From: a virus
DNA length: 46,733 nucleotides
IMG/VR virus record: IMGVR_UViG_3300050035_000070
Coordinates: 1-46,733 of that record
Reading direction: 5' to 3' (one strand)
Position 1 is the stretch's first letter, and each line of letters starts with the position of its first letter. The position numbers were made by a program, and so were the translations under genes. The notes under the pieces are model-generated. The model was not told the DNA's origin and searched no databases. It saw only the letters and a list, made by a program, of their open reading frames with translations. Positions 1-46,733 of this stretch are shown here, piece by piece.

Positions 1-206
1 CTGTCCGCGCCCTGGGCTGTCCGCGCTGGTGGGCTGTCCGCGCCCTGGGCTGTCCGCGCCCACCTGGGCTGTCCGCGCCCTGGGCTGTCCGCGCCCTGGG
101 CTGTCCGCCCTGGGCTGTCCGCGCCCTGGGCTGTCCGCCCTGGGCTGTCCGCGCTGGGCACGGTCTCGCCCTGGGCTGTCCGCGCCCTGGGCTGGGCTGG
201 GCAGCG
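1..206. repeat. GC-rich imperfect tandem repeat at the left end
   Basis: About a dozen head-to-tail copies of a unit reading CTGTCCGCGCCCTGGG (16 bp). Variants of 14, 17 and 19 bp occur, as does one longer interrupted copy near 150-180. The array runs from the first base of the window to just before an A-run and terminator. No convincing plus-strand gene is seen; open frames here follow from the lack of AT-rich stop codons. On the minus strand one frame stays open throughout and would join the truncated pentapeptide-repeat gene at the right edge if the ends were fused. The repeat may therefore be a collapsed or indel-laden coding repeat, a genuine terminal repeat, or an assembly artefact at the contig break. 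Confidence 0.8.
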
Positions 207-207
207 T

Positions 208-242
208 AAAAAAAAACCCTGCCAGTCGAATGACTGGCAGGG
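208..242 (-). terminator. Intrinsic terminator after the 63-aa leftward gene
   Basis: A perfect stem of CCCTGCCAGTC and GACTGGCAGGG (217-242, four-base loop) is followed on the minus strand by a nine-base T-run (208-216). It lies 27 bp downstream of the leftward gene ending at 269. Stem and flanks closely resemble the terminator at 482-516. Confidence 0.85.
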
Positions 243-268
243 ATTAGGGCAGCAGAACTACTCGCGAA

Positions 269-460
269 CTACTCGCCGTGAAGCGTCAAGAACAAATGCA
301 ACAACTTGGCCGCATCAGGGCTATCCGCAGCGGCTAATCTGTCGTCTAGCTTACCTGCATCGACTGCTGCATCGCCCCAGACGGACCGGTAGATACGTAT
401 CTGCTCTGCCCGCGCCTCCTGGGCCTGTCGCAGGCGTTTGTTCGACACCTTGATTAACAT
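269..460 (-). CDS. Small hypothetical protein, 63 aa
   Basis: I do not recognise a family. The product begins MLIKVSNKRLRQAQEARAEQ, is rich in Ala, Arg, Asp and Leu, and looks mostly helical, with a charged N-terminal half and a leucine-rich end. The ATG at 460 is chosen because an AGGAGG (470-475) lies 9 bases upstream; another in-frame ATG at 466 is only 3 bases from it. The open frame extends further upstream without a plausible start signal. The gene is the second of two small leftward genes and sits between two near-identical intrinsic terminators, so it is transcribed only by read-through of the first terminator unless it has an unseen promoter. Being promoter-proximal on the leftward arm suggests an early gene, possibly host take-over; that is inference only. 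Confidence 0.65.
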   Translation of the reverse strand: MLIKVSNKRLRQAQEARAEQIRIYRSVWGDAAVDAGKLDDRLAAADSPDAAKLLHLFLTLHGE

Positions 461-481
461 AATCATATTCCTCCTGTTTTT

Positions 482-516
482 AAAAAAATCCCTGCTAGTC
501 AATCGACTAGCAGGGA
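482..516 (-). terminator. Intrinsic terminator after the 66-aa leftward gene
   Basis: A 12-bp perfect stem, TCCCTGCTAGTC/GACTAGCAGGGA (489-500 with 505-516), is followed on the minus strand by seven Ts (482-488). The ribosome binding site of the next leftward gene starts only a few bases beyond, so this element can act as an attenuator between the two small genes. Confidence 0.85.
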
Positions 517-527
517 ATAGGGTAGAG

Positions 528-728
528 CTACTTGGCGAAGTAAGCGTTGAGGCGAATTTCGATAATTTTGTCGCCGACGAGGACTTTGGTCGACCCTGAG
601 CACAGGCTAACGTTGCCGTTGGCACTGACTTTGCCCTGGGCGATTCGCGCCGCAATCTCTTGCGGGGTGTACGGGGTGGCTGTGGCGGTGATCTCACCCG
701 CCGAATTGATTTTGAAGTTAACGTTCAT
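528..728 (-). CDS. Small hypothetical protein, 66 aa
   Basis: The product starts MNVNFKINSAGEITATATPY and ends in a beta-rich segment (KVLVGDKIIEIRLNAYFAK). Its alternating hydrophobic pattern suggests a small beta or alpha/beta fold. The family is not recognised. ATG at 728 is preferred to the upstream in-frame start because a GAGGAGG lies about 9 bases upstream. A well-formed promoter (770-798) ends about 40 bp upstream, making this the first gene of a short leftward transcript, followed directly by an intrinsic terminator. This is the expected arrangement for an immediately and strongly expressed phage gene; function is unknown. Confidence 0.7.
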   Translation of the reverse strand: MNVNFKINSAGEITATATPYTPQEIAARIAQGKVSANGNVSLCSGSTKVLVGDKIIEIRLNAYFAK

Positions 729-769
729 GATTTTATTCCTCCTCTTTGCCCATTTTCGGGCCCAAAACA

Positions 770-798
770 AATATACCGGATACCGGGTGTCGTGTCAA
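770..798 (-). promoter_or_regulatory. Sigma70-type leftward promoter
   Basis: On the minus strand TTGACA (798-793) is separated by exactly 17 bases from TATATT (775-770): a perfect -35 and a five-of-six -10. The predicted start near 763 leaves a short leader before the GAGGAGG of the 66-aa gene. This is the best-formed promoter in the window. Confidence 0.75.
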
Positions 799-1030
799 TC
801 AGTAGGACTAGGACTAGCACGTCACGGTCGATCTAGTACGGATATCGGCATTATCGTACCCGTACATCTATATAGGGAGATTAAGCGTAGTTAGTGGATA
901 TTCAAGATACCTTTATTACCGCACCCACCCCCCAGCGTAGTGAGCCGCCCGCGTGGGAACTACCTCCCCCCAGATTACCCCCCAAAAATCCAAAAGTGAC
1001 AACACCACCACAGTACACTTTCTCTGCATC
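799..1030. other. Non-coding divergent control region with C-tracts
   Basis: No gene is supported here on either strand. It contains three runs of six Cs on the plus strand (928-933, 966-971, 978-983) plus shorter C-runs, so the minus strand is G-tract rich. It lies between the divergent arms and would be a natural place for control sites or an origin, but I see no ordered iterons. Confidence 0.5.
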
Positions 1031-1064
1031 TTGACACCTAAACAAACTTGTAGTAGTTTATAAT
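1031..1064 (+). promoter_or_regulatory. Possible rightward promoter
   Basis: A perfect TTGACA (1031-1036) and a perfect TATAAT (1059-1064) are present but 22 bases apart, longer than the usual 17. TAGTTT at 1054-1059 gives a 17-base spacer but a weak -10. Location upstream of the whole structural arm favours a real promoter; the spacing weakens the call. Confidence 0.35.
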
Positions 1065-1072
1065 TAAGTCAG

Positions 1073-1091
1073 GCGGCTTGAGTCAAGCCGC
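1073..1091 (+). other. Leader hairpin upstream of the terminase operon
   Basis: GCGGCTTG and CAAGCCGC form a perfect 8-bp stem with a three-base loop, 66 bp before the first rightward gene. Only a weak T-rich stretch follows, so it looks more like a 5' leader structure than a terminator. Confidence 0.45.
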
Positions 1092-1156
1092 GTTATTTGC
1101 CGAGCGCGAGGAGATTCGCCGCCTGGCCTATATATCGGCATAAAGGGAGAGTTATC

Positions 1157-1276
1157 ATGGCGCAATTCAAAGACATTAAAGGTTCCGAGAAGGACAACAA
1201 GAACAGTGGGAAGCCTGTTGCGAAAGACAGCAAAGGTTCTAAAGAGTCCAAGGGGTCTTGGCAGGGTTCCAAGTGA
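1157..1276 (+). CDS. 39-aa Lys/Gly/Ser-rich peptide
   Basis: A very small gene starting MAQFKDIKGSEKDNKNSGKP. The product is dominated by Lys, Gly and Ser with repeated KGS motifs and looks disordered and basic. A good AGGGAG ribosome binding site lies 8-9 bases upstream of the ATG. Its TGA overlaps the GTG start of the terminase small-subunit gene (GTGA), a translational-coupling arrangement that supports its being real. A nucleic-acid-binding or terminase-associated role is conceivable from charge and position but is inference only. Confidence 0.6.
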   Translation: MAQFKDIKGSEKDNKNSGKPVAKDSKGSKESKGSWQGSK

Positions 1277-1722
1277 ACGAGTTGTCTCACCTAGGGAATG
1301 AAGAGCGTCCTCCGTGGGAGACATATCAGCCTAAGATGCGCGAGCAGGAGGTTGTAAATCGCGACAAGGAAGGAAACGTCTTGTCGTGTGACCTTGTGCA
1401 GGTATTAGTACTGGATCAGAAGGCGGAATATGCTGCGGGGTTACGTCCTAATAGCCTGGGTGAGCGACTGCGGATGAATGGCGTGGCTGAAGTGGCATTA
1501 CAGCGAATCTTGGCGCTAGTTCAGTCCCCGTTTACAGGCGAGAAGGTAGCGTTGGAGGCTGCGAAGTACCTCTTGAGTCACGCCTATGGCAACAGTATCT
1601 CTATTGAGCGGGATACGGGTACGGTGCAGGTGATGGTTGTTAACAATATGCCTGCTCCGAGGGACGTACAGGATAGGATGGACTCTAATAAGGCGATCAT
1701 CTACGATATGGGCGAGGAGTAG
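1273..1722 (+). CDS. Putative terminase small subunit
   Basis: Likely the DNA-recognition subunit of the packaging motor, assigned mainly by position immediately before the large subunit (3 bp gap) and by size (149 aa). The central part (about 65-105: SLGERLRMNGVAEVALQRIL, then KVALEAAKYLLSHAYG) looks like the helical region of phage small terminases. The C-terminus is acidic. The GTG at 1273 is chosen because it overlaps the stop of the preceding peptide gene and has AGGG upstream; an in-frame TTG at 1258 is a weaker alternative. No clear sequence motif proves the family. Confidence 0.7.
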   Translation: MNELSHLGNEERPPWETYQPKMREQEVVNRDKEGNVLSCDLVQVLVLDQKAEYAAGLRPNSLGERLRMNGVAEVALQRILALVQSPFTGEKVALEAAKYLLSHAYGNSISIERDTGTVQVMVVNNMPAPRDVQDRMDSNKAIIYDMGEE

Positions 1723-1725
1723 TTA

Positions 1726-3252
1726 GTGGCGACACAGCAGATAGACATTGCCAAGCTATTAAACTTTCAGCCGAAGCAATGGGAGGCCTACTGGGAGACG
1801 TTCCGGGTTAAGTACCTGTTGTATGGTGGGGCTGCTGGTGGTGGTAAGTCCTATCTGTTGCGTTGGGCACCTGTTGGGCGCTTGCTTGACTGGGCGGTAC
1901 GCTTCCCTAAGCTACGTGGCATCAAGTGTATGATTGCTTGCGAGGATTATGTCACGTTAAAAGACAGGCAACTGGACTCAATCGAGTCTGAGTTCCCTTC
2001 CTGGCTTGGCGATTACCACAAATCTGACCGTGAGTACGTGCTTAAACCGCAGTATGGTGGTGGGCGTCTCTGTTTTCGCAACCTAGAAGACCCGCAGAAG
2101 TACGCTTCTAGCCAGTGGGCATATGTCGGCATCGACGAAGCCCTTCTGAACGACGAAATGGTCTTCAAAAAACTACGTGCTCGTCTACGTTGGGTACAAA
2201 AAGACCCGAATACTGGCGACGTCAACGCCCTTCCGACCGACGAGTGCATTATGCTGCTCGGTTCCAACCCTGTTGGTAAGGGGATTGGTTGGGGAAAGCG
2301 CCGTTTTATCGACAGAGTCTACGATGACATCAACGATGACCCCAAAGCGTATGGATTCGTACAGTCATTCGTCTCTGACAACAAGTATTTAGACGCGCAG
2401 TACGCGAAGGACTTGGATATGTTGGACGAAGACGAACGCAAAGCCCTGAAAGAGGGGTCATGGGACAGTTTTACTGGCCAATACTTCAAGATGTGGCGTC
2501 GTGAGGCGCATGTTTGTGAACCTTTCGACATTCCGCGCCAGTGGTTGCGTTATTCCGGCATGGACTGGGGCGTAACTGACCCTGCCGCGCAGGTTTGGGC
2601 GGCACGTTCGCCATATGGCCACCTCTTTGTCTACAAAGAACTCTACGAAGCTGGCATATCGGCGCAACACTGGGCTGACTTGGTACGTGGCATGGCACAG
2701 CCTGGCGAGCGCGTAGTCAAGTCGATGGCTGACACCAACATATTCATCAAAGAGGGCACATCGGGTAATACGCGCGTAGAGCAACTGTCGATTGGTGATC
2801 AGCTAGCGAAGGCGGGACTGCGATATATGCCTGCCTCGAAGAGTCGTAAGCCTGGATGGGCGATCATGAAAGAATGGATGACGGTGTACGACGACTACCC
2901 AATGGACTTCCTTACCGGCGTGAAAGATACCTCTAAACCGATGGTTCCCTCTAGTCGCATTCACTGGTTCTCTTCTTGTTATGAGAGCATACGTACCATC
3001 CCCAACCAGGTATATGACAAGAATGACAAGGAAGACATGGAGACAAAGGGAGTCGAAGACCACTTACCTGATGGTCATAGGTATATGTTAGTTTCCCTAC
3101 CGCCTCCGCCAAAGATCGGTTCGGAAACAATGAGAGAGTCCGCGAAGGAGCCAGAGAACACCAGTATCTTTACTGATCCTGTGCAGCGTGCCATCGAGGG
3201 ACTTGCGCCATTGGCGACGACTGCGGACGAGGATTACTCGACGGGATGGTAA
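1726..3252 (+). CDS. terL: Terminase large subunit (packaging ATPase/nuclease)
   Basis: Motor protein that translocates DNA into the prohead and cuts it. The ATPase half shows Walker A GGAAGGGKS (34-42), Walker B VGIDEA (134-139) with its catalytic Glu, and the coupling motif LLGSNP (177-182). The nuclease half shows the acidic triad of the RNase H-like fold: GMDWG (Asp280), MADTN (Asp336) and a C-terminal DHLPDGHRY segment (445-453). Length (508 aa) is typical. The start is GTG at 1726. It follows the small subunit by 3 bp and precedes the head genes. All key motifs are intact. Confidence 0.96.
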   Translation: MATQQIDIAKLLNFQPKQWEAYWETFRVKYLLYGGAAGGGKSYLLRWAPVGRLLDWAVRFPKLRGIKCMIACEDYVTLKDRQLDSIESEFPSWLGDYHKSDREYVLKPQYGGGRLCFRNLEDPQKYASSQWAYVGIDEALLNDEMVFKKLRARLRWVQKDPNTGDVNALPTDECIMLLGSNPVGKGIGWGKRRFIDRVYDDINDDPKAYGFVQSFVSDNKYLDAQYAKDLDMLDEDERKALKEGSWDSFTGQYFKMWRREAHVCEPFDIPRQWLRYSGMDWGVTDPAAQVWAARSPYGHLFVYKELYEAGISAQHWADLVRGMAQPGERVVKSMADTNIFIKEGTSGNTRVEQLSIGDQLAKAGLRYMPASKSRKPGWAIMKEWMTVYDDYPMDFLTGVKDTSKPMVPSSRIHWFSSCYESIRTIPNQVYDKNDKEDMETKGVEDHLPDGHRYMLVSLPPPPKIGSETMRESAKEPENTSIFTDPVQRAIEGLAPLATTADEDYSTGW

Positions 3253-3256
3253 CCAC

Positions 3257-3285
3257 TTGACAGGCGGATGACTTGGTGGCAGAAT
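3257..3285 (+). promoter_or_regulatory. Possible promoter upstream of head genes
   Basis: TTGACA (3257-3262) lies 17 bases before CAGAAT (3280-3285, four of six -10 matches), in the 65-bp gap after the terminase gene. TAGTAT at 3291 is an alternative -10 but badly spaced. Confidence 0.35.
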
Positions 3286-3317
3286 GTACATAGTATTTAA
3301 AAACAAGGAGTCCAACC

Positions 3318-3971
3318 ATGAACAAGTTTCCCTCAGAAACTAATATGGGCGTTCTCACCCTCGACGGCCCCAACCCGGTACAGACCGGTTTATCCAAGGT
3401 GAGTATCTCCATTATCCCCGGGGCGGCCAATACAGCGGCGGGTATCGTTGCTGAGTTGGCGACACGTTATCGCAGCCAGGAACCAAAATTGTATTCCTTA
3501 TGGATTTCAAGTACCGATGGTTCGATCTGGCAGCACTCGTCAGCGGGCATGGCAGCGGGGAACTGGACGGTGTACCTCCCTTCCCTGGCAACGCAGTCAT
3601 TGAATGTCATAGTTCCGGCATCAACACTAGTGGCTGGTAATGCCATTCTCGTTCCGGCGGTAGCGGGTAAATCCATCGCCGTGCTGTCGCAAGCGATTAC
3701 CCCTCTCTCTACCATCACCGGTACTGGCATTACTGGGTTACTCCTACAGGATGACAACTCTTCTCCAGTTGTAGTGGACACCACTACAAACCTGACAGCA
3801 AACACAACTACCACGGAGTTCTCTTCTACTGCGCATACACTGGGCGCAGGGTTCCGTGTGCCGTTGACTGCTGGAAAGAACTTAGTACTGGCAGCCAATG
3901 CTGTTGCCAGTAAAGCAAATTTTGTTTGCGCGAACGGTGTCAGCGTGACGCTAGTCTATCAGGTGAGATAA
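3318..3971 (+). CDS. Hypothetical beta-rich virion protein, 217 aa
   Basis: Rich in Thr, Ser, Ala and Val with short alternating hydrophobic stretches throughout and no predicted membrane segment. It ends in a beta-strand-like motif (VSVTLVYQVR), as do many small phage capsid-decoration and fibre proteins. AAGGAG lies about 7 bases before the ATG. It is the first gene after the terminase and only 1 bp from the next gene, in a run of small genes leading to the portal. A minor head or decoration protein is the most likely role; I do not recognise a specific family. Confidence 0.7.
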   Translation: MNKFPSETNMGVLTLDGPNPVQTGLSKVSISIIPGAANTAAGIVAELATRYRSQEPKLYSLWISSTDGSIWQHSSAGMAAGNWTVYLPSLATQSLNVIVPASTLVAGNAILVPAVAGKSIAVLSQAITPLSTITGTGITGLLLQDDNSSPVVVDTTTNLTANTTTTEFSSTAHTLGAGFRVPLTAGKNLVLAANAVASKANFVCANGVSVTLVYQVR

Positions 3972-3972
3972 G

Positions 3973-4293
3973 ATGATACTCAACGAAACACCGACGCAGC
4001 AGCATATTATCGTTGCCAGTTCTACCGACCTGGCGACAGGTGTTGCTGACGTAGAGAACGCGGCTCAGGTACTCATCATACACGAGATGTCTGGTACGAC
4101 TCCTAGTGGGTACGCGACAGTACAGATGTCACCTGATGGAGTAACGTGGGTTCCGGTTCCCTCTTCGCTAGGGACGCAGCCTTCCGGGGCGGCTACATCT
4201 AACTATGAGTATCTCATTGGGCCAACGGCCCGGTTCCTACAGGTTACACTACACGAGACAGCGGGGGTGCATGATGTGTGGGTGGTTTCCTAA
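3973..4293 (+). CDS. Hypothetical beta-sandwich-like virion protein, 106 aa
   Basis: Strongly beta-patterned: QHIIVASSTDLATGV, AQVLIIHEMS, GYATVQMSPDGVTWVPVP and GPTARFLQVTL look like successive strands of a jelly-roll or discoidin-like sandwich. Such folds occur in phage decoration and head-fibre proteins. No catalytic motif is seen. It is packed 1 bp after the preceding gene and 22 bp before the next, in the terminase-portal interval. Function is inferred only from fold pattern and context. Confidence 0.65.
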   Translation: MILNETPTQQHIIVASSTDLATGVADVENAAQVLIIHEMSGTTPSGYATVQMSPDGVTWVPVPSSLGTQPSGAATSNYEYLIGPTARFLQVTLHETAGVHDVWVVS

Positions 4294-4315
4294 TCTAATA
4301 CGGAGGATACAAGAC

Positions 4316-4708
4316 ATGGTACTTGGTACAGATTTAGAACAAGCAGCAACTCCAATCATTGACGCAGCAGCAACTCCAATCATTGACGCAGCGGAAACCG
4401 CAGTGGCGTCAGCGCTCAACCTGCCTACGTTTACCAACCCGGTATTGGTTGGTACTTATCAGTTCAACGACGGCCCTGTCTCCAAGGAGTTTGAGACAGC
4501 ACTTAACCTAACCGAAGAGTACGGTATTGAGGCTGTCTGTTCGCTGATGGGGCTTAGCAAAGACACGCTCTCCCTTACCCTCACTGTTGTGAAAGAACAG
4601 GTTTATCACGTGTTGTTCAAGGTCACTATTCCTTCTGTCAAGATGACGCAGACATTGCGTGTCATGGAGAAGGCTGACGCTGACTTGATTCAAGACGGGA
4701 CGATATAA
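4316..4708 (+). CDS. Hypothetical protein, 130 aa
   Basis: The ATG at 4316 is chosen because GGAGG lies 9 bases upstream; the longer in-frame extension to 4205 would overlap the previous gene. The N-terminal part contains a perfect in-frame duplication (ATPIIDAA twice, encoded by a 24-bp direct repeat around 4346-4393) within an Ala-rich helix. The remainder is mixed alpha/beta, with TLTVVKEQVYHVLFKVTIP as a likely beta hairpin. Family not recognised. It ends 2 bp before the GroES-like gene and presumably belongs to the same head-assembly operon. Confidence 0.65.
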   Translation: MVLGTDLEQAATPIIDAAATPIIDAAETAVASALNLPTFTNPVLVGTYQFNDGPVSKEFETALNLTEEYGIEAVCSLMGLSKDTLSLTLTVVKEQVYHVLFKVTIPSVKMTQTLRVMEKADADLIQDGTI

Positions 4709-4710
4709 CT

Positions 4711-5322
4711 ATGGTAGAGGCACTACCTGGTAAAGTACTGCTTCACCCGGTAATACCCCCGAAGGAAGAATCCGACGGGGGCATCGCCTTATTGTCAGAC
4801 ACGGCAAAGCGGTCGTTCGCTGGTGTTGGTACGGAACACATGACCGGGGACAGGTACTTGTACAACCAGTGGGCAGCGTGCGAGATGGATGATGGACTTG
4901 TTGTCTCGCGAAAGAGTGACCTAATTGCAATAAGCCCGTGGGCTAGTTCCGGTTGCGATTTCTTTCCAATCAATGGCTACGTCAAATTGCGTGCACTACC
5001 ACTGGCGGCTCCCGCGACGAAGGCAGGCATCCTTCTCACGGAGAGGTATCGTGGGCAGGTCAATGGCGGAGTTGAGCCTTGGACTCGGCAACTTATTCAA
5101 TGTGGTCTGGCGCGCGTCGAGGCTGTAGCTTACGATGCGGAGGTAGAGTACGAGCAGGGTGACTGGCTACTGTTCGGTTACTATAAGGCGCACTACTATG
5201 TTCTCGGTGGCATCGAGTACATCTTCGTAAGGGGTGGCCATCCTCAGGTGGCGCTCTGCGTAATGTCCAAAGACTTTGTACTGCAAACATTTGGGGAGAA
5301 CTGCTTTGGCGATAAATCCTGA
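4711..5322 (+). CDS. Tandem GroES-like co-chaperonin protein
   Basis: Reads as two GroES folds in one 203-aa chain. Domain 1 (about 3-77) opens with KVLLHPVIPPKEESDGGIAL, then TAKRSFAGVG, and closes with VVSRKSDLIAI. This is the GroES order of first strand, mobile loop with its GGI-V-L-type tripeptide (23-27 here), AK-S-GxV segment, and an SDILAI-like final strand. Domain 2 (about 88-185) has VKLRALPLAA, a loop with AGILLTERYRG (105-115), then ARVEAVAYDAEVEYEQGDWL and EYIFVRGGHPQVALCV, matching GroES KVGDIVIF and final-strand segments. GroES itself is about 97 aa and single-domain. Phage co-chaperonins such as T4 gp31 help host GroEL fold the capsid protein; location just before the portal fits. 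An assembly or decoration protein that merely resembles GroES is the alternative. Confidence 0.7.
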   Translation: MVEALPGKVLLHPVIPPKEESDGGIALLSDTAKRSFAGVGTEHMTGDRYLYNQWAACEMDDGLVVSRKSDLIAISPWASSGCDFFPINGYVKLRALPLAAPATKAGILLTERYRGQVNGGVEPWTRQLIQCGLARVEAVAYDAEVEYEQGDWLLFGYYKAHYYVLGGIEYIFVRGGHPQVALCVMSKDFVLQTFGENCFGDKS

Positions 5323-7414
5323 TCCCGTCAGTGGGAGCAACTTAATTGCGCCCCTCAACCCGACATCCGGGGCAGTGATGGACGGCAGCTTTTACGGCAA
5401 TAAAAAATCCGAGTGTATGCAACTGCCGCCAGAGATAGTTCCACAGACTATACAAAGATTATATATAGACTTAACACAGTGTGGTGGGTGCACATTTGCT
5501 GGCGAGGGTGACCGCAAGCGAAAGATGGATCGTGTCAAAAAAGGGCGCGAGATGTACAATCCGCGTCGGAAACGGCGCAACAAGCCGTGGCCTAACGCCT
5601 CTGACTGCACATTGCCAGTCATCAAATACACTACAAACCGTTTGATCGCCCAGCGTAAGGGCACCCTCTTTAGCGAACACCCGTTCTTCAATGTCACCGG
5701 CTCTACGCTGGAAGACGAGAAGTACGTAGAGAACGTACAGCGATTCCTAGAGGGGCTGGTCACAGAGGTATTTTCTCTAGAGGAAGAGTACGATCCTATT
5801 GCGTTGGCAGACTTACGGGACTCCGTGGCTCCGGTTAAGATCGAGTGGGAGCAGCGCGTCAAGATGGTGCGGAAACGCACGTCACAGTTTAACGGAGAGA
5901 AGTTCGTCTGGAAAACAGAAGTGCAACCCCAGGTTGTAAAAGATCAACCGACTGTTAAGTACATACCTATTGACCGCTTTGGGGTGTTCCCGGTGACGGC
6001 TATGAACGCGCAGGACGCGACTGGCGTATTCTGTATCATGCCGTGGAATGGGTCGGACTTGCTAGAGTTCCGTGACCAGGGGTTGATAGATGGTGATGCT
6101 CTGGCTTACATGCAAAATTACTACCTGCTGGCACAGTCACAGACCTTGGCAGCGTCTACCGTGAAGCAGGAGATCACCTTCAACCTTGAGCCAATAAATA
6201 CCTTTCATGCCCGTATCTATGACATACATGTACTATACTGGCAGATTCCTATCGACAAGGATAAGCCAGCAGAAGACTGGTTGATATGGTATCACTGGCC
6301 GAGCCGTACTATCCTACGTGCCGTACCTAACCCATACTGGGATCAGCGCCGACCCTTCGAGATCAGCACCCCTTTTCCCGACACGGAAGGAATCTATGGC
6401 GACTCCATTCCTGATCTTATTGGTGAGATGGCTGATACCATGGATACGTTCCTACGAATGGCGATTGACCAGTCGGCTATTGAGATTCATCCGCCGTTGG
6501 CTGTAGATGTAAATCAACTGAAGAACCCAGATGATGTGGACAACGGACTCCTGGTCTATGGGCCTGGTAACTTATGGCAACTCAATTCTGTTGACGCTGT
6601 CAAGCCAATTATGATGCCTTCGCGTGTACAGGTTGGCACCAGTCTAATAGAGTTCTGTCGTTCGTATGTCGAGCGCATGTCTGGTGTCTCTGATAATGCG
6701 ATGGGTATGCAGGTCAACCATTCGCAGACGGCTACTGAAACGCAGTCGCTTGCCAGTAATGCGTCCATGCTTTTCTCGCTTATCATTGACCGTGACCGTA
6801 GGTTCCTGACCAAGGTGGCCAATCAGTTACTTCTGCTGTGTTACGAATACGCAGGGAATCCTACCGTCCAGGACTTGTGGACGCGCCTGGTAGGTAACGA
6901 AGAGTGCCCATTCACCAGCGCCAATGACGCGCTAGGAGGGCGCTATCACTTCACTTGTAGCGGAAGTACAGAGAACGCGAACAAAGAGTTAAAGCGCGCC
7001 CTAATGCAGCAGATATTCGCGGCATTAATGCAGACCCAGTTAATCCAGAGTGACCCACTGAAGCAATATTCGTTGGCTAAGGTCTACCTAAAAACCATGG
7101 GGCTTCGTGTCCCGGAGGAGATAATCGGCGCGGAGCAGGAGATTCGCCAGGCGCTAGCGTCACAGGCACAGGCAAAGATGGGTCTACTAGACCACGAACA
7201 GCAGGTAGCGGCGGCGCAGCACGGGCAGGCGGCACAGGCGAACGCGCAGTCGCAAGTCCAACCCACGGTGGCGGACGCTATGCAACACATGATGATGGGA
7301 GGTGGAGATGGCTCGCAAGGCAGCGGAGATGCAAATGGAGGAGATGCTGGAGACGCCAGCAGCCAGGGAGCAACTAATACCGTACCTGGTGGGACAGATG
7401 GCAATGGTCAGTAA
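5306..7414 (+). CDS. Portal protein
   Basis: Forms the dodecameric channel at the capsid vertex through which DNA enters and leaves. Assigned from size (702 aa), position after the terminase and before the scaffold, and composition. There is a basic N-terminal segment (GEGDRKRKMDRVKKGREMY), a long alpha/beta core with DMHP-free but portal-like helical stem around the MSGVSDNAMGMQ segment (about 465-480), and a Gln/Ala-rich C-terminal barrel-like tail followed by a low-complexity Gly/Asp/Gln end. No ATG is well placed; TTG at 5306 has GGGGAG seven bases upstream and overlaps the end of the GroES-like gene. The ATG at 5378 is a shorter alternative. Confidence 0.85.
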   Translation: MAINPDPVSGSNLIAPLNPTSGAVMDGSFYGNKKSECMQLPPEIVPQTIQRLYIDLTQCGGCTFAGEGDRKRKMDRVKKGREMYNPRRKRRNKPWPNASDCTLPVIKYTTNRLIAQRKGTLFSEHPFFNVTGSTLEDEKYVENVQRFLEGLVTEVFSLEEEYDPIALADLRDSVAPVKIEWEQRVKMVRKRTSQFNGEKFVWKTEVQPQVVKDQPTVKYIPIDRFGVFPVTAMNAQDATGVFCIMPWNGSDLLEFRDQGLIDGDALAYMQNYYLLAQSQTLAASTVKQEITFNLEPINTFHARIYDIHVLYWQIPIDKDKPAEDWLIWYHWPSRTILRAVPNPYWDQRRPFEISTPFPDTEGIYGDSIPDLIGEMADTMDTFLRMAIDQSAIEIHPPLAVDVNQLKNPDDVDNGLLVYGPGNLWQLNSVDAVKPIMMPSRVQVGTSLIEFCRSYVERMSGVSDNAMGMQVNHSQTATETQSLASNASMLFSLIIDRDRRFLTKVANQLLLLCYEYAGNPTVQDLWTRLVGNEECPFTSANDALGGRYHFTCSGSTENANKELKRALMQQIFAALMQTQLIQSDPLKQYSLAKVYLKTMGLRVPEEIIGAEQEIRQALASQAQAKMGLLDHEQQVAAAQHGQAAQANAQSQVQPTVADAMQHMMMGGGDGSQGSGDANGGDAGDASSQGATNTVPGGTDGNGQ

Positions 7415-7559
7415 GCAGGTATTACTGGCTAAGAGTTGGGACGAAACACTGAGGTTGCAGGGGCAACACAAGGCGTACCTCGACATGGTACGTTATTTAC
7501 AATCGGCAAGTGGAGGTATAGTAAATGGGAAACGAACCAGTAATAGCGACGACGAGTGA
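7308..7559 (+). CDS. Small overlapping hypothetical protein, 83 aa
   Basis: Overlaps the portal gene by 107 bp and the scaffold gene by 35 bp, each in another frame. The ATG at 7308 has GGGAGG about five bases upstream. The product (starting MARKAAEMQMEEML, with LIPYLVGQMAMVSKQVLLAK) is compact, helical and Met/Leu-rich, with a polar tail. A small gene squeezed between portal and scaffold is common in podoviruses and may act in prohead assembly. The sequence of the non-overlapped half looks protein-like rather than accidental. Function unknown. Confidence 0.6.
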   Translation: MARKAAEMQMEEMLETPAAREQLIPYLVGQMAMVSKQVLLAKSWDETLRLQGQHKAYLDMVRYLQSASGGIVNGKRTSNSDDE

Positions 7560-8442
7560 ACCGACTCGGGCAGAAGTCGATGATATTGTCGGGTTGTTTG
7601 AACGAACAGCCGGTATGACGGACGCGGAAAAGGTTGCGTACTTAGAGGCAAAGGAAAACCCTACACCGGCCTCCGTTCCTGTGGTGGATGGCACCGTACC
7701 TGCCGAGGGCACGCCCGGTGCAGTGACTATTACGATGACTGGCGATACTGCTCCAACAACCGCAGGAGAGCCAACGAGTCCCGTGGTCGTAGACCCGGTG
7801 GCGGCTATGAAGGCGGAGATGGAGGCGTTACGGGCTGAGATACAGGCAATGAAAGCGCCTGAGGTAGCTCCGGTGGTGCCGGTTGCTCCCTATTCGGAGG
7901 CTGCGTTAGAGGCGGCTGCGGCGCAATACGGTGTCGATGTAAATGTCTTGCGGGCTACGGCGGCACTGGGTTTACAGGCACAAGCAGCGATGGCACCGGA
8001 TGAACCCTATCTGGCGATGACTACTCAGCTTATCGCAGCTGATGCGACACTGACCGGCAAGGTCACGGCAGAAGATGTTGCTACCCTATTCAAGGAGAAC
8101 GGCGTAACCAAGGAGCAATGGGTAGCAGCTGATGATGAGACACGACGAGCAGCTATCGAGAACGGAATCGATCGGGCATTGGCAAAGAATGTACGGGCAG
8201 GTAAATTAACCATTCCCCTCCCGGCACAGACGCGCGCCAATACAGAGGCAATACCAGCCGTGTCTCCAGCAGGTATCAGTACTCCGCAACAAGGTGTTGC
8301 CTCACAAGCGGAAGACGAAATCTCGCGGCAGTCACTGGCTTATCGCACTATCTCCCAACGGCAAGTACGCGATTGGGGAATGACCCCGCAGCAGGCGGAT
8401 GAGTTCACACTAAAATTCCTGAAGGAGCACCCTGACTTATGA
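7525..8442 (+). CDS. Putative scaffolding protein
   Basis: Expected to organise capsid assembly and leave the head before packaging. The 305-aa product has an acidic, Pro/Thr/Val-rich disordered N-terminal half, a coiled-coil-prone stretch (PVAAMKAEMEALRAEIQAMK, about 92-111), a helical middle part and a helical C-terminus with basic residues (SQRQVRDWGMTPQQADEFTL and following). Low-complexity acidic/helical composition, absence of Cys, and position between portal and capsid are typical of phage scaffolds, which share little sequence. GGAGG lies 8 bases before the ATG. Confidence 0.75.
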   Translation: MGNEPVIATTSEPTRAEVDDIVGLFERTAGMTDAEKVAYLEAKENPTPASVPVVDGTVPAEGTPGAVTITMTGDTAPTTAGEPTSPVVVDPVAAMKAEMEALRAEIQAMKAPEVAPVVPVAPYSEAALEAAAAQYGVDVNVLRATAALGLQAQAAMAPDEPYLAMTTQLIAADATLTGKVTAEDVATLFKENGVTKEQWVAADDETRRAAIENGIDRALAKNVRAGKLTIPLPAQTRANTEAIPAVSPAGISTPQQGVASQAEDEISRQSLAYRTISQRQVRDWGMTPQQADEFTLKFLKEHPDL

Positions 8443-8984
8443 CCGACACGAAAGAAGCAAAATCCCTGTTAGGGGACATATCTGCCCCTACTCCTACCGT
8501 ATCATTTGCGGTTAAGCCAGTAGCTGACCCAGACCTAGAAGCTGCGATAGCCGGACTGTCGTCCGACTATACCGCTGTGGATACCTTGAGCGGTATCCCG
8601 ACTGTGATAGAGTCCGCGAAAGACCGGATTCGCCTGCACCTGGTGTCCCCTTCTCGCAAAGGACAGTGGGCCGCAAATGGGTTTGTACCTGTCAAGGGAG
8701 CGCTCGTCAAACTGGTTGCCAATTATCAGTCACTAGAGCAAACAGCAGACGGCACCCTTCGTCACGCTGAACTCGAAGTGTGGTGCGACCTGGTAGAGCA
8801 TCGCGCAAAGTTCAGTGAGCATGTCAATCATTTAGCCGCAGCGCGCATCGCTGACGAAGTCGCGAAAAGCAAAGACGAAATCAATCAGGAGTTAGCCCCG
8901 CTACAAGGGCAGTCCGAGGATGGTGTCACGAAGCTGGATAAACTTGACGTGCAAATCGATAGTTCCATGGGGGCATTTACCTAA
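8439..8984 (+). CDS. Hypothetical head-region protein, 181 aa
   Basis: Overlaps the scaffold gene by ATGA, with AAGGAG inside the scaffold's last codons, so translation is probably coupled. Residues 60-90 (SAKDRIRLHLVSPSRKGQWA) and the following LVANYQSLEQ/LEVWCDLVEHRAKFSEHV look like an alpha/beta domain; the C-terminus is helical and charged. Not recognised as a known family. It is the last gene before a promoter-containing gap and the capsid genes, so a prohead or minor head role is plausible. Confidence 0.65.
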   Translation: MTDTKEAKSLLGDISAPTPTVSFAVKPVADPDLEAAIAGLSSDYTAVDTLSGIPTVIESAKDRIRLHLVSPSRKGQWAANGFVPVKGALVKLVANYQSLEQTADGTLRHAELEVWCDLVEHRAKFSEHVNHLAAARIADEVAKSKDEINQELAPLQGQSEDGVTKLDKLDVQIDSSMGAFT

Positions 8985-8989
8985 ACAAC

Positions 8990-9018
8990 TTGCTTTTATC
9001 GGGAAGCTGTTGTATACT
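8990..9018 (+). promoter_or_regulatory. Sigma70-type promoter upstream of the capsid genes
   Basis: TTGCTT (8990-8995) and TATACT (9013-9018, five of six) are separated by exactly 17 bases in the 80-bp gap after the 181-aa gene. It would drive separate, high transcription of the capsid pair, ending at the strong hairpin 10566-10598. Confidence 0.55.
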
Positions 9019-9064
9019 TTGTTAGTCGTAGTAGACGCCCGTGCATCGGGTAAAGGGGGTCTGT

Positions 9065-9577
9065 GTGATACAGATTAAATTACAAAATGGAATGCTGGAG
9101 GAACCGGTTGAGTTTTTCCCGGTCGGCTCGGCGGGCGTTACTACCCCGTTCTTGACTGACCAGCCGCTAATCTTAACATCAGGGTTGCTTGTTGCGGCCT
9201 CTGATAACCCGGCGTCAATCATCGGGTTTGCCAAATGCCCGAACTCGAACGACGTACTTCCGCCGATGGTAGAAGACCCGACCAACAACTCTACCAATAC
9301 GCAGTATTGCCCGGTGTCTGAAGCCTACCCTGGTATAACCTATCGCATAGCCAACACCACACAGACATCTGGGGCTGTCCCGGTGATCGGATCGCTTCAT
9401 GCCTTGCATATCGCCAGTGGCGTTTGCACGCTGGACAGCGCGGATGCTATCGGTGGCCCGAACAAGATAGCAACGGTAATAGCCGTTGATACCGATGTGT
9501 TCACCACGCCGAGTTCCACCACTACGGTTTATTACTCGTGGGTAACGCTCTTGCCTGCGGCTTGCACGTTACCCTAA
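9065..9577 (+). CDS. Putative head decoration protein, 170 aa
   Basis: GTG at 9065 is chosen because AAAGGGGG lies 5 bases upstream; an in-frame GTG at 9041 lacks a site. The product is beta-rich (MIQIKLQNGMLEEPVEFFPV, then Pro/Thr/Ser/Val-rich stretches, two widely spaced Cys) with no charged helical segments. The gene directly upstream of the major capsid gene and sharing its promoter is often a capsid-stabilising or decoration protein in podoviruses. That is the basis of the call; the family is not recognised. Confidence 0.55.
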   Translation: MIQIKLQNGMLEEPVEFFPVGSAGVTTPFLTDQPLILTSGLLVAASDNPASIIGFAKCPNSNDVLPPMVEDPTNNSTNTQYCPVSEAYPGITYRIANTTQTSGAVPVIGSLHALHIASGVCTLDSADAIGGPNKIATVIAVDTDVFTTPSSTTTVYYSWVTLLPAACTLP

Positions 9578-9614
9578 CGCTTCGCCGTAATATGCGGCCC
9601 AAAGGAGGAAGCAA

Positions 9615-10544
9615 ATGCCAACCGGAACAATGGTTAGTAACAACCTTAATATTGAACTATTCAAAACGAACTTGCGCGAAGCGTGGGGGCTGGAGCAGAA
9701 AGAGTATCCAGTCATGTATACTGAAGCATTTCACACCGAGACTAGCCGCAAGAAGTTCGAAGAGACCTTGTCGATGGTGGGGATTGGCCCGTTCCAGACC
9801 AAGCAAGAAATGGGAAAGGTTCCCATGCAGAACATAATGTCAGGTTGGCTGACGCGCTTTACCCATGTGCGCTACGCCTCCGGCATGTCCTTCTCGCATG
9901 AGTTGCAGCAAGACGAACTGTATGGCCAGGTAAAATCGTCGATGAAGTTGTTCAGTCGCTCCGAGAGAATCACCCGCGAACTGCTCGGTTCGGCCTTCTT
10001 TAATTCGGCTTTCACGGGAACGTGGAATGCGAATGACGTAGTGAATTCTACAGCGCAGCCCTTCTGTAGCAATACTCACAAACTCATTGGCAACAGTGCC
10101 ATCTACGGAGCCAATCGACCGCCGACCGATATGGACATATCTCCTACAGCCTTGGCGATCCACAATACCCTCATCCGGCGCACTGTCGATAACAAGGGCA
10201 TTCAGACATTCTACCAGGGCAGTGAGCTTTGGCACCCACCTGAAATGGAGTGGGAAGTGGCGGAACTCCTACGATCCACTGACCGCCCGGATACTGCCAA
10301 CCGCGCTACCAATGTCTTCAAGGGCATGTATGGTGGTAAGGTTTGGAACTTCCTCACCAATCCCTATGCGTGGTTTGTGAAGTGTACTGAACACCGTGCG
10401 ACATGGTACGACCGTGAACCGCTGGAAACCAAAGACGAAGAGATTCCTCAGACCATGGGGGATGTCTGGTTTGGTGCAGCGTTCCGTTCATCTTGTGGGG
10501 CGGACGACTGGCGTGGATGGGTTGGTACTTCACCCACCAGCTAG
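9615..10544 (+). CDS. Major capsid protein
   Basis: Likely HK97-fold shell protein, 309 aa. It has the strong AAAGGAGG start signal expected of an abundant protein. The N-terminus (VSNNLNIELFKTNLREAWGL) and the E-loop/spine-helix-like region are followed by RITRELLGSAFFNSAF (about 118-133), a pattern common in capsid proteins of this group. The C-terminal part holds GGKVWNFLTNPYAWFVKC and a Trp-rich end. It sits between scaffold and collagen-like genes, has its own promoter upstream, and is followed by a 13-bp terminator-like hairpin. Assignment rests on size, signature and context. Confidence 0.85.
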   Translation: MPTGTMVSNNLNIELFKTNLREAWGLEQKEYPVMYTEAFHTETSRKKFEETLSMVGIGPFQTKQEMGKVPMQNIMSGWLTRFTHVRYASGMSFSHELQQDELYGQVKSSMKLFSRSERITRELLGSAFFNSAFTGTWNANDVVNSTAQPFCSNTHKLIGNSAIYGANRPPTDMDISPTALAIHNTLIRRTVDNKGIQTFYQGSELWHPPEMEWEVAELLRSTDRPDTANRATNVFKGMYGGKVWNFLTNPYAWFVKCTEHRATWYDREPLETKDEEIPQTMGDVWFGAAFRSSCGADDWRGWVGTSPTS

Positions 10545-10565
10545 TTAGTATTCAGTAACAGAATG

Positions 10566-10598
10566 AACGGGGAAGTATTCTTAGCATACTTCCCCGTT
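10566..10598 (+). terminator. Strong hairpin after the major capsid gene
   Basis: AACGGGGAAGTAT and ATACTTCCCCGTT form a perfect 13-bp stem around a seven-base loop. No long T-run follows, so it could be a partial terminator or an mRNA-stabilising 3' structure for the capsid message. Confidence 0.6.
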
Positions 10599-10621
10599 CG
10601 TGTAACACGAGGGAGAGGCAC

Positions 10622-11068
10622 ATGACTGGAACATACCTAAACTATGCGTCGATAATATTCTCGGTAGTGCTAGGGTTGACGGGTATACTGTTATTTGGCT
10701 GGATGAAACTACTCAAGGGTACTAACAAACTATTGATCGATCAGAACCTTGAACTTAGGGCACTGGTTGTTGATATGCAGGGCAAGATAGATGTTAGCGC
10801 CGAGAAGATTTGCTCTATGCAAGGGCAAATAGATATATTAAAAAATGTGCCTCTGGGCAATATCGACAAGTCACTTGCGTGCCTCTTATCAGAGATGAAG
10901 AAGAGTACCGTACAGAACGCCCAAACCCTTAAGCTAATGCAGGGGTCAGCAAAGACACTCGCGGAGCATACTGCTATAATCGGTTCACATGTCGCCGAAG
11001 TAAGGGACGAACTGGCGCGCCATCGTGAAGAAGAGTCTTCACAGAAGAAAGAAAGCGTGGGGGTGTAG
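10622..11068 (+). CDS. Membrane-anchored coiled-coil protein, 148 aa
   Basis: One hydrophobic N-terminal segment (about 8-29: YASIIFSVVLGLTGILLFGW) is followed by about 110 residues of heptad-like helix rich in Leu, Ile, Lys and Glu, and a charged tail (RDELARHREEE). No signal-peptidase or lipobox motif is seen. It lies between the capsid and the first collagen-like gene, 1 bp from the latter. The fold resembles phage membrane-tethered stalk or spanin-like proteins, but the position is not that of a spanin. It may act in virion morphogenesis at the membrane or be a fibre component. Function unknown. Confidence 0.65.
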   Translation: MTGTYLNYASIIFSVVLGLTGILLFGWMKLLKGTNKLLIDQNLELRALVVDMQGKIDVSAEKICSMQGQIDILKNVPLGNIDKSLACLLSEMKKSTVQNAQTLKLMQGSAKTLAEHTAIIGSHVAEVRDELARHREEESSQKKESVGV

Positions 11069-11069
11069 C

Positions 11070-11951
11070 ATGGGAGCAAGGCTATCTTGGAAGGGCGAAG
11101 TGGGTGAACCTGGTACACCAGGCATACAGGGTCTCCCTGGCAGTGACGGTATAGATGGCCGTGATGGTATAGATGGCAAGGACGGCAAGGACGGATTACC
11201 AGGTCGTGATGGCGTGGATGGCAAGGACGGCAAGGACGGATTACCAGGTCGTGATGGCGTGAATGGCAAGGACGGCAAGGACGGATTACCAGGTCGTGAT
11301 GGCGTGAATGGCCTCGATGGTCTCCTGGGTAGAGACGGAAACGAAGGAGTCCAGGGGAAGCAGGGTGAGCCAGGTCGTGATGGTGTAGACGGACAGCCTG
11401 GACGCGACGGGCAACCTGGACGTGATGGAGAGCGCGGAGAAGTGGGGCCTGCTGGTCGCGACGGGCAACCTGGACGTGATGGAGAGCGCGGAGAAGTGGG
11501 GCCTGCTGGTCGCGACGGACTGGATGGCAAACCAGGAGCCGATGGCGCAGACGGTCACGATGGCAAGGACGGATTGCCCGGGAAGGATGGAGCGAATGGT
11601 GCCGATGGATTGCCTGGGGGAGACGGTGTAGATGGTCTCGATGGACACCCCGGGGCGCAAGGCATTCCTGGGATCAACGGGAAAGACGGTGAGCAAGGCC
11701 CTCCTGGAGAGTCGTTACGTGGTGACATTGGCCCGAAAGGTGACCCCGGGCAAAAGGGAGAAAAAGGCGATACTGGCCCGATTGGGCCAGCCGGAGCAGA
11801 TGCTCCTCCCGCACGTCCTGGGCCACGAGGTGAACCTGGCAGGGGGCTACCAGAAGGTGTATCGATAAGCGCTAATGATTCGGGAATCACCATTACTGTT
11901 ATCCAATCAGATGGTACTGTTTCCAGTGCTACTCTTTCGTTCTCTAAGTAG
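11070..11951 (+). CDS. Collagen-like fibre protein 1
   Basis: Residues about 12-255 are almost uninterrupted Gly-X-Y triplets rich in Asp, Lys, Arg and Pro (for example GRDGVDGKDGKDGLP), which should form a charged collagen-type triple helix. A short beta-patterned C-terminal cap of about 30 residues (VSISANDSGITITVIQSDG) could trimerise it. The gene contains tandem DNA repeats: a 45-bp unit three times (11175-11309) and a 54-bp unit twice (11403-11510). The ATG at 11070 is chosen because GTGGGGG precedes it; an in-frame upstream start overlaps the previous gene. Likely a head or tail surface fibre. It lacks a large binding domain, unlike its neighbour. Confidence 0.85.
   Translation: MGARLSWKGEVGEPGTPGIQGLPGSDGIDGRDGIDGKDGKDGLPGRDGVDGKDGKDGLPGRDGVNGKDGKDGLPGRDGVNGLDGLLGRDGNEGVQGKQGEPGRDGVDGQPGRDGQPGRDGERGEVGPAGRDGQPGRDGERGEVGPAGRDGLDGKPGADGADGHDGKDGLPGKDGANGADGLPGGDGVDGLDGHPGAQGIPGINGKDGEQGPPGESLRGDIGPKGDPGQKGEKGDTGPIGPAGADAPPARPGPRGEPGRGLPEGVSISANDSGITITVIQSDGTVSSATLSFSK
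11175..11309 (+). repeat. 45-bp tandem repeat, three copies
   Basis: Near-identical in-frame copies starting at 11175, 11220 and 11265, each encoding five collagen triplets. They differ by only a base or two (GTGGAT versus GTGAAT), suggesting recent expansion. Confidence 0.9.
11403..11510 (+). repeat. 54-bp tandem repeat, two copies
   Basis: Copies beginning at 11403 and 11457 are essentially identical and encode six collagen triplets each (motif GERGEVGPAG). Confidence 0.9.
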
Positions 11952-11961
11952 GAGATGGTAA

Positions 11962-13344
11962 ATGGGACTGACTTTTATTGGTCGAGGGCCAGCAGGCCCT
12001 ACTGGCCCTACCGGATTAACTGGCCCTACCGGATTAACTGGCCCTACCGGATTAACTGGCCCTGCGGGAATGGCCGGCCCTACCGGATTAACTGGCCCTG
12101 CGGGAATGGCCGGCCCTACCGGATTAACTGGCCCTACCGGATTAACTGGCCCTGCGGGAATGGCCGGGCCTACTGGCCCTACCGGATTAACTGGCCCTAC
12201 CGGATTAACTGGCCCTACCGGATTAACTGGCCCTACCGGATTAACTGGCACTACTGGCGCGGCTGGAACGAATGGCACTAACGGGACTAACGGAACGAAT
12301 GGTGCAGCTGCTGCTAATCGCACGTATGCTCTCCGTTACCCACAGGTTGGCGGAGTCCCTAACCAGTACTGGTGCGCCACTTCTGGCAACATATATGCCT
12401 TAGGCAATAACGCCCCGCAGCCCGGTTCTGCAAGTGGAATAGTGACACCTGTAGTAGCAGTATCCACTGACCTCTGCTCCTGGACATCACTGCCATTACC
12501 ATCGCTCACCACGCCAGGCGCAGGTGTAGCACAGTGCATAGCCGAGGATGGAAGCGGCAATCTGGGGATGTTATATCTCGACTCCAGCAATAATCTCTGG
12601 TTTGCATTTTACAATGGGACAGCGTGGGCATTCGACGCGGCAAAAGTGGTTACCGGTACAACGTACCCGGTAACTAGTGCAACGATGGCCTGCGACGGCT
12701 CCGGTAATTTCCATATCGCCTTTTATCAGGCAAATGCGGGGTCATCTGGTTACAGTCAATTGTGCTATGCCAAGCGCGGCGCAGGTTCTGCCGGAACATG
12801 GGGAGCTATAGCCAACCCTGGAGCAACTCCAGTGCGCGCGGCGACTGGAACAATATTTGTATTCATCGATGGGAGTGGTTACCCGAGAATATTATTCGCG
12901 AATAACAATTCCGGCACCGCTAGCTATGACGGTGTGGCGTATTGGAATGGTTCGACATGGACGGTGTCGACAAGCACGGCTATTACATTTCCAACAGCGG
13001 CAACTGCTGACCCGACGGGCAACATATACTTCCGCAACTCTACAACCTATATTGGTAAATTTTCAACCGCTAACGCCTGGTCGCAAACATGGTTATCAGC
13101 GTCAAACGTCTCTGCTCTTTGCTGTGACTCGTCTGGCAATCTGTATTATCAACTAGGTGGCACGGTTGGCGCGGTTTCACCATCAGCAATATTGATTTGG
13201 AATGGTACATCGACCGTTAATGCAAAAGTCGTTGATGGTCCTGGTGGTACAGTAGCCGATCAATGGTCATGGCAAAAACCGTTGACCCATCCTCTCGCTG
13301 TTGTCAGTACTCCGTATGATATTGGTGCCATTCAACTCGTCTAG
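11962..13344 (+). CDS. Collagen-stalk fibre with propeller-like receptor domain
   Basis: Residues about 8-115 are Gly-X-Y triplets of the neutral Pro-Thr-Gly-Leu type (GPTGLT repeated, interspersed with GPAGMA), different from the charged collagen of the previous gene. After a Gly-Thr-Asn linker the C-terminal about 340 residues contain repeated motifs with DGSGN, DSSGN or DPTGN followed by a hydrophobic strand (for example [20 protein letters not shown]). These look like blades of a sialidase/BNR- or NHL-type beta-propeller. This is a plausible adhesin: trimeric collagen stalk carrying a binding head. AGGAG precedes the ATG. Receptor unknown. Confidence 0.8.
11990..12250 (+). repeat. 18-bp tandem repeats encoding [12 protein letters not shown]
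   Basis: The unit GGCCCTACCGGATTAACT recurs about ten times, interleaved with GGCCCTGCGGGAATGGCC. Copies are nearly perfect at DNA level, so stalk length could change by slippage or recombination without shifting frame. Confidence 0.9.
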
Positions 13345-13355
13345 GAGGTAATTCG

Positions 13356-13550
13356 ATGGACTATATTAGATACAATCCGACGACTCAACAGATTGACGTA
13401 TCTTTAATACTCTCAGTGCCCGATGATGGACCTGTCACTGAAAATGCCGATTATTTACCAGCTCCAGACGGCTGGCAATGGACAGATACGCAACTGCCAC
13501 AGGTGCAAACGGCAATAGCTACCTACAATGACTCCCAGGAGGCTGATTAA
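13356..13550 (+). CDS. Small hypothetical protein, 64 aa
   Basis: AGGAGG precedes the ATG. The product starts MDYIRYNPTTQQIDVSLILS, is acidic and contains PDGWQWTDTQLPQVQTA. Small acidic genes directly after fibre genes are often fibre-assembly chaperones, and the Trp/Pro-rich region would suit that, but I recognise no specific family. The stop overlaps the next start (TAATG). Confidence 0.6.
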   Translation: MDYIRYNPTTQQIDVSLILSVPDDGPVTENADYLPAPDGWQWTDTQLPQVQTAIATYNDSQEAD

Positions 13551-14944
13551 TGGCTGATTTTTACAACGGGATCGCCGCGAATATACCGTTGCCATCCGGT
13601 TACACATCGATAGTTAGCGCCAGCCGTGACGGGGCTGATTTCACGCCGGTGGGCACCATCAGCACTACTACCGGAGGAGCGGAGTGGTGGGCGGCAACGG
13701 CGGCTGACATGACGGGGCGGGTTATCCATCTGGTGATTGCTGGTTCGGGTGTGCCTAATGCCGACCTGGTGATTACCACCGAAACGGACTACACGGGGGA
13801 GTTAGCCGGAGTGATTGCAGCCATACCCGCAGACATAGCCGCGATCCCGGGCGAGGATGGCGGAGAACTTGAATTGTCTGGAGTTGCATTAGAGTCAGAC
13901 CTACTTGCTGTCAGTGCCGGGGTACAGGCACTTCAGCGTGGTTTGCTCGGCAGCGTTTACTTGCAGGTGGCTCCTTCCGGTATCCCTGGGTCGATGATTC
14001 TTACCTTCGATACTGGCATCACCGGACTCACTGGTACGGTAGGATTTACCGTATATGACAGCAGCGGAAGTATTGTGCAGGCGCGCACTACGGGTACTGT
14101 CCCTTACCCAATCATGGAGATGCCTACAGGGTCGGGAGTATACTACTGTGTGGTTCCGTATTCGCTCGTTCTTGGCAACATTGTGGTGTGGGATACCGGG
14201 GGTGACACGCCCCTGTCGGCTTCCGAAGCCTTCCCATCCGACCTGGTGGGTTTAATCACCGGCGGGCCGAAGTCCAAGACGCTACGTGAGATAGCTAGCC
14301 AGGCGCTTAATACCTACCCCGGGTGGAATCGTGATGACGAAATGTCACCGCTACTCTACGCGGAGGATGGTTGGCGCCGGTTCGTACACATCGGCGGCAA
14401 TCTGTATACTAATACCGCCATTCTAACTACCGTGCCAGGGCAGGCCATCTACTCATTACCTGCTGATTTCCGCTTGATAACCGAGCGTAATGCTGTCGCT
14501 ATGCAGGCGACACCGCAGTATCTTACAGAGATTAGTGCGCAGGAGGCGATGTCTGATCCGAATTGGCAGAACGCCCTCGGTGTCCCGACCGCGTTCTATT
14601 TCCCAGACCCAATGCACATTGGCCTATCCCCCACACCAGCAGCGGAGGTGGCCATTACTATTCGGTACGACGCCGAAGCACCCAGTCCTATGTCGTATGA
14701 CACTCCGCTACCAGTACCTGCGCTCTATGAGCACGCATTTTTTGGCTATGCTCGCAGCCATATGGCTGAAACCATGGGGAATGACAGGTTGGCGGCGATA
14801 GAGTATAATAAATTTAAGGAATTATTGGCGACGTGGAAAGCTGGAAAACAAACCCGTATGGTTGCGCCGTCACAGGCGACACCTTACACTACTCGCCCGA
14901 ATGGGTTAGCCCGTTCGCCAGGCGGTTATGAGGAGGAGCGATAA
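13550..14944 (+). CDS. Head-tail adaptor-like protein with beta-rich N-terminal extension
   Basis: Two parts. Residues 1-235 are Gly/Thr/Val-rich beta-type sequence, possibly Ig-like or fibre-like (for example VGFTVYDSSGSIVQA). Residues about 240-440 resemble podovirus head-tail adaptor proteins. There is a helical start (LREIASQALNTYPGW), a strand ending in a YSLPADF motif, and a C-terminal pair of helices (HAFFGYARSHMAETMGNDRL, AIEYNKFKELLATWKAG) typical of adaptor/connector rings. The next gene has the same plan without the N-terminal extension. Overlaps both neighbours by one base (TAATG). Function inferred from pattern and place before the nozzle. Confidence 0.6.
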   Translation: MADFYNGIAANIPLPSGYTSIVSASRDGADFTPVGTISTTTGGAEWWAATAADMTGRVIHLVIAGSGVPNADLVITTETDYTGELAGVIAAIPADIAAIPGEDGGELELSGVALESDLLAVSAGVQALQRGLLGSVYLQVAPSGIPGSMILTFDTGITGLTGTVGFTVYDSSGSIVQARTTGTVPYPIMEMPTGSGVYYCVVPYSLVLGNIVVWDTGGDTPLSASEAFPSDLVGLITGGPKSKTLREIASQALNTYPGWNRDDEMSPLLYAEDGWRRFVHIGGNLYTNTAILTTVPGQAIYSLPADFRLITERNAVAMQATPQYLTEISAQEAMSDPNWQNALGVPTAFYFPDPMHIGLSPTPAAEVAITIRYDAEAPSPMSYDTPLPVPALYEHAFFGYARSHMAETMGNDRLAAIEYNKFKELLATWKAGKQTRMVAPSQATPYTTRPNGLARSPGGYEEER

Positions 14945-15741
14945 TGCAATTAGTAGATTTACGCACCGCCGTCCTGCGAGACGTGGCGGAAAACATGGTT
15001 GGCGCGAATGATCGTGTCACCCCTAACATCGTTGATGGCGTCATTCGCGAAGGTTACGAAGTAGTAGCCGCTGAAACCAAGTGTTTTGAGCGTTCGTTTA
15101 GCACGTCATATGCCGCACAAACGACAGGTATACCTCCGTTAATCCCGTTGCCCGCCGACATCATAGAGTTGCGTGCAGGCTGGTTGGGAACCGGAACACT
15201 ATTGGCACGCGGCCCGATCAAGCAATTGAATGCGGACAACTCGAACTGGCGTAATGCTGTCGGTTCTGCTGCGAATCCGTCAAAGTGGTTGTCGCTTTAC
15301 GACATGCGTAATGCTGTTGTTTCGCCACCACTCTACACGGCGACCACTGTTACGATTGAGGCGGCCTGTATACCGATTGGTCTGGGGTGTTATATCCCGG
15401 CATTCGGTACTTACAGTACTCCTCTACAGTTCACGTCAGTCCTGGCCGTGACGCCCGCTGCGCAGGTAACTGCCTTTGTCGCTGCGGGTGGTGTACTGAC
15501 GCTTTATAACGATACAGATATTCCGGTGTTCGCGCCGAAATATCACAAAATTCTCGCGCATTATGCCGTGATGGAATTATCCAAGGGTTTCCTTATGGCC
15601 GGGGATGTTGCGGTGAATCGTTACCAGGGCGCGAAGGCATCTTACGAGGCGATGCTCGCACAGATGATTCGTGAGTACGACAGTGGCATGGGGCTAAATC
15701 AGACGATGGCTCCGCCAATGCAGCAGCAACAGCAGGGGTAA
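14944..15741 (+). CDS. Head-tail adaptor-like protein, 265 aa
   Basis: Starts with a helix (LVDLRTAVLRDVAENMVGAN), followed by a strand region ending in PLPADIIELRAG. C-terminal helices containing YHKILAHYAVMELSKGFLMA and RYQGAKASYEAMLAQMIREY complete the layout of ring-forming adaptor or connector proteins between portal and tail nozzle. It ends in a Gln-rich tail encoded by CAG/CAA repeats. It appears to be a distant paralogue of the preceding gene's C-terminal half. Translation start overlaps the previous stop. Confidence 0.65.
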   Translation: MQLVDLRTAVLRDVAENMVGANDRVTPNIVDGVIREGYEVVAAETKCFERSFSTSYAAQTTGIPPLIPLPADIIELRAGWLGTGTLLARGPIKQLNADNSNWRNAVGSAANPSKWLSLYDMRNAVVSPPLYTATTVTIEAACIPIGLGCYIPAFGTYSTPLQFTSVLAVTPAAQVTAFVAAGGVLTLYNDTDIPVFAPKYHKILAHYAVMELSKGFLMAGDVAVNRYQGAKASYEAMLAQMIREYDSGMGLNQTMAPPMQQQQQG

Positions 15742-15744
15742 ACT

Positions 15745-18700
15745 ATGCAGCGGACGGTGACAGAGAATAACTTTAAGTCTATTTATCCTCTACTTGATCC
15801 GCACCGTATACCGGCGGGCGGCGGGAGCAGTGCGCAAAACATCAGCGTAGATCATGGCGTGTTACGCACTCGTCCGCCGCTCACCCCGGGGTCAGCACTC
15901 GTATCTTCCGACCCAATTCGTCGTCTACTAGAATATGTACGCCAGACCGCTACCCCCTCGGTGCGTCACCTGGTCGTGCAGGATAGTAATCTATTTGTAA
16001 CAACGACTACCGACCAGTCCTGGACATCTCCGCAGCAATTGGTCGCATCTGTTAGCACCATGAATCCGGTACGCTTTCAGCAGTTCCTGGATATGCTGTA
16101 CTTTGTGGATGGGGAGAGTCCAGTTAAGTATTGGGCAGGCGGCACAGCCATCGGCCAGATATACCCGGCCACCAACAATGGGGGAGCATCTCCGACTATC
16201 GATGTCTCTGCCTACTACACTGGAACTAACTCGGCTATACTTTTCATAGCCATCACACTAGGTGGTACTCCTGGCATAGTTACCTACCCCACATTCTCGT
16301 GGGTGATTGCCAGCGCCCCTGGGGGTACTGGTACAGTATACGCTAGCGGTACTGGTACTATCCCGGTAGAAGCCACACCACCTGCTACGACGCCAGCAGC
16401 ACTGGGACTAGGCGTTATCCTTGACTGGCCTATTGCCACGTATGATACCGGGGATACCTTTCAGTGCGAACTCCTCCCCATACAGAATGTTACTACGTTG
16501 CTAAATATTCCAACGCCTTCTGGCATACCGGCGCTAACTACATTGCCAGCCGATACGCTATTCCCGACACGCAACCAGGCACCAAGCGGAATTGGAGCGC
16601 GCGTAGTTGGGGGAAGTTCTGCTATTACTGCGCAACCGCGTGCTAGGGCATTGGCATCAGAATGGTTTGCAGTACATACAGCAGGGTATGGCGCAGCCCC
16701 GAATGTTACCGTCTCCAGTACCAGCACTGACCCGAACGGTACGGGGTTTACCGGGTCACTGGCACAGGCAAGTGAAACGCAGATAGACGGGGCGCTAGTA
16801 AACTTTGTTTTCTCCGATTGGTTTCCATTGCTCACCCCCATCGATGTAGTGACTCGTGGTCTATATGCTCCAGCCCATCGCTCCGACCAGAACGCCTCCA
16901 GTTCACTCATGTTGGAGATAGTTGGGAACGGGGACAGCGTGAGTGAAAACGCTAACTATGGGGCTATCATGTACGGGGCAACAGAGTTTCCCCTCGACCT
17001 ATCGTCGCTGAACCAGTTGAGTGTGGACTTCAGTATTTACGGCGCAAAGCAACTCGGTGTAAATTCTACTTACTCGTCAGGTGGCACCCTGCAAAAGTCG
17101 TACTCATCGCATCTGTTCTTCGAGTTTGGCCCGGATAATAATGGCGGTGCCGAGCACCTGGAGTATGCGGTGGAGATACCTTTGTCCGGTGTTGATGTTG
17201 ACGGTGGCTTTTTCACCGGAACCATCGACCTAACTAGTGTTGCTCCCGCTGCTCGACAGAACATTACCTGTATGGCTTTCAGTTTTTATAGCGGACTAAC
17301 CGGGGTTAATACGCGCTTGGAGTTTGTCTCCTCCTCGGTTACCGCTGTCAACCCGGGGGTCGCCAGCACGATTGATGGGGGTAGCCCCAATTGCGTTGGC
17401 ATAATCATAGACCGTGTATATGTTGGCACCAACACCATAGCCCCTGGTACATACGAGTTCTGTTACTGCTACAACCAGTTCCAGGGGCTTTCTCGTGTCA
17501 TGTCGCCACCATCACAGATTTCAACCATCGATATTCTCACTGACGCAGCATCCGGGATTTGCTTGGGAATACCAGTAGGGAGCGAGATTACGCTAGGGAC
17601 GAACGACCAGATATTTGTCTTTGTGCGCGGAACGACCTCGGCAGACTTCCAACAGATTGCCTGTCTCCCCGGGGTTAGTGGGCAGGCGCGCTACAGTTAC
17701 GTATGGCTTGGTGGTATAGCAGAGGGTACGTTAGTCCTTGACCCCTATGTGAACGCACCACCTGTAAACGCAACGTGCTTGAGTGAGCACAGAGGGAGGA
17801 TGTGTTATGCGGTGGGGCCGTGGTTCTACCTGTCCAATCGTAATGACCCAACCAAGGTGCCAAACGTCCCTTTGTTGGATTTGTATGACAACCTTGGCGG
17901 TAAATACCAGATTGGCCGTGAAGGTGGCAGCATTACAGCGTTGGTTGCAGTCAAGGACAAAACGCTGATCTTTCGTGGCAAAGGTATCCACGTATTCTCT
18001 GGGGAGCGTGCTAGAGATTTCGACTTCCAGTTAGTGGACGATCACTGGGGCACACAAATTCAGGAAACGGTACAGGTAATAAAGGACACAGCATTCTGGC
18101 TGGATACCAGTGGAACCGTGTGTGCTTGGCGCGAAGGGGAACCCATTACCGAGGTGCTTGGCGGACACGAGAGCGAGGAGAAAGCGCGAGAGATAGGGTG
18201 TCCGGTGGCTACCTACATCCGTAGCCTCACCGCCTATCAGCGTGCCAATGCCTTTGCTGTCTCGCAGCTACAGACCCCGCAGTACTGGCTTATCTTTCCA
18301 CCAGCAAACGGTACAACAGCGTTAGCGGGTGTTGCCGTAGTGTACGATCTGCGCACGACTACCTGGACGATCTATGAAAATATACCTGCCTTGTGTGGAA
18401 TGAGAGCGCCCTACAGCAACACACCAGGCATCTATCTGGCTGACGTGCAAACCTCGACCGTTACATTTGCTGGCGAGTGGTATGACATGGATACCTCCGC
18501 CGCGTGGTCGTGGGTTAGTGGGGCGCTACAGCCGCCGGTACTAGCACTGGAGCCTATACCACCAAGCAGTATCGTTGAGCGTGATAAAATCATAGAACAG
18601 GTAACGGTAGTACTGAAGAACATGACGGGGACTGGACTATCTCCGCAGGGGTACAATCAAACGCCTGCGACTACAACAGGGTATTCGGGCATCCCTTCGA

Positions 18701-18906
18701 CTATTACAGTTACGGTGTACAATGACGGCAATCCTGTTGCGTCCTGCACGCAGACGGTAGCACCTGACATACGTCCAGAGATCACCTGGCGGCCAGCGCT
18801 AATTTGTGCTACCGGCCTAGTGCAAGTGGGTGTATCAGGTACTGGCCCTGTTGAGATCGAAAGTATCAGTTGTAGATTAGATTTACGGGAACGAGTGCAT
18901 GGCTAA
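15745..18906 (+). CDS. Tail nozzle / tail tubular protein
   Basis: A 1053-aa protein whose features fit the podovirus tail nozzle family (T7 gp12, P22 gp10 type). The N-terminal part has VRFQQFLDMLYFVDGESPVK, a propeller-blade motif. Around 670-720 is LSEHRGRMCYAVGPWFYLSN followed by RNDPTKVPN, a signature seen in nozzle proteins where residents of the next blade follow. A later GGSITALVAVKDKTLIFRG segment is also typical. The large Thr/Ser/Gly-rich insertion in the N-terminal half may be a fibre-docking domain. Located after the adaptors and overlapping the next gene by 8 bp. Confidence 0.8.
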   Translation: MQRTVTENNFKSIYPLLDPHRIPAGGGSSAQNISVDHGVLRTRPPLTPGSALVSSDPIRRLLEYVRQTATPSVRHLVVQDSNLFVTTTTDQSWTSPQQLVASVSTMNPVRFQQFLDMLYFVDGESPVKYWAGGTAIGQIYPATNNGGASPTIDVSAYYTGTNSAILFIAITLGGTPGIVTYPTFSWVIASAPGGTGTVYASGTGTIPVEATPPATTPAALGLGVILDWPIATYDTGDTFQCELLPIQNVTTLLNIPTPSGIPALTTLPADTLFPTRNQAPSGIGARVVGGSSAITAQPRARALASEWFAVHTAGYGAAPNVTVSSTSTDPNGTGFTGSLAQASETQIDGALVNFVFSDWFPLLTPIDVVTRGLYAPAHRSDQNASSSLMLEIVGNGDSVSENANYGAIMYGATEFPLDLSSLNQLSVDFSIYGAKQLGVNSTYSSGGTLQKSYSSHLFFEFGPDNNGGAEHLEYAVEIPLSGVDVDGGFFTGTIDLTSVAPAARQNITCMAFSFYSGLTGVNTRLEFVSSSVTAVNPGVASTIDGGSPNCVGIIIDRVYVGTNTIAPGTYEFCYCYNQFQGLSRVMSPPSQISTIDILTDAASGICLGIPVGSEITLGTNDQIFVFVRGTTSADFQQIACLPGVSGQARYSYVWLGGIAEGTLVLDPYVNAPPVNATCLSEHRGRMCYAVGPWFYLSNRNDPTKVPNVPLLDLYDNLGGKYQIGREGGSITALVAVKDKTLIFRGKGIHVFSGERARDFDFQLVDDHWGTQIQETVQVIKDTAFWLDTSGTVCAWREGEPITEVLGGHESEEKAREIGCPVATYIRSLTAYQRANAFAVSQLQTPQYWLIFPPANGTTALAGVAVVYDLRTTTWTIYENIPALCGMRAPYSNTPGIYLADVQTSTVTFAGEWYDMDTSAAWSWVSGALQPPVLALEPIPPSSIVERDKIIEQVTVVLKNMTGTGLSPQGYNQTPATTTGYSGIPSTITVTVYNDGNPVASCTQTVAPDIRPEITWRPALICATGLVQVGVSGTGPVEIESISCRLDLRERVHG

Positions 18907-19570
18907 TCAATTACTTAAGCCGGAACCCAATGAGATTGGCGTCGAGATTCCCTGGGGAGACCCATCGAAACTCGGCGCTAAACGCATGTGTGTTGATAAG
19001 CGCGGGTACTTGTGGTTCGGACTCGGTGGCGGGAAAAGTGTACAGATTTGGCCAGGGGCACCAGCAGCAACAACAATCGTAACCACACAATCGGCGACTG
19101 GCATACCGGGAACTTCTGGGACTATAGGCCCGGCGGGAACAGCAGGAGCGACGGGGGCTACGGGAGCTACGGGAGCTACGGGCGCAGCAGGCGCAGCAGG
19201 CGCAGCAGGCGCGGATGCAACATGGCCGACGACCCAAACGATCACCGGATTCTTGTCCGGGACGCTCGCTGTCAACCAGGAGATAGGAACAAATATCGTT
19301 CCCCCCCTGACTGGTACACAGTACACTACACTGATAGGCATAGCCCTTGAGTGTGATACCGGGCCAACGGGAGGGGCATTAACATTCGCACTGTACGTGA
19401 ATGGCGTGGCTACCGGAACGACGATTAGCGTGGCGGCAGGGTCTACCTACTGGAGTGTATCGGGGTTGTCTGTAGCACTTCCCACCGGTGGCTATCTCAT
19501 GTTGGAAGTTACACATGTAGGAAGTACTGTTCCTGGGTCAAATGTATATGTAACATTTACTATGCAATAG
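18899..19570 (+). CDS. Collagen-like fibre protein 3
   Basis: Residues 1-55 form an N-terminal anchor domain (IGVEIPWGDPSKLGAKRMCV, then KRGYLWFGLGGGKS). About 68-110 are short Gly-X-Y collagen triplets of Ala/Thr type (GATGATGATGAAGAAGAAG), encoded by 9-bp-type repeats around 19140-19215. Residues 112-223 form a beta-rich C-terminal domain (FALYVNGVATGTTISVAAGS, GYLMLEVTHVG) like a lectin/TNF-type trimeric cap. It overlaps the nozzle gene by 8 bp, suggesting coupling and attachment to the tail. Likely a tail fibre. Confidence 0.75.
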   Translation: MANQLLKPEPNEIGVEIPWGDPSKLGAKRMCVDKRGYLWFGLGGGKSVQIWPGAPAATTIVTTQSATGIPGTSGTIGPAGTAGATGATGATGATGAAGAAGAAGADATWPTTQTITGFLSGTLAVNQEIGTNIVPPLTGTQYTTLIGIALECDTGPTGGALTFALYVNGVATGTTISVAAGSTYWSVSGLSVALPTGGYLMLEVTHVGSTVPGSNVYVTFTMQ

Positions 19571-19581
19571 GATATAACAAT

Positions 19582-22380
19582 ATGGCTATATGCCCAACTC
19601 CTACAATTACAGCTACCCTTGACGGCCAGGGGGGATGGTATGTCACTATTGACTGTCCCGGCGCTGCGTATGTCCATTACTGGACTAACAGCAATCCTGA
19701 GATAATAACGGGCTCGCCCAGCTTTACTATCGATGTTCAGGCTCCGTCTGTTATTGTCAGCGCATGGGCACTCAATCCGTTCACAGGATTAACCATGAGC
19801 GCGACGGCAGTTGTCTCGTTCCCTATACCGCCGCCAACGCAAGTAGCAACCCCAACCTTTGTCCCTGTTGCTGGTTATTATTCATCACCAAAATATGTGG
19901 AAATTTTATGTGCTACACCTGATGCAGCGATAATCTATACCATAGACGGAACTACTCCTAGCGAGACTAACGGTTATAGGTATGACGGATTTTATGTTGT
20001 GGTCTCGAGTTCCACGAACTTGCAAGCTATCGCCTGTTATACAGGAATGATTGATAGTGCCGTAGCAAGTGCTCAGTATAATTTTTGGACGCCCCCACCT
20101 GAGTTATATGACACTCTTGATGGAGGCATATTTTCGTCCAATTATCTTATTCAGTTAATCGATGCCAATAGTCTGGCGACCATAATTTATACGCTTGATG
20201 GGTCTGCTCCGACTCATTCTGGGTCAACGGTAACTAACGGATTTATCTATACGAGTAGTGGTATATGGCTTAATACTCCGCAGGTGGATACCTTCGTCCA
20301 TGCTATGGCATTTTTCGGGACTGACCCTGAGAGTGTAAGGGTTGCATTTGGGCCGTTTACGATTGGTGCCACTACAAGTACAACTGCAACCCCGACACTA
20401 AGCCCGCCTCCTGGTACGTACCCTATCAATACTATCATTACTATAAGTGACTCCACTCCAGGAGCGTTTGGTTTGTTTACTCTAGATGGTGATTTACCAT
20501 CGTTCGATGGCGGTAATATTGGTAGTGATATTGGTAGTGGTAATGGTTCGATGTTTTATAACTTCCCCGTTAATGTTGACATTGGGACTACTCCGGGGAC
20601 GGTAGAGCTTAGGGTGATCGCTGGTGTTCTGGGATCAAATCCTAGTCCAGACGCTAGTGGTGCATACACATTATTCGAGGTGTGCGCTACACCGGTATTA
20701 AACCCACCACCTGGGACATATAGCAGTACACAAACAGTAGCCATTGGATGTGCCAAACTTGGCGCGACGATACGGTATACCACAGATGGTAGTACACCGT
20801 CAGAAACGAACGGGACAATCTATACTGATGTTGTATCAGTGCCACTTGGAACTGTACTACGCGCTATTGCATATCTACCTGGGCTGATTGACAGTCCTGT
20901 TGTTGGTGGGCTGTACGCCAATAGCATATTACAGTGCGCTACTCCCACATTCTCTCCAGCAGCAGGGACGTTTACCTCTACGCAGCAAGTAACCATAACG
21001 AGCGCGACGGCGGGCGCATCAATAGTGTTTACCATTGATGGCACCTTCCCGAATGACAGTGTCAATCCGTTCATATGGAACGGGACATTGTACACTTCTC
21101 CTGTTAATGTTGGGCAATCACTCACCATAAAAGCTGTTGCGTACAAGGACGGGATGACGGACAGCGCAATGGCCAGCGCAACTTATGTAATTAATTATGA
21201 TCCAGGCCCGGGGCCAGCCGACTCTCCGTGGCCAATGATAGGTCATGATGCTCAACGTACACGGTGCAGCCAGTATTCCGGGTTTACCAAACCTCCGATG
21301 ATAAAGTGGAAGTATGCTGGCAGTTTTAATAGTGAGTTCGAACCTGTGATTGGTACAGACGGAACGATCTATGTCACGGATGGCAGTCTACTAGCAGTTA
21401 ATCCAGACGGCACACTGAAGTGGACTTACACCAATTCTCTATTCACGATTAATTGTACACCGGCACTAGCTTCCGATGGCACTATCTACGTTATCGATGC
21501 GCGCGGCTACTTGATTGCGATTAATGCTGACGGCACCCTGAAGTGGTCACTACAAGTAATGCCAGGTATCACCTGTATAACTGTAACATCTCCAATCATT
21601 GCACCTGATGGCACCGTCTATATCATAGTACTACCTAATTCCTATCAATCTCCTTGCTATATGCTGGCTATCCATTACGATGGTACGGTTAAGTGGAACA
21701 GGATTCTGAGTGGTTACATCTCTGGAATGGATATTTATCATGTGGCAAACACTGGTCAGGGGCCATCACTGGATGCTTCAGGCAATATCTATACTGCTCA
21801 GGAGTTCTGGGGTGCTGGTTACACAAACTATTATGCCGAGATTTATAACCCGGACGGCACCCTCAACTCTTCCTACGAATCTCCAGCAGCCTTCAGTATC
21901 CAGCAAAACTATGACGGGTGTGTCGGGCAGGGCGGTATGCTTTTTATTGCCGGTCTCGTAGTGCCTAACCCGAATGATCTATCGCACTGGTTATACCTTG
22001 ATGGTGGCGACACGTCCGCTCCTGCTCTAGCGGCTGATGGTTCTATTTACTACGGCACCTATTATGGGCCACAGGCGAATAAGGCTGACGGATCAACGGC
22101 TTGGGTACAGAACAACTGGGGGTCTACGTCTACCCCCACTGTTGACCATCAAGGGAATGTGTTTTTTGGCAGTACCTATTACCTTATGTGGGCATACGAT
22201 CACTTTGAAAATACCTGGTGGAATTTTGATTGCGATGGACAGACCGAAACGTCAATCCCAACTATAGGAACGGACGGAACTATCTATGTTACCGGAGAAG
22301 GTTATCTTTATGCGCTTGCCGCATCTCCTACTCCTCCTGCAATTCCTGCCGTCATTTGGCATCGCTCTACAATCTTTTAA
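19582..22380 (+). CDS. Fibre with chitobiase-like repeats and PQQ-type propeller
   Basis: Starts with an Ig-like region (1-85). About five copies follow of the chitobiase/beta-hexosaminidase C-terminal-like module (roughly 88-540), each with ATPTFSPAAGTF- or PPPGTY-type openings and an IxYTxDGSTPSETNG-type core. From about 545 the protein switches to a PQQ-like propeller: SPWPMIGHDAQRTRCS, then blades with DGTIYVTDGSLLAVNPDGTL, NADGTLKWSL, DASGNIYTAQEFWGAG and GTDGTIYVTGEGYLYALA. No catalytic motif is expected in these domains; both are structural or carbohydrate-associated. I infer a receptor-binding tail fibre built from bacterial-type surface modules. Cys are scattered. It is followed by an extended -10 promoter. 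Confidence 0.8.
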   Translation: MAICPTPTITATLDGQGGWYVTIDCPGAAYVHYWTNSNPEIITGSPSFTIDVQAPSVIVSAWALNPFTGLTMSATAVVSFPIPPPTQVATPTFVPVAGYYSSPKYVEILCATPDAAIIYTIDGTTPSETNGYRYDGFYVVVSSSTNLQAIACYTGMIDSAVASAQYNFWTPPPELYDTLDGGIFSSNYLIQLIDANSLATIIYTLDGSAPTHSGSTVTNGFIYTSSGIWLNTPQVDTFVHAMAFFGTDPESVRVAFGPFTIGATTSTTATPTLSPPPGTYPINTIITISDSTPGAFGLFTLDGDLPSFDGGNIGSDIGSGNGSMFYNFPVNVDIGTTPGTVELRVIAGVLGSNPSPDASGAYTLFEVCATPVLNPPPGTYSSTQTVAIGCAKLGATIRYTTDGSTPSETNGTIYTDVVSVPLGTVLRAIAYLPGLIDSPVVGGLYANSILQCATPTFSPAAGTFTSTQQVTITSATAGASIVFTIDGTFPNDSVNPFIWNGTLYTSPVNVGQSLTIKAVAYKDGMTDSAMASATYVINYDPGPGPADSPWPMIGHDAQRTRCSQYSGFTKPPMIKWKYAGSFNSEFEPVIGTDGTIYVTDGSLLAVNPDGTLKWTYTNSLFTINCTPALASDGTIYVIDARGYLIAINADGTLKWSLQVMPGITCITVTSPIIAPDGTVYIIVLPNSYQSPCYMLAIHYDGTVKWNRILSGYISGMDIYHVANTGQGPSLDASGNIYTAQEFWGAGYTNYYAEIYNPDGTLNSSYESPAAFSIQQNYDGCVGQGGMLFIAGLVVPNPNDLSHWLYLDGGDTSAPALAADGSIYYGTYYGPQANKADGSTAWVQNNWGSTSTPTVDHQGNVFFGSTYYLMWAYDHFENTWWNFDCDGQTETSIPTIGTDGTIYVTGEGYLYALAASPTPPAIPAVIWHRSTIF

Positions 22381-22395
22381 AAACTATGATATAAT
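22366..22395 (+). promoter_or_regulatory. Extended -10 promoter before the ejection-protein genes
   Basis: TGATATAAT (22387-22395) is a perfect extended -10 with consensus TATAAT. TCTACA (22366-22371) is a four-of-six -35 at 18 bases. It lies at the very end of the fibre gene and in the 42-bp gap before the 770-aa gene. Confidence 0.5.
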
Positions 22396-22422
22396 ACTTA
22401 CTGAACAGGGGAGGGTATGAAT

Positions 22423-24735
22423 ATGGCAGATCTAAATCCTAACTGGGGTGCGCCGGATACGTCATGGCTTACAACGCCAGGGACGGGGGACTATGGCCCG
22501 CCGACATCATTAGCTGGCCCCAATAAATTTGCTGACTGGGTTTCACAGAAAACGGCATGGCCTCCGAAGTTAGCTCCTGCCGCTCCCAAGTTTTCACCCC
22601 AACCCGCGACAGGCCCTTACGCACCTGTGCCAGGAACCCCTGGCCTGGCAATATCTGAAGACCCTGCGTTAGTAGGTGGCACCAATGGCGGAACTGCCCC
22701 GGCAGGTATACCGCAGCCCCCTGGAAACCAGCCTGGTGCCACTGGGGGCGGCGGACTCCTTGGCGGTGCCACTAACCCGGCTGGCATTCTTAATGGTGCC
22801 CGCAACCCTGGGATGCCTAGTGTTCCGCTTACCGTCCCTGGTACACAGGCAGCACTAGGATCAGCAGGCAAGGCGCAGCAGACCCTAGACCAGACTGGTT
22901 CTTTTGCACGGCGGCACCTGGAACAACTGGCCTCTAGTCCGTTTGCGACACTGGCGGATAACATTGCTATGCACAACCTCTCTTCACAGACACAGCGCGC
23001 GGCGAAGGGAATGGCGGCTAACGTGATGGGAGATTACTTTAATCGAGGGCAAGCAAGCGGCGCAGAGTCCACTACTCTTGGCTCGGCATTGACTGCTGTA
23101 CAAACACAAGCGGCATCCGAGATTGCCAAACAGCAAGGTGAGCAGATCGGTAACGCAGACCAGCGACGTATGGAAGCCCTCAAGGGGCTAAAAGAATTTA
23201 TGCCTGACCAGGCGGCCATCATGGGCGCACAGGGCGAGGCTGGCAAGACGCAGGCGGAGTTGGCGCAGGCGGGGCCAGGGATGGCGGCAGGATGGCTTGC
23301 AGCGCAGAACTCTTCTCAACCGATCACGAAACAGATGGTTGATGAGGCGACCAAGATTGACCCGACACTGGGTTCTACTATGCGTATAGCTATGCTGGCG
23401 GGACAGACGATGGGTACGTTCAAGGATATATACAGTTCTATTACCGGCGGCATGAACGAGACGGCGCAGGCCAAATGGGGTGTGCGAAGTGGCGGATTCT
23501 CTGGTGGTGAAGCGGAGATGGGCTCTCGTGTTAATCAGCAGAACGCATCGGCTGACGAGGCTCGTGCTCGTGTCTCGCAAATCTATGGAATGCTACCTCT
23601 CACAGAAGAGGATATGAAGGCTGGAACCAGGGAGAAGATGGCCAACGCCGCAATGACAGAGGGTCTATTGGGGCCAACCATCACGAAGTATCTCGACGAA
23701 CATAATATGAGTGGTTTTGACTTATACAGCAAGACGAACCTCTTCCCGCAAGTGCTGGATGAGGCGAAGCAGAAAGTAAGGGCTTTCATGGACTCTAATA
23801 ACATATCTGAAGAGCAACTGAAACGCGATAAACGGATGCTTGAACCAGATGTTAAGCACGCATGGGACATTGTGACTGCTGACGAAGATGACCACCTGAA
23901 CAAGGCGTTCCTACTGAAGAAGGTGAACGAGTTACTTCCGTATGATATTGATGAGGCGAAGGGGCGGGTACAAGATTATGCCGACCAGCACAATAAATCT
24001 GTTGAGGATTTAGACCGTGACCAGGAAACTCTTCCGTGGGATATTAAATTGCTTAAGAGTAGAATCCAAGAGTATCAGGACAATCATGTCATCTCAAAGG
24101 ATACGCATGAAGACAACCTGGTGAAACTTGGGATGGACAGAACTATAGCCAGGGGGCTAGCAAGTACATTGGCGAATGTTGACCCCGCAAATATTCGATC
24201 TGTTACTCGTGACGGCTTTACTTTAGCTGCTCCTGGAACCCCCGATGATCAGATGGATTCGATAACTAAAGCTAACATATCTGTCACAGACTCAATCAAC
24301 GACAGAATTACTGCGGCGCGGAGCAATATTGACAGTATATATAAATCTATGGTAGGCGTACCGGTTGTCAATGTTGGTGAAAAAGGACGTGGTGTGTATT
24401 ATAATACTTACATCAGGCCAATACAAGAAAACCAACAGATAATCGACGTAGGAATGGAAGCGCTAAGTCAGTCAGCATCGTACATGCAATCTGCGATAGA
24501 TAGGGAAAGTAGCCCTCAAGGTAACAAGCAGGGCGCAGGTAACTCACAGAGTACGGATTATTCACAAGGTGATACTAAAGATATGTACGACCGTATTTAC
24601 AGCAACCCTTCAGCTAGCCTATCAGATTTTCTTGCGGCGTCACGTGATAAAAACTGGCCTGATGAACTAGTTGCAAGTATCTTTTTGCAAGCGCACTACA
24701 GACTACAGCAACAGCAACAGCAACAGCAACAGTAA
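22423..24735 (+). CDS. Putative internal virion / ejection protein, 770 aa
   Basis: The ATG at 22423 is preferred over 22417 because GGGGAGGG lies 7 bases upstream. The first 150 residues are Pro/Gly/Thr-rich and disordered. The rest is overwhelmingly helical, with Gln/Ala-rich segments (ALTAVQTQAASEIAKQQGEQ) and charged repeats (for example DEAKQKVRAFMDSNNISEEQ and DEAKGRVQDYADQHNKSVED, which resemble each other). It ends in a polyglutamine run encoded by repeating CAACAG. Long helical proteins between tail fibres and lysis genes in podoviruses are typically ejected with the DNA to form a periplasm-spanning channel; the assignment is by position and composition. Confidence 0.65.
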   Translation: MADLNPNWGAPDTSWLTTPGTGDYGPPTSLAGPNKFADWVSQKTAWPPKLAPAAPKFSPQPATGPYAPVPGTPGLAISEDPALVGGTNGGTAPAGIPQPPGNQPGATGGGGLLGGATNPAGILNGARNPGMPSVPLTVPGTQAALGSAGKAQQTLDQTGSFARRHLEQLASSPFATLADNIAMHNLSSQTQRAAKGMAANVMGDYFNRGQASGAESTTLGSALTAVQTQAASEIAKQQGEQIGNADQRRMEALKGLKEFMPDQAAIMGAQGEAGKTQAELAQAGPGMAAGWLAAQNSSQPITKQMVDEATKIDPTLGSTMRIAMLAGQTMGTFKDIYSSITGGMNETAQAKWGVRSGGFSGGEAEMGSRVNQQNASADEARARVSQIYGMLPLTEEDMKAGTREKMANAAMTEGLLGPTITKYLDEHNMSGFDLYSKTNLFPQVLDEAKQKVRAFMDSNNISEEQLKRDKRMLEPDVKHAWDIVTADEDDHLNKAFLLKKVNELLPYDIDEAKGRVQDYADQHNKSVEDLDRDQETLPWDIKLLKSRIQEYQDNHVISKDTHEDNLVKLGMDRTIARGLASTLANVDPANIRSVTRDGFTLAAPGTPDDQMDSITKANISVTDSINDRITAARSNIDSIYKSMVGVPVVNVGEKGRGVYYNTYIRPIQENQQIIDVGMEALSQSASYMQSAIDRESSPQGNKQGAGNSQSTDYSQGDTKDMYDRIYSNPSASLSDFLAASRDKNWPDELVASIFLQAHYRLQQQQQQQQQ
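24699..24733 (+). repeat. CAACAG microsatellite encoding polyGln
   Basis: Five to six repeats of CAGCAA/CAACAG at the 3' end of the 770-aa gene, running through the stop codon region (CAGTAACAGTAG). Such a tract can expand or contract by slippage. Confidence 0.85.
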
Positions 24736-24771
24736 CAGTAGTGATAACTAGAAGCAAGAGGGGGTATCACG

Positions 24772-27700
24772 ATGGTAGACATTCCTAAATATTATGGCGA
24801 TAGTGACGCTCCTGATGCGTCCGATGTGTCTCAGCCTGACGTGCCTGATGCTCCTGCTCCTGCAACTCACTCAGGCATTGTCGTGCCGGAATATTATGGC
24901 GATAGTAATAAAATGTCTGGTGCTCCTGCAACTCACTCAGGCATTGTCGTGCCGGAATATTATGGCAATAGTAATAAAATGTCTGGTGCTCCTGCAACTC
25001 ACTCAGGCATTGTCGTGCCGGAATATTATGGCGATAGTAATAAAATGTCTGGTGCACCTGTACCGCAACAGCAGGCTCAACCCACCAGTTATGGTACTAT
25101 ACAGAACCCAGACGATATACAACCGCGCCAGTACGCCACTGATCCGAGCATGATAACTATCGGCAAGGTGCGTGATACGCGAGAAAACTTTCGCGCCGAC
25201 TACGAGAACCATGTGCAAACCATGGGCGCGCAGAACGGTTCACTGGCGTTCAAGGCTAAATATAAATTAAGCCCTAAAATCGATCTGGCTCCCCTACTCT
25301 CTACCCATGACGAATACGTACAGTACATTAAACCCCAGTGGCAAGCGCAGATGGCGCAGGAGAACAGCAAGGGGGAGGCAGCGGTACGCCGTAACGATCG
25401 ATGGGACGTAGGCATAGGTTTCCTCCAAGGAATATCAAGGGGCGCGACATTCGGCTTGCTCGACCCGACCAACAATACCCGTCTCAACAAGGCGATGGGT
25501 ATGAATGCGGGCAGTTTTGATGCGTCTGGAAATGCGGAAGGGGCATCGACAGTAGCCGGAAAGATTACTAGTGCAGTCGCCGAAATGGCAACCGGTATAT
25601 TAATTAACCCTGAATCAGCATTGGCCGGAACCGTTCGTAGCGCACAACTCGTGAAGGTTTTAGTCGAGGGTGGCGAAACAGCAGAGAATGCTGCGCGTAT
25701 AGCGAAGGCCGCAGTTAAGAGCGGTGAGATTATCTCCAGGTTAGAGACGGCAGGAGTGAAGGGTAGCGCCCTGGCGCGGGCAGCGTTGGCATTACCGCGC
25801 GCGGAAGAGGCCATAGGGAAACTGGGGACAGCGGGGAGGATAGTCGGACGAGCACTAATTGGTGCTGCTCGCGCAGAGATTTACAACATACCCTATTCCC
25901 TAGGGCAAAACCTACACGAGACAGGGCGACTATTTGGCCCAGGATGGAGCGACACGCTTGTTGAGAACGCGAAGAATCCAGCCACCTGGGGAACGGGCGC
26001 GGCAGTAGAGTCAGTAGCTGGTGGATTCCATGACATTGTAGGAGCGCTAAAGGCCAGGGGTGCTGGCGGAGCGCCACACGCTACTGACACGCCAATTAAT
26101 ACTGACCCGAAAGAATATCAGGATTGGGCGGCACAGCATCCGAATACAGGTGTGGATGCAATGGCCTCGTCACAAGTCATGCCGGAGCACCCTGCACAGT
26201 TGGCTCTACCATCGCGGGGAGCGCCACCGGGGGCAGTGATAGCGGGTGGCCCAGTGCGCGAAGACTACGATAAATTATATAGCCCCAAGTATTCTACGCG
26301 GGATGAGCCAGGCGTTACACCAGCATCACCGATGAATACGAGACCTACAGATGAGCAAGTGCATCGTTTACAAGATTTACAGCAGGCTATGCCTCCTGAG
26401 GTAGCATACAGGGTACGACAGGAAAATATAAAAGACTCTACTGCCCCATTAACTGATGCGGAAAGGGCGACGCAGGAGCGCGGGGCACAGGGCGTATCTC
26501 CGATACAGAAAAGCGTGGAGTCTGCGTTATCCAAGGTTGCCTCTGATACTAATAACAAGTCAGCACCCACTATTGCATCAGTACTGAAAGCCATCGACCC
26601 CAGTACCACACCAGAGGATGAGAAGTTAATATTGGCACATGCCAAGGAGATGATGGCCGCACAGGACGTTACCTGGCATCATGTATATGAAGACCTGCAT
26701 AATGCTGGTGTAGATGAACCGCACGCCTGGTATATTGTCAAGGCATTGGGCGGTGAGATACCTGATGAATCAGAACTACATGAGCGTATTGGTACTATTA
26801 ATCGCGTAATAGCGGGGTTGCACACAATACCCGATAAGCCAGCACGACAGCTTACAATACAAGGAGGGCTACTACACTATTCTCAGTTTGGTGAGCAATC
26901 TGGTAATTTTACTGATCCGGTTAATGAGAAGACCGTGGCATTCCACGAGGATAGACTCTATAATAAATTGAAAGATTCAGGCAGGAGAGATTATACGGAC
27001 AACGAGAAACGGGTGATGACTCGCTCATTGGCTCGCTCGTCGGCGCGAAACGGTTTCGGTGATGTCTCAGATATTGGCGAGGTCAGTCCCGAGGCTACTG
27101 AATGGAAGAAGTCAAATCATTCAGTCAATGATGTCTTGCAGCCAGAACACCATGCCATACTGGAAGAGTTGAATGATTTTAATCATCCGATAAATGGCCC
27201 CAAGGAGACCTTGAATGGTGACTCACTAGAGGACAACGAACATTATCAAACTGCTGCTGCGAAACAAGGGGCTACAGTGCGCGACCTACTGCGTGGTCAT
27301 GCATTAGATATATCTAACCATCTTAATGTTAATAAAAATAAGTTCGGTAATGAAGAAAGTCCGATGGGCTTCTCCCGAGAAAGTGCACGCGAACAGATTT
27401 ATGACGAGACCTCGGATGCGATGGCAAATGCGGGCTTCGACCAGAAAGAAGTGCACGACACGCTGAAGAAGGCTCCTAAATCCCAACGAGTACCCAAGAC
27501 TACTGGCCTGGATGCGATGGCCAGTAATCCTGTGTCGGTCGCGTCAAGCGACACTACTGGCCTGGATGCGATGGCCAGTAATCCTGTGTCGGTCGCGTCA
27601 AGCGACACTCCCGCTCTCGCCCCCATCCCGAACGGCATTCGGGAAGACTTGGAAAAAATAGCACCGTTAGTGTTGAACTATCGTGACAAGAATGTAAGTG

Positions 27701-30700
27701 AAAGCGTGATACGATCAAACATCAGAAGGATGATTGATTCTAAAGGGCTAGAGACTAATGCCAAGCTTAAAGGATTACTACCCGACATCGAGGGAGCCAT
27801 TGATATTGTAATAAACAAGGCAAATGGTACGCCGACTGAAGCGCCTCTTCCCAAGGGTGTTTCTCGTGGTTCCGCCTACATACCATCTGCATATGACCTG
27901 AGTAAGATTCCTGAGAACGTTAGACTCTCCCTGGACGACTCGGTAAAGGTTACACGCGAATTGGCCATACGCTTTAGATCGTATATGGATAATGGCATGG
28001 AAGGTTTCAGGGACCTTAAGACCAACGTACAGCACGAGTTTGGTGCTCACTTAAAAAACTATGTCAGTGAGATGCAGCAGGCATATGAGATGGCGCGTGC
28101 AAACCCGGAAGACTTTAGGCCTAAGCAGAATGCGTCACCATTAGCCTCCGCCCCACCATTAGCCTCCGCCCCACCTACCGGAGCAACGGGGTCGAGTCCT
28201 AGTGGCGCGGCAGACCCATCTGCATATGACCTGAGTAAGATTCCTGAGAACGTTAGACTCTCCCTGGACGACTCGGTAAAGGTTACACGCGAATTGGCCA
28301 TACGCTTTAGATCGTATATGGATAATGGCATGGAAGGTTTCAGGGACCTTAAGACCAACGTACAGCGCGAGTTTGGTGCTCACTTAAAAAACCATGCCAG
28401 TGAGATGCAGCAGGCATATGAGATGGCGCGTGCAAACCCGGAAGACTTTAGGCCTAAACAGAATGCGTCACCATTAGCCTCCGCCCCACCTACCGGAGCA
28501 ACGGGGTCGAGTCCTAGTGGCGCGGCAGACCCATTCGTATCTGGAAGTGCTGCGGCAGGGCCAGCGCCCACAGCAACATCAGGGGATATTCCTACCCACA
28601 CATTGCCGAAAACAACCAAACGATTCCACGAGCCGGAACAGACAGGATGGCAAAAAACAAAAGCGGCTATCAGGAAAAACGGACAACTCGTCACCGCGCT
28701 AGTTAACAAGTACGATGAGGGTAACCCGGACAGCCCAATTCGCGTAGGGTTCGACCGATTGGCTGCGGCAAAGGACTATGGAGAGAATCTTGCAAATCAG
28801 GCATTTACCGATATGGCCTCAGCCATGGGAGCAAAGCCCGGAAAGCCCATACAGGTTGGCGGAAATGCCTACCTGAAACTCCGTGATGGCGCACCAATTG
28901 ATGATGCCAGTTTGTTTGTATTGCGTGGCGTTATGCGCATGAGCGAAGAGGCGAAGGCAAATTGGGAAGAAGAGCATCCTGGAGAAGCTATGCCAACCAA
29001 CATGCAGGACACGTATAATCTTTCCCACAGCCTGACTGCGAATCATATGCAGCGTATAACCAATGAACCCGGTATGGTAAAGGCGGGCGATATTAATTAC
29101 GCTCACAACGAGAGGGTACGACCAGAGCGAGAGGCAATTGGAATGAAGCCGGGTCGAGGCGGGATGGATCAGAGATACCAGGTATCGACGCCCGATTTTC
29201 GAAGTTGGCGCGACTGGTTATCACACGAACGCCTAGGAAAGGCATACCTTGCCGGGGCGCATCAACTCGCCACTATCCTAGGGAGTGCTAATAATGACTC
29301 GTCCGATGACATTTCTAGTATTCGCGAGGCGTTGCCTGGAGGGAAGTTTGAGAAACTGGAACAAATACTTGAACTTGCGCCACAAAATATAAAGAACGCT
29401 AACAACATGACACTCGGGGATATGGAACGTGTATATGATACAGCGTCTAAACACGACTTCACCGGGGGCGCTATGGGTTACAGCCTGGACTTGCACGATA
29501 CTGTTACCAATCGTGTGGGATTGGACTTTCATAATGCCGCACTGAAAAATCTACACCAAGTCCTCATCGACACTGGGGTGGGGTCTCGAGATGACATACA
29601 ACGAGGCGCGTCGATAGAATCAACTGTCGGTGCAACCTCGCGAAGACTAGACTCCATTGCGACAAGTTTGCATATCAGTAATGATGAAGCAAAAAATCTT
29701 CTCACAGACATGTCAATGTCAGTTCCCGGAGCAGGAGATAAGGTTGGCGAACTTCGCAGACAGCAAGCCGGAGACGACCTATTACGTATCGCAGACGAGG
29801 AATTAAAGAACGAACGAGGTGCACAGCGACGTTTGTATGTGCCGGAGGATGTCGCACACACACTGGAGTCCATTCTTTTTCGAGCCAGCCATCCTGACCA
29901 ATATAAAATACACGGTGTCACTACTGCGTTGAATGGAATCACACAATTTAGTATGAGTGCATGGAGCGCGCCGACTATAGCGCACTATGCACGATTGGTG
30001 GCGGGTCTCGCCAATGTAGGGTACGGAGATACACCTACGGGTAAGATGGCCGAGCATGTTATCAGCATGTCTATGCCTTATGTTGGACGTATGCTTACCG
30101 CTAGTGTAAAGATGCTTAAGGTTGCCAAGCAAATAAAGGCTGGCGACCTCTCTGATCCGTTGGTAAAGGAAATACAGGCATCACACGAGTTCCTTGCGAT
30201 GGAAGGACGAGGACATGTTAACCCAATCTCTGATCTCGTGGTACGCCCGGAAGATAATTCACTAGGTGGGAAGATTCTTAACGGAATGGAACGCATATCA
30301 AAATACTATGGCGTGCCACAGCTAAGAAGATTTGTCTTTGAAGAAGTTGACCCTCTGGTGCGTGCAATACACGATGTCTATCTACAACGAGCATACCCGG
30401 GGATCACGAAAGCGAAGCGACTCGACGCGGCGGATGGGTTTGGTATATATTGCAAGGGACTACTTGGTGAGATACCCTATATGGCGAAGCAATCTGGGGC
30501 TGTCCAATTTGCAGGCTATCGTGCAGGGGCTATGCCAGCACAGGTGAGTAGCCTGACGGGTAGCCAGGGGTATAGCGGTACGCCCTTAAGGGAGAGGGCA
30601 CTAAATATTTCCATCATGACGATGGCTCCAATAGTAGGGGCAACAGTATACTCTCTCGTCAAGTACGGAAAAACGCCACAGCAGATGGGGTTTAAAGCAT

Positions 30701-31278
30701 ACGAGTATCCTGTCGAGATTGGTGGTAAAATCGTTGGCATCAATTCATTGGCGTTCAACCCGCTTGCGGCACAGTCAATAAACCTGCTCGGTGGTGGGGA
30801 GGCACGAAATCAAAATAAAGGTGAGAATACTGCATGGGATGCACTGGGAAACCCCGGCCAGGCTGCGATGAACTTTGGATTACGTGCCGTGGAGTCACCC
30901 TCTGCCTCGGCTGGACTAACGGCATTCGCTAATGTTCGACCATCTCTGACACCTAACATGTCGTATGTTCGCGCAGTACGCAGCAGCGTCGCCAAGGATC
31001 ACATGTTTCCATCGCAGGTGCTGGCTGGTATGCTACAACTAGCCCCGCAGATCGATGCTGTAGTTTCAGCAGCCGCCCCCAACTGGGTGGGAATTGCAGA
31101 CGAGGATCGATGGCGCGGCCTGGGCGATCTTACTGGGGTACACATTAATAGTGGCGGCGGAGTACGTATACCTGGAGTCGAGTTATCTACACAGCAACTC
31201 CGTCAACCTAGCTCTGCGGAGAAGGGCGGATACAGTGGCTACAGTGGATACAGTGGCTACGGAGGAGAATCGAAATAA
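24772..31278 (+). CDS. Giant putative ejection protein, 2168 aa
   Basis: The largest gene, 14 percent of the window. Residues 28-95 hold three copies of a 22-aa unit (ATHSGIVVPEYYGDSNKMSG core). A region about 180-420 is helical with an Ala-rich amphipathic stretch. The middle is low-complexity and helical, with an 18-aa unit twice (TTGLDAMASNPVSVASSD) and a 111-aa module duplicated nearly perfectly (27883-28531). From about 1290 the chain is a long, mostly helical domain with hydrophobic patches (ITQFSMSAWSAPTIAHYARL) that could contact membrane. It ends GGYSGYSGYSGYGG. Size, position before the lysis cassette and helical content fit the large inner-core/ejectosome proteins of podoviruses. 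Similarity to 'large polyvalent protein' helical domains is possible but unproven. No enzyme motif (transglycosylase or peptidase) was found by eye. Confidence 0.7.
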   Translation: MVDIPKYYGDSDAPDASDVSQPDVPDAPAPATHSGIVVPEYYGDSNKMSGAPATHSGIVVPEYYGNSNKMSGAPATHSGIVVPEYYGDSNKMSGAPVPQQQAQPTSYGTIQNPDDIQPRQYATDPSMITIGKVRDTRENFRADYENHVQTMGAQNGSLAFKAKYKLSPKIDLAPLLSTHDEYVQYIKPQWQAQMAQENSKGEAAVRRNDRWDVGIGFLQGISRGATFGLLDPTNNTRLNKAMGMNAGSFDASGNAEGASTVAGKITSAVAEMATGILINPESALAGTVRSAQLVKVLVEGGETAENAARIAKAAVKSGEIISRLETAGVKGSALARAALALPRAEEAIGKLGTAGRIVGRALIGAARAEIYNIPYSLGQNLHETGRLFGPGWSDTLVENAKNPATWGTGAAVESVAGGFHDIVGALKARGAGGAPHATDTPINTDPKEYQDWAAQHPNTGVDAMASSQVMPEHPAQLALPSRGAPPGAVIAGGPVREDYDKLYSPKYSTRDEPGVTPASPMNTRPTDEQVHRLQDLQQAMPPEVAYRVRQENIKDSTAPLTDAERATQERGAQGVSPIQKSVESALSKVASDTNNKSAPTIASVLKAIDPSTTPEDEKLILAHAKEMMAAQDVTWHHVYEDLHNAGVDEPHAWYIVKALGGEIPDESELHERIGTINRVIAGLHTIPDKPARQLTIQGGLLHYSQFGEQSGNFTDPVNEKTVAFHEDRLYNKLKDSGRRDYTDNEKRVMTRSLARSSARNGFGDVSDIGEVSPEATEWKKSNHSVNDVLQPEHHAILEELNDFNHPINGPKETLNGDSLEDNEHYQTAAAKQGATVRDLLRGHALDISNHLNVNKNKFGNEESPMGFSRESAREQIYDETSDAMANAGFDQKEVHDTLKKAPKSQRVPKTTGLDAMASNPVSVASSDTTGLDAMASNPVSVASSDTPALAPIPNGIREDLEKIAPLVLNYRDKNVSESVIRSNIRRMIDSKGLETNAKLKGLLPDIEGAIDIVINKANGTPTEAPLPKGVSRGSAYIPSAYDLSKIPENVRLSLDDSVKVTRELAIRFRSYMDNGMEGFRDLKTNVQHEFGAHLKNYVSEMQQAYEMARANPEDFRPKQNASPLASAPPLASAPPTGATGSSPSGAADPSAYDLSKIPENVRLSLDDSVKVTRELAIRFRSYMDNGMEGFRDLKTNVQREFGAHLKNHASEMQQAYEMARANPEDFRPKQNASPLASAPPTGATGSSPSGAADPFVSGSAAAGPAPTATSGDIPTHTLPKTTKRFHEPEQTGWQKTKAAIRKNGQLVTALVNKYDEGNPDSPIRVGFDRLAAAKDYGENLANQAFTDMASAMGAKPGKPIQVGGNAYLKLRDGAPIDDASLFVLRGVMRMSEEAKANWEEEHPGEAMPTNMQDTYNLSHSLTANHMQRITNEPGMVKAGDINYAHNERVRPEREAIGMKPGRGGMDQRYQVSTPDFRSWRDWLSHERLGKAYLAGAHQLATILGSANNDSSDDISSIREALPGGKFEKLEQILELAPQNIKNANNMTLGDMERVYDTASKHDFTGGAMGYSLDLHDTVTNRVGLDFHNAALKNLHQVLIDTGVGSRDDIQRGASIESTVGATSRRLDSIATSLHISNDEAKNLLTDMSMSVPGAGDKVGELRRQQAGDDLLRIADEELKNERGAQRRLYVPEDVAHTLESILFRASHPDQYKIHGVTTALNGITQFSMSAWSAPTIAHYARLVAGLANVGYGDTPTGKMAEHVISMSMPYVGRMLTASVKMLKVAKQIKAGDLSDPLVKEIQASHEFLAMEGRGHVNPISDLVVRPEDNSLGGKILNGMERISKYYGVPQLRRFVFEEVDPLVRAIHDVYLQRAYPGITKAKRLDAADGFGIYCKGLLGEIPYMAKQSGAVQFAGYRAGAMPAQVSSLTGSQGYSGTPLRERALNISIMTMAPIVGATVYSLVKYGKTPQQMGFKAYEYPVEIGGKIVGINSLAFNPLAAQSINLLGGGEARNQNKGENTAWDALGNPGQAAMNFGLRAVESPSASAGLTAFANVRPSLTPNMSYVRAVRSSVAKDHMFPSQVLAGMLQLAPQIDAVVSAAAPNWVGIADEDRWRGLGDLTGVHINSGGGVRIPGVELSTQQLRQPSSAEKGGYSGYSGYSGYGGESK
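24855..25052 (+). repeat. 66-bp tandem repeat, three copies
   Basis: In-frame direct repeats with period 66 bp (cores at 24861, 24927, 24993) encoding 22 aa each, with one or two base differences (GGCGATAGT versus GGCAATAGT). The motif VPEYYGDS also matches the protein's own N-terminus (IPKYYGDS), so the array probably grew from it. Confidence 0.92.
27499..27606 (+). repeat. 54-bp perfect tandem repeat, two copies
   Basis: Units 27499-27552 and 27553-27606 are identical and encode TTGLDAMASNPVSVASSD twice. A related GVDAMASSQVM occurs much earlier in the same protein (about residue 460). Confidence 0.92.
27883..28531 (+). repeat. 333-bp near-identical direct duplication
   Basis: Copy 1 begins at 27883 and copy 2 at 28216, in frame, with only a handful of base differences (for example CACGAG versus CGCGAG, TATGTC versus CATGCC). 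Copy 1 carries an 18-bp sub-repeat (CCATTAGCCTCCGCCCCA) twice, copy 2 once. Near-identity indicates a recent duplication or ongoing gene conversion. Confidence 0.92.
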
Positions 31279-31598
31279 TGAAGCAACCATTTTCAGAGTG
31301 GCTGGCAGATCACCTGGCCGCGTGCCTGGGTGCCATGTGGTTCCTGGGATTGTGCGTGGCATTGTCGGTAAGCCCGACTTTAATTAAGAACGCAGAATAC
31401 ATGGTGGTGGTGCTCTTTATCTCCAACTGTGTCCAGCTATTTGCCTTGCCCATACTCCAGTCTACTGGCAATAGGACGCAAGCAAAGATAGAAAAACTAC
31501 TAGAGAAGATCGAGGGGCTAGAGGAAAAGATTCTATGTCGGGAGGAATCGATACTATGCGAAGAGAAACTTATTGAGGAGGAGGTACATAATGACTAA
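31278..31598 (+). CDS. Two-TM membrane protein with coiled-coil tail (lysis cassette)
   Basis: Two hydrophobic segments (about 14-33 and 40-61) are joined by a short loop. They are followed by a cytoplasm-type charged coiled coil (NRTQAKIEKLLEKIEGLEEK). The layout (MWFLGLCVALS, then ALPILQSTGNR and a coiled coil) is reminiscent of DUF1003-like phage membrane proteins. Lying between the ejection protein (TAATG overlap) and the endolysin (8-bp overlap), it is probably a holin or lysis regulator. Holin versus antiholin cannot be told. Confidence 0.65.
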   Translation: MKQPFSEWLADHLAACLGAMWFLGLCVALSVSPTLIKNAEYMVVVLFISNCVQLFALPILQSTGNRTQAKIEKLLEKIEGLEEKILCREESILCEEKLIEEEVHND

Positions 31599-32085
31599 TG
31601 TACTTGGATTGAGGGCAGCGCAAGACGGCATGAAGAATCTATGGGTACATGAAGACCCACCAGGTAGCAACAGCGGCGAGTATGTAGACATCTACCTAGC
31701 GTCGGTAGGCTTGCCGCCAGGCAACAGTTGGTGCTGTGCATTCCTATACTATCGCCTCCAGCAGGCGGCATTGGAATTAAAGCAGACATCCCCCATGCCG
31801 AAGACTGGCTATGTTGAAGCCCTGTTCATGTGGGCTGAAGCAAAGGGTAATCGTGTCTACAATAACCCAGAGCCAGGCTTTGCTTTCGTGGAATGGATTG
31901 CCAGCGAGGAACGCTATGGGCATACCGGACTGGTACTATCGTGTGATGCGTCATGCTTCGTTAGCGTCGAGGGAAACGCGGCAGACACGCTTGGGAGCAG
32001 CGACGGAGAAGGCGTAAAGTCACATGTCCGTCCTTGGCTGAATGGGGAATACAAATTTATAAACCTAGAGGAGGTTTCGCAATGA
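31591..32085 (+). CDS. CHAP-type endolysin
   Basis: Cell-wall amidase/endopeptidase of 164 aa. Catalytic residues of the CHAP/NlpC-P60 superfamily are visible: Cys48 in NSWCCAF, His111 in YGHTGLVLS and a polar partner Glu127/Asn129 in SVEGNA, in the correct order and spacing. The first 25 residues carry an amphipathic helix. It has no separate wall-binding domain and no signal peptide, so it depends on a holin for release. The ATG at 31591 has AGGAGG 6-9 bases upstream. It overlaps the membrane-protein gene upstream (8 bp) and the holin gene downstream (ATGA). The residue next to the catalytic Cys is Cys rather than the usual Ala. Confidence 0.8.
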   Translation: MTNVLGLRAAQDGMKNLWVHEDPPGSNSGEYVDIYLASVGLPPGNSWCCAFLYYRLQQAALELKQTSPMPKTGYVEALFMWAEAKGNRVYNNPEPGFAFVEWIASEERYGHTGLVLSCDASCFVSVEGNAADTLGSSDGEGVKSHVRPWLNGEYKFINLEEVSQ

Positions 32086-32309
32086 CACCAGGAATAAAAA
32101 CATCAGAGTTTTGGTTACATGCATTAGTTATCCTGCTTGGCGGATTCATAGCCTTACTACCGCACGCCAGTTCGATTACACAGGGCATCGGCACGACGGC
32201 AACACTTGTGTCTGCCCTGGGTTATGGTAGTTCTCGGGCACGACTGAAGGCCACGGCGCTATCGTTCGTGGATGACGTAGTGGACACAGAGAAGAAACTA
32301 TCCAGTTAA
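32082..32309 (+). CDS. Holin-like small membrane protein
   Basis: The 75-aa product begins MTPGIKTSEFWLHALVILLG. A KTxEFW start, a single strong membrane segment (about 9-28), a second weakly hydrophobic helix (38-50) and an LGYGSSRARLK end are familiar from a family of small phage holin-like proteins. It overlaps the endolysin stop by ATGA with GAGGAGG upstream. As the last rightward gene it is followed by the convergent terminator. The likely job is membrane permeabilisation for endolysin release; with the other membrane protein it may form a holin/antiholin pair. Confidence 0.7.
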   Translation: MTPGIKTSEFWLHALVILLGGFIALLPHASSITQGIGTTATLVSALGYGSSRARLKATALSFVDDVVDTEKKLSS

Positions 32310-32316
32310 GGATACG

Positions 32317-32352
32317 ACAACAGAGGCCACTAATGATAGCGGCCTCTGTTGT
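32317..32352. terminator. Bidirectional terminator between the convergent arms
   Basis: ACAACAGAGGCC and GGCCTCTGTTGT form a perfect 12-bp stem with a 12-base loop. It is 8 bp after the last rightward gene and about 50 bp from the end of the last leftward gene. No long T- or A-run, so strength is uncertain. Nothing else is seen in 32353-32403. Confidence 0.7.
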
Positions 32353-32403
32353 TACCAGGAGTATGAACGAACGTGTCTAGTGTATACTACTGTTACAAGC
32401 CTG

Positions 32404-32922
32404 TCAACCTCGTTCCATATCACGTTCCTTGAGCAACCCATAGCGCATTATCATGAGCGCCTCTGCCATGCCATCCGGGTATTTTTTTGAACGGGGATGG
32501 TCTTTCATATACAGGTCTACTGCTTCCGGGTAAAGCATTCGGGCTTGCTCAATTGCGTACCCTTTCCAGTCCACAGTCTTTACCCCGGTGCCGTAGACTA
32601 CCTTGTGCCAGGCCTGCGGAGTAACGGCGACTACCGGTATATCCAGCACGGATAGAATACCGTAGAGTTCCCCCAAGCCATACCCGAAGTTGAACATACT
32701 CGTCACCCCTTGCCCGGGCATAGCGTGAACATCTTCTATATAGCAGATACAATTTTTATAGCGTATATCCAATAAGACATGACCATCTGGTGCGGTGTTT
32801 AACATTCCCACAATCAGGTCGCGCTTGCCTGCCACGCTATCTGGCATAGGGTTGACGGCAATCTTGCCATCACAGTACGCAGCTATACCACCGGACTTGC
32901 CGGGGTCAATTCCTATTATCAT
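32404..32922 (-). CDS. RuvC-like Holliday junction resolvase
   Basis: Resolves branched recombination or replication intermediates before packaging. RNase H-fold motifs are in order: GIDPGKSGG (Asp6), CYIEDVHAMPGQG (Glu63), a GLGELYGIL helix, VTPQAWHK (101-107), and DGMAEALMI with Asp150 and Glu154. Length 172 aa matches RuvC-type phage resolvases. It is the last gene of the leftward replication operon and overlaps the previous gene by ATGA. Catalytic acids look intact. Confidence 0.85.
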   Translation of the reverse strand: MIIGIDPGKSGGIAAYCDGKIAVNPMPDSVAGKRDLIVGMLNTAPDGHVLLDIRYKNCICYIEDVHAMPGQGVTSMFNFGYGLGELYGILSVLDIPVVAVTPQAWHKVVYGTGVKTVDWKGYAIEQARMLYPEAVDLYMKDHPRSKKYPDGMAEALMIMRYGLLKERDMERG

Positions 32923-33314
32923 GGTTCCCTCCTGTCTCGAATAGACGTAATAATTTCAGCCAAAGCATTCTGAACGGCAACAAAATAATCCCGCTCATGT
33001 TTCTGGCGTGCGAAGTCAGTAGTGTCTGGGTCATTCCACCAGGCTGTTGCGCGAACAACCTGGTTCCATGCCTTCACCGGCACGTGTAAATCAGCCGGTA
33101 ACTTCTCCTCCTCCAGTAAGCGCGCTCCCGCATTCACCTGGTTGTTTTCAACAACCCCTACCTCGACGACTTTAATGTTGCCGTCTCTCACGCACACCAG
33201 TCTAATACTCACACGTTGCGGGTCAGTGTCATCCAGGCTAAACACCCACCGGTGATTCATACCCTTGCGCGAGGGTGTTTGATCGCGTAAAGGGTCAAGT
33301 AACTGTGCTATCAT
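32919..33314 (-). CDS. Hypothetical protein, 131 aa
   Basis: Lies between primase-helicase and resolvase with ATGA overlaps on both sides, so it is certainly co-translated. N-terminal half is beta-patterned (HRWVFSLDD, RVSIRLVCVRDGNIKVVEVG). The C-terminal half is helical with WNQVVRATAWWNDP and AVQNALAEIITSIRDRRE. No motif is recognised. The company it keeps suggests an accessory replication or recombination factor; this is inference. Confidence 0.65.
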   Translation of the reverse strand: MIAQLLDPLRDQTPSRKGMNHRWVFSLDDTDPQRVSIRLVCVRDGNIKVVEVGVVENNQVNAGARLLEEEKLPADLHVPVKAWNQVVRATAWWNDPDTTDFARQKHERDYFVAVQNALAEIITSIRDRREP

Positions 33315-36300
33315 ACACCTCCTAGTGCCGCCGACACAGACGATGGCAGCGACGTTAAGTCTAGTACCATATACGGATGCCTGATACGCAGTGTCGTATC
33401 ACCGTTAATAGGGCATTCGCACGAACCATGATACCAGGACTCGTGCTCGATGGCGGAGCGTACAGCATGAGACGAGAATATGCCATCCTCTCGTCGCACC
33501 TGCCCACGCCAGCCATGCCAACTGTCATACACACCGTCAAACCATAACAGCATCCCGCGTTCAATGTATCTCCCATCGGGGCATGTTAAGTTCTGCACTA
33601 TCATGTAGTGCTCGCCTGGGTGCACTAACTCTCGAGATATAAGTACCGGAAGGTCGTTGACGAATGACACACTCTCTGTCTCTTGTTGCATAATAGACGC
33701 CATCGTTTGCATCTGCGCAATGACCCATACCATAAAGCTATTCCACTCTTCTTGTGGACATAGGTAACCCCAGGCATGATACAATCCGGTTATAGCTACC
33801 GCATAGTTAAAACTAATACGGTCATGTCCCTGTCCGCTGACGTGGCGCATAAGATCGCTGTGCGTAAGGCTAATCTCCTCGACTACTTGTGCGCTCACCT
33901 CTGGGGTCTTGTTAATCAGGAGGTCAAGAAAGATTGCGGATGCTTCCTGCTCCATCATTACATCTATCTGCTGCTTCTGCTGCTGGTCGGATGACCTGTG
34001 ACGATTACTCATCAATAGCGGTATGTAGCGGCTGTGCATAGCGGTGTCGGATGTGCGATCCTGACCAGCAAGGATACTCCAGCCTCGTACTTTATAGCTA
34101 ACCGTCTTTCCCCGGTTGTACATATCACTAATGCTACGTCCAGTCCTGTCATACCAAGCTCGGAATAGACCACATCGTTCGCTCATCTTTTTGGTGTTAC
34201 GCCATTCATCCAGTACAAACGGGAAGCCTGAATAGTATGCCATCGTCCTGTGCATACTAGCCGGGGTAGAGGAGTCCACGGAGTACACACTCTCCGGTAC
34301 TGGCAATCCACACGCCCCCAGGAGCCAGCATAACAGCGTGTTCTTGCCGCTACCCATCGTTCCTGTCACCTCTAGCCCCGGGAAGCGTCGATAATGTCTC
34401 TCTATCTCTGGTAGATAGATACCTGCATACACTAGCCCCAGTGCGATCCATCCTCGGTAGTCGAGAAGGTTCTCTTTTATTAGGGCAAAGAGCTTCACCT
34501 TCAGCTCGTCCATTCGTTCTGGGCTATCGACGTATTGCAAACACACGTTTGGCATCTTCGAACCCTGTGTGTTGGCCTTTGGCTGGTATGATTGTCCCGC
34601 GACCTGGAAGTATCCACGACTATCAGGCAGCAATAATTTTCCATTGTATACCGCCGCGTTACCCCAACAGAACAACCCATCCACCAGGTCGATGTGTCCT
34701 ATGTGGTTCAAACATATTGCCGCGTCCTCTACTGCTACCCCGGTGACTGTGCGCTTGATCAACGGCTGAAGCTGATTGTCATTCCCCATGTAATTATAAT
34801 TACCTAGCTTGTGACACCAGTCGATGAACTTCTGCTTGCTACCAATGTCTATTGGATAAGCGGCGCACCGTGCCGAGCCGCCTGCCATTGATGTCAGTCT
34901 CAACTCACGTATACAGGTAAGGGAATTATCCAACTCTGGCTCGAAGTATACCCGTACAACTTCGATAAGGAAGTCAGTGATAGGAGCCTTGGTCGTGCAC
35001 CCATCACGACCCATGGTGGTAGCGAAGTATCTCCCATCCTCTTTCGTGATAGTTCGGTCTGAATCGTCCTTGGTCATCACCGTACCGGGCGCGGCCTTGC
35101 GTTGAAACTGATCGATATATTCTGTGAGATAGACCAGATGGGTACGTAGAACATCGCGATCTGGGGACTTAACACCCCGCAGTAATGCGTCCTTCGCTTT
35201 GGCCATATTGAAATTAACCTGGTCACCCAGTACCACTATACCATTGGGGCCGTTGATCTTTACGCGAGCAGCCACTGTTCCGTTTGATGGCTGAATATTA
35301 GAGACATTGAAACTCCACTCTCCTGTTACAGCAGAGAACCCACCTGATGTCTCTGTAACTGACCAACCGATCTCCTTCATCTCCTCGGTAGGGGCTGCGG
35401 CCTTGGTGAAGTAGCAGCATCCCGCGCGCCCTGGGCAGAGCGCGTCCAGTTCCGGCGTGCGACAACCGACCGTATAGGTTGACGTTTCCACGGAGCGCAA
35501 GACATTACTGACCTCATGTTGTGTGAGAGCATGGTCGGAGAGGACATTATTCCATTCCATGGCTCGTTCCATGAGCGCCTGACCGGATACTCCCTGACTG
35601 CGCCAGTAAGAGAGCAACACCCATAGGCTTCTGTTCCGTCCACAGTCCCTTGCCACATCCTGACCCATGAGCGCAAGAATGCAACCTGGTACACTACCGT
35701 CTGGAAGTCTTCGTATTGTCGTAGGATCATACGTCACCGCCCTTGTCGCCTCTTCCCGCGCCATCTTTAGGCGGGCTAGAGCCATAAATTCATCAGCCCG
35801 CTGATGCTCATCAGCGGTGATGGGTAGCATTGATGGAAGACCCTCCGGGATATAGTCTGGCTGTGTAGCCAGGTCGAGAATATCTCCGAAGGGTAGGTTG
35901 TAAAGTTGAGAGTATGTAAGCCTAGTCTTGTACCGTTTTCCACTCTGATGCCACGACCCTGGCATACGTAGGTGGTGCATACGGTCATAGATTCCTAGGT
36001 CTGCCGTTGTAAGGTGAGACTTGGCTATCTCGTTCGCCACAAAACGATACAGTAGATTAAGATCAGCGTCTGCCGTATAGATACCAAGCGCCTCATGATG
36101 AACCGACAGATGAAACCCACGTCGTCCGCTAAACCACACACGTAATGCCCATGCAGGTACTACACGCAGCAGCAAGGTCATAGCAGTGCGGCAATCCTCC
36201 TGTGCTTTTTCCGGGTTCGCTCCATCAAAGTCCATAACGAATGGGCCAAGCAAACAATTGTTCTCGTCTAGTCCGAGGATAGACCGGTGAAATTCAGTAC

Positions 36301-36454
36301 CTTCTGGCCAGTTGGTTTTCTCCTTATTAATCTCCTGGGCTGTCTGGTATTTTAATGTCTTTGTTTCATCGGTATGCTTATCCTCTAGGCAAAATATATG
36401 AGAGTACCCTGGAGGGCGGACGGCAAGATTGTAGAGTAGTGGGTGTTCATTCAT
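33311..36454 (-). CDS. Primase-helicase (AEP primase fused to an SF3/DUF927-like helicase)
   Basis: A 1047-aa replication protein. The N-terminal archaeo-eukaryotic primase domain has FVMDFDG (catalytic Asp75/Asp77), SGRRGFH (109-115, the SGxGxH-type motif) and RMPGSWHQSGKRYKTRLT (163-180). A cluster of Cys (331, 340, 346, 347) may bind zinc between domains. The C-terminal ATPase has GTMGSGKN (698-705, Walker A with Asn after Lys) and FPFVLDEW (744-751, Walker B). A segment IPLLMSNRH follows. Together they make primers and unwind DNA; no polymerase gene is present. It sits between the SF2 helicase (84-bp gap with a hairpin) and an overlapping small gene. Confidence 0.88.
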   Translation of the reverse strand: MNEHPLLYNLAVRPPGYSHIFCLEDKHTDETKTLKYQTAQEINKEKTNWPEGTEFHRSILGLDENNCLLGPFVMDFDGANPEKAQEDCRTAMTLLLRVVPAWALRVWFSGRRGFHLSVHHEALGIYTADADLNLLYRFVANEIAKSHLTTADLGIYDRMHHLRMPGSWHQSGKRYKTRLTYSQLYNLPFGDILDLATQPDYIPEGLPSMLPITADEHQRADEFMALARLKMAREEATRAVTYDPTTIRRLPDGSVPGCILALMGQDVARDCGRNRSLWVLLSYWRSQGVSGQALMERAMEWNNVLSDHALTQHEVSNVLRSVETSTYTVGCRTPELDALCPGRAGCCYFTKAAAPTEEMKEIGWSVTETSGGFSAVTGEWSFNVSNIQPSNGTVAARVKINGPNGIVVLGDQVNFNMAKAKDALLRGVKSPDRDVLRTHLVYLTEYIDQFQRKAAPGTVMTKDDSDRTITKEDGRYFATTMGRDGCTTKAPITDFLIEVVRVYFEPELDNSLTCIRELRLTSMAGGSARCAAYPIDIGSKQKFIDWCHKLGNYNYMGNDNQLQPLIKRTVTGVAVEDAAICLNHIGHIDLVDGLFCWGNAAVYNGKLLLPDSRGYFQVAGQSYQPKANTQGSKMPNVCLQYVDSPERMDELKVKLFALIKENLLDYRGWIALGLVYAGIYLPEIERHYRRFPGLEVTGTMGSGKNTLLCWLLGACGLPVPESVYSVDSSTPASMHRTMAYYSGFPFVLDEWRNTKKMSERCGLFRAWYDRTGRSISDMYNRGKTVSYKVRGWSILAGQDRTSDTAMHSRYIPLLMSNRHRSSDQQQKQQIDVMMEQEASAIFLDLLINKTPEVSAQVVEEISLTHSDLMRHVSGQGHDRISFNYAVAITGLYHAWGYLCPQEEWNSFMVWVIAQMQTMASIMQQETESVSFVNDLPVLISRELVHPGEHYMIVQNLTCPDGRYIERGMLLWFDGVYDSWHGWRGQVRREDGIFSSHAVRSAIEHESWYHGSCECPINGDTTLRIRHPYMVLDLTSLPSSVSAALGGV

Positions 36455-36511
36455 ACCTTATGTTCCTTTGCTGCGTCGAAAGTATTTGGACTGTCAGCAT
36501 ACTGCTAAAAT

Positions 36512-36536
36512 ATTTATTTGCATAGAGCAAACAAAT
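36512..36536 (-). other. AT-rich hairpin between helicase and primase genes
   Basis: ATTTATTTGC and GCAAACAAAT form a 10-bp stem with one G-U pair around a five-base loop in the 84-bp gap. In the leftward RNA it is followed by ATTTTAG. It may be a weak terminator or a processing site; no other feature is evident in the gap. Confidence 0.4.
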
Positions 36537-36538
36537 GT

Positions 36539-37894
36539 TTATACGAAATCAGCACGAAGTTTGCGGTAGACGCTCATGCGTTTTTCGTACTGATTCCTCA
36601 ACACACCAATGTTAGTATCCAAATAATCTATCACCATTGGCTTCGGTTTGCCAGGTAGTGCACGCTGGATACGTCCGACCGCTTGTTGTGTCGTCACCAG
36701 GTCTGCTGTTGGGGTGCCCCAGATAAGACAGTCAAGAATGGGGGCATCCAACCCTTCCTTAGCCAGCGGGGTAGTGGCGAATGTCACTAGCGACTTTCCC
36801 GAAAGCATGTTTGCCATTGCCAACTCGCGCTTTGCCCTTGGCTCTGTACCAGTTAGCAACTGCACTTCATCCCCGAACGTACAGGGGATAGCGAATAAAT
36901 TCATCAGTTCGTGCAAGTGATGAACACGAGACGACAATACTAACGTGTGTCTACCATGTTCATAGGCAAACAGGATGTCCTTTATGATCTGCAAGTTGCG
37001 TACCCTGTTGTTAACCAGCGCAGTAATGAGTGTAGTATAATTCTCCTGGGCATCGATGCTAGACGAGAAGTCAGTAGTGCGTATACAGACACGAGGAGGG
37101 ATAGCACTGGCTTCCCCATATGCGCTGTCCTGGTCGATCCGGGAAATGATAGGCCCAAGGTACGCATAAATGATGGGGTGCAGTTTATCCTTTCGCTTTT
37201 CACTAGCCGTCAGTCCTATGCGCACTGTCGGCGCTATGGTGTTTAGTATGTCCGTCAGGGTATTACACGGAGTATGGTGGCACTCGTCCACGATAACTAC
37301 TCCCCATTCCATCTCACGGTGAAGACTAATCAACTTGGTGGCAGTCTGCATGAGCGCCACTTGAATACGACCAGGCTTCTCCTTCCCGCTTTTCATCCAG
37401 CCGATCTCTTCTTCGTTAAATACTTCTCGGAGTTTACTGACCCACTGGTCTTGCAGTTCCTTAGTGTGACATAGTATGAGTGTCTTCTGCCCTAGTTGTC
37501 CAATGATGCGGATTCCCATCCGGGTTTTACCGCTACCACAGGGCGCTATTATACACGTAGCATACTGCCCCTTGTGGTGTGCGGAGTATATGGCTTGCAG
37601 TACAGCGCGCTGGCTGTCACGATCCTCGCCAGGCAGGTCAAATAACGGGTCGCCCTTGCCTGCCTCCCAAGAGGTAAGTAACTTTACCTCTTCAGTGATT
37701 AAGTGCCTTGCCCCTGCTGGTATGCTGAAGTCGATCGGTGTACCCCATACCATGTTGACGTACTCCATGTCCCACCCCGACCCGTAGCGCGTCTGCTTCC
37801 GTACAGGGCGTGAAAAGTTAAGTCGTTCTACAATATCGTAGTAGAGGTGAGGGGCACCCTGTATGAGAATACGAGTGCCGACAGTGATGTTCAT
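36539..37894 (-). CDS. SF2 DEAD/DEAH-type DNA helicase
   Basis: All superfamily-2 motifs are visible: Walker A APCGSGKT (117-124), motif Ia-like TLILCHTKEL, DECH box (203-206), GLTAS (227-231, motif III), VTFATTPLAKEGLDAP and QAVGRIQRALPG (motif VI). Length 451 aa and a 110-residue N-terminal domain suggest an XPB/UvsW/RadD-like branch-remodelling helicase. It lies in the leftward recombination/replication operon after SSB. Likely role: unwinding recombination or replication forks. Confidence 0.9.
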   Translation of the reverse strand: MNITVGTRILIQGAPHLYYDIVERLNFSRPVRKQTRYGSGWDMEYVNMVWGTPIDFSIPAGARHLITEEVKLLTSWEAGKGDPLFDLPGEDRDSQRAVLQAIYSAHHKGQYATCIIAPCGSGKTRMGIRIIGQLGQKTLILCHTKELQDQWVSKLREVFNEEEIGWMKSGKEKPGRIQVALMQTATKLISLHREMEWGVVIVDECHHTPCNTLTDILNTIAPTVRIGLTASEKRKDKLHPIIYAYLGPIISRIDQDSAYGEASAIPPRVCIRTTDFSSSIDAQENYTTLITALVNNRVRNLQIIKDILFAYEHGRHTLVLSSRVHHLHELMNLFAIPCTFGDEVQLLTGTEPRAKRELAMANMLSGKSLVTFATTPLAKEGLDAPILDCLIWGTPTADLVTTQQAVGRIQRALPGKPKPMVIDYLDTNIGVLRNQYEKRMSVYRKLRADFV

Positions 37895-37942
37895 ACTCTT
37901 CCTTTGATGCCCACCTATAAACCGGATGGGCGCGGTACACTA

Positions 37943-38350
37943 TTACTGGTCTTTGAACGGGTCGTCAAAATCTACAGTCTGCGCGGCAGGCATAGCTTTC
38001 GTACCACCCATTGACTGCGGGCCAGCTACACTATCATCCTTCTTGCCAGGAACGAAACTGGCATCGACCACTGTTGCTTTAATGTCGATCCCCTCCTCGC
38101 CATTCTGCCGAGCGAAGGTTCCGATCTTACCTAGTTTGCAGGTATACAACATGGGCTTACCTGGTTTGTCTACCCACTTGCAGATAAAATCCCAGACCTG
38201 AGGATCAGTTACGGATAGTGACCACCAGCGGGTAATGTCTTTGCCGATGTTCTCCGCGACCGATAGAACTCCGAATTGTCGGCCATCCTGTGTTGTCATT
38301 AACTCGGGTAGCTTACTACCCAGTCCACCAATAAATACTACTGTTGCCAT
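37943..38350 (-). CDS. Single-stranded DNA-binding protein-like (OB-fold)
   Basis: 135 aa. The first 110 residues are beta-rich and include a WWSLSVTDPQVWDFICKWV region. The C-terminus is a disordered Pro/Gly/Ala/Lys linker leading to an acidic hydrophobic tip (TVDFDDPFKDQ) like the DDDIPF tail by which SSBs recruit partners. Neighbours (Rad52-like annealing protein, SbcC-like ATPase, helicase) support it. The OB-fold itself cannot be proven by eye. GGAGGG lies upstream of the ATG. Confidence 0.65.
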   Translation of the reverse strand: MATVVFIGGLGSKLPELMTTQDGRQFGVLSVAENIGKDITRWWSLSVTDPQVWDFICKWVDKPGKPMLYTCKLGKIGTFARQNGEEGIDIKATVVDASFVPGKKDDSVAGPQSMGGTKAMPAAQTVDFDDPFKDQ

Positions 38351-38358
38351 TTGCCCTC

Positions 38359-39930
38359 CTACCAGTCTTCAGTGCCATCATTGATGGCATCTACGTTTGT
38401 CGTTTCCGGCTCGACCGACGACAGTACTTCCCCAGTGGTCTTGTCGATCGTATCTCCATCGATCACCACTGTCTCCGCAGTCTCGCCCCAGTGCTGCGTT
38501 TCTATTGTTCGTGGTGTATCAGACACCACTGTCATAATCACCTGGAATCCACGTGCATTGGCCTTCGCCACAAGTGCTGCTCTCTGTGCGCCATCCATGG
38601 ATTCTGCTCCATCAACCAGCAGTACTTTGCAGTTCTCTGGTGCCAGTGCCATAGCCAAGTCCATACAGAAGTCCATCTTCTGGCTGTCACCGCGCTCCTC
38701 TAGGGGAACGTATGATCTCATGTTCTCATCGAAAACCATGATCGACCCGGAAGTTATTTCTACCCCTTCGATGGGTAGCTTGACAGTGCGTAGAATCTCG
38801 CTCGGTAAATCCTTCAACTGCTTAACTGTCTGGTCAAGCAGTTGCCATGCAGCATTAGCTGATGTATATCGCTTATCCTTAGCGACAGCCTGTGCATGGA
38901 GTGACTTCAGCGCCAGGTGCGCTTGTGCTCTCTCGTTGTATGCCAACTGATCTTGCTCGTAGGCAGCGATCTGATGGTCAATATCAACCAATCCTCGAGC
39001 CTCCTCGCTGGTCATTACTCCTTCCTGGGCTTCCATCCACACCTGTATACCTTCCGCCTCGGATTGCAATCGAGTAATCTCTTCAGCAATTACGCCTAGG
39101 CGATCTATCTTTTCAGTCATGCGCCTACCACGTTCTGCAATCTCCTGCTTCTTAGCATACAGGTCTCCAACCCCTTGCGGAGGAGTTGGTGCCTCGGCCT
39201 CTGGATCATAGCCGACCGGGAACTGGCGCTTTATCGCCTGCACCTCATCCAGGGCATCCTTCTGCGATCCATTAGCCTCGGAGCGGAAACTATAGTAGAT
39301 TGAGTACAGTTGTTCTAGTCGCTGAAGCCATGTGTCTGACTCGAACGACCATTCATGCAGGTCTGTTCGCATTCGCTCTGGAATCTCTGGGCGATCTAAT
39401 CCCATAGAACCACAGAGCAGAGCCTTGGCTTTCTCCTTCACCAACACCGGATCGATCTCTACCATAGAGAGTAGCTGCTTTACCTGATCCTCAGGTTTTT
39501 TACGCATGAACTCAATAGGTCGAGGGATCACCCCGAAGAACTCATCGCTTAGGCTGGTACGATTACCAGCCTGCCCGGTGCGGGTGTCCACCACCTCTAG
39601 CTTGGGTCTCTCGTGGGAGTCGTCCCAAGTATAGCGAGCTTTAACACCATTAATACGAGTCTCTACCCACCCCTCTTTCTCTCCAGCGCGTAACATCTTA
39701 CGGCTTGCTTCCGTACCACCCATCAGAATAGCAGTCAGTAGGTCTAGCGCCGTGGTCTTTCCGACTCCGCCATAACCACTAATGGTTATGGCGGACAGGT
39801 CTTTCGCATCCAGCGTGAGCGATTCAATAGCTTTGATATTCCGTATGTCTAGGTACTCAACATACGGACGAGCGTCCGTCACCAACGGTTCGGACTGTAG
39901 CGGCGGTGCCGCCAGTTTCTTACGTAGCAT
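38359..39930 (-). CDS. SbcC/Rad50-like recombination ATPase
   Basis: 523 aa in ABC/SMC-like layout. N-terminal Walker A GYGGVGKTT (52-60) is preceded by YLDIRNIKAIESLTL, the usual strand start. A helical coiled-coil arm occupies roughly 255-375 (KKQEIAERGRRMTEKIDRLG). A C-terminal signature-like SQKMDFCMDLAMALA and Walker B KVLLVDGAESMDG follow. The arm is far shorter than in Rad50, and no SbcD/Mre11 nuclease gene is seen next to it. It is coupled to the Rad52-like gene (11-bp overlap). Likely role: DNA-end handling for annealing-type recombination. Confidence 0.78.
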   Translation of the reverse strand: MLRKKLAAPPLQSEPLVTDARPYVEYLDIRNIKAIESLTLDAKDLSAITISGYGGVGKTTALDLLTAILMGGTEASRKMLRAGEKEGWVETRINGVKARYTWDDSHERPKLEVVDTRTGQAGNRTSLSDEFFGVIPRPIEFMRKKPEDQVKQLLSMVEIDPVLVKEKAKALLCGSMGLDRPEIPERMRTDLHEWSFESDTWLQRLEQLYSIYYSFRSEANGSQKDALDEVQAIKRQFPVGYDPEAEAPTPPQGVGDLYAKKQEIAERGRRMTEKIDRLGVIAEEITRLQSEAEGIQVWMEAQEGVMTSEEARGLVDIDHQIAAYEQDQLAYNERAQAHLALKSLHAQAVAKDKRYTSANAAWQLLDQTVKQLKDLPSEILRTVKLPIEGVEITSGSIMVFDENMRSYVPLEERGDSQKMDFCMDLAMALAPENCKVLLVDGAESMDGAQRAALVAKANARGFQVIMTVVSDTPRTIETQHWGETAETVVIDGDTIDKTTGEVLSSVEPETTNVDAINDGTEDW

Positions 39931-40921
39931 TCATTCCTCCTTCAGGTGTCCATGGTGGAGTAGTGGCGAGCGGTGATGCAGTAGCGTAGCTATTCCAGAA
40001 AGATATAGCCGCTGTCACCATACTGATCCAGTTGTATCCACCCAGTGTATCCAGGTAGTAGCGGGGTAGTTCGCTGATCTTTGATACCCCCGTAATACCG
40101 GTAGCCCGTACAAACGCTTCCAGCGCTTTTTTGCCGTGTGTTGCCATATCAGGGTCGAATCGCGTCTTACAGGTCTTCAGGTAATCGATAATCTGACCGC
40201 GCTCGGACTCAGTCAGATTATCTATGGTTGTGACTGATCCACTGCCAGGCATATTACCAGGCTTCTCCAGGTGCCGAGTAAATGCCGTGCATCCCACAGG
40301 CAGCAGAGGAATGCCCGGAACTGTTGGGGCAGGTGACAATGTGAGGGGTGACATTGGTGCTGGTGGCTCTTCCGGTGCTATCATGCGTGCAGGCTCAGTC
40401 TTCTTTGCCATCTGACTGTTACCTACCATCGAGCGCCGCTGACTGGACTGTGCCATTGCTCCGCCCATTCTCTGCTCAGTCACCTTTGCCTTGCCGTAAC
40501 GGGCGGCGAGTTGCCCGTTGTAGGCATCACGACCGATGCCGAATAAGCTAGCGCACTTCTTAATAGCGTCCGAGATCGCGCCCTTTAATGCGTCGCCATC
40601 GTCCCCCTTGCTGCTGTTCATTGCCCCGTATGTTTCACGACTGGGTGTTGGTTGCGTCATGTCCTCCGGGAATATGGACATACGAACCCGTACCATTTCC
40701 GCAGTCATCTCACGACTACCCGTCTTCTTGGTGTAGTCGTCATCGTCCATAACCTCCAGCATCCACCCCTCTGCTCCGAGCACAATGTTCATAGCGTCGG
40801 TCACGAAGTAATGTTTGTAGTTAATATCATCCTGATAGATAGTCACGGAGGATGGGTCTTGCCCCTCCCCATCACGAAGTATCTTATTTATATCTTCGAT
40901 CTTACTATTCAGTTTACTCAT
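39920..40921 (-). CDS. Rad52/22-family DNA annealing protein
   Basis: 333 aa. The conserved core shows YQDDINYKHYFVTDAMNIVL, a GWMLEVMDDDDY strand region and KGDDGDALKGAISDAIKKCA followed by LFGIGRDAY (about 106-134), the diagnostic Rad52 pattern. The C-terminal half has a Pro-rich linker (APEEPPAPMSPLTLSPAPTV). Such proteins pair single strands and drive phage recombination. It overlaps the zinc-ribbon gene upstream by 8 bp and the SbcC-like gene downstream. Confidence 0.85.
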   Translation of the reverse strand: MSKLNSKIEDINKILRDGEGQDPSSVTIYQDDINYKHYFVTDAMNIVLGAEGWMLEVMDDDDYTKKTGSREMTAEMVRVRMSIFPEDMTQPTPSRETYGAMNSSKGDDGDALKGAISDAIKKCASLFGIGRDAYNGQLAARYGKAKVTEQRMGGAMAQSSQRRSMVGNSQMAKKTEPARMIAPEEPPAPMSPLTLSPAPTVPGIPLLPVGCTAFTRHLEKPGNMPGSGSVTTIDNLTESERGQIIDYLKTCKTRFDPDMATHGKKALEAFVRATGITGVSKISELPRYYLDTLGGYNWISMVTAAISFWNSYATASPLATTPPWTPEGGMNAT

Positions 40922-41084
40922 TAGGTGTCTCTCCCTTCTCTCGGCAAAGCCAGGCTTTGCAGTACGGACAGTGCTTGGGCTGCGCTATGCGTGGCTCCCA
41001 CGTGTAGTCGCATACCTTGCAGGTACGACGCGGGAATACCGGTGCGGTTTTTGGCACGGTATCCAGTGGTTTTCTGTAGGACAT
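40914..41084 (-). CDS. Small zinc-ribbon protein, 56 aa
   Basis: Two CxxC pairs (CKVCDYTW and CPYCKAW) 15-20 residues apart, with basic residues around, make a zinc-ribbon. The start at ATG 41084 (MSYRKPLDTVP) has GGGAGAGGAGAG upstream and lies about 45 bp downstream of the leftward promoter, so it heads the replication operon. The longer open frame upstream would run through the promoter. Overlaps the Rad52-like gene by 8 bp. Possible DNA- or RNA-binding adaptor; exact role unknown. Confidence 0.7.
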   Translation of the reverse strand: MSYRKPLDTVPKTAPVFPRRTCKVCDYTWEPRIAQPKHCPYCKAWLCREKGETPNE

Positions 41085-41109
41085 TACTTCTCTCCTCTCC
41101 CTTAAAGGG

Positions 41110-41145
41110 ACATGGTGTGGTAGTGCTAATACTAACACACCATGT
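41110..41145. promoter_or_regulatory. Inverted repeat, operator-like
   Basis: ACATGGTGTG (41110-41119) and CACACCATGT (41136-41145) are perfect 10-bp inverted arms 16 bases apart. They straddle the -10 of the leftward promoter: one arm lies in the spacer, the other at about the transcription start. This is the geometry of a repressor or activator site. Confidence 0.6.
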
Positions 41146-41157
41146 ACCGAGTGTCAA
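41129..41157 (-). promoter_or_regulatory. Leftward promoter of the replication/recombination operon
   Basis: On the minus strand a perfect TTGACA (41157-41152) lies exactly 17 bases before TAGTAT (41134-41129; four of six). Downstream are the zinc-ribbon, Rad52-like, SbcC-like, SSB, helicase, primase and resolvase genes. The overlapping inverted repeat suggests regulation. Confidence 0.65.
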
Positions 41158-41161
41158 GCGT

Positions 41162-41449
41162 TTATTTGGGTGCCGTATATATGGCAATACAAGCAATGAC
41201 TATTGTTAAGATATATACGACCACTAGCAAGAATATACAGAACCATGCTTGTCTATTCTCGCGGCGTAGTTCATTACGTACTGCTATAGCATGTTTTACG
41301 CCTCGCTCACGGTTCATCCGATGGCAAGCAAGCGTAGCAGCTACCAGCATTCGTCTCTTCTCCAGGTCAGGGAAACCTAGGACACCTAGCGACTTTGAAC
41401 TAACACTACATACTATTTCCGCCTCGCGGAGTGCCTCATCTATGGACAT
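41162..41449 (-). CDS. C-terminal membrane-anchored hypothetical protein, 95 aa
   Basis: The start at ATG 41449 (MSIDEALREAEIVCSV) has GGGAGG about 7 bases upstream and overlaps the end of the phosphatase gene. Residues 1-65 are helical and charged (RRMLVAATLACHRMNRERG). A single hydrophobic segment near the C-terminus (FCIFLLVVVYILTIVIACIA) anchors it with a short tail outside. A tail-anchored small protein may target a phage or host activity to the membrane. Family not recognised. It ends 4 bp from the next promoter. Confidence 0.6.
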   Translation of the reverse strand: MSIDEALREAEIVCSVSSKSLGVLGFPDLEKRRMLVAATLACHRMNRERGVKHAIAVRNELRRENRQAWFCIFLLVVVYILTIVIACIAIYTAPK

Positions 41450-41949
41450 ATCAATGCCTCCCAGTATTGACTGAGCCACTGGTCTACACCAGGGCCAGGT
41501 AGAAAGTCAGGATATGTTTTAGTAAAAACAGTCTTTGCTTGTTCATATGACAATGCACCGTAAACATCCGTACATCTACGCATAAATGCCAATAACAACC
41601 CGGGGCCTCTGCTGTGACCCTGGTTGCAGACAAACATGAGTTTGCGACAGTTACTATAATGGTAAAGTGCAAAGGCTAAAGCATCGAATACCATTGAGTC
41701 TGGTATCCACTCAGCCGACTTCCCATCCAACATGTTAAGCACAATCCGTTCGGGGTCATGACGGAGTGCCGTCAGGTACTCCGGGTTGTCTTTCGGGCAA
41801 CCACGTCCAGTCCATCCAACCTCCTTACGGTGATATGGATCACGGGCGGCGATGATGCACGCCCAGTCACCCAAGGTATCGTGGCGCGTCAGCAGGGCTT
41901 CGTAGTCCTCCGTCGTGCCGACATAAACGTCTTGATACACTTCTTTCAT
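41440..41949 (-). CDS. Dual-specificity phosphatase-like protein
   Basis: 169 aa with the CX5R P-loop of Cys-based phosphatases: FVCNQGHSRGPG, Cys108 and Arg114 intact. Upstream, DVYVGTTEDYEALL resembles the opening of dual-specificity phosphatases, and ERIVLNMLDGK supplies the general-acid loop (Asp75 candidate). An N-terminal AARDPYHRKEVGWTGRGCPK region is shared with a family of phage phosphatase-like proteins as I recall them. Substrate unknown: phosphoprotein, phosphoinositide-like or RNA/nucleotide are all possible. The ribosome binding site is weak (AAAGGAAA 12 bases away). Confidence 0.75.
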   Translation of the reverse strand: MKEVYQDVYVGTTEDYEALLTRHDTLGDWACIIAARDPYHRKEVGWTGRGCPKDNPEYLTALRHDPERIVLNMLDGKSAEWIPDSMVFDALAFALYHYSNCRKLMFVCNQGHSRGPGLLLAFMRRCTDVYGALSYEQAKTVFTKTYPDFLPGPGVDQWLSQYWEALICP

Positions 41950-41969
41950 GGTAGTTTGTATTTCCTTTC

Positions 41970-41989
41970 GCCGGGCAGCGTGGCCCGGC
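41970..41989 (-). other. GC-rich hairpin before the phosphatase gene
   Basis: GCCGGGC and GCCCGGC form a perfect 7-bp stem around six bases in the 54-bp gap upstream of the phosphatase gene. There is no T-run. It may affect processing or the weak ribosome binding site that follows. Confidence 0.4.
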
Positions 41990-42003
41990 TCACTCCTTAT
42001 TCG

Positions 42004-42306
42004 CTAACTACAGAACTGTGCTCTCGCTTGCATTTCCGTGCAAGAGGTTATCGTGCCATCCGCCTCGACGATACCCCAGGCGTTCGTGCCACCGCTACCT
42101 CGTCCATCCTTTTGCCCCCACCGGACGACGCAACCCTCGGTTGCCATGATTTCGCATTCACCACCCTCGTCGTCTCCGAGGTAGCAACCAAACTCCAATT
42201 CCGGCCTCTTACCAACCGGCCAAGAGGTAACACGTGCTATCCACGGTCGGCTATACCGCCTCTGGTTATAGCTACCAAAAGTCTTTGTTACTCGCAGTTC
42301 GTTCAT
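42004..42306 (-). CDS. Hypothetical protein, 100 aa
   Basis: Opens MNELRVTKTFGSYNQRRYSR, then WIARVTSWPVGKRPELEFGC and a Gly/Asp/Trp-rich region (VVRWGQKDGRGSGGTN). Beta-patterned throughout, with four Cys. I associate this type with small conserved proteins seen in many phages, but I cannot name its function. Overlaps the upstream gene (ATGA), with AAGGAG 8 bases before the ATG. Confidence 0.65.
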   Translation of the reverse strand: MNELRVTKTFGSYNQRRYSRPWIARVTSWPVGKRPELEFGCYLGDDEGGECEIMATEGCVVRWGQKDGRGSGGTNAWGIVEADGTITSCTEMQARAQFCS

Positions 42307-42962
42307 TCGTTTACTCCTTGCGTTCTGCCTCGTTGCGCGCTCAAGCCACGCGCTCCTACTGTCGTATCTCCCGCGCAGAACCGGCAGGTGGTACGCATAT
42401 CATCACTGTCACTAGCTGGCATCATATCGTCGAAAGACAGATACCGGCCACATACCTCACAGCGCATTAGTCCCTGGAACACCTCATCACTACGCACATT
42501 CAAGCGTGGCTGTAAGTTAAGGCGACGACAGTCCAGCGGATTGCCGTTCAGGTATTCGATAATCAGACGGTGCGATGCACCTGGCGATATGTCTAGTACA
42601 TCACAGGCTAGTCGTTGCGGCATACGTTTCTGCCCAGTAATTAGTGTCACTAAACGGTATGGTATACCGCTACGTAGGTGATACCGGGTCTTGTCCGGCA
42701 CCACGAAGTCTGGATCAGTTATGGCGAACTGACCCCTAGCCATCTCTATCACCTGGTATGCACTGGGGTCTTCGCTCTTTAATCCCCAGTACATCGCCTT
42801 TATGGGCGTTGCTGATGGAGTTATAGTTGTACGGTTTTTACGCGACGTGTATGTACCCGTAATCAATTGCTCGACAACTGACTCTGGTGACAGGTTCATT
42901 GCTATCGCGTGCATCCTTACCTTTTTCTCTACTTCCCAAGGCAGGCTGATAGTAAGACCCAT
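42303..42962 (-). CDS. RHH / degenerate HNH / zinc-ribbon protein
   Basis: Three parts. Residues 1-36 look like a ribbon-helix-helix DNA-binding arm (TISLPWEVEKKVRMHAIAMN). Residues 75-152 follow the HNH-endonuclease-type order, with LIIEYLNGNPLDCRRLNLQ in the place of DHxxGNxLDNRxxNLR. The metal His is replaced (Glu-Tyr where Asp-His is expected), so nuclease activity is doubtful. A zinc ribbon follows (CEVC 168-171, CRFC 193-196). The likely role is DNA binding or regulation rather than cutting. Starts right after the previous stop with AGGGGG upstream. Confidence 0.6.
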   Translation of the reverse strand: MGLTISLPWEVEKKVRMHAIAMNLSPESVVEQLITGTYTSRKNRTTITPSATPIKAMYWGLKSEDPSAYQVIEMARGQFAITDPDFVVPDKTRYHLRSGIPYRLVTLITGQKRMPQRLACDVLDISPGASHRLIIEYLNGNPLDCRRLNLQPRLNVRSDEVFQGLMRCEVCGRYLSFDDMMPASDSDDMRTTCRFCAGDTTVGARGLSAQRGRTQGVNE

Positions 42963-43199
42963 CTAACACTTACCCCCTAACTGTAGTGCACGCTGCGCTT
43001 TCCGTAGCAGGGCTTGCGCTTTCTTTACGCGTTTGTCCGCATCACAGATTGTCTTTCTGGCAGTGAAATCATCCGTGATATTCCACGCTGTACGGCAGAT
43101 GTTTGCCTGTGCTTCTACCGCTCTGTCTAACTCTTCCGCAGCAGCAGAAACGTCCCTTACCAGCGGATTGCTGCGTAATGATTGTGTAATATCATACAT
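42963..43199 (-). CDS. Small helical hypothetical protein, 78 aa
   Basis: ATG at 43199 (MYDITQSLRSNPLVRDVSAA) with GGGAGG 11 bases upstream; the longer open frame overlaps the previous gene without a site. The product is helical and Ala/Lys-rich (KKAQALLRKAQRALQLGG). It overlaps the upstream gene by 8 bp and its stop abuts the next gene's start. A coiled-coil adaptor-type protein is possible. Function unknown. Confidence 0.6.
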   Translation of the reverse strand: MYDITQSLRSNPLVRDVSAAAEELDRAVEAQANICRTAWNITDDFTARKTICDADKRVKKAQALLRKAQRALQLGGKC

Positions 43200-43461
43200 G
43201 ATACTTAACACCTCCCACGTAATGGATGCCACGAACGCCATTCGTGGCATCGATGTAGGCATCGACCGAATCCGCCACATACAAGGCGCATGTTGGGGAT
43301 GGCCACTCTTCCACTGGGGCACGGCGAAGGATGACTTCACCGAACTCATCCTTCCGCCCCGTTGTGGACGAGGCTTTATGCAAGCCTCGTACCCCGATCT
43401 TTCTGCCAGCCGCCGCGAAGCGTGCTACTGCTTCGCGGGGCGAGATGTAATACTGTTTCAT
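43192..43461 (-). CDS. Hypothetical protein, 89 aa
   Basis: Starts MKQYYISPREAVARFAAAGR with AGGAGG 6 bases upstream. The first 40 residues are basic and helical. The remainder (EFGEVILRRAPVEEWPSPTC and VADSVDAYIDATNGVRG) is mixed alpha/beta. The opening resembles helix-turn-helix or excisionase-like small proteins in length and basicity, but the match is not strong. Overlaps the downstream gene by 8 bp. Confidence 0.6.
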   Translation of the reverse strand: MKQYYISPREAVARFAAAGRKIGVRGLHKASSTTGRKDEFGEVILRRAPVEEWPSPTCALYVADSVDAYIDATNGVRGIHYVGGVKYHV

Positions 43462-43469
43462 TAATCCTC

Positions 43470-43895
43470 CTATAGTCGTTCGCTACGTAGTGCGTAGCCA
43501 CCATCAAGGTGCTGTGTGTATTTGCAGTCACCATTAAAGTGGTCATTGGATGGGCATCGTCCGCAGGGGCTATCGACCTCATTTCCAGTGCACATAAACC
43601 CATCAGGGTAAAGCTCACTGGCTAGGTTATATACCACACTAAACCCAATGTCCATCCCGCAGCCACGGGCGACGATAGAACCGTCATCCGCCTGACGGTA
43701 GCCGCAAGCGTCGGCTATCATGCGAGATAACCAGCGGCGACTACCATCGTTGCCGAAGTAATAGAAGTCGATGTGCCGCGTCATTCCCGACCTGGAGACA
43801 CTTCGCAACACGTAGGTAACCATACTGCCTGGTGGCAGAATGGCTCGCAGGGACTCAATGGCCTCCTGTTGTGCTAGAATCTCTTCTCTTGTCAT
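43470..43895 (-). CDS. Conserved phage protein of the VSRSGM type, 141 aa
   Basis: MTREEILAQQEAIESLRAIL begins at ATG 43895, with GGGAGGGG 5 bases upstream. PPGSMVTYVLRSVSRSGMTR followed by HIDFYYF is a pattern I recognise from conserved but uncharacterised phage proteins. Cys-rich later parts (CGRCPSNDHFNGDC) suggest metal binding. An 80-bp gap upstream holds no supported gene. Function unknown. Confidence 0.65.
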   Translation of the reverse strand: MTREEILAQQEAIESLRAILPPGSMVTYVLRSVSRSGMTRHIDFYYFGNDGSRRWLSRMIADACGYRQADDGSIVARGCGMDIGFSVVYNLASELYPDGFMCTGNEVDSPCGRCPSNDHFNGDCKYTQHLDGGYALRSERL

Positions 43896-43975
43896 ATATC
43901 CCCTCCCTTTCCTGCGACTATGCAGGCAGCCTCGTCCATGAGGCCAGCACGGCTTACACGCCCAAGAGACTAGTC

Positions 43976-44344
43976 CTATTTCGGCGATACGCAGTACCAC
44001 GTACCATCCGCATTCTGTAGGAACATCATTCCATCGTAGAAGTCGTACACTTGACCACCGGTGCAGACGTACCACTTCCAGTCCTTCTGGAATATACCTA
44101 CCGGTGAATACTTGTTCATGTACTTCTTTGTGGTAACCGTACGATAGTTACCGCTGTTCAACACGATGCTATCTCCAACGTATGAGACTATGTTGGTGCC
44201 GTGAAGGGTCACTACGACATCCTTGCCATTATTGACAAGGCTTATCAATGTGTTCTTACCTGCACGGCGGTAGTACTTGCTCCGTCCATTATCGACGTAC
44301 TCTAATAGTAACTGCTTACCAGCACGGCGCGGAGTGTAACTCAT
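43976..44344 (-). CDS. Beta-rich hypothetical protein, 122 aa
   Basis: Opens MSYTPRRAGKQLLLEYVDNG. Repeated strands such as DVVVTLHGTNIVSYVG, KDWKWYVCTGGQVYDFYDG and ADGTWYCVS suggest a small beta-barrel. It overlaps the upstream gene by ATGA. Family not recognised; a regulator or inhibitor of a host function is possible but not shown. Confidence 0.6.
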   Translation of the reverse strand: MSYTPRRAGKQLLLEYVDNGRSKYYRRAGKNTLISLVNNGKDVVVTLHGTNIVSYVGDSIVLNSGNYRTVTTKKYMNKYSPVGIFQKDWKWYVCTGGQVYDFYDGMMFLQNADGTWYCVSPK

Positions 44345-44742
44345 GCTTTACCCCCTTCCTGATACTCATTGTTACTCCAACTCCAGTTCCCTTCTGCCAT
44401 GTCTATTGGAACGGAACCTAAATCATGGCAAGCGAACGAATAACGCCAGCTTGCCTGCTCTGGCGTATCATCCTCGAAGTACTCTTCGTCTGTATCACCA
44501 GGGCGAAGGGTTACACATTCTAGCGCAAGCATGATAAGTGTTCTTCGCAGACTAAATACATCCTTGCGAAGGATCGACGGTGATATTTGACATGTGTTGT
44601 CAAATATCAGTTCTCCGCCGTACCAAAACCGGAACGTGTACGCATCATACTCATACCCATCTAATTCGTGTGTGGCACTATGCTTTATCAACAACCTTGC
44701 CGGGCCGTTCTTCCACTTCCACGTCACTCTATTTAGGTGCAT
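44341..44742 (-). CDS. Hypothetical protein, 133 aa
   Basis: ATG at 44742 is chosen for 8-base spacing from AGGAG; an earlier ATG at 44748 is too close. Beta-rich N-terminal half (MHLNRVTWKWKNGPARLLIK), then a helix with SLRRTLIMLALECVTLR, and an acidic C-terminus (DTDEEYFEDDTPEQ). Negative charge and the small-gene cluster recall anti-host proteins, but no family is recognised. Confidence 0.6.
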   Translation of the reverse strand: MHLNRVTWKWKNGPARLLIKHSATHELDGYEYDAYTFRFWYGGELIFDNTCQISPSILRKDVFSLRRTLIMLALECVTLRPGDTDEEYFEDDTPEQASWRYSFACHDLGSVPIDMAEGNWSWSNNEYQEGGKA

Positions 44743-44744
44743 TA

Positions 44745-44804
44745 TCATCTCTCCTCGAAACAATGGTTGTATCGTGACCCTTTCTCGACTTTATAACTGT
44801 ACAC
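44745..44804 (-). CDS. Possible 19-aa leader peptide
   Basis: GTG at 44804 lies 5 bases after a perfect AGGAGG and opens a 19-codon frame (VYSYKVEKGSRYNHCFEER). Its TGA is 2 bp from the ATG of the 133-aa gene. Length and position suggest a translation-coupling leader; without conservation data it could be a chance reading frame in the gap after the 170-aa gene. Confidence 0.35.
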   Translation of the reverse strand: MYSYKVEKGSRYNHCFEER

Positions 44805-44813
44805 CTGAACCTC

Positions 44814-45326
44814 CTATGGTTGGCTTAAGTATCCTTCGATTCCATAATCGGGGGGACAATAGTCACGGCGCGCCGCGAAGACGCTTGTGTCTTCACGGGA
44901 ATACTTCTTGATGACTTTCACCCGTTCTCTGATATCCATCCACTTCCATGCTTCCTGGATGACTTCATTCTCCCGTTCCGTGTAGTCTTCATCATCCAGT
45001 ATGGGGTAGTCCTCTAACCCCTTCATTACCTCCTCTGCTTTCTCCAGTGCGGAGATATTAGACTCGTGGATCATAAGTTCTTCGCACCATCCCACAGCCC
45101 AGTGATGGCAGCGATTCTCGACTATAGTCAGGTGCTCACCGTCAATATTGGCTTCCGTGTTATAGGGAGCCAATATTGCCTTTACTGATTGATAGTTAGA
45201 CTCCTGTAGTACATTAGAGTCTCGATTATGTCCTATGACCGAATACCATCCTATCCATTCTTCCCCGATATAGTAACCGGGGTGAACCCATCTTGATATG
45301 TGTGGGTACAGTTCATCGTTATTCAT
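44814..45326 (-). CDS. Acidic conserved phage protein, 170 aa
   Basis: ATG at 45326 (MNNDELYPHISRWVHPGYYI) has AAGGAGAG upstream. The chain is acidic throughout, with Glu/Asp-rich helices (DEDYTERENEVIQEAWKWMD). Trp/Tyr-rich strands (WIGWYSVIGH) and a His/Cys set in ENRCHHWAVGWCEELM are also present. The type is familiar from small conserved phage proteins, but I cannot name a function. Overlaps the upstream gene by 4 bp. Confidence 0.65.
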   Translation of the reverse strand: MNNDELYPHISRWVHPGYYIGEEWIGWYSVIGHNRDSNVLQESNYQSVKAILAPYNTEANIDGEHLTIVENRCHHWAVGWCEELMIHESNISALEKAEEVMKGLEDYPILDDEDYTERENEVIQEAWKWMDIRERVKVIKKYSREDTSVFAARRDYCPPDYGIEGYLSQP

Positions 45327-45970
45327 ACTCTCTCCTTCCACGCTTTAAGCAGTGGAGCTTTCAGTTCCTCGGAGATATTCTCAAGCATTCCGTTGCTCTC
45401 AATATCATCCCCGCCAAAACCCCAACACGAGTCCATATCCTCGTAGTCCATGTTACCGCAGCATTCGCAACAAGTGATTTGTTCTAGTACAAATCCGTAC
45501 ATATCCCCACGGAGGTATCTGTCGTATTCCTCTACCTCTCCTCGGAGGGACCCTTCAGGGTCTTCGATCCCCTCCGAGGAGAGGGACTTTCGGGTAACGT
45601 ATATCCATCCGATCTGACCGCTATCCCAGCGGTCGTTGAAATCACGGGTAGATATGGATAGCCCGCTGTGATCCATCAGGAACAGCGGCAACATAATCAC
45701 CTTTTCTCGGAGAATAGGGGCTACTTTCTCATCGTATCCCTCGCTATCATCATCAAGCGAGTTAAACTCTTCGTCAACGGAGCAGGCCAACATCTTCTTC
45801 CACTCCGCTGGACTGTATTTGGGCTGTTCGTCGCCCAGTTTATATCTTTGGTGCCAACACACCATGATCCCCACGTGGGGATCTTTCCGGGGATCACAAG
45901 CCATGTCATCCTGTTCAACCATGAACCTATAATCGACCCCTTCATGACTAAACAATACAGACTCACTCAT
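45323..45970 (-). CDS. Conserved phage protein, 215 aa
   Basis: Acidic protein with IMLPLFLMDHSGLSISTRDF and DRWDSGQIGWIYVTRKSL, a pattern I recognise from widely distributed but uncharacterised phage proteins. A four-Cys cluster CCECCGNMDYEDMDSC (about 164-179) could bind zinc. ATGA overlap with the zinc-motif peptide upstream. Function unknown. Confidence 0.7.
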   Translation of the reverse strand: MSESVLFSHEGVDYRFMVEQDDMACDPRKDPHVGIMVCWHQRYKLGDEQPKYSPAEWKKMLACSVDEEFNSLDDDSEGYDEKVAPILREKVIMLPLFLMDHSGLSISTRDFNDRWDSGQIGWIYVTRKSLSSEGIEDPEGSLRGEVEEYDRYLRGDMYGFVLEQITCCECCGNMDYEDMDSCWGFGGDDIESNGMLENISEELKAPLLKAWKERV

Positions 45971-46083
45971 CGTTTACCTCCCTTCTTGGCGTTCTTGCCC
46001 TTCTTGGCGTTAGGGCATCCGATCTCATGACAGCGGATTCCGTTAATCATGAGTTCTTCGCATTGATCACACTTCTTTGCCAT
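45967..46083 (-). CDS. 38-aa zinc-motif peptide
   Basis: Short gene: MAKKCDQCEELMINGIRCHE followed by IGCPNAKKGKNAKKGGKR. CxxC then CHExGCPN is a zinc-ribbon-like pattern I recognise from tiny conserved phage proteins. The tail is very basic. AGGAGG lies 7-8 bases before the ATG at 46083 and the TGA overlaps the next start (ATGA), confirming it is read. Confidence 0.7.
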   Translation of the reverse strand: MAKKCDQCEELMINGIRCHEIGCPNAKKGKNAKKGGKR

Positions 46084-46101
46084 TCGTTACCTCCTATTGT
46101 C

Positions 46102-46398
46102 TTAACTCGCATCAGTTGTCACACATACTTCATCGAACAAGTGGTATACCCGCTTGCCGACCATTATCCAGTGGCTTGCGCAATTGCTGAAACAGGTTGC
46201 GTAAACCCTGTAATATTTCTTACCGATCATAACCATGTAATCGGTTGATATTTTTCTCCCGTAACCCATCTCATCCTGCCCGGGGTGTCGATAACCCCAG
46301 GCACCACCACCTATCGGTGTTGTCTTGACGGGCTTTCGAACTACTCGAAAGTCCTTGCCCCACGGTCCCTCGTGGATATATACGACTCCACCACTCAT
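46102..46398 (-). CDS. Hypothetical protein, 98 aa
   Basis: ATG at 46398 (MSGGVVYIHEGPWGKDFRVV) has AAGGAG 5 bases upstream; an in-frame GTG at 46404 is less likely. Beta-patterned, basic and Gly/Tyr-rich (GAWGYRHPGQDEMGYG, then IGKKYYRVYATCF). Ends in a small polar tail. No family recognised. Confidence 0.6.
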   Translation of the reverse strand: MSGGVVYIHEGPWGKDFRVVRKPVKTTPIGGGAWGYRHPGQDEMGYGRKISTDYMVMIGKKYYRVYATCFSNCASHWIMVGKRVYHLFDEVCVTTDAS

Positions 46399-46400
46399 CG

Positions 46401-46472
46401 TCACTCCTTCCCCGGATTACCCGCCGGGGTCGGGGCATTGATTCGGTACGTCATGCCGATTGATAGTTTCAC
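46401..46472 (-). CDS. Possible 23-aa peptide
   Basis: GTG at 46472 opens a 23-codon frame (VKLSIGMTYRINAPTPAG...) with GGGAG about 7 bases upstream. It starts 2 bp after the truncated upstream gene and stops 2 bp before the next start, so it fills its gap tightly, as a real small gene would. Evidence is still thin without conservation. Confidence 0.4.
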   Translation of the reverse strand: MKLSIGMTYRINAPTPAGNPGKE

Positions 46473-46474
46473 TC

Positions 46475-46732
46475 CTATTCTCCCGTCTCGCTAACTACTC
46501 CGCAATCACCTGCACGGTGACTTTTGCAGGCAACTTTGCGTAATGACGCTTTGAGATCAACAATTTCAGCCTTTTCCGCCTCGTCATTACCGGCATATTC
46601 CATCGAATATAGGTGTTCAGCAAGTTGCCGTAACAACTTGATATCCATCTTTATGTGTGTACCACCACAATGCAACGGTACGCCGCTGCTGAAGTCCAAA
46701 TCGACACCGTACAGGGTGGCACCGCGTAGGTT
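46475..46732 (-). CDS. Pentapeptide-repeat protein, truncated by the window edge
   Basis: The frame is open to the right edge, so the 5' part is missing. The visible 85 residues begin NLRGATLYGVDLDFS, three pentapeptide units of the A(D/N)LxG type, then LHCGGTHIKMDIKLLRQLAE and a helical charged end with CKSHRAGDCG. The combination of a pentapeptide repeat, DFSxxxPLxCG and a helical tail matches a type of conserved phage protein I recognise. If the genome is circular the missing N-terminus would lie in the repeats at 1-211. Only the C-terminal part is certain. Confidence 0.7.
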   Translation of the reverse strand, partial: NLRGATLYGVDLDFSSGVPLHCGGTHIKMDIKLLRQLAEHLYSMEYAGNDEAEKAEIVDLKASLRKVACKSHRAGDCGVVSETGE

Positions 46733-46733
46733 G

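Follow-up and report, generated by a model that had tools for sequence, protein, structure and literature searches.

Co-chaperonins of the GroES type are already known from phages as single genes, in the roofless form of T4 gp31 and as two separate genes in a jumbo phage, and the tandem form is known as the Cpn20 of plastids. T4 gp31 folds the capsid protein gp23, is without a roof and has longer loops (PMC6318259). The jumbo phage vB_PcaM_CBB carries two GroES-like genes, CBB_131 and CBB_268 (PMC5259590), and GroES is one of the 13 core genes reported for phages of the HTVC023P type (PMC9599517). The Cpn20 of plant and algal/apicomplexan organelles keeps a mobile loop and a roof in both of its domains (PMC3542282). 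Both Cpn20 and GroES concatemers of six to eight domains work with GroEL (PMC5780408), and the modes found to be workable include tetramers with an unused domain, six-domain concatemers with an empty site, and mixed Cpn10/Cpn20 rings (PMC5780408; PMC3542282). A search of the open-access literature turned up no phage or bacterium for which a tandem GroES gene had been described; descriptions of the tandem form there come only from plastids and apicoplasts.

Here we describe a 203-aa open reading frame (ORF) in the IMG/VR virus record IMGVR_UViG_3300050035_000070, which was analysed over its whole length of 46,733 nucleotides (hereafter the window). The protein is likely to be a divergent phage co-chaperonin in which a single chain carries a tandem pair of GroES-like domains. 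It resembles Cpn20 (Cpn21, chloroplast/apicoplast) at the sequence level in having two Cpn10-like domains head to tail; Cpn20, however, has a roof in both domains, whereas half 1 of the 203-aa protein appears roofless and its gene is in a phage. Jumbo phage vB_PcaM_CBB likewise has two GroES-like units in one phage, but as separate ORFs rather than as one chain. By alignment, the apparently roofless half 1 and the putative long mobile loop of half 2 are reminiscent of T4 gp31, yet gp31 is a single domain with no close sequence similarity to the protein described here and is accompanied by unrelated head genes. The record shares its capsid lineage and head gene block with phages HTVC023P and CRP-901 and with Planktothrix and Caulobacter RW-type phages, whose GroES has one domain (107–176 aa) and is encoded between portal and capsid, whereas the record has two domains encoded upstream of the portal.

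A two-part ORF in the head module

The genes of the head module follow the order terminase, three small genes, double GroES-like gene, portal, small ORF, probable scaffold, two small genes and capsid (Table 1). No Cpn60/GroEL is encoded in the 46.7-kb record, so the double GroES-like protein would use the GroEL of the host.

Table 1. Head genes of the record and parts of the double GroES-like gene, in window coordinates.
Feature	Position	Strand	Evidence
Terminase large subunit	1726..3252	+	phrog_2, E=2e-29
Double GroES-like gene, 203 aa	4711..5322	+	open, coding; 22.0 bits to combined GroES profile, in two stretches
Half 1, residues 1–75, GroES-like, roofless, shortened	4711..4935	+	in-order GroES profile matches
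Half 1 putative mobile loop, residues 15–34, GGIAL	4753..4812	+	alignment to GroES loops
Linker between halves, residues 76–87	4936..4971	+	alignment limits; inference
Half 2, residues 88–186, GroES-like domain	4972..5268	+	PHROG and NCBIfam matches, strands, PDB list
Half 2 putative long mobile loop, residues 97–127, AGILL	4999..5091	+	alignments to head-lineage GroES
Portal gene, probably starting at a point downstream of 5276	5276..7414	+	SU10_portal, E=1e-26; phrog_1216, E=3e-28
Probable scaffold	7525..8442	+	inferred from placement after the portal and before the capsid, matching relatives
Major capsid protein, presumably the main client	9615..10544	+	24–33% identity to annotated capsid proteins by tblastn and blastp

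The ORF is real and coding. Its frame is open and reads through as described in an earlier note made from the DNA letters, and the two loop tripeptides which that note had placed in one 203-aa ORF are present, within GGIAL at residues 23–27 and AGILL at residues 105–109. The codon usage of both halves is like that of the genome's other genes, in this frame only. The ATG lies 2 nt past the stop of the preceding ORF, and its ribosome site is weak; ahead of half 2, neither a suitable internal start nor a suitable ribosome site was found, and a single two-part chain is therefore to be expected. Since the gene comes from a single metagenomic record, its two parts could in principle be neighbouring genes that were fused by a sequencing or assembly error, but the continuous frame, the evenness of codon usage across both halves and the missing start and ribosome site for half 2 make such an artefact scarcely credible.

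GroES matches to both halves

The Pfam model PF00166 (Cpn10), with which the earlier note had proposed to search each half, gave no hit at all to the 203-aa protein; the protein is thus filed as a divergent tandem relative and not as a classical Cpn10. Within PHROGs, the sole family that matched the whole protein was the co-chaperonin GroES (phrog_3188; residues 102–174, E=0.004). All four NCBIfam matches were to GroES models, with no other family represented: two fell on half 2 (residues 102–159, E=0.019, and residues 103–174) and two on half 1 (residues 42–74, the C-terminal end of GroES). When half 1 was searched alone its best NCBIfam GroES match had an E-value of 0.011, and no GroES match was obtained from PHROG or Pfam. 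The single tblastn match to phages at E≤10 was the chaperonin 10 of the jumbo Vibrio phage 2.275.O, with 42% identity over residues 1–33 of half 1 (E=2); half 2 gave no tblastn match to phages, and phmmer against PDB sequences gave none either. Short exact peptides revealed no direct relatives in IMG/VR, whether for the 203-aa protein or for the terminase, the portal or the capsid.

Profiles were also built from GroES sequences; several were tried, and the exact significance of their scores should therefore not be overread. With the broadest of them, a combined profile of head-lineage, bacterial and jumbo-phage GroES, GroES homology was recognisable in the 203-aa protein and both halves scored above all shuffles: the whole protein reached 22.0 bits (peak of 50,000 shuffles, 10.8), half 1 reached 15.2 bits (highest of 50,000 shuffles, 12.4) and half 2 reached 10.9 bits (highest of 50,000 shuffles, 8.8). 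This profile matched the protein twice, with an E-value of 5e-5 among 9,670 phage ORFs drawn from this record and from loci related to it; the best of the other ORFs outside GroES scored 6.5, and the 203-aa protein was the only unclassified ORF that stood out. A profile of 12 phage GroES sequences gave 18.9 bits for the whole protein, compared with a maximum of 11.9 in 20,000 shuffles, and narrower ones yielded 8–16 bits. Across the narrower profiles (12-sequence, head lineage, bacterial, jumbo), whole-protein scores ranged from 8 to 19 bits, and single halves placed anywhere from the top few to roughly the tenth to few tens of 50,000 shuffles.

Residues 2–35 of half 1 match the N-terminal part of the GroES profile and residues 42–74 the C-terminal part, in co-linear order, and the gene start falls at the normal GroES start. 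Judged by these profile matches, both halves are very probably GroES-derived, although strongly diverged. It could be argued instead that half 1 is an unrelated short N-terminal domain with a chance GGI motif, in line with its lack of a PHROG or Pfam GroES match of its own and with its poor structure model (see below). We regard this as quite improbable, as none of the 50,000 shuffles reached its combined-profile score and as the two matches lie in order at both ends of the profile, beginning where a GroES gene would. The earlier proposal is partly supported: its central claim, that a single phage gene of the head module holds two segments derived from GroES, is supported by the profile matches to both halves and by the synteny of the head module; the absence of a match for either half had been named as grounds for abandoning it, and matches, albeit weak, were found for both. 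Half 1 scored alike with bacterial and head-lineage GroES models (a jumbo-phage model was also compared), and the scores thus do not separate a fusion with a host gene from a tandem duplication.

Anatomy and models of the two halves

Read by alignment to GroES, half 1 begins with GKVLLHPV as strand 1, followed by IPPKEESDGGIALLSDTAKR as the loop, SFAGVGTEHMT as a shortened stretch of the second strand, GDRYLYNQ as the GD turn with strand 3, and WAACEMDDGLVVSRKSDLIAIS as the final strands. Its C-terminal strand motif, SRKSDLIAIS, resembles MRESDILAIV of a bacterial GroES. The distance from the loop motif to the next GD turn is 24 residues, compared with medians of 36–42 in three GroES groups, which suggests that the roof region is missing. 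Half 2 (residues 88–186) aligns over its full length with head-lineage GroES, and its loop is longer by ∼7–8 residues in these alignments. The tripeptides IAL (residues 25–27) and ILL (residues 107–109) both align with the GroES mobile loop. The GroES order that the earlier note had reported for both segments is therefore present in each, but half 1 is shortened and lacks the roof/second-strand region.

This shortening raises the question of whether half 2 alone works as a co-chaperonin domain, with half 1 being a decayed GroES copy in the role of an N-terminal extension or spacer. About 12–18 residues of the second-strand/roof region are missing from half 1, its model is poor, and N-terminal extensions of about 40 aa are common in the single-domain GroES of the lineage. 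Half 1 has nonetheless kept its loop tripeptide, GD turn and C-terminal strand motif, and in its codon usage it looks like a maintained gene; we thus feel that decay is unlikely and favor two GroES-like domains.

For structure prediction, AlphaFold was supplied with 29 relatives aligned over half 2 only, leaving half 1 without an alignment, and no structure emerged for half 1 in this run. The model of half 2 had a GroES-type strand order at a pLDDT of about 70, with strands at residues 82–95, 129–136, 152–156, 160–165, 168–174 and 180–184; as it derives from a GroES alignment, this agreement is not independent. Foldseek placed Cpn10/GroES chains in the first 18 positions for this model (E from 0.006 upward, TM 0.2–0.4). 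Nearly all of the first 14 VIA matches were also Cpn10/GroES (Z 3.4–4.9) and T4 gp31 (1g31) was among the VIA matches, the best of the Cpn10/GroES matches having Z 3.8–4.9; all of these are results for an alignment-driven model. The half 2 model is supportive in that it is in line with the GroES fold, but it is biased by its alignment. When half 1 was modelled alone with eight relatives, the pLDDT was 45 and there was no GroES among the matches, a model too poor to count. Of the two GroES folds that had been claimed, the predictions support GroES-like strands in half 2 only, at low TM, the model of half 1 being too poor to judge.

The capsid lineage and its GroES gene

The capsid identities of 24–33% (Table 1) connect the record to a large group that includes Roseobacter phage CRP-901, Pelagibacter phages HTVC023P and HTVC027P, and phages of Planktothrix and Caulobacter. 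An annotated GroES, always of one domain, lies between portal and capsid in 11 of the 11 capsid relatives examined, with the portal assigned from its position in those whose portal is unnamed. The survey of loci L016–L168 and L170–L214 covered viral loci and loci in bacterial genome bins, and the IMG/VR loci counted were those with at least 3 kb of sequence upstream of the capsid. One GroES of 115–176 aa was found in 82 of the 83 such loci with a lineage capsid, ending at a near-fixed distance of 2.0–2.3 kb ahead of the capsid gene, and none of the 83 had a tandem GroES. Most of the capsid-lineage loci in bacterial genome bins also carry a head-module GroES. In this record, a GroES-like gene is again found in the head block together with a lineage capsid gene; relative to the lineage, it is doubled and has shifted to the upstream side of the portal. 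The searches turned up no further genome with the tandem form, so that it is known from one genome.

The tight linkage with portal and capsid genes across the lineage might also be expected of a structural head protein built on a GroES barrel (e.g. a portal-proximal or cement protein) rather than a chaperone. The single-domain relatives, however, pass the Pfam Cpn10 cut-off and keep the KTKGGI loop, and no publication was found that describes phage GroES as part of the virion; a structural role is thus very improbable, and the co-chaperonin reading is retained.

One locus, L157, has a similar capsid and no detectable GroES. It is a genuine exception, and the capsid type is therefore not strictly dependent on a phage-encoded GroES. 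By blastp, the portal of L157 alone resembles that of the record (21%). Within the same locus (L157:507–8900), the large terminase ORF (774 aa) seems to hold an intein-like insertion. Loci L186 and L204 were rejected as further examples without GroES; their upstream regions are unlike or masked and they look like bin chimeras. A two-stretch match in L213 proved to be a single GroES of 111 aa. Terminase relatives (Arthrobacter and Acinetobacter phages) were discarded as an anchor for gene context, being misleading with no GroES in the fetched stretches, and the capsid was informative.

A possible two-domain lid

By analogy with gp31 or chloroplast Cpn20, the best reading of the 203-aa protein is a co-chaperonin that would serve the folding of head proteins. 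It would replace host GroES as a ring or partial ring capping host GroEL, which it may bind through one or both of the hydrophobic tripeptides, IAL and ILL. The roofless half 1 and the long loop of half 2 could make the chamber larger or more open, in the manner of T4 gp31. The proteins folded within would be head proteins, of which the major capsid protein is the likeliest, much as gp23 is folded with the help of gp31. Because the number of sites, seven, is odd, two-domain chains would have to work like plastid Cpn20: the options would be a tetramer that leaves one of its domains idle, a set of three chains in which one site stays empty, or three chains completed by one host GroES. We tentatively put forward, as a possible but rather doubtful extension, that the protein is a phage ‘Cpn20’ whose even domain number forces asymmetric capping or completion by one host GroES, yielding a mixed phage-host lid for capsid folding that arose independently of plastids.

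Phage co-chaperonins reveal how far the GroES lid can change and yet work, and a tandem phage lid would bear on why some capsids bring their own. As the tandem form has, in the literature searched, been described only from plastids and apicoplasts, a phage example would provide an independent test of a two-domain lid on a seven-fold ring. Furthermore, the near-universal presence of GroES at a fixed place allows a direct test of the idea that this capsid requires a co-chaperonin of its own.

Other features of the window

Downstream of the capsid gene, two adjacent genes (11025–11951 and 11962–13344, +) encode collagen-like repeat proteins, the first of which matches Pfam Collagen (E=4e-40). Two neighbouring genes at 13550–15741 (+) both have matches to the SU10 adaptor family and may represent a duplicated adaptor. 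The 932-aa product of 19582–22380 (+) combines four chitobiase/Fn3-associated repeats with a PQQ-type beta-propeller stretch, which is unusual for a phage tail region. Lastly, a 169-aa protein encoded at 41440–41949 (−), with no Pfam match, contains the motif CNQGHSR (CX5R), which is like a protein-phosphatase signature.
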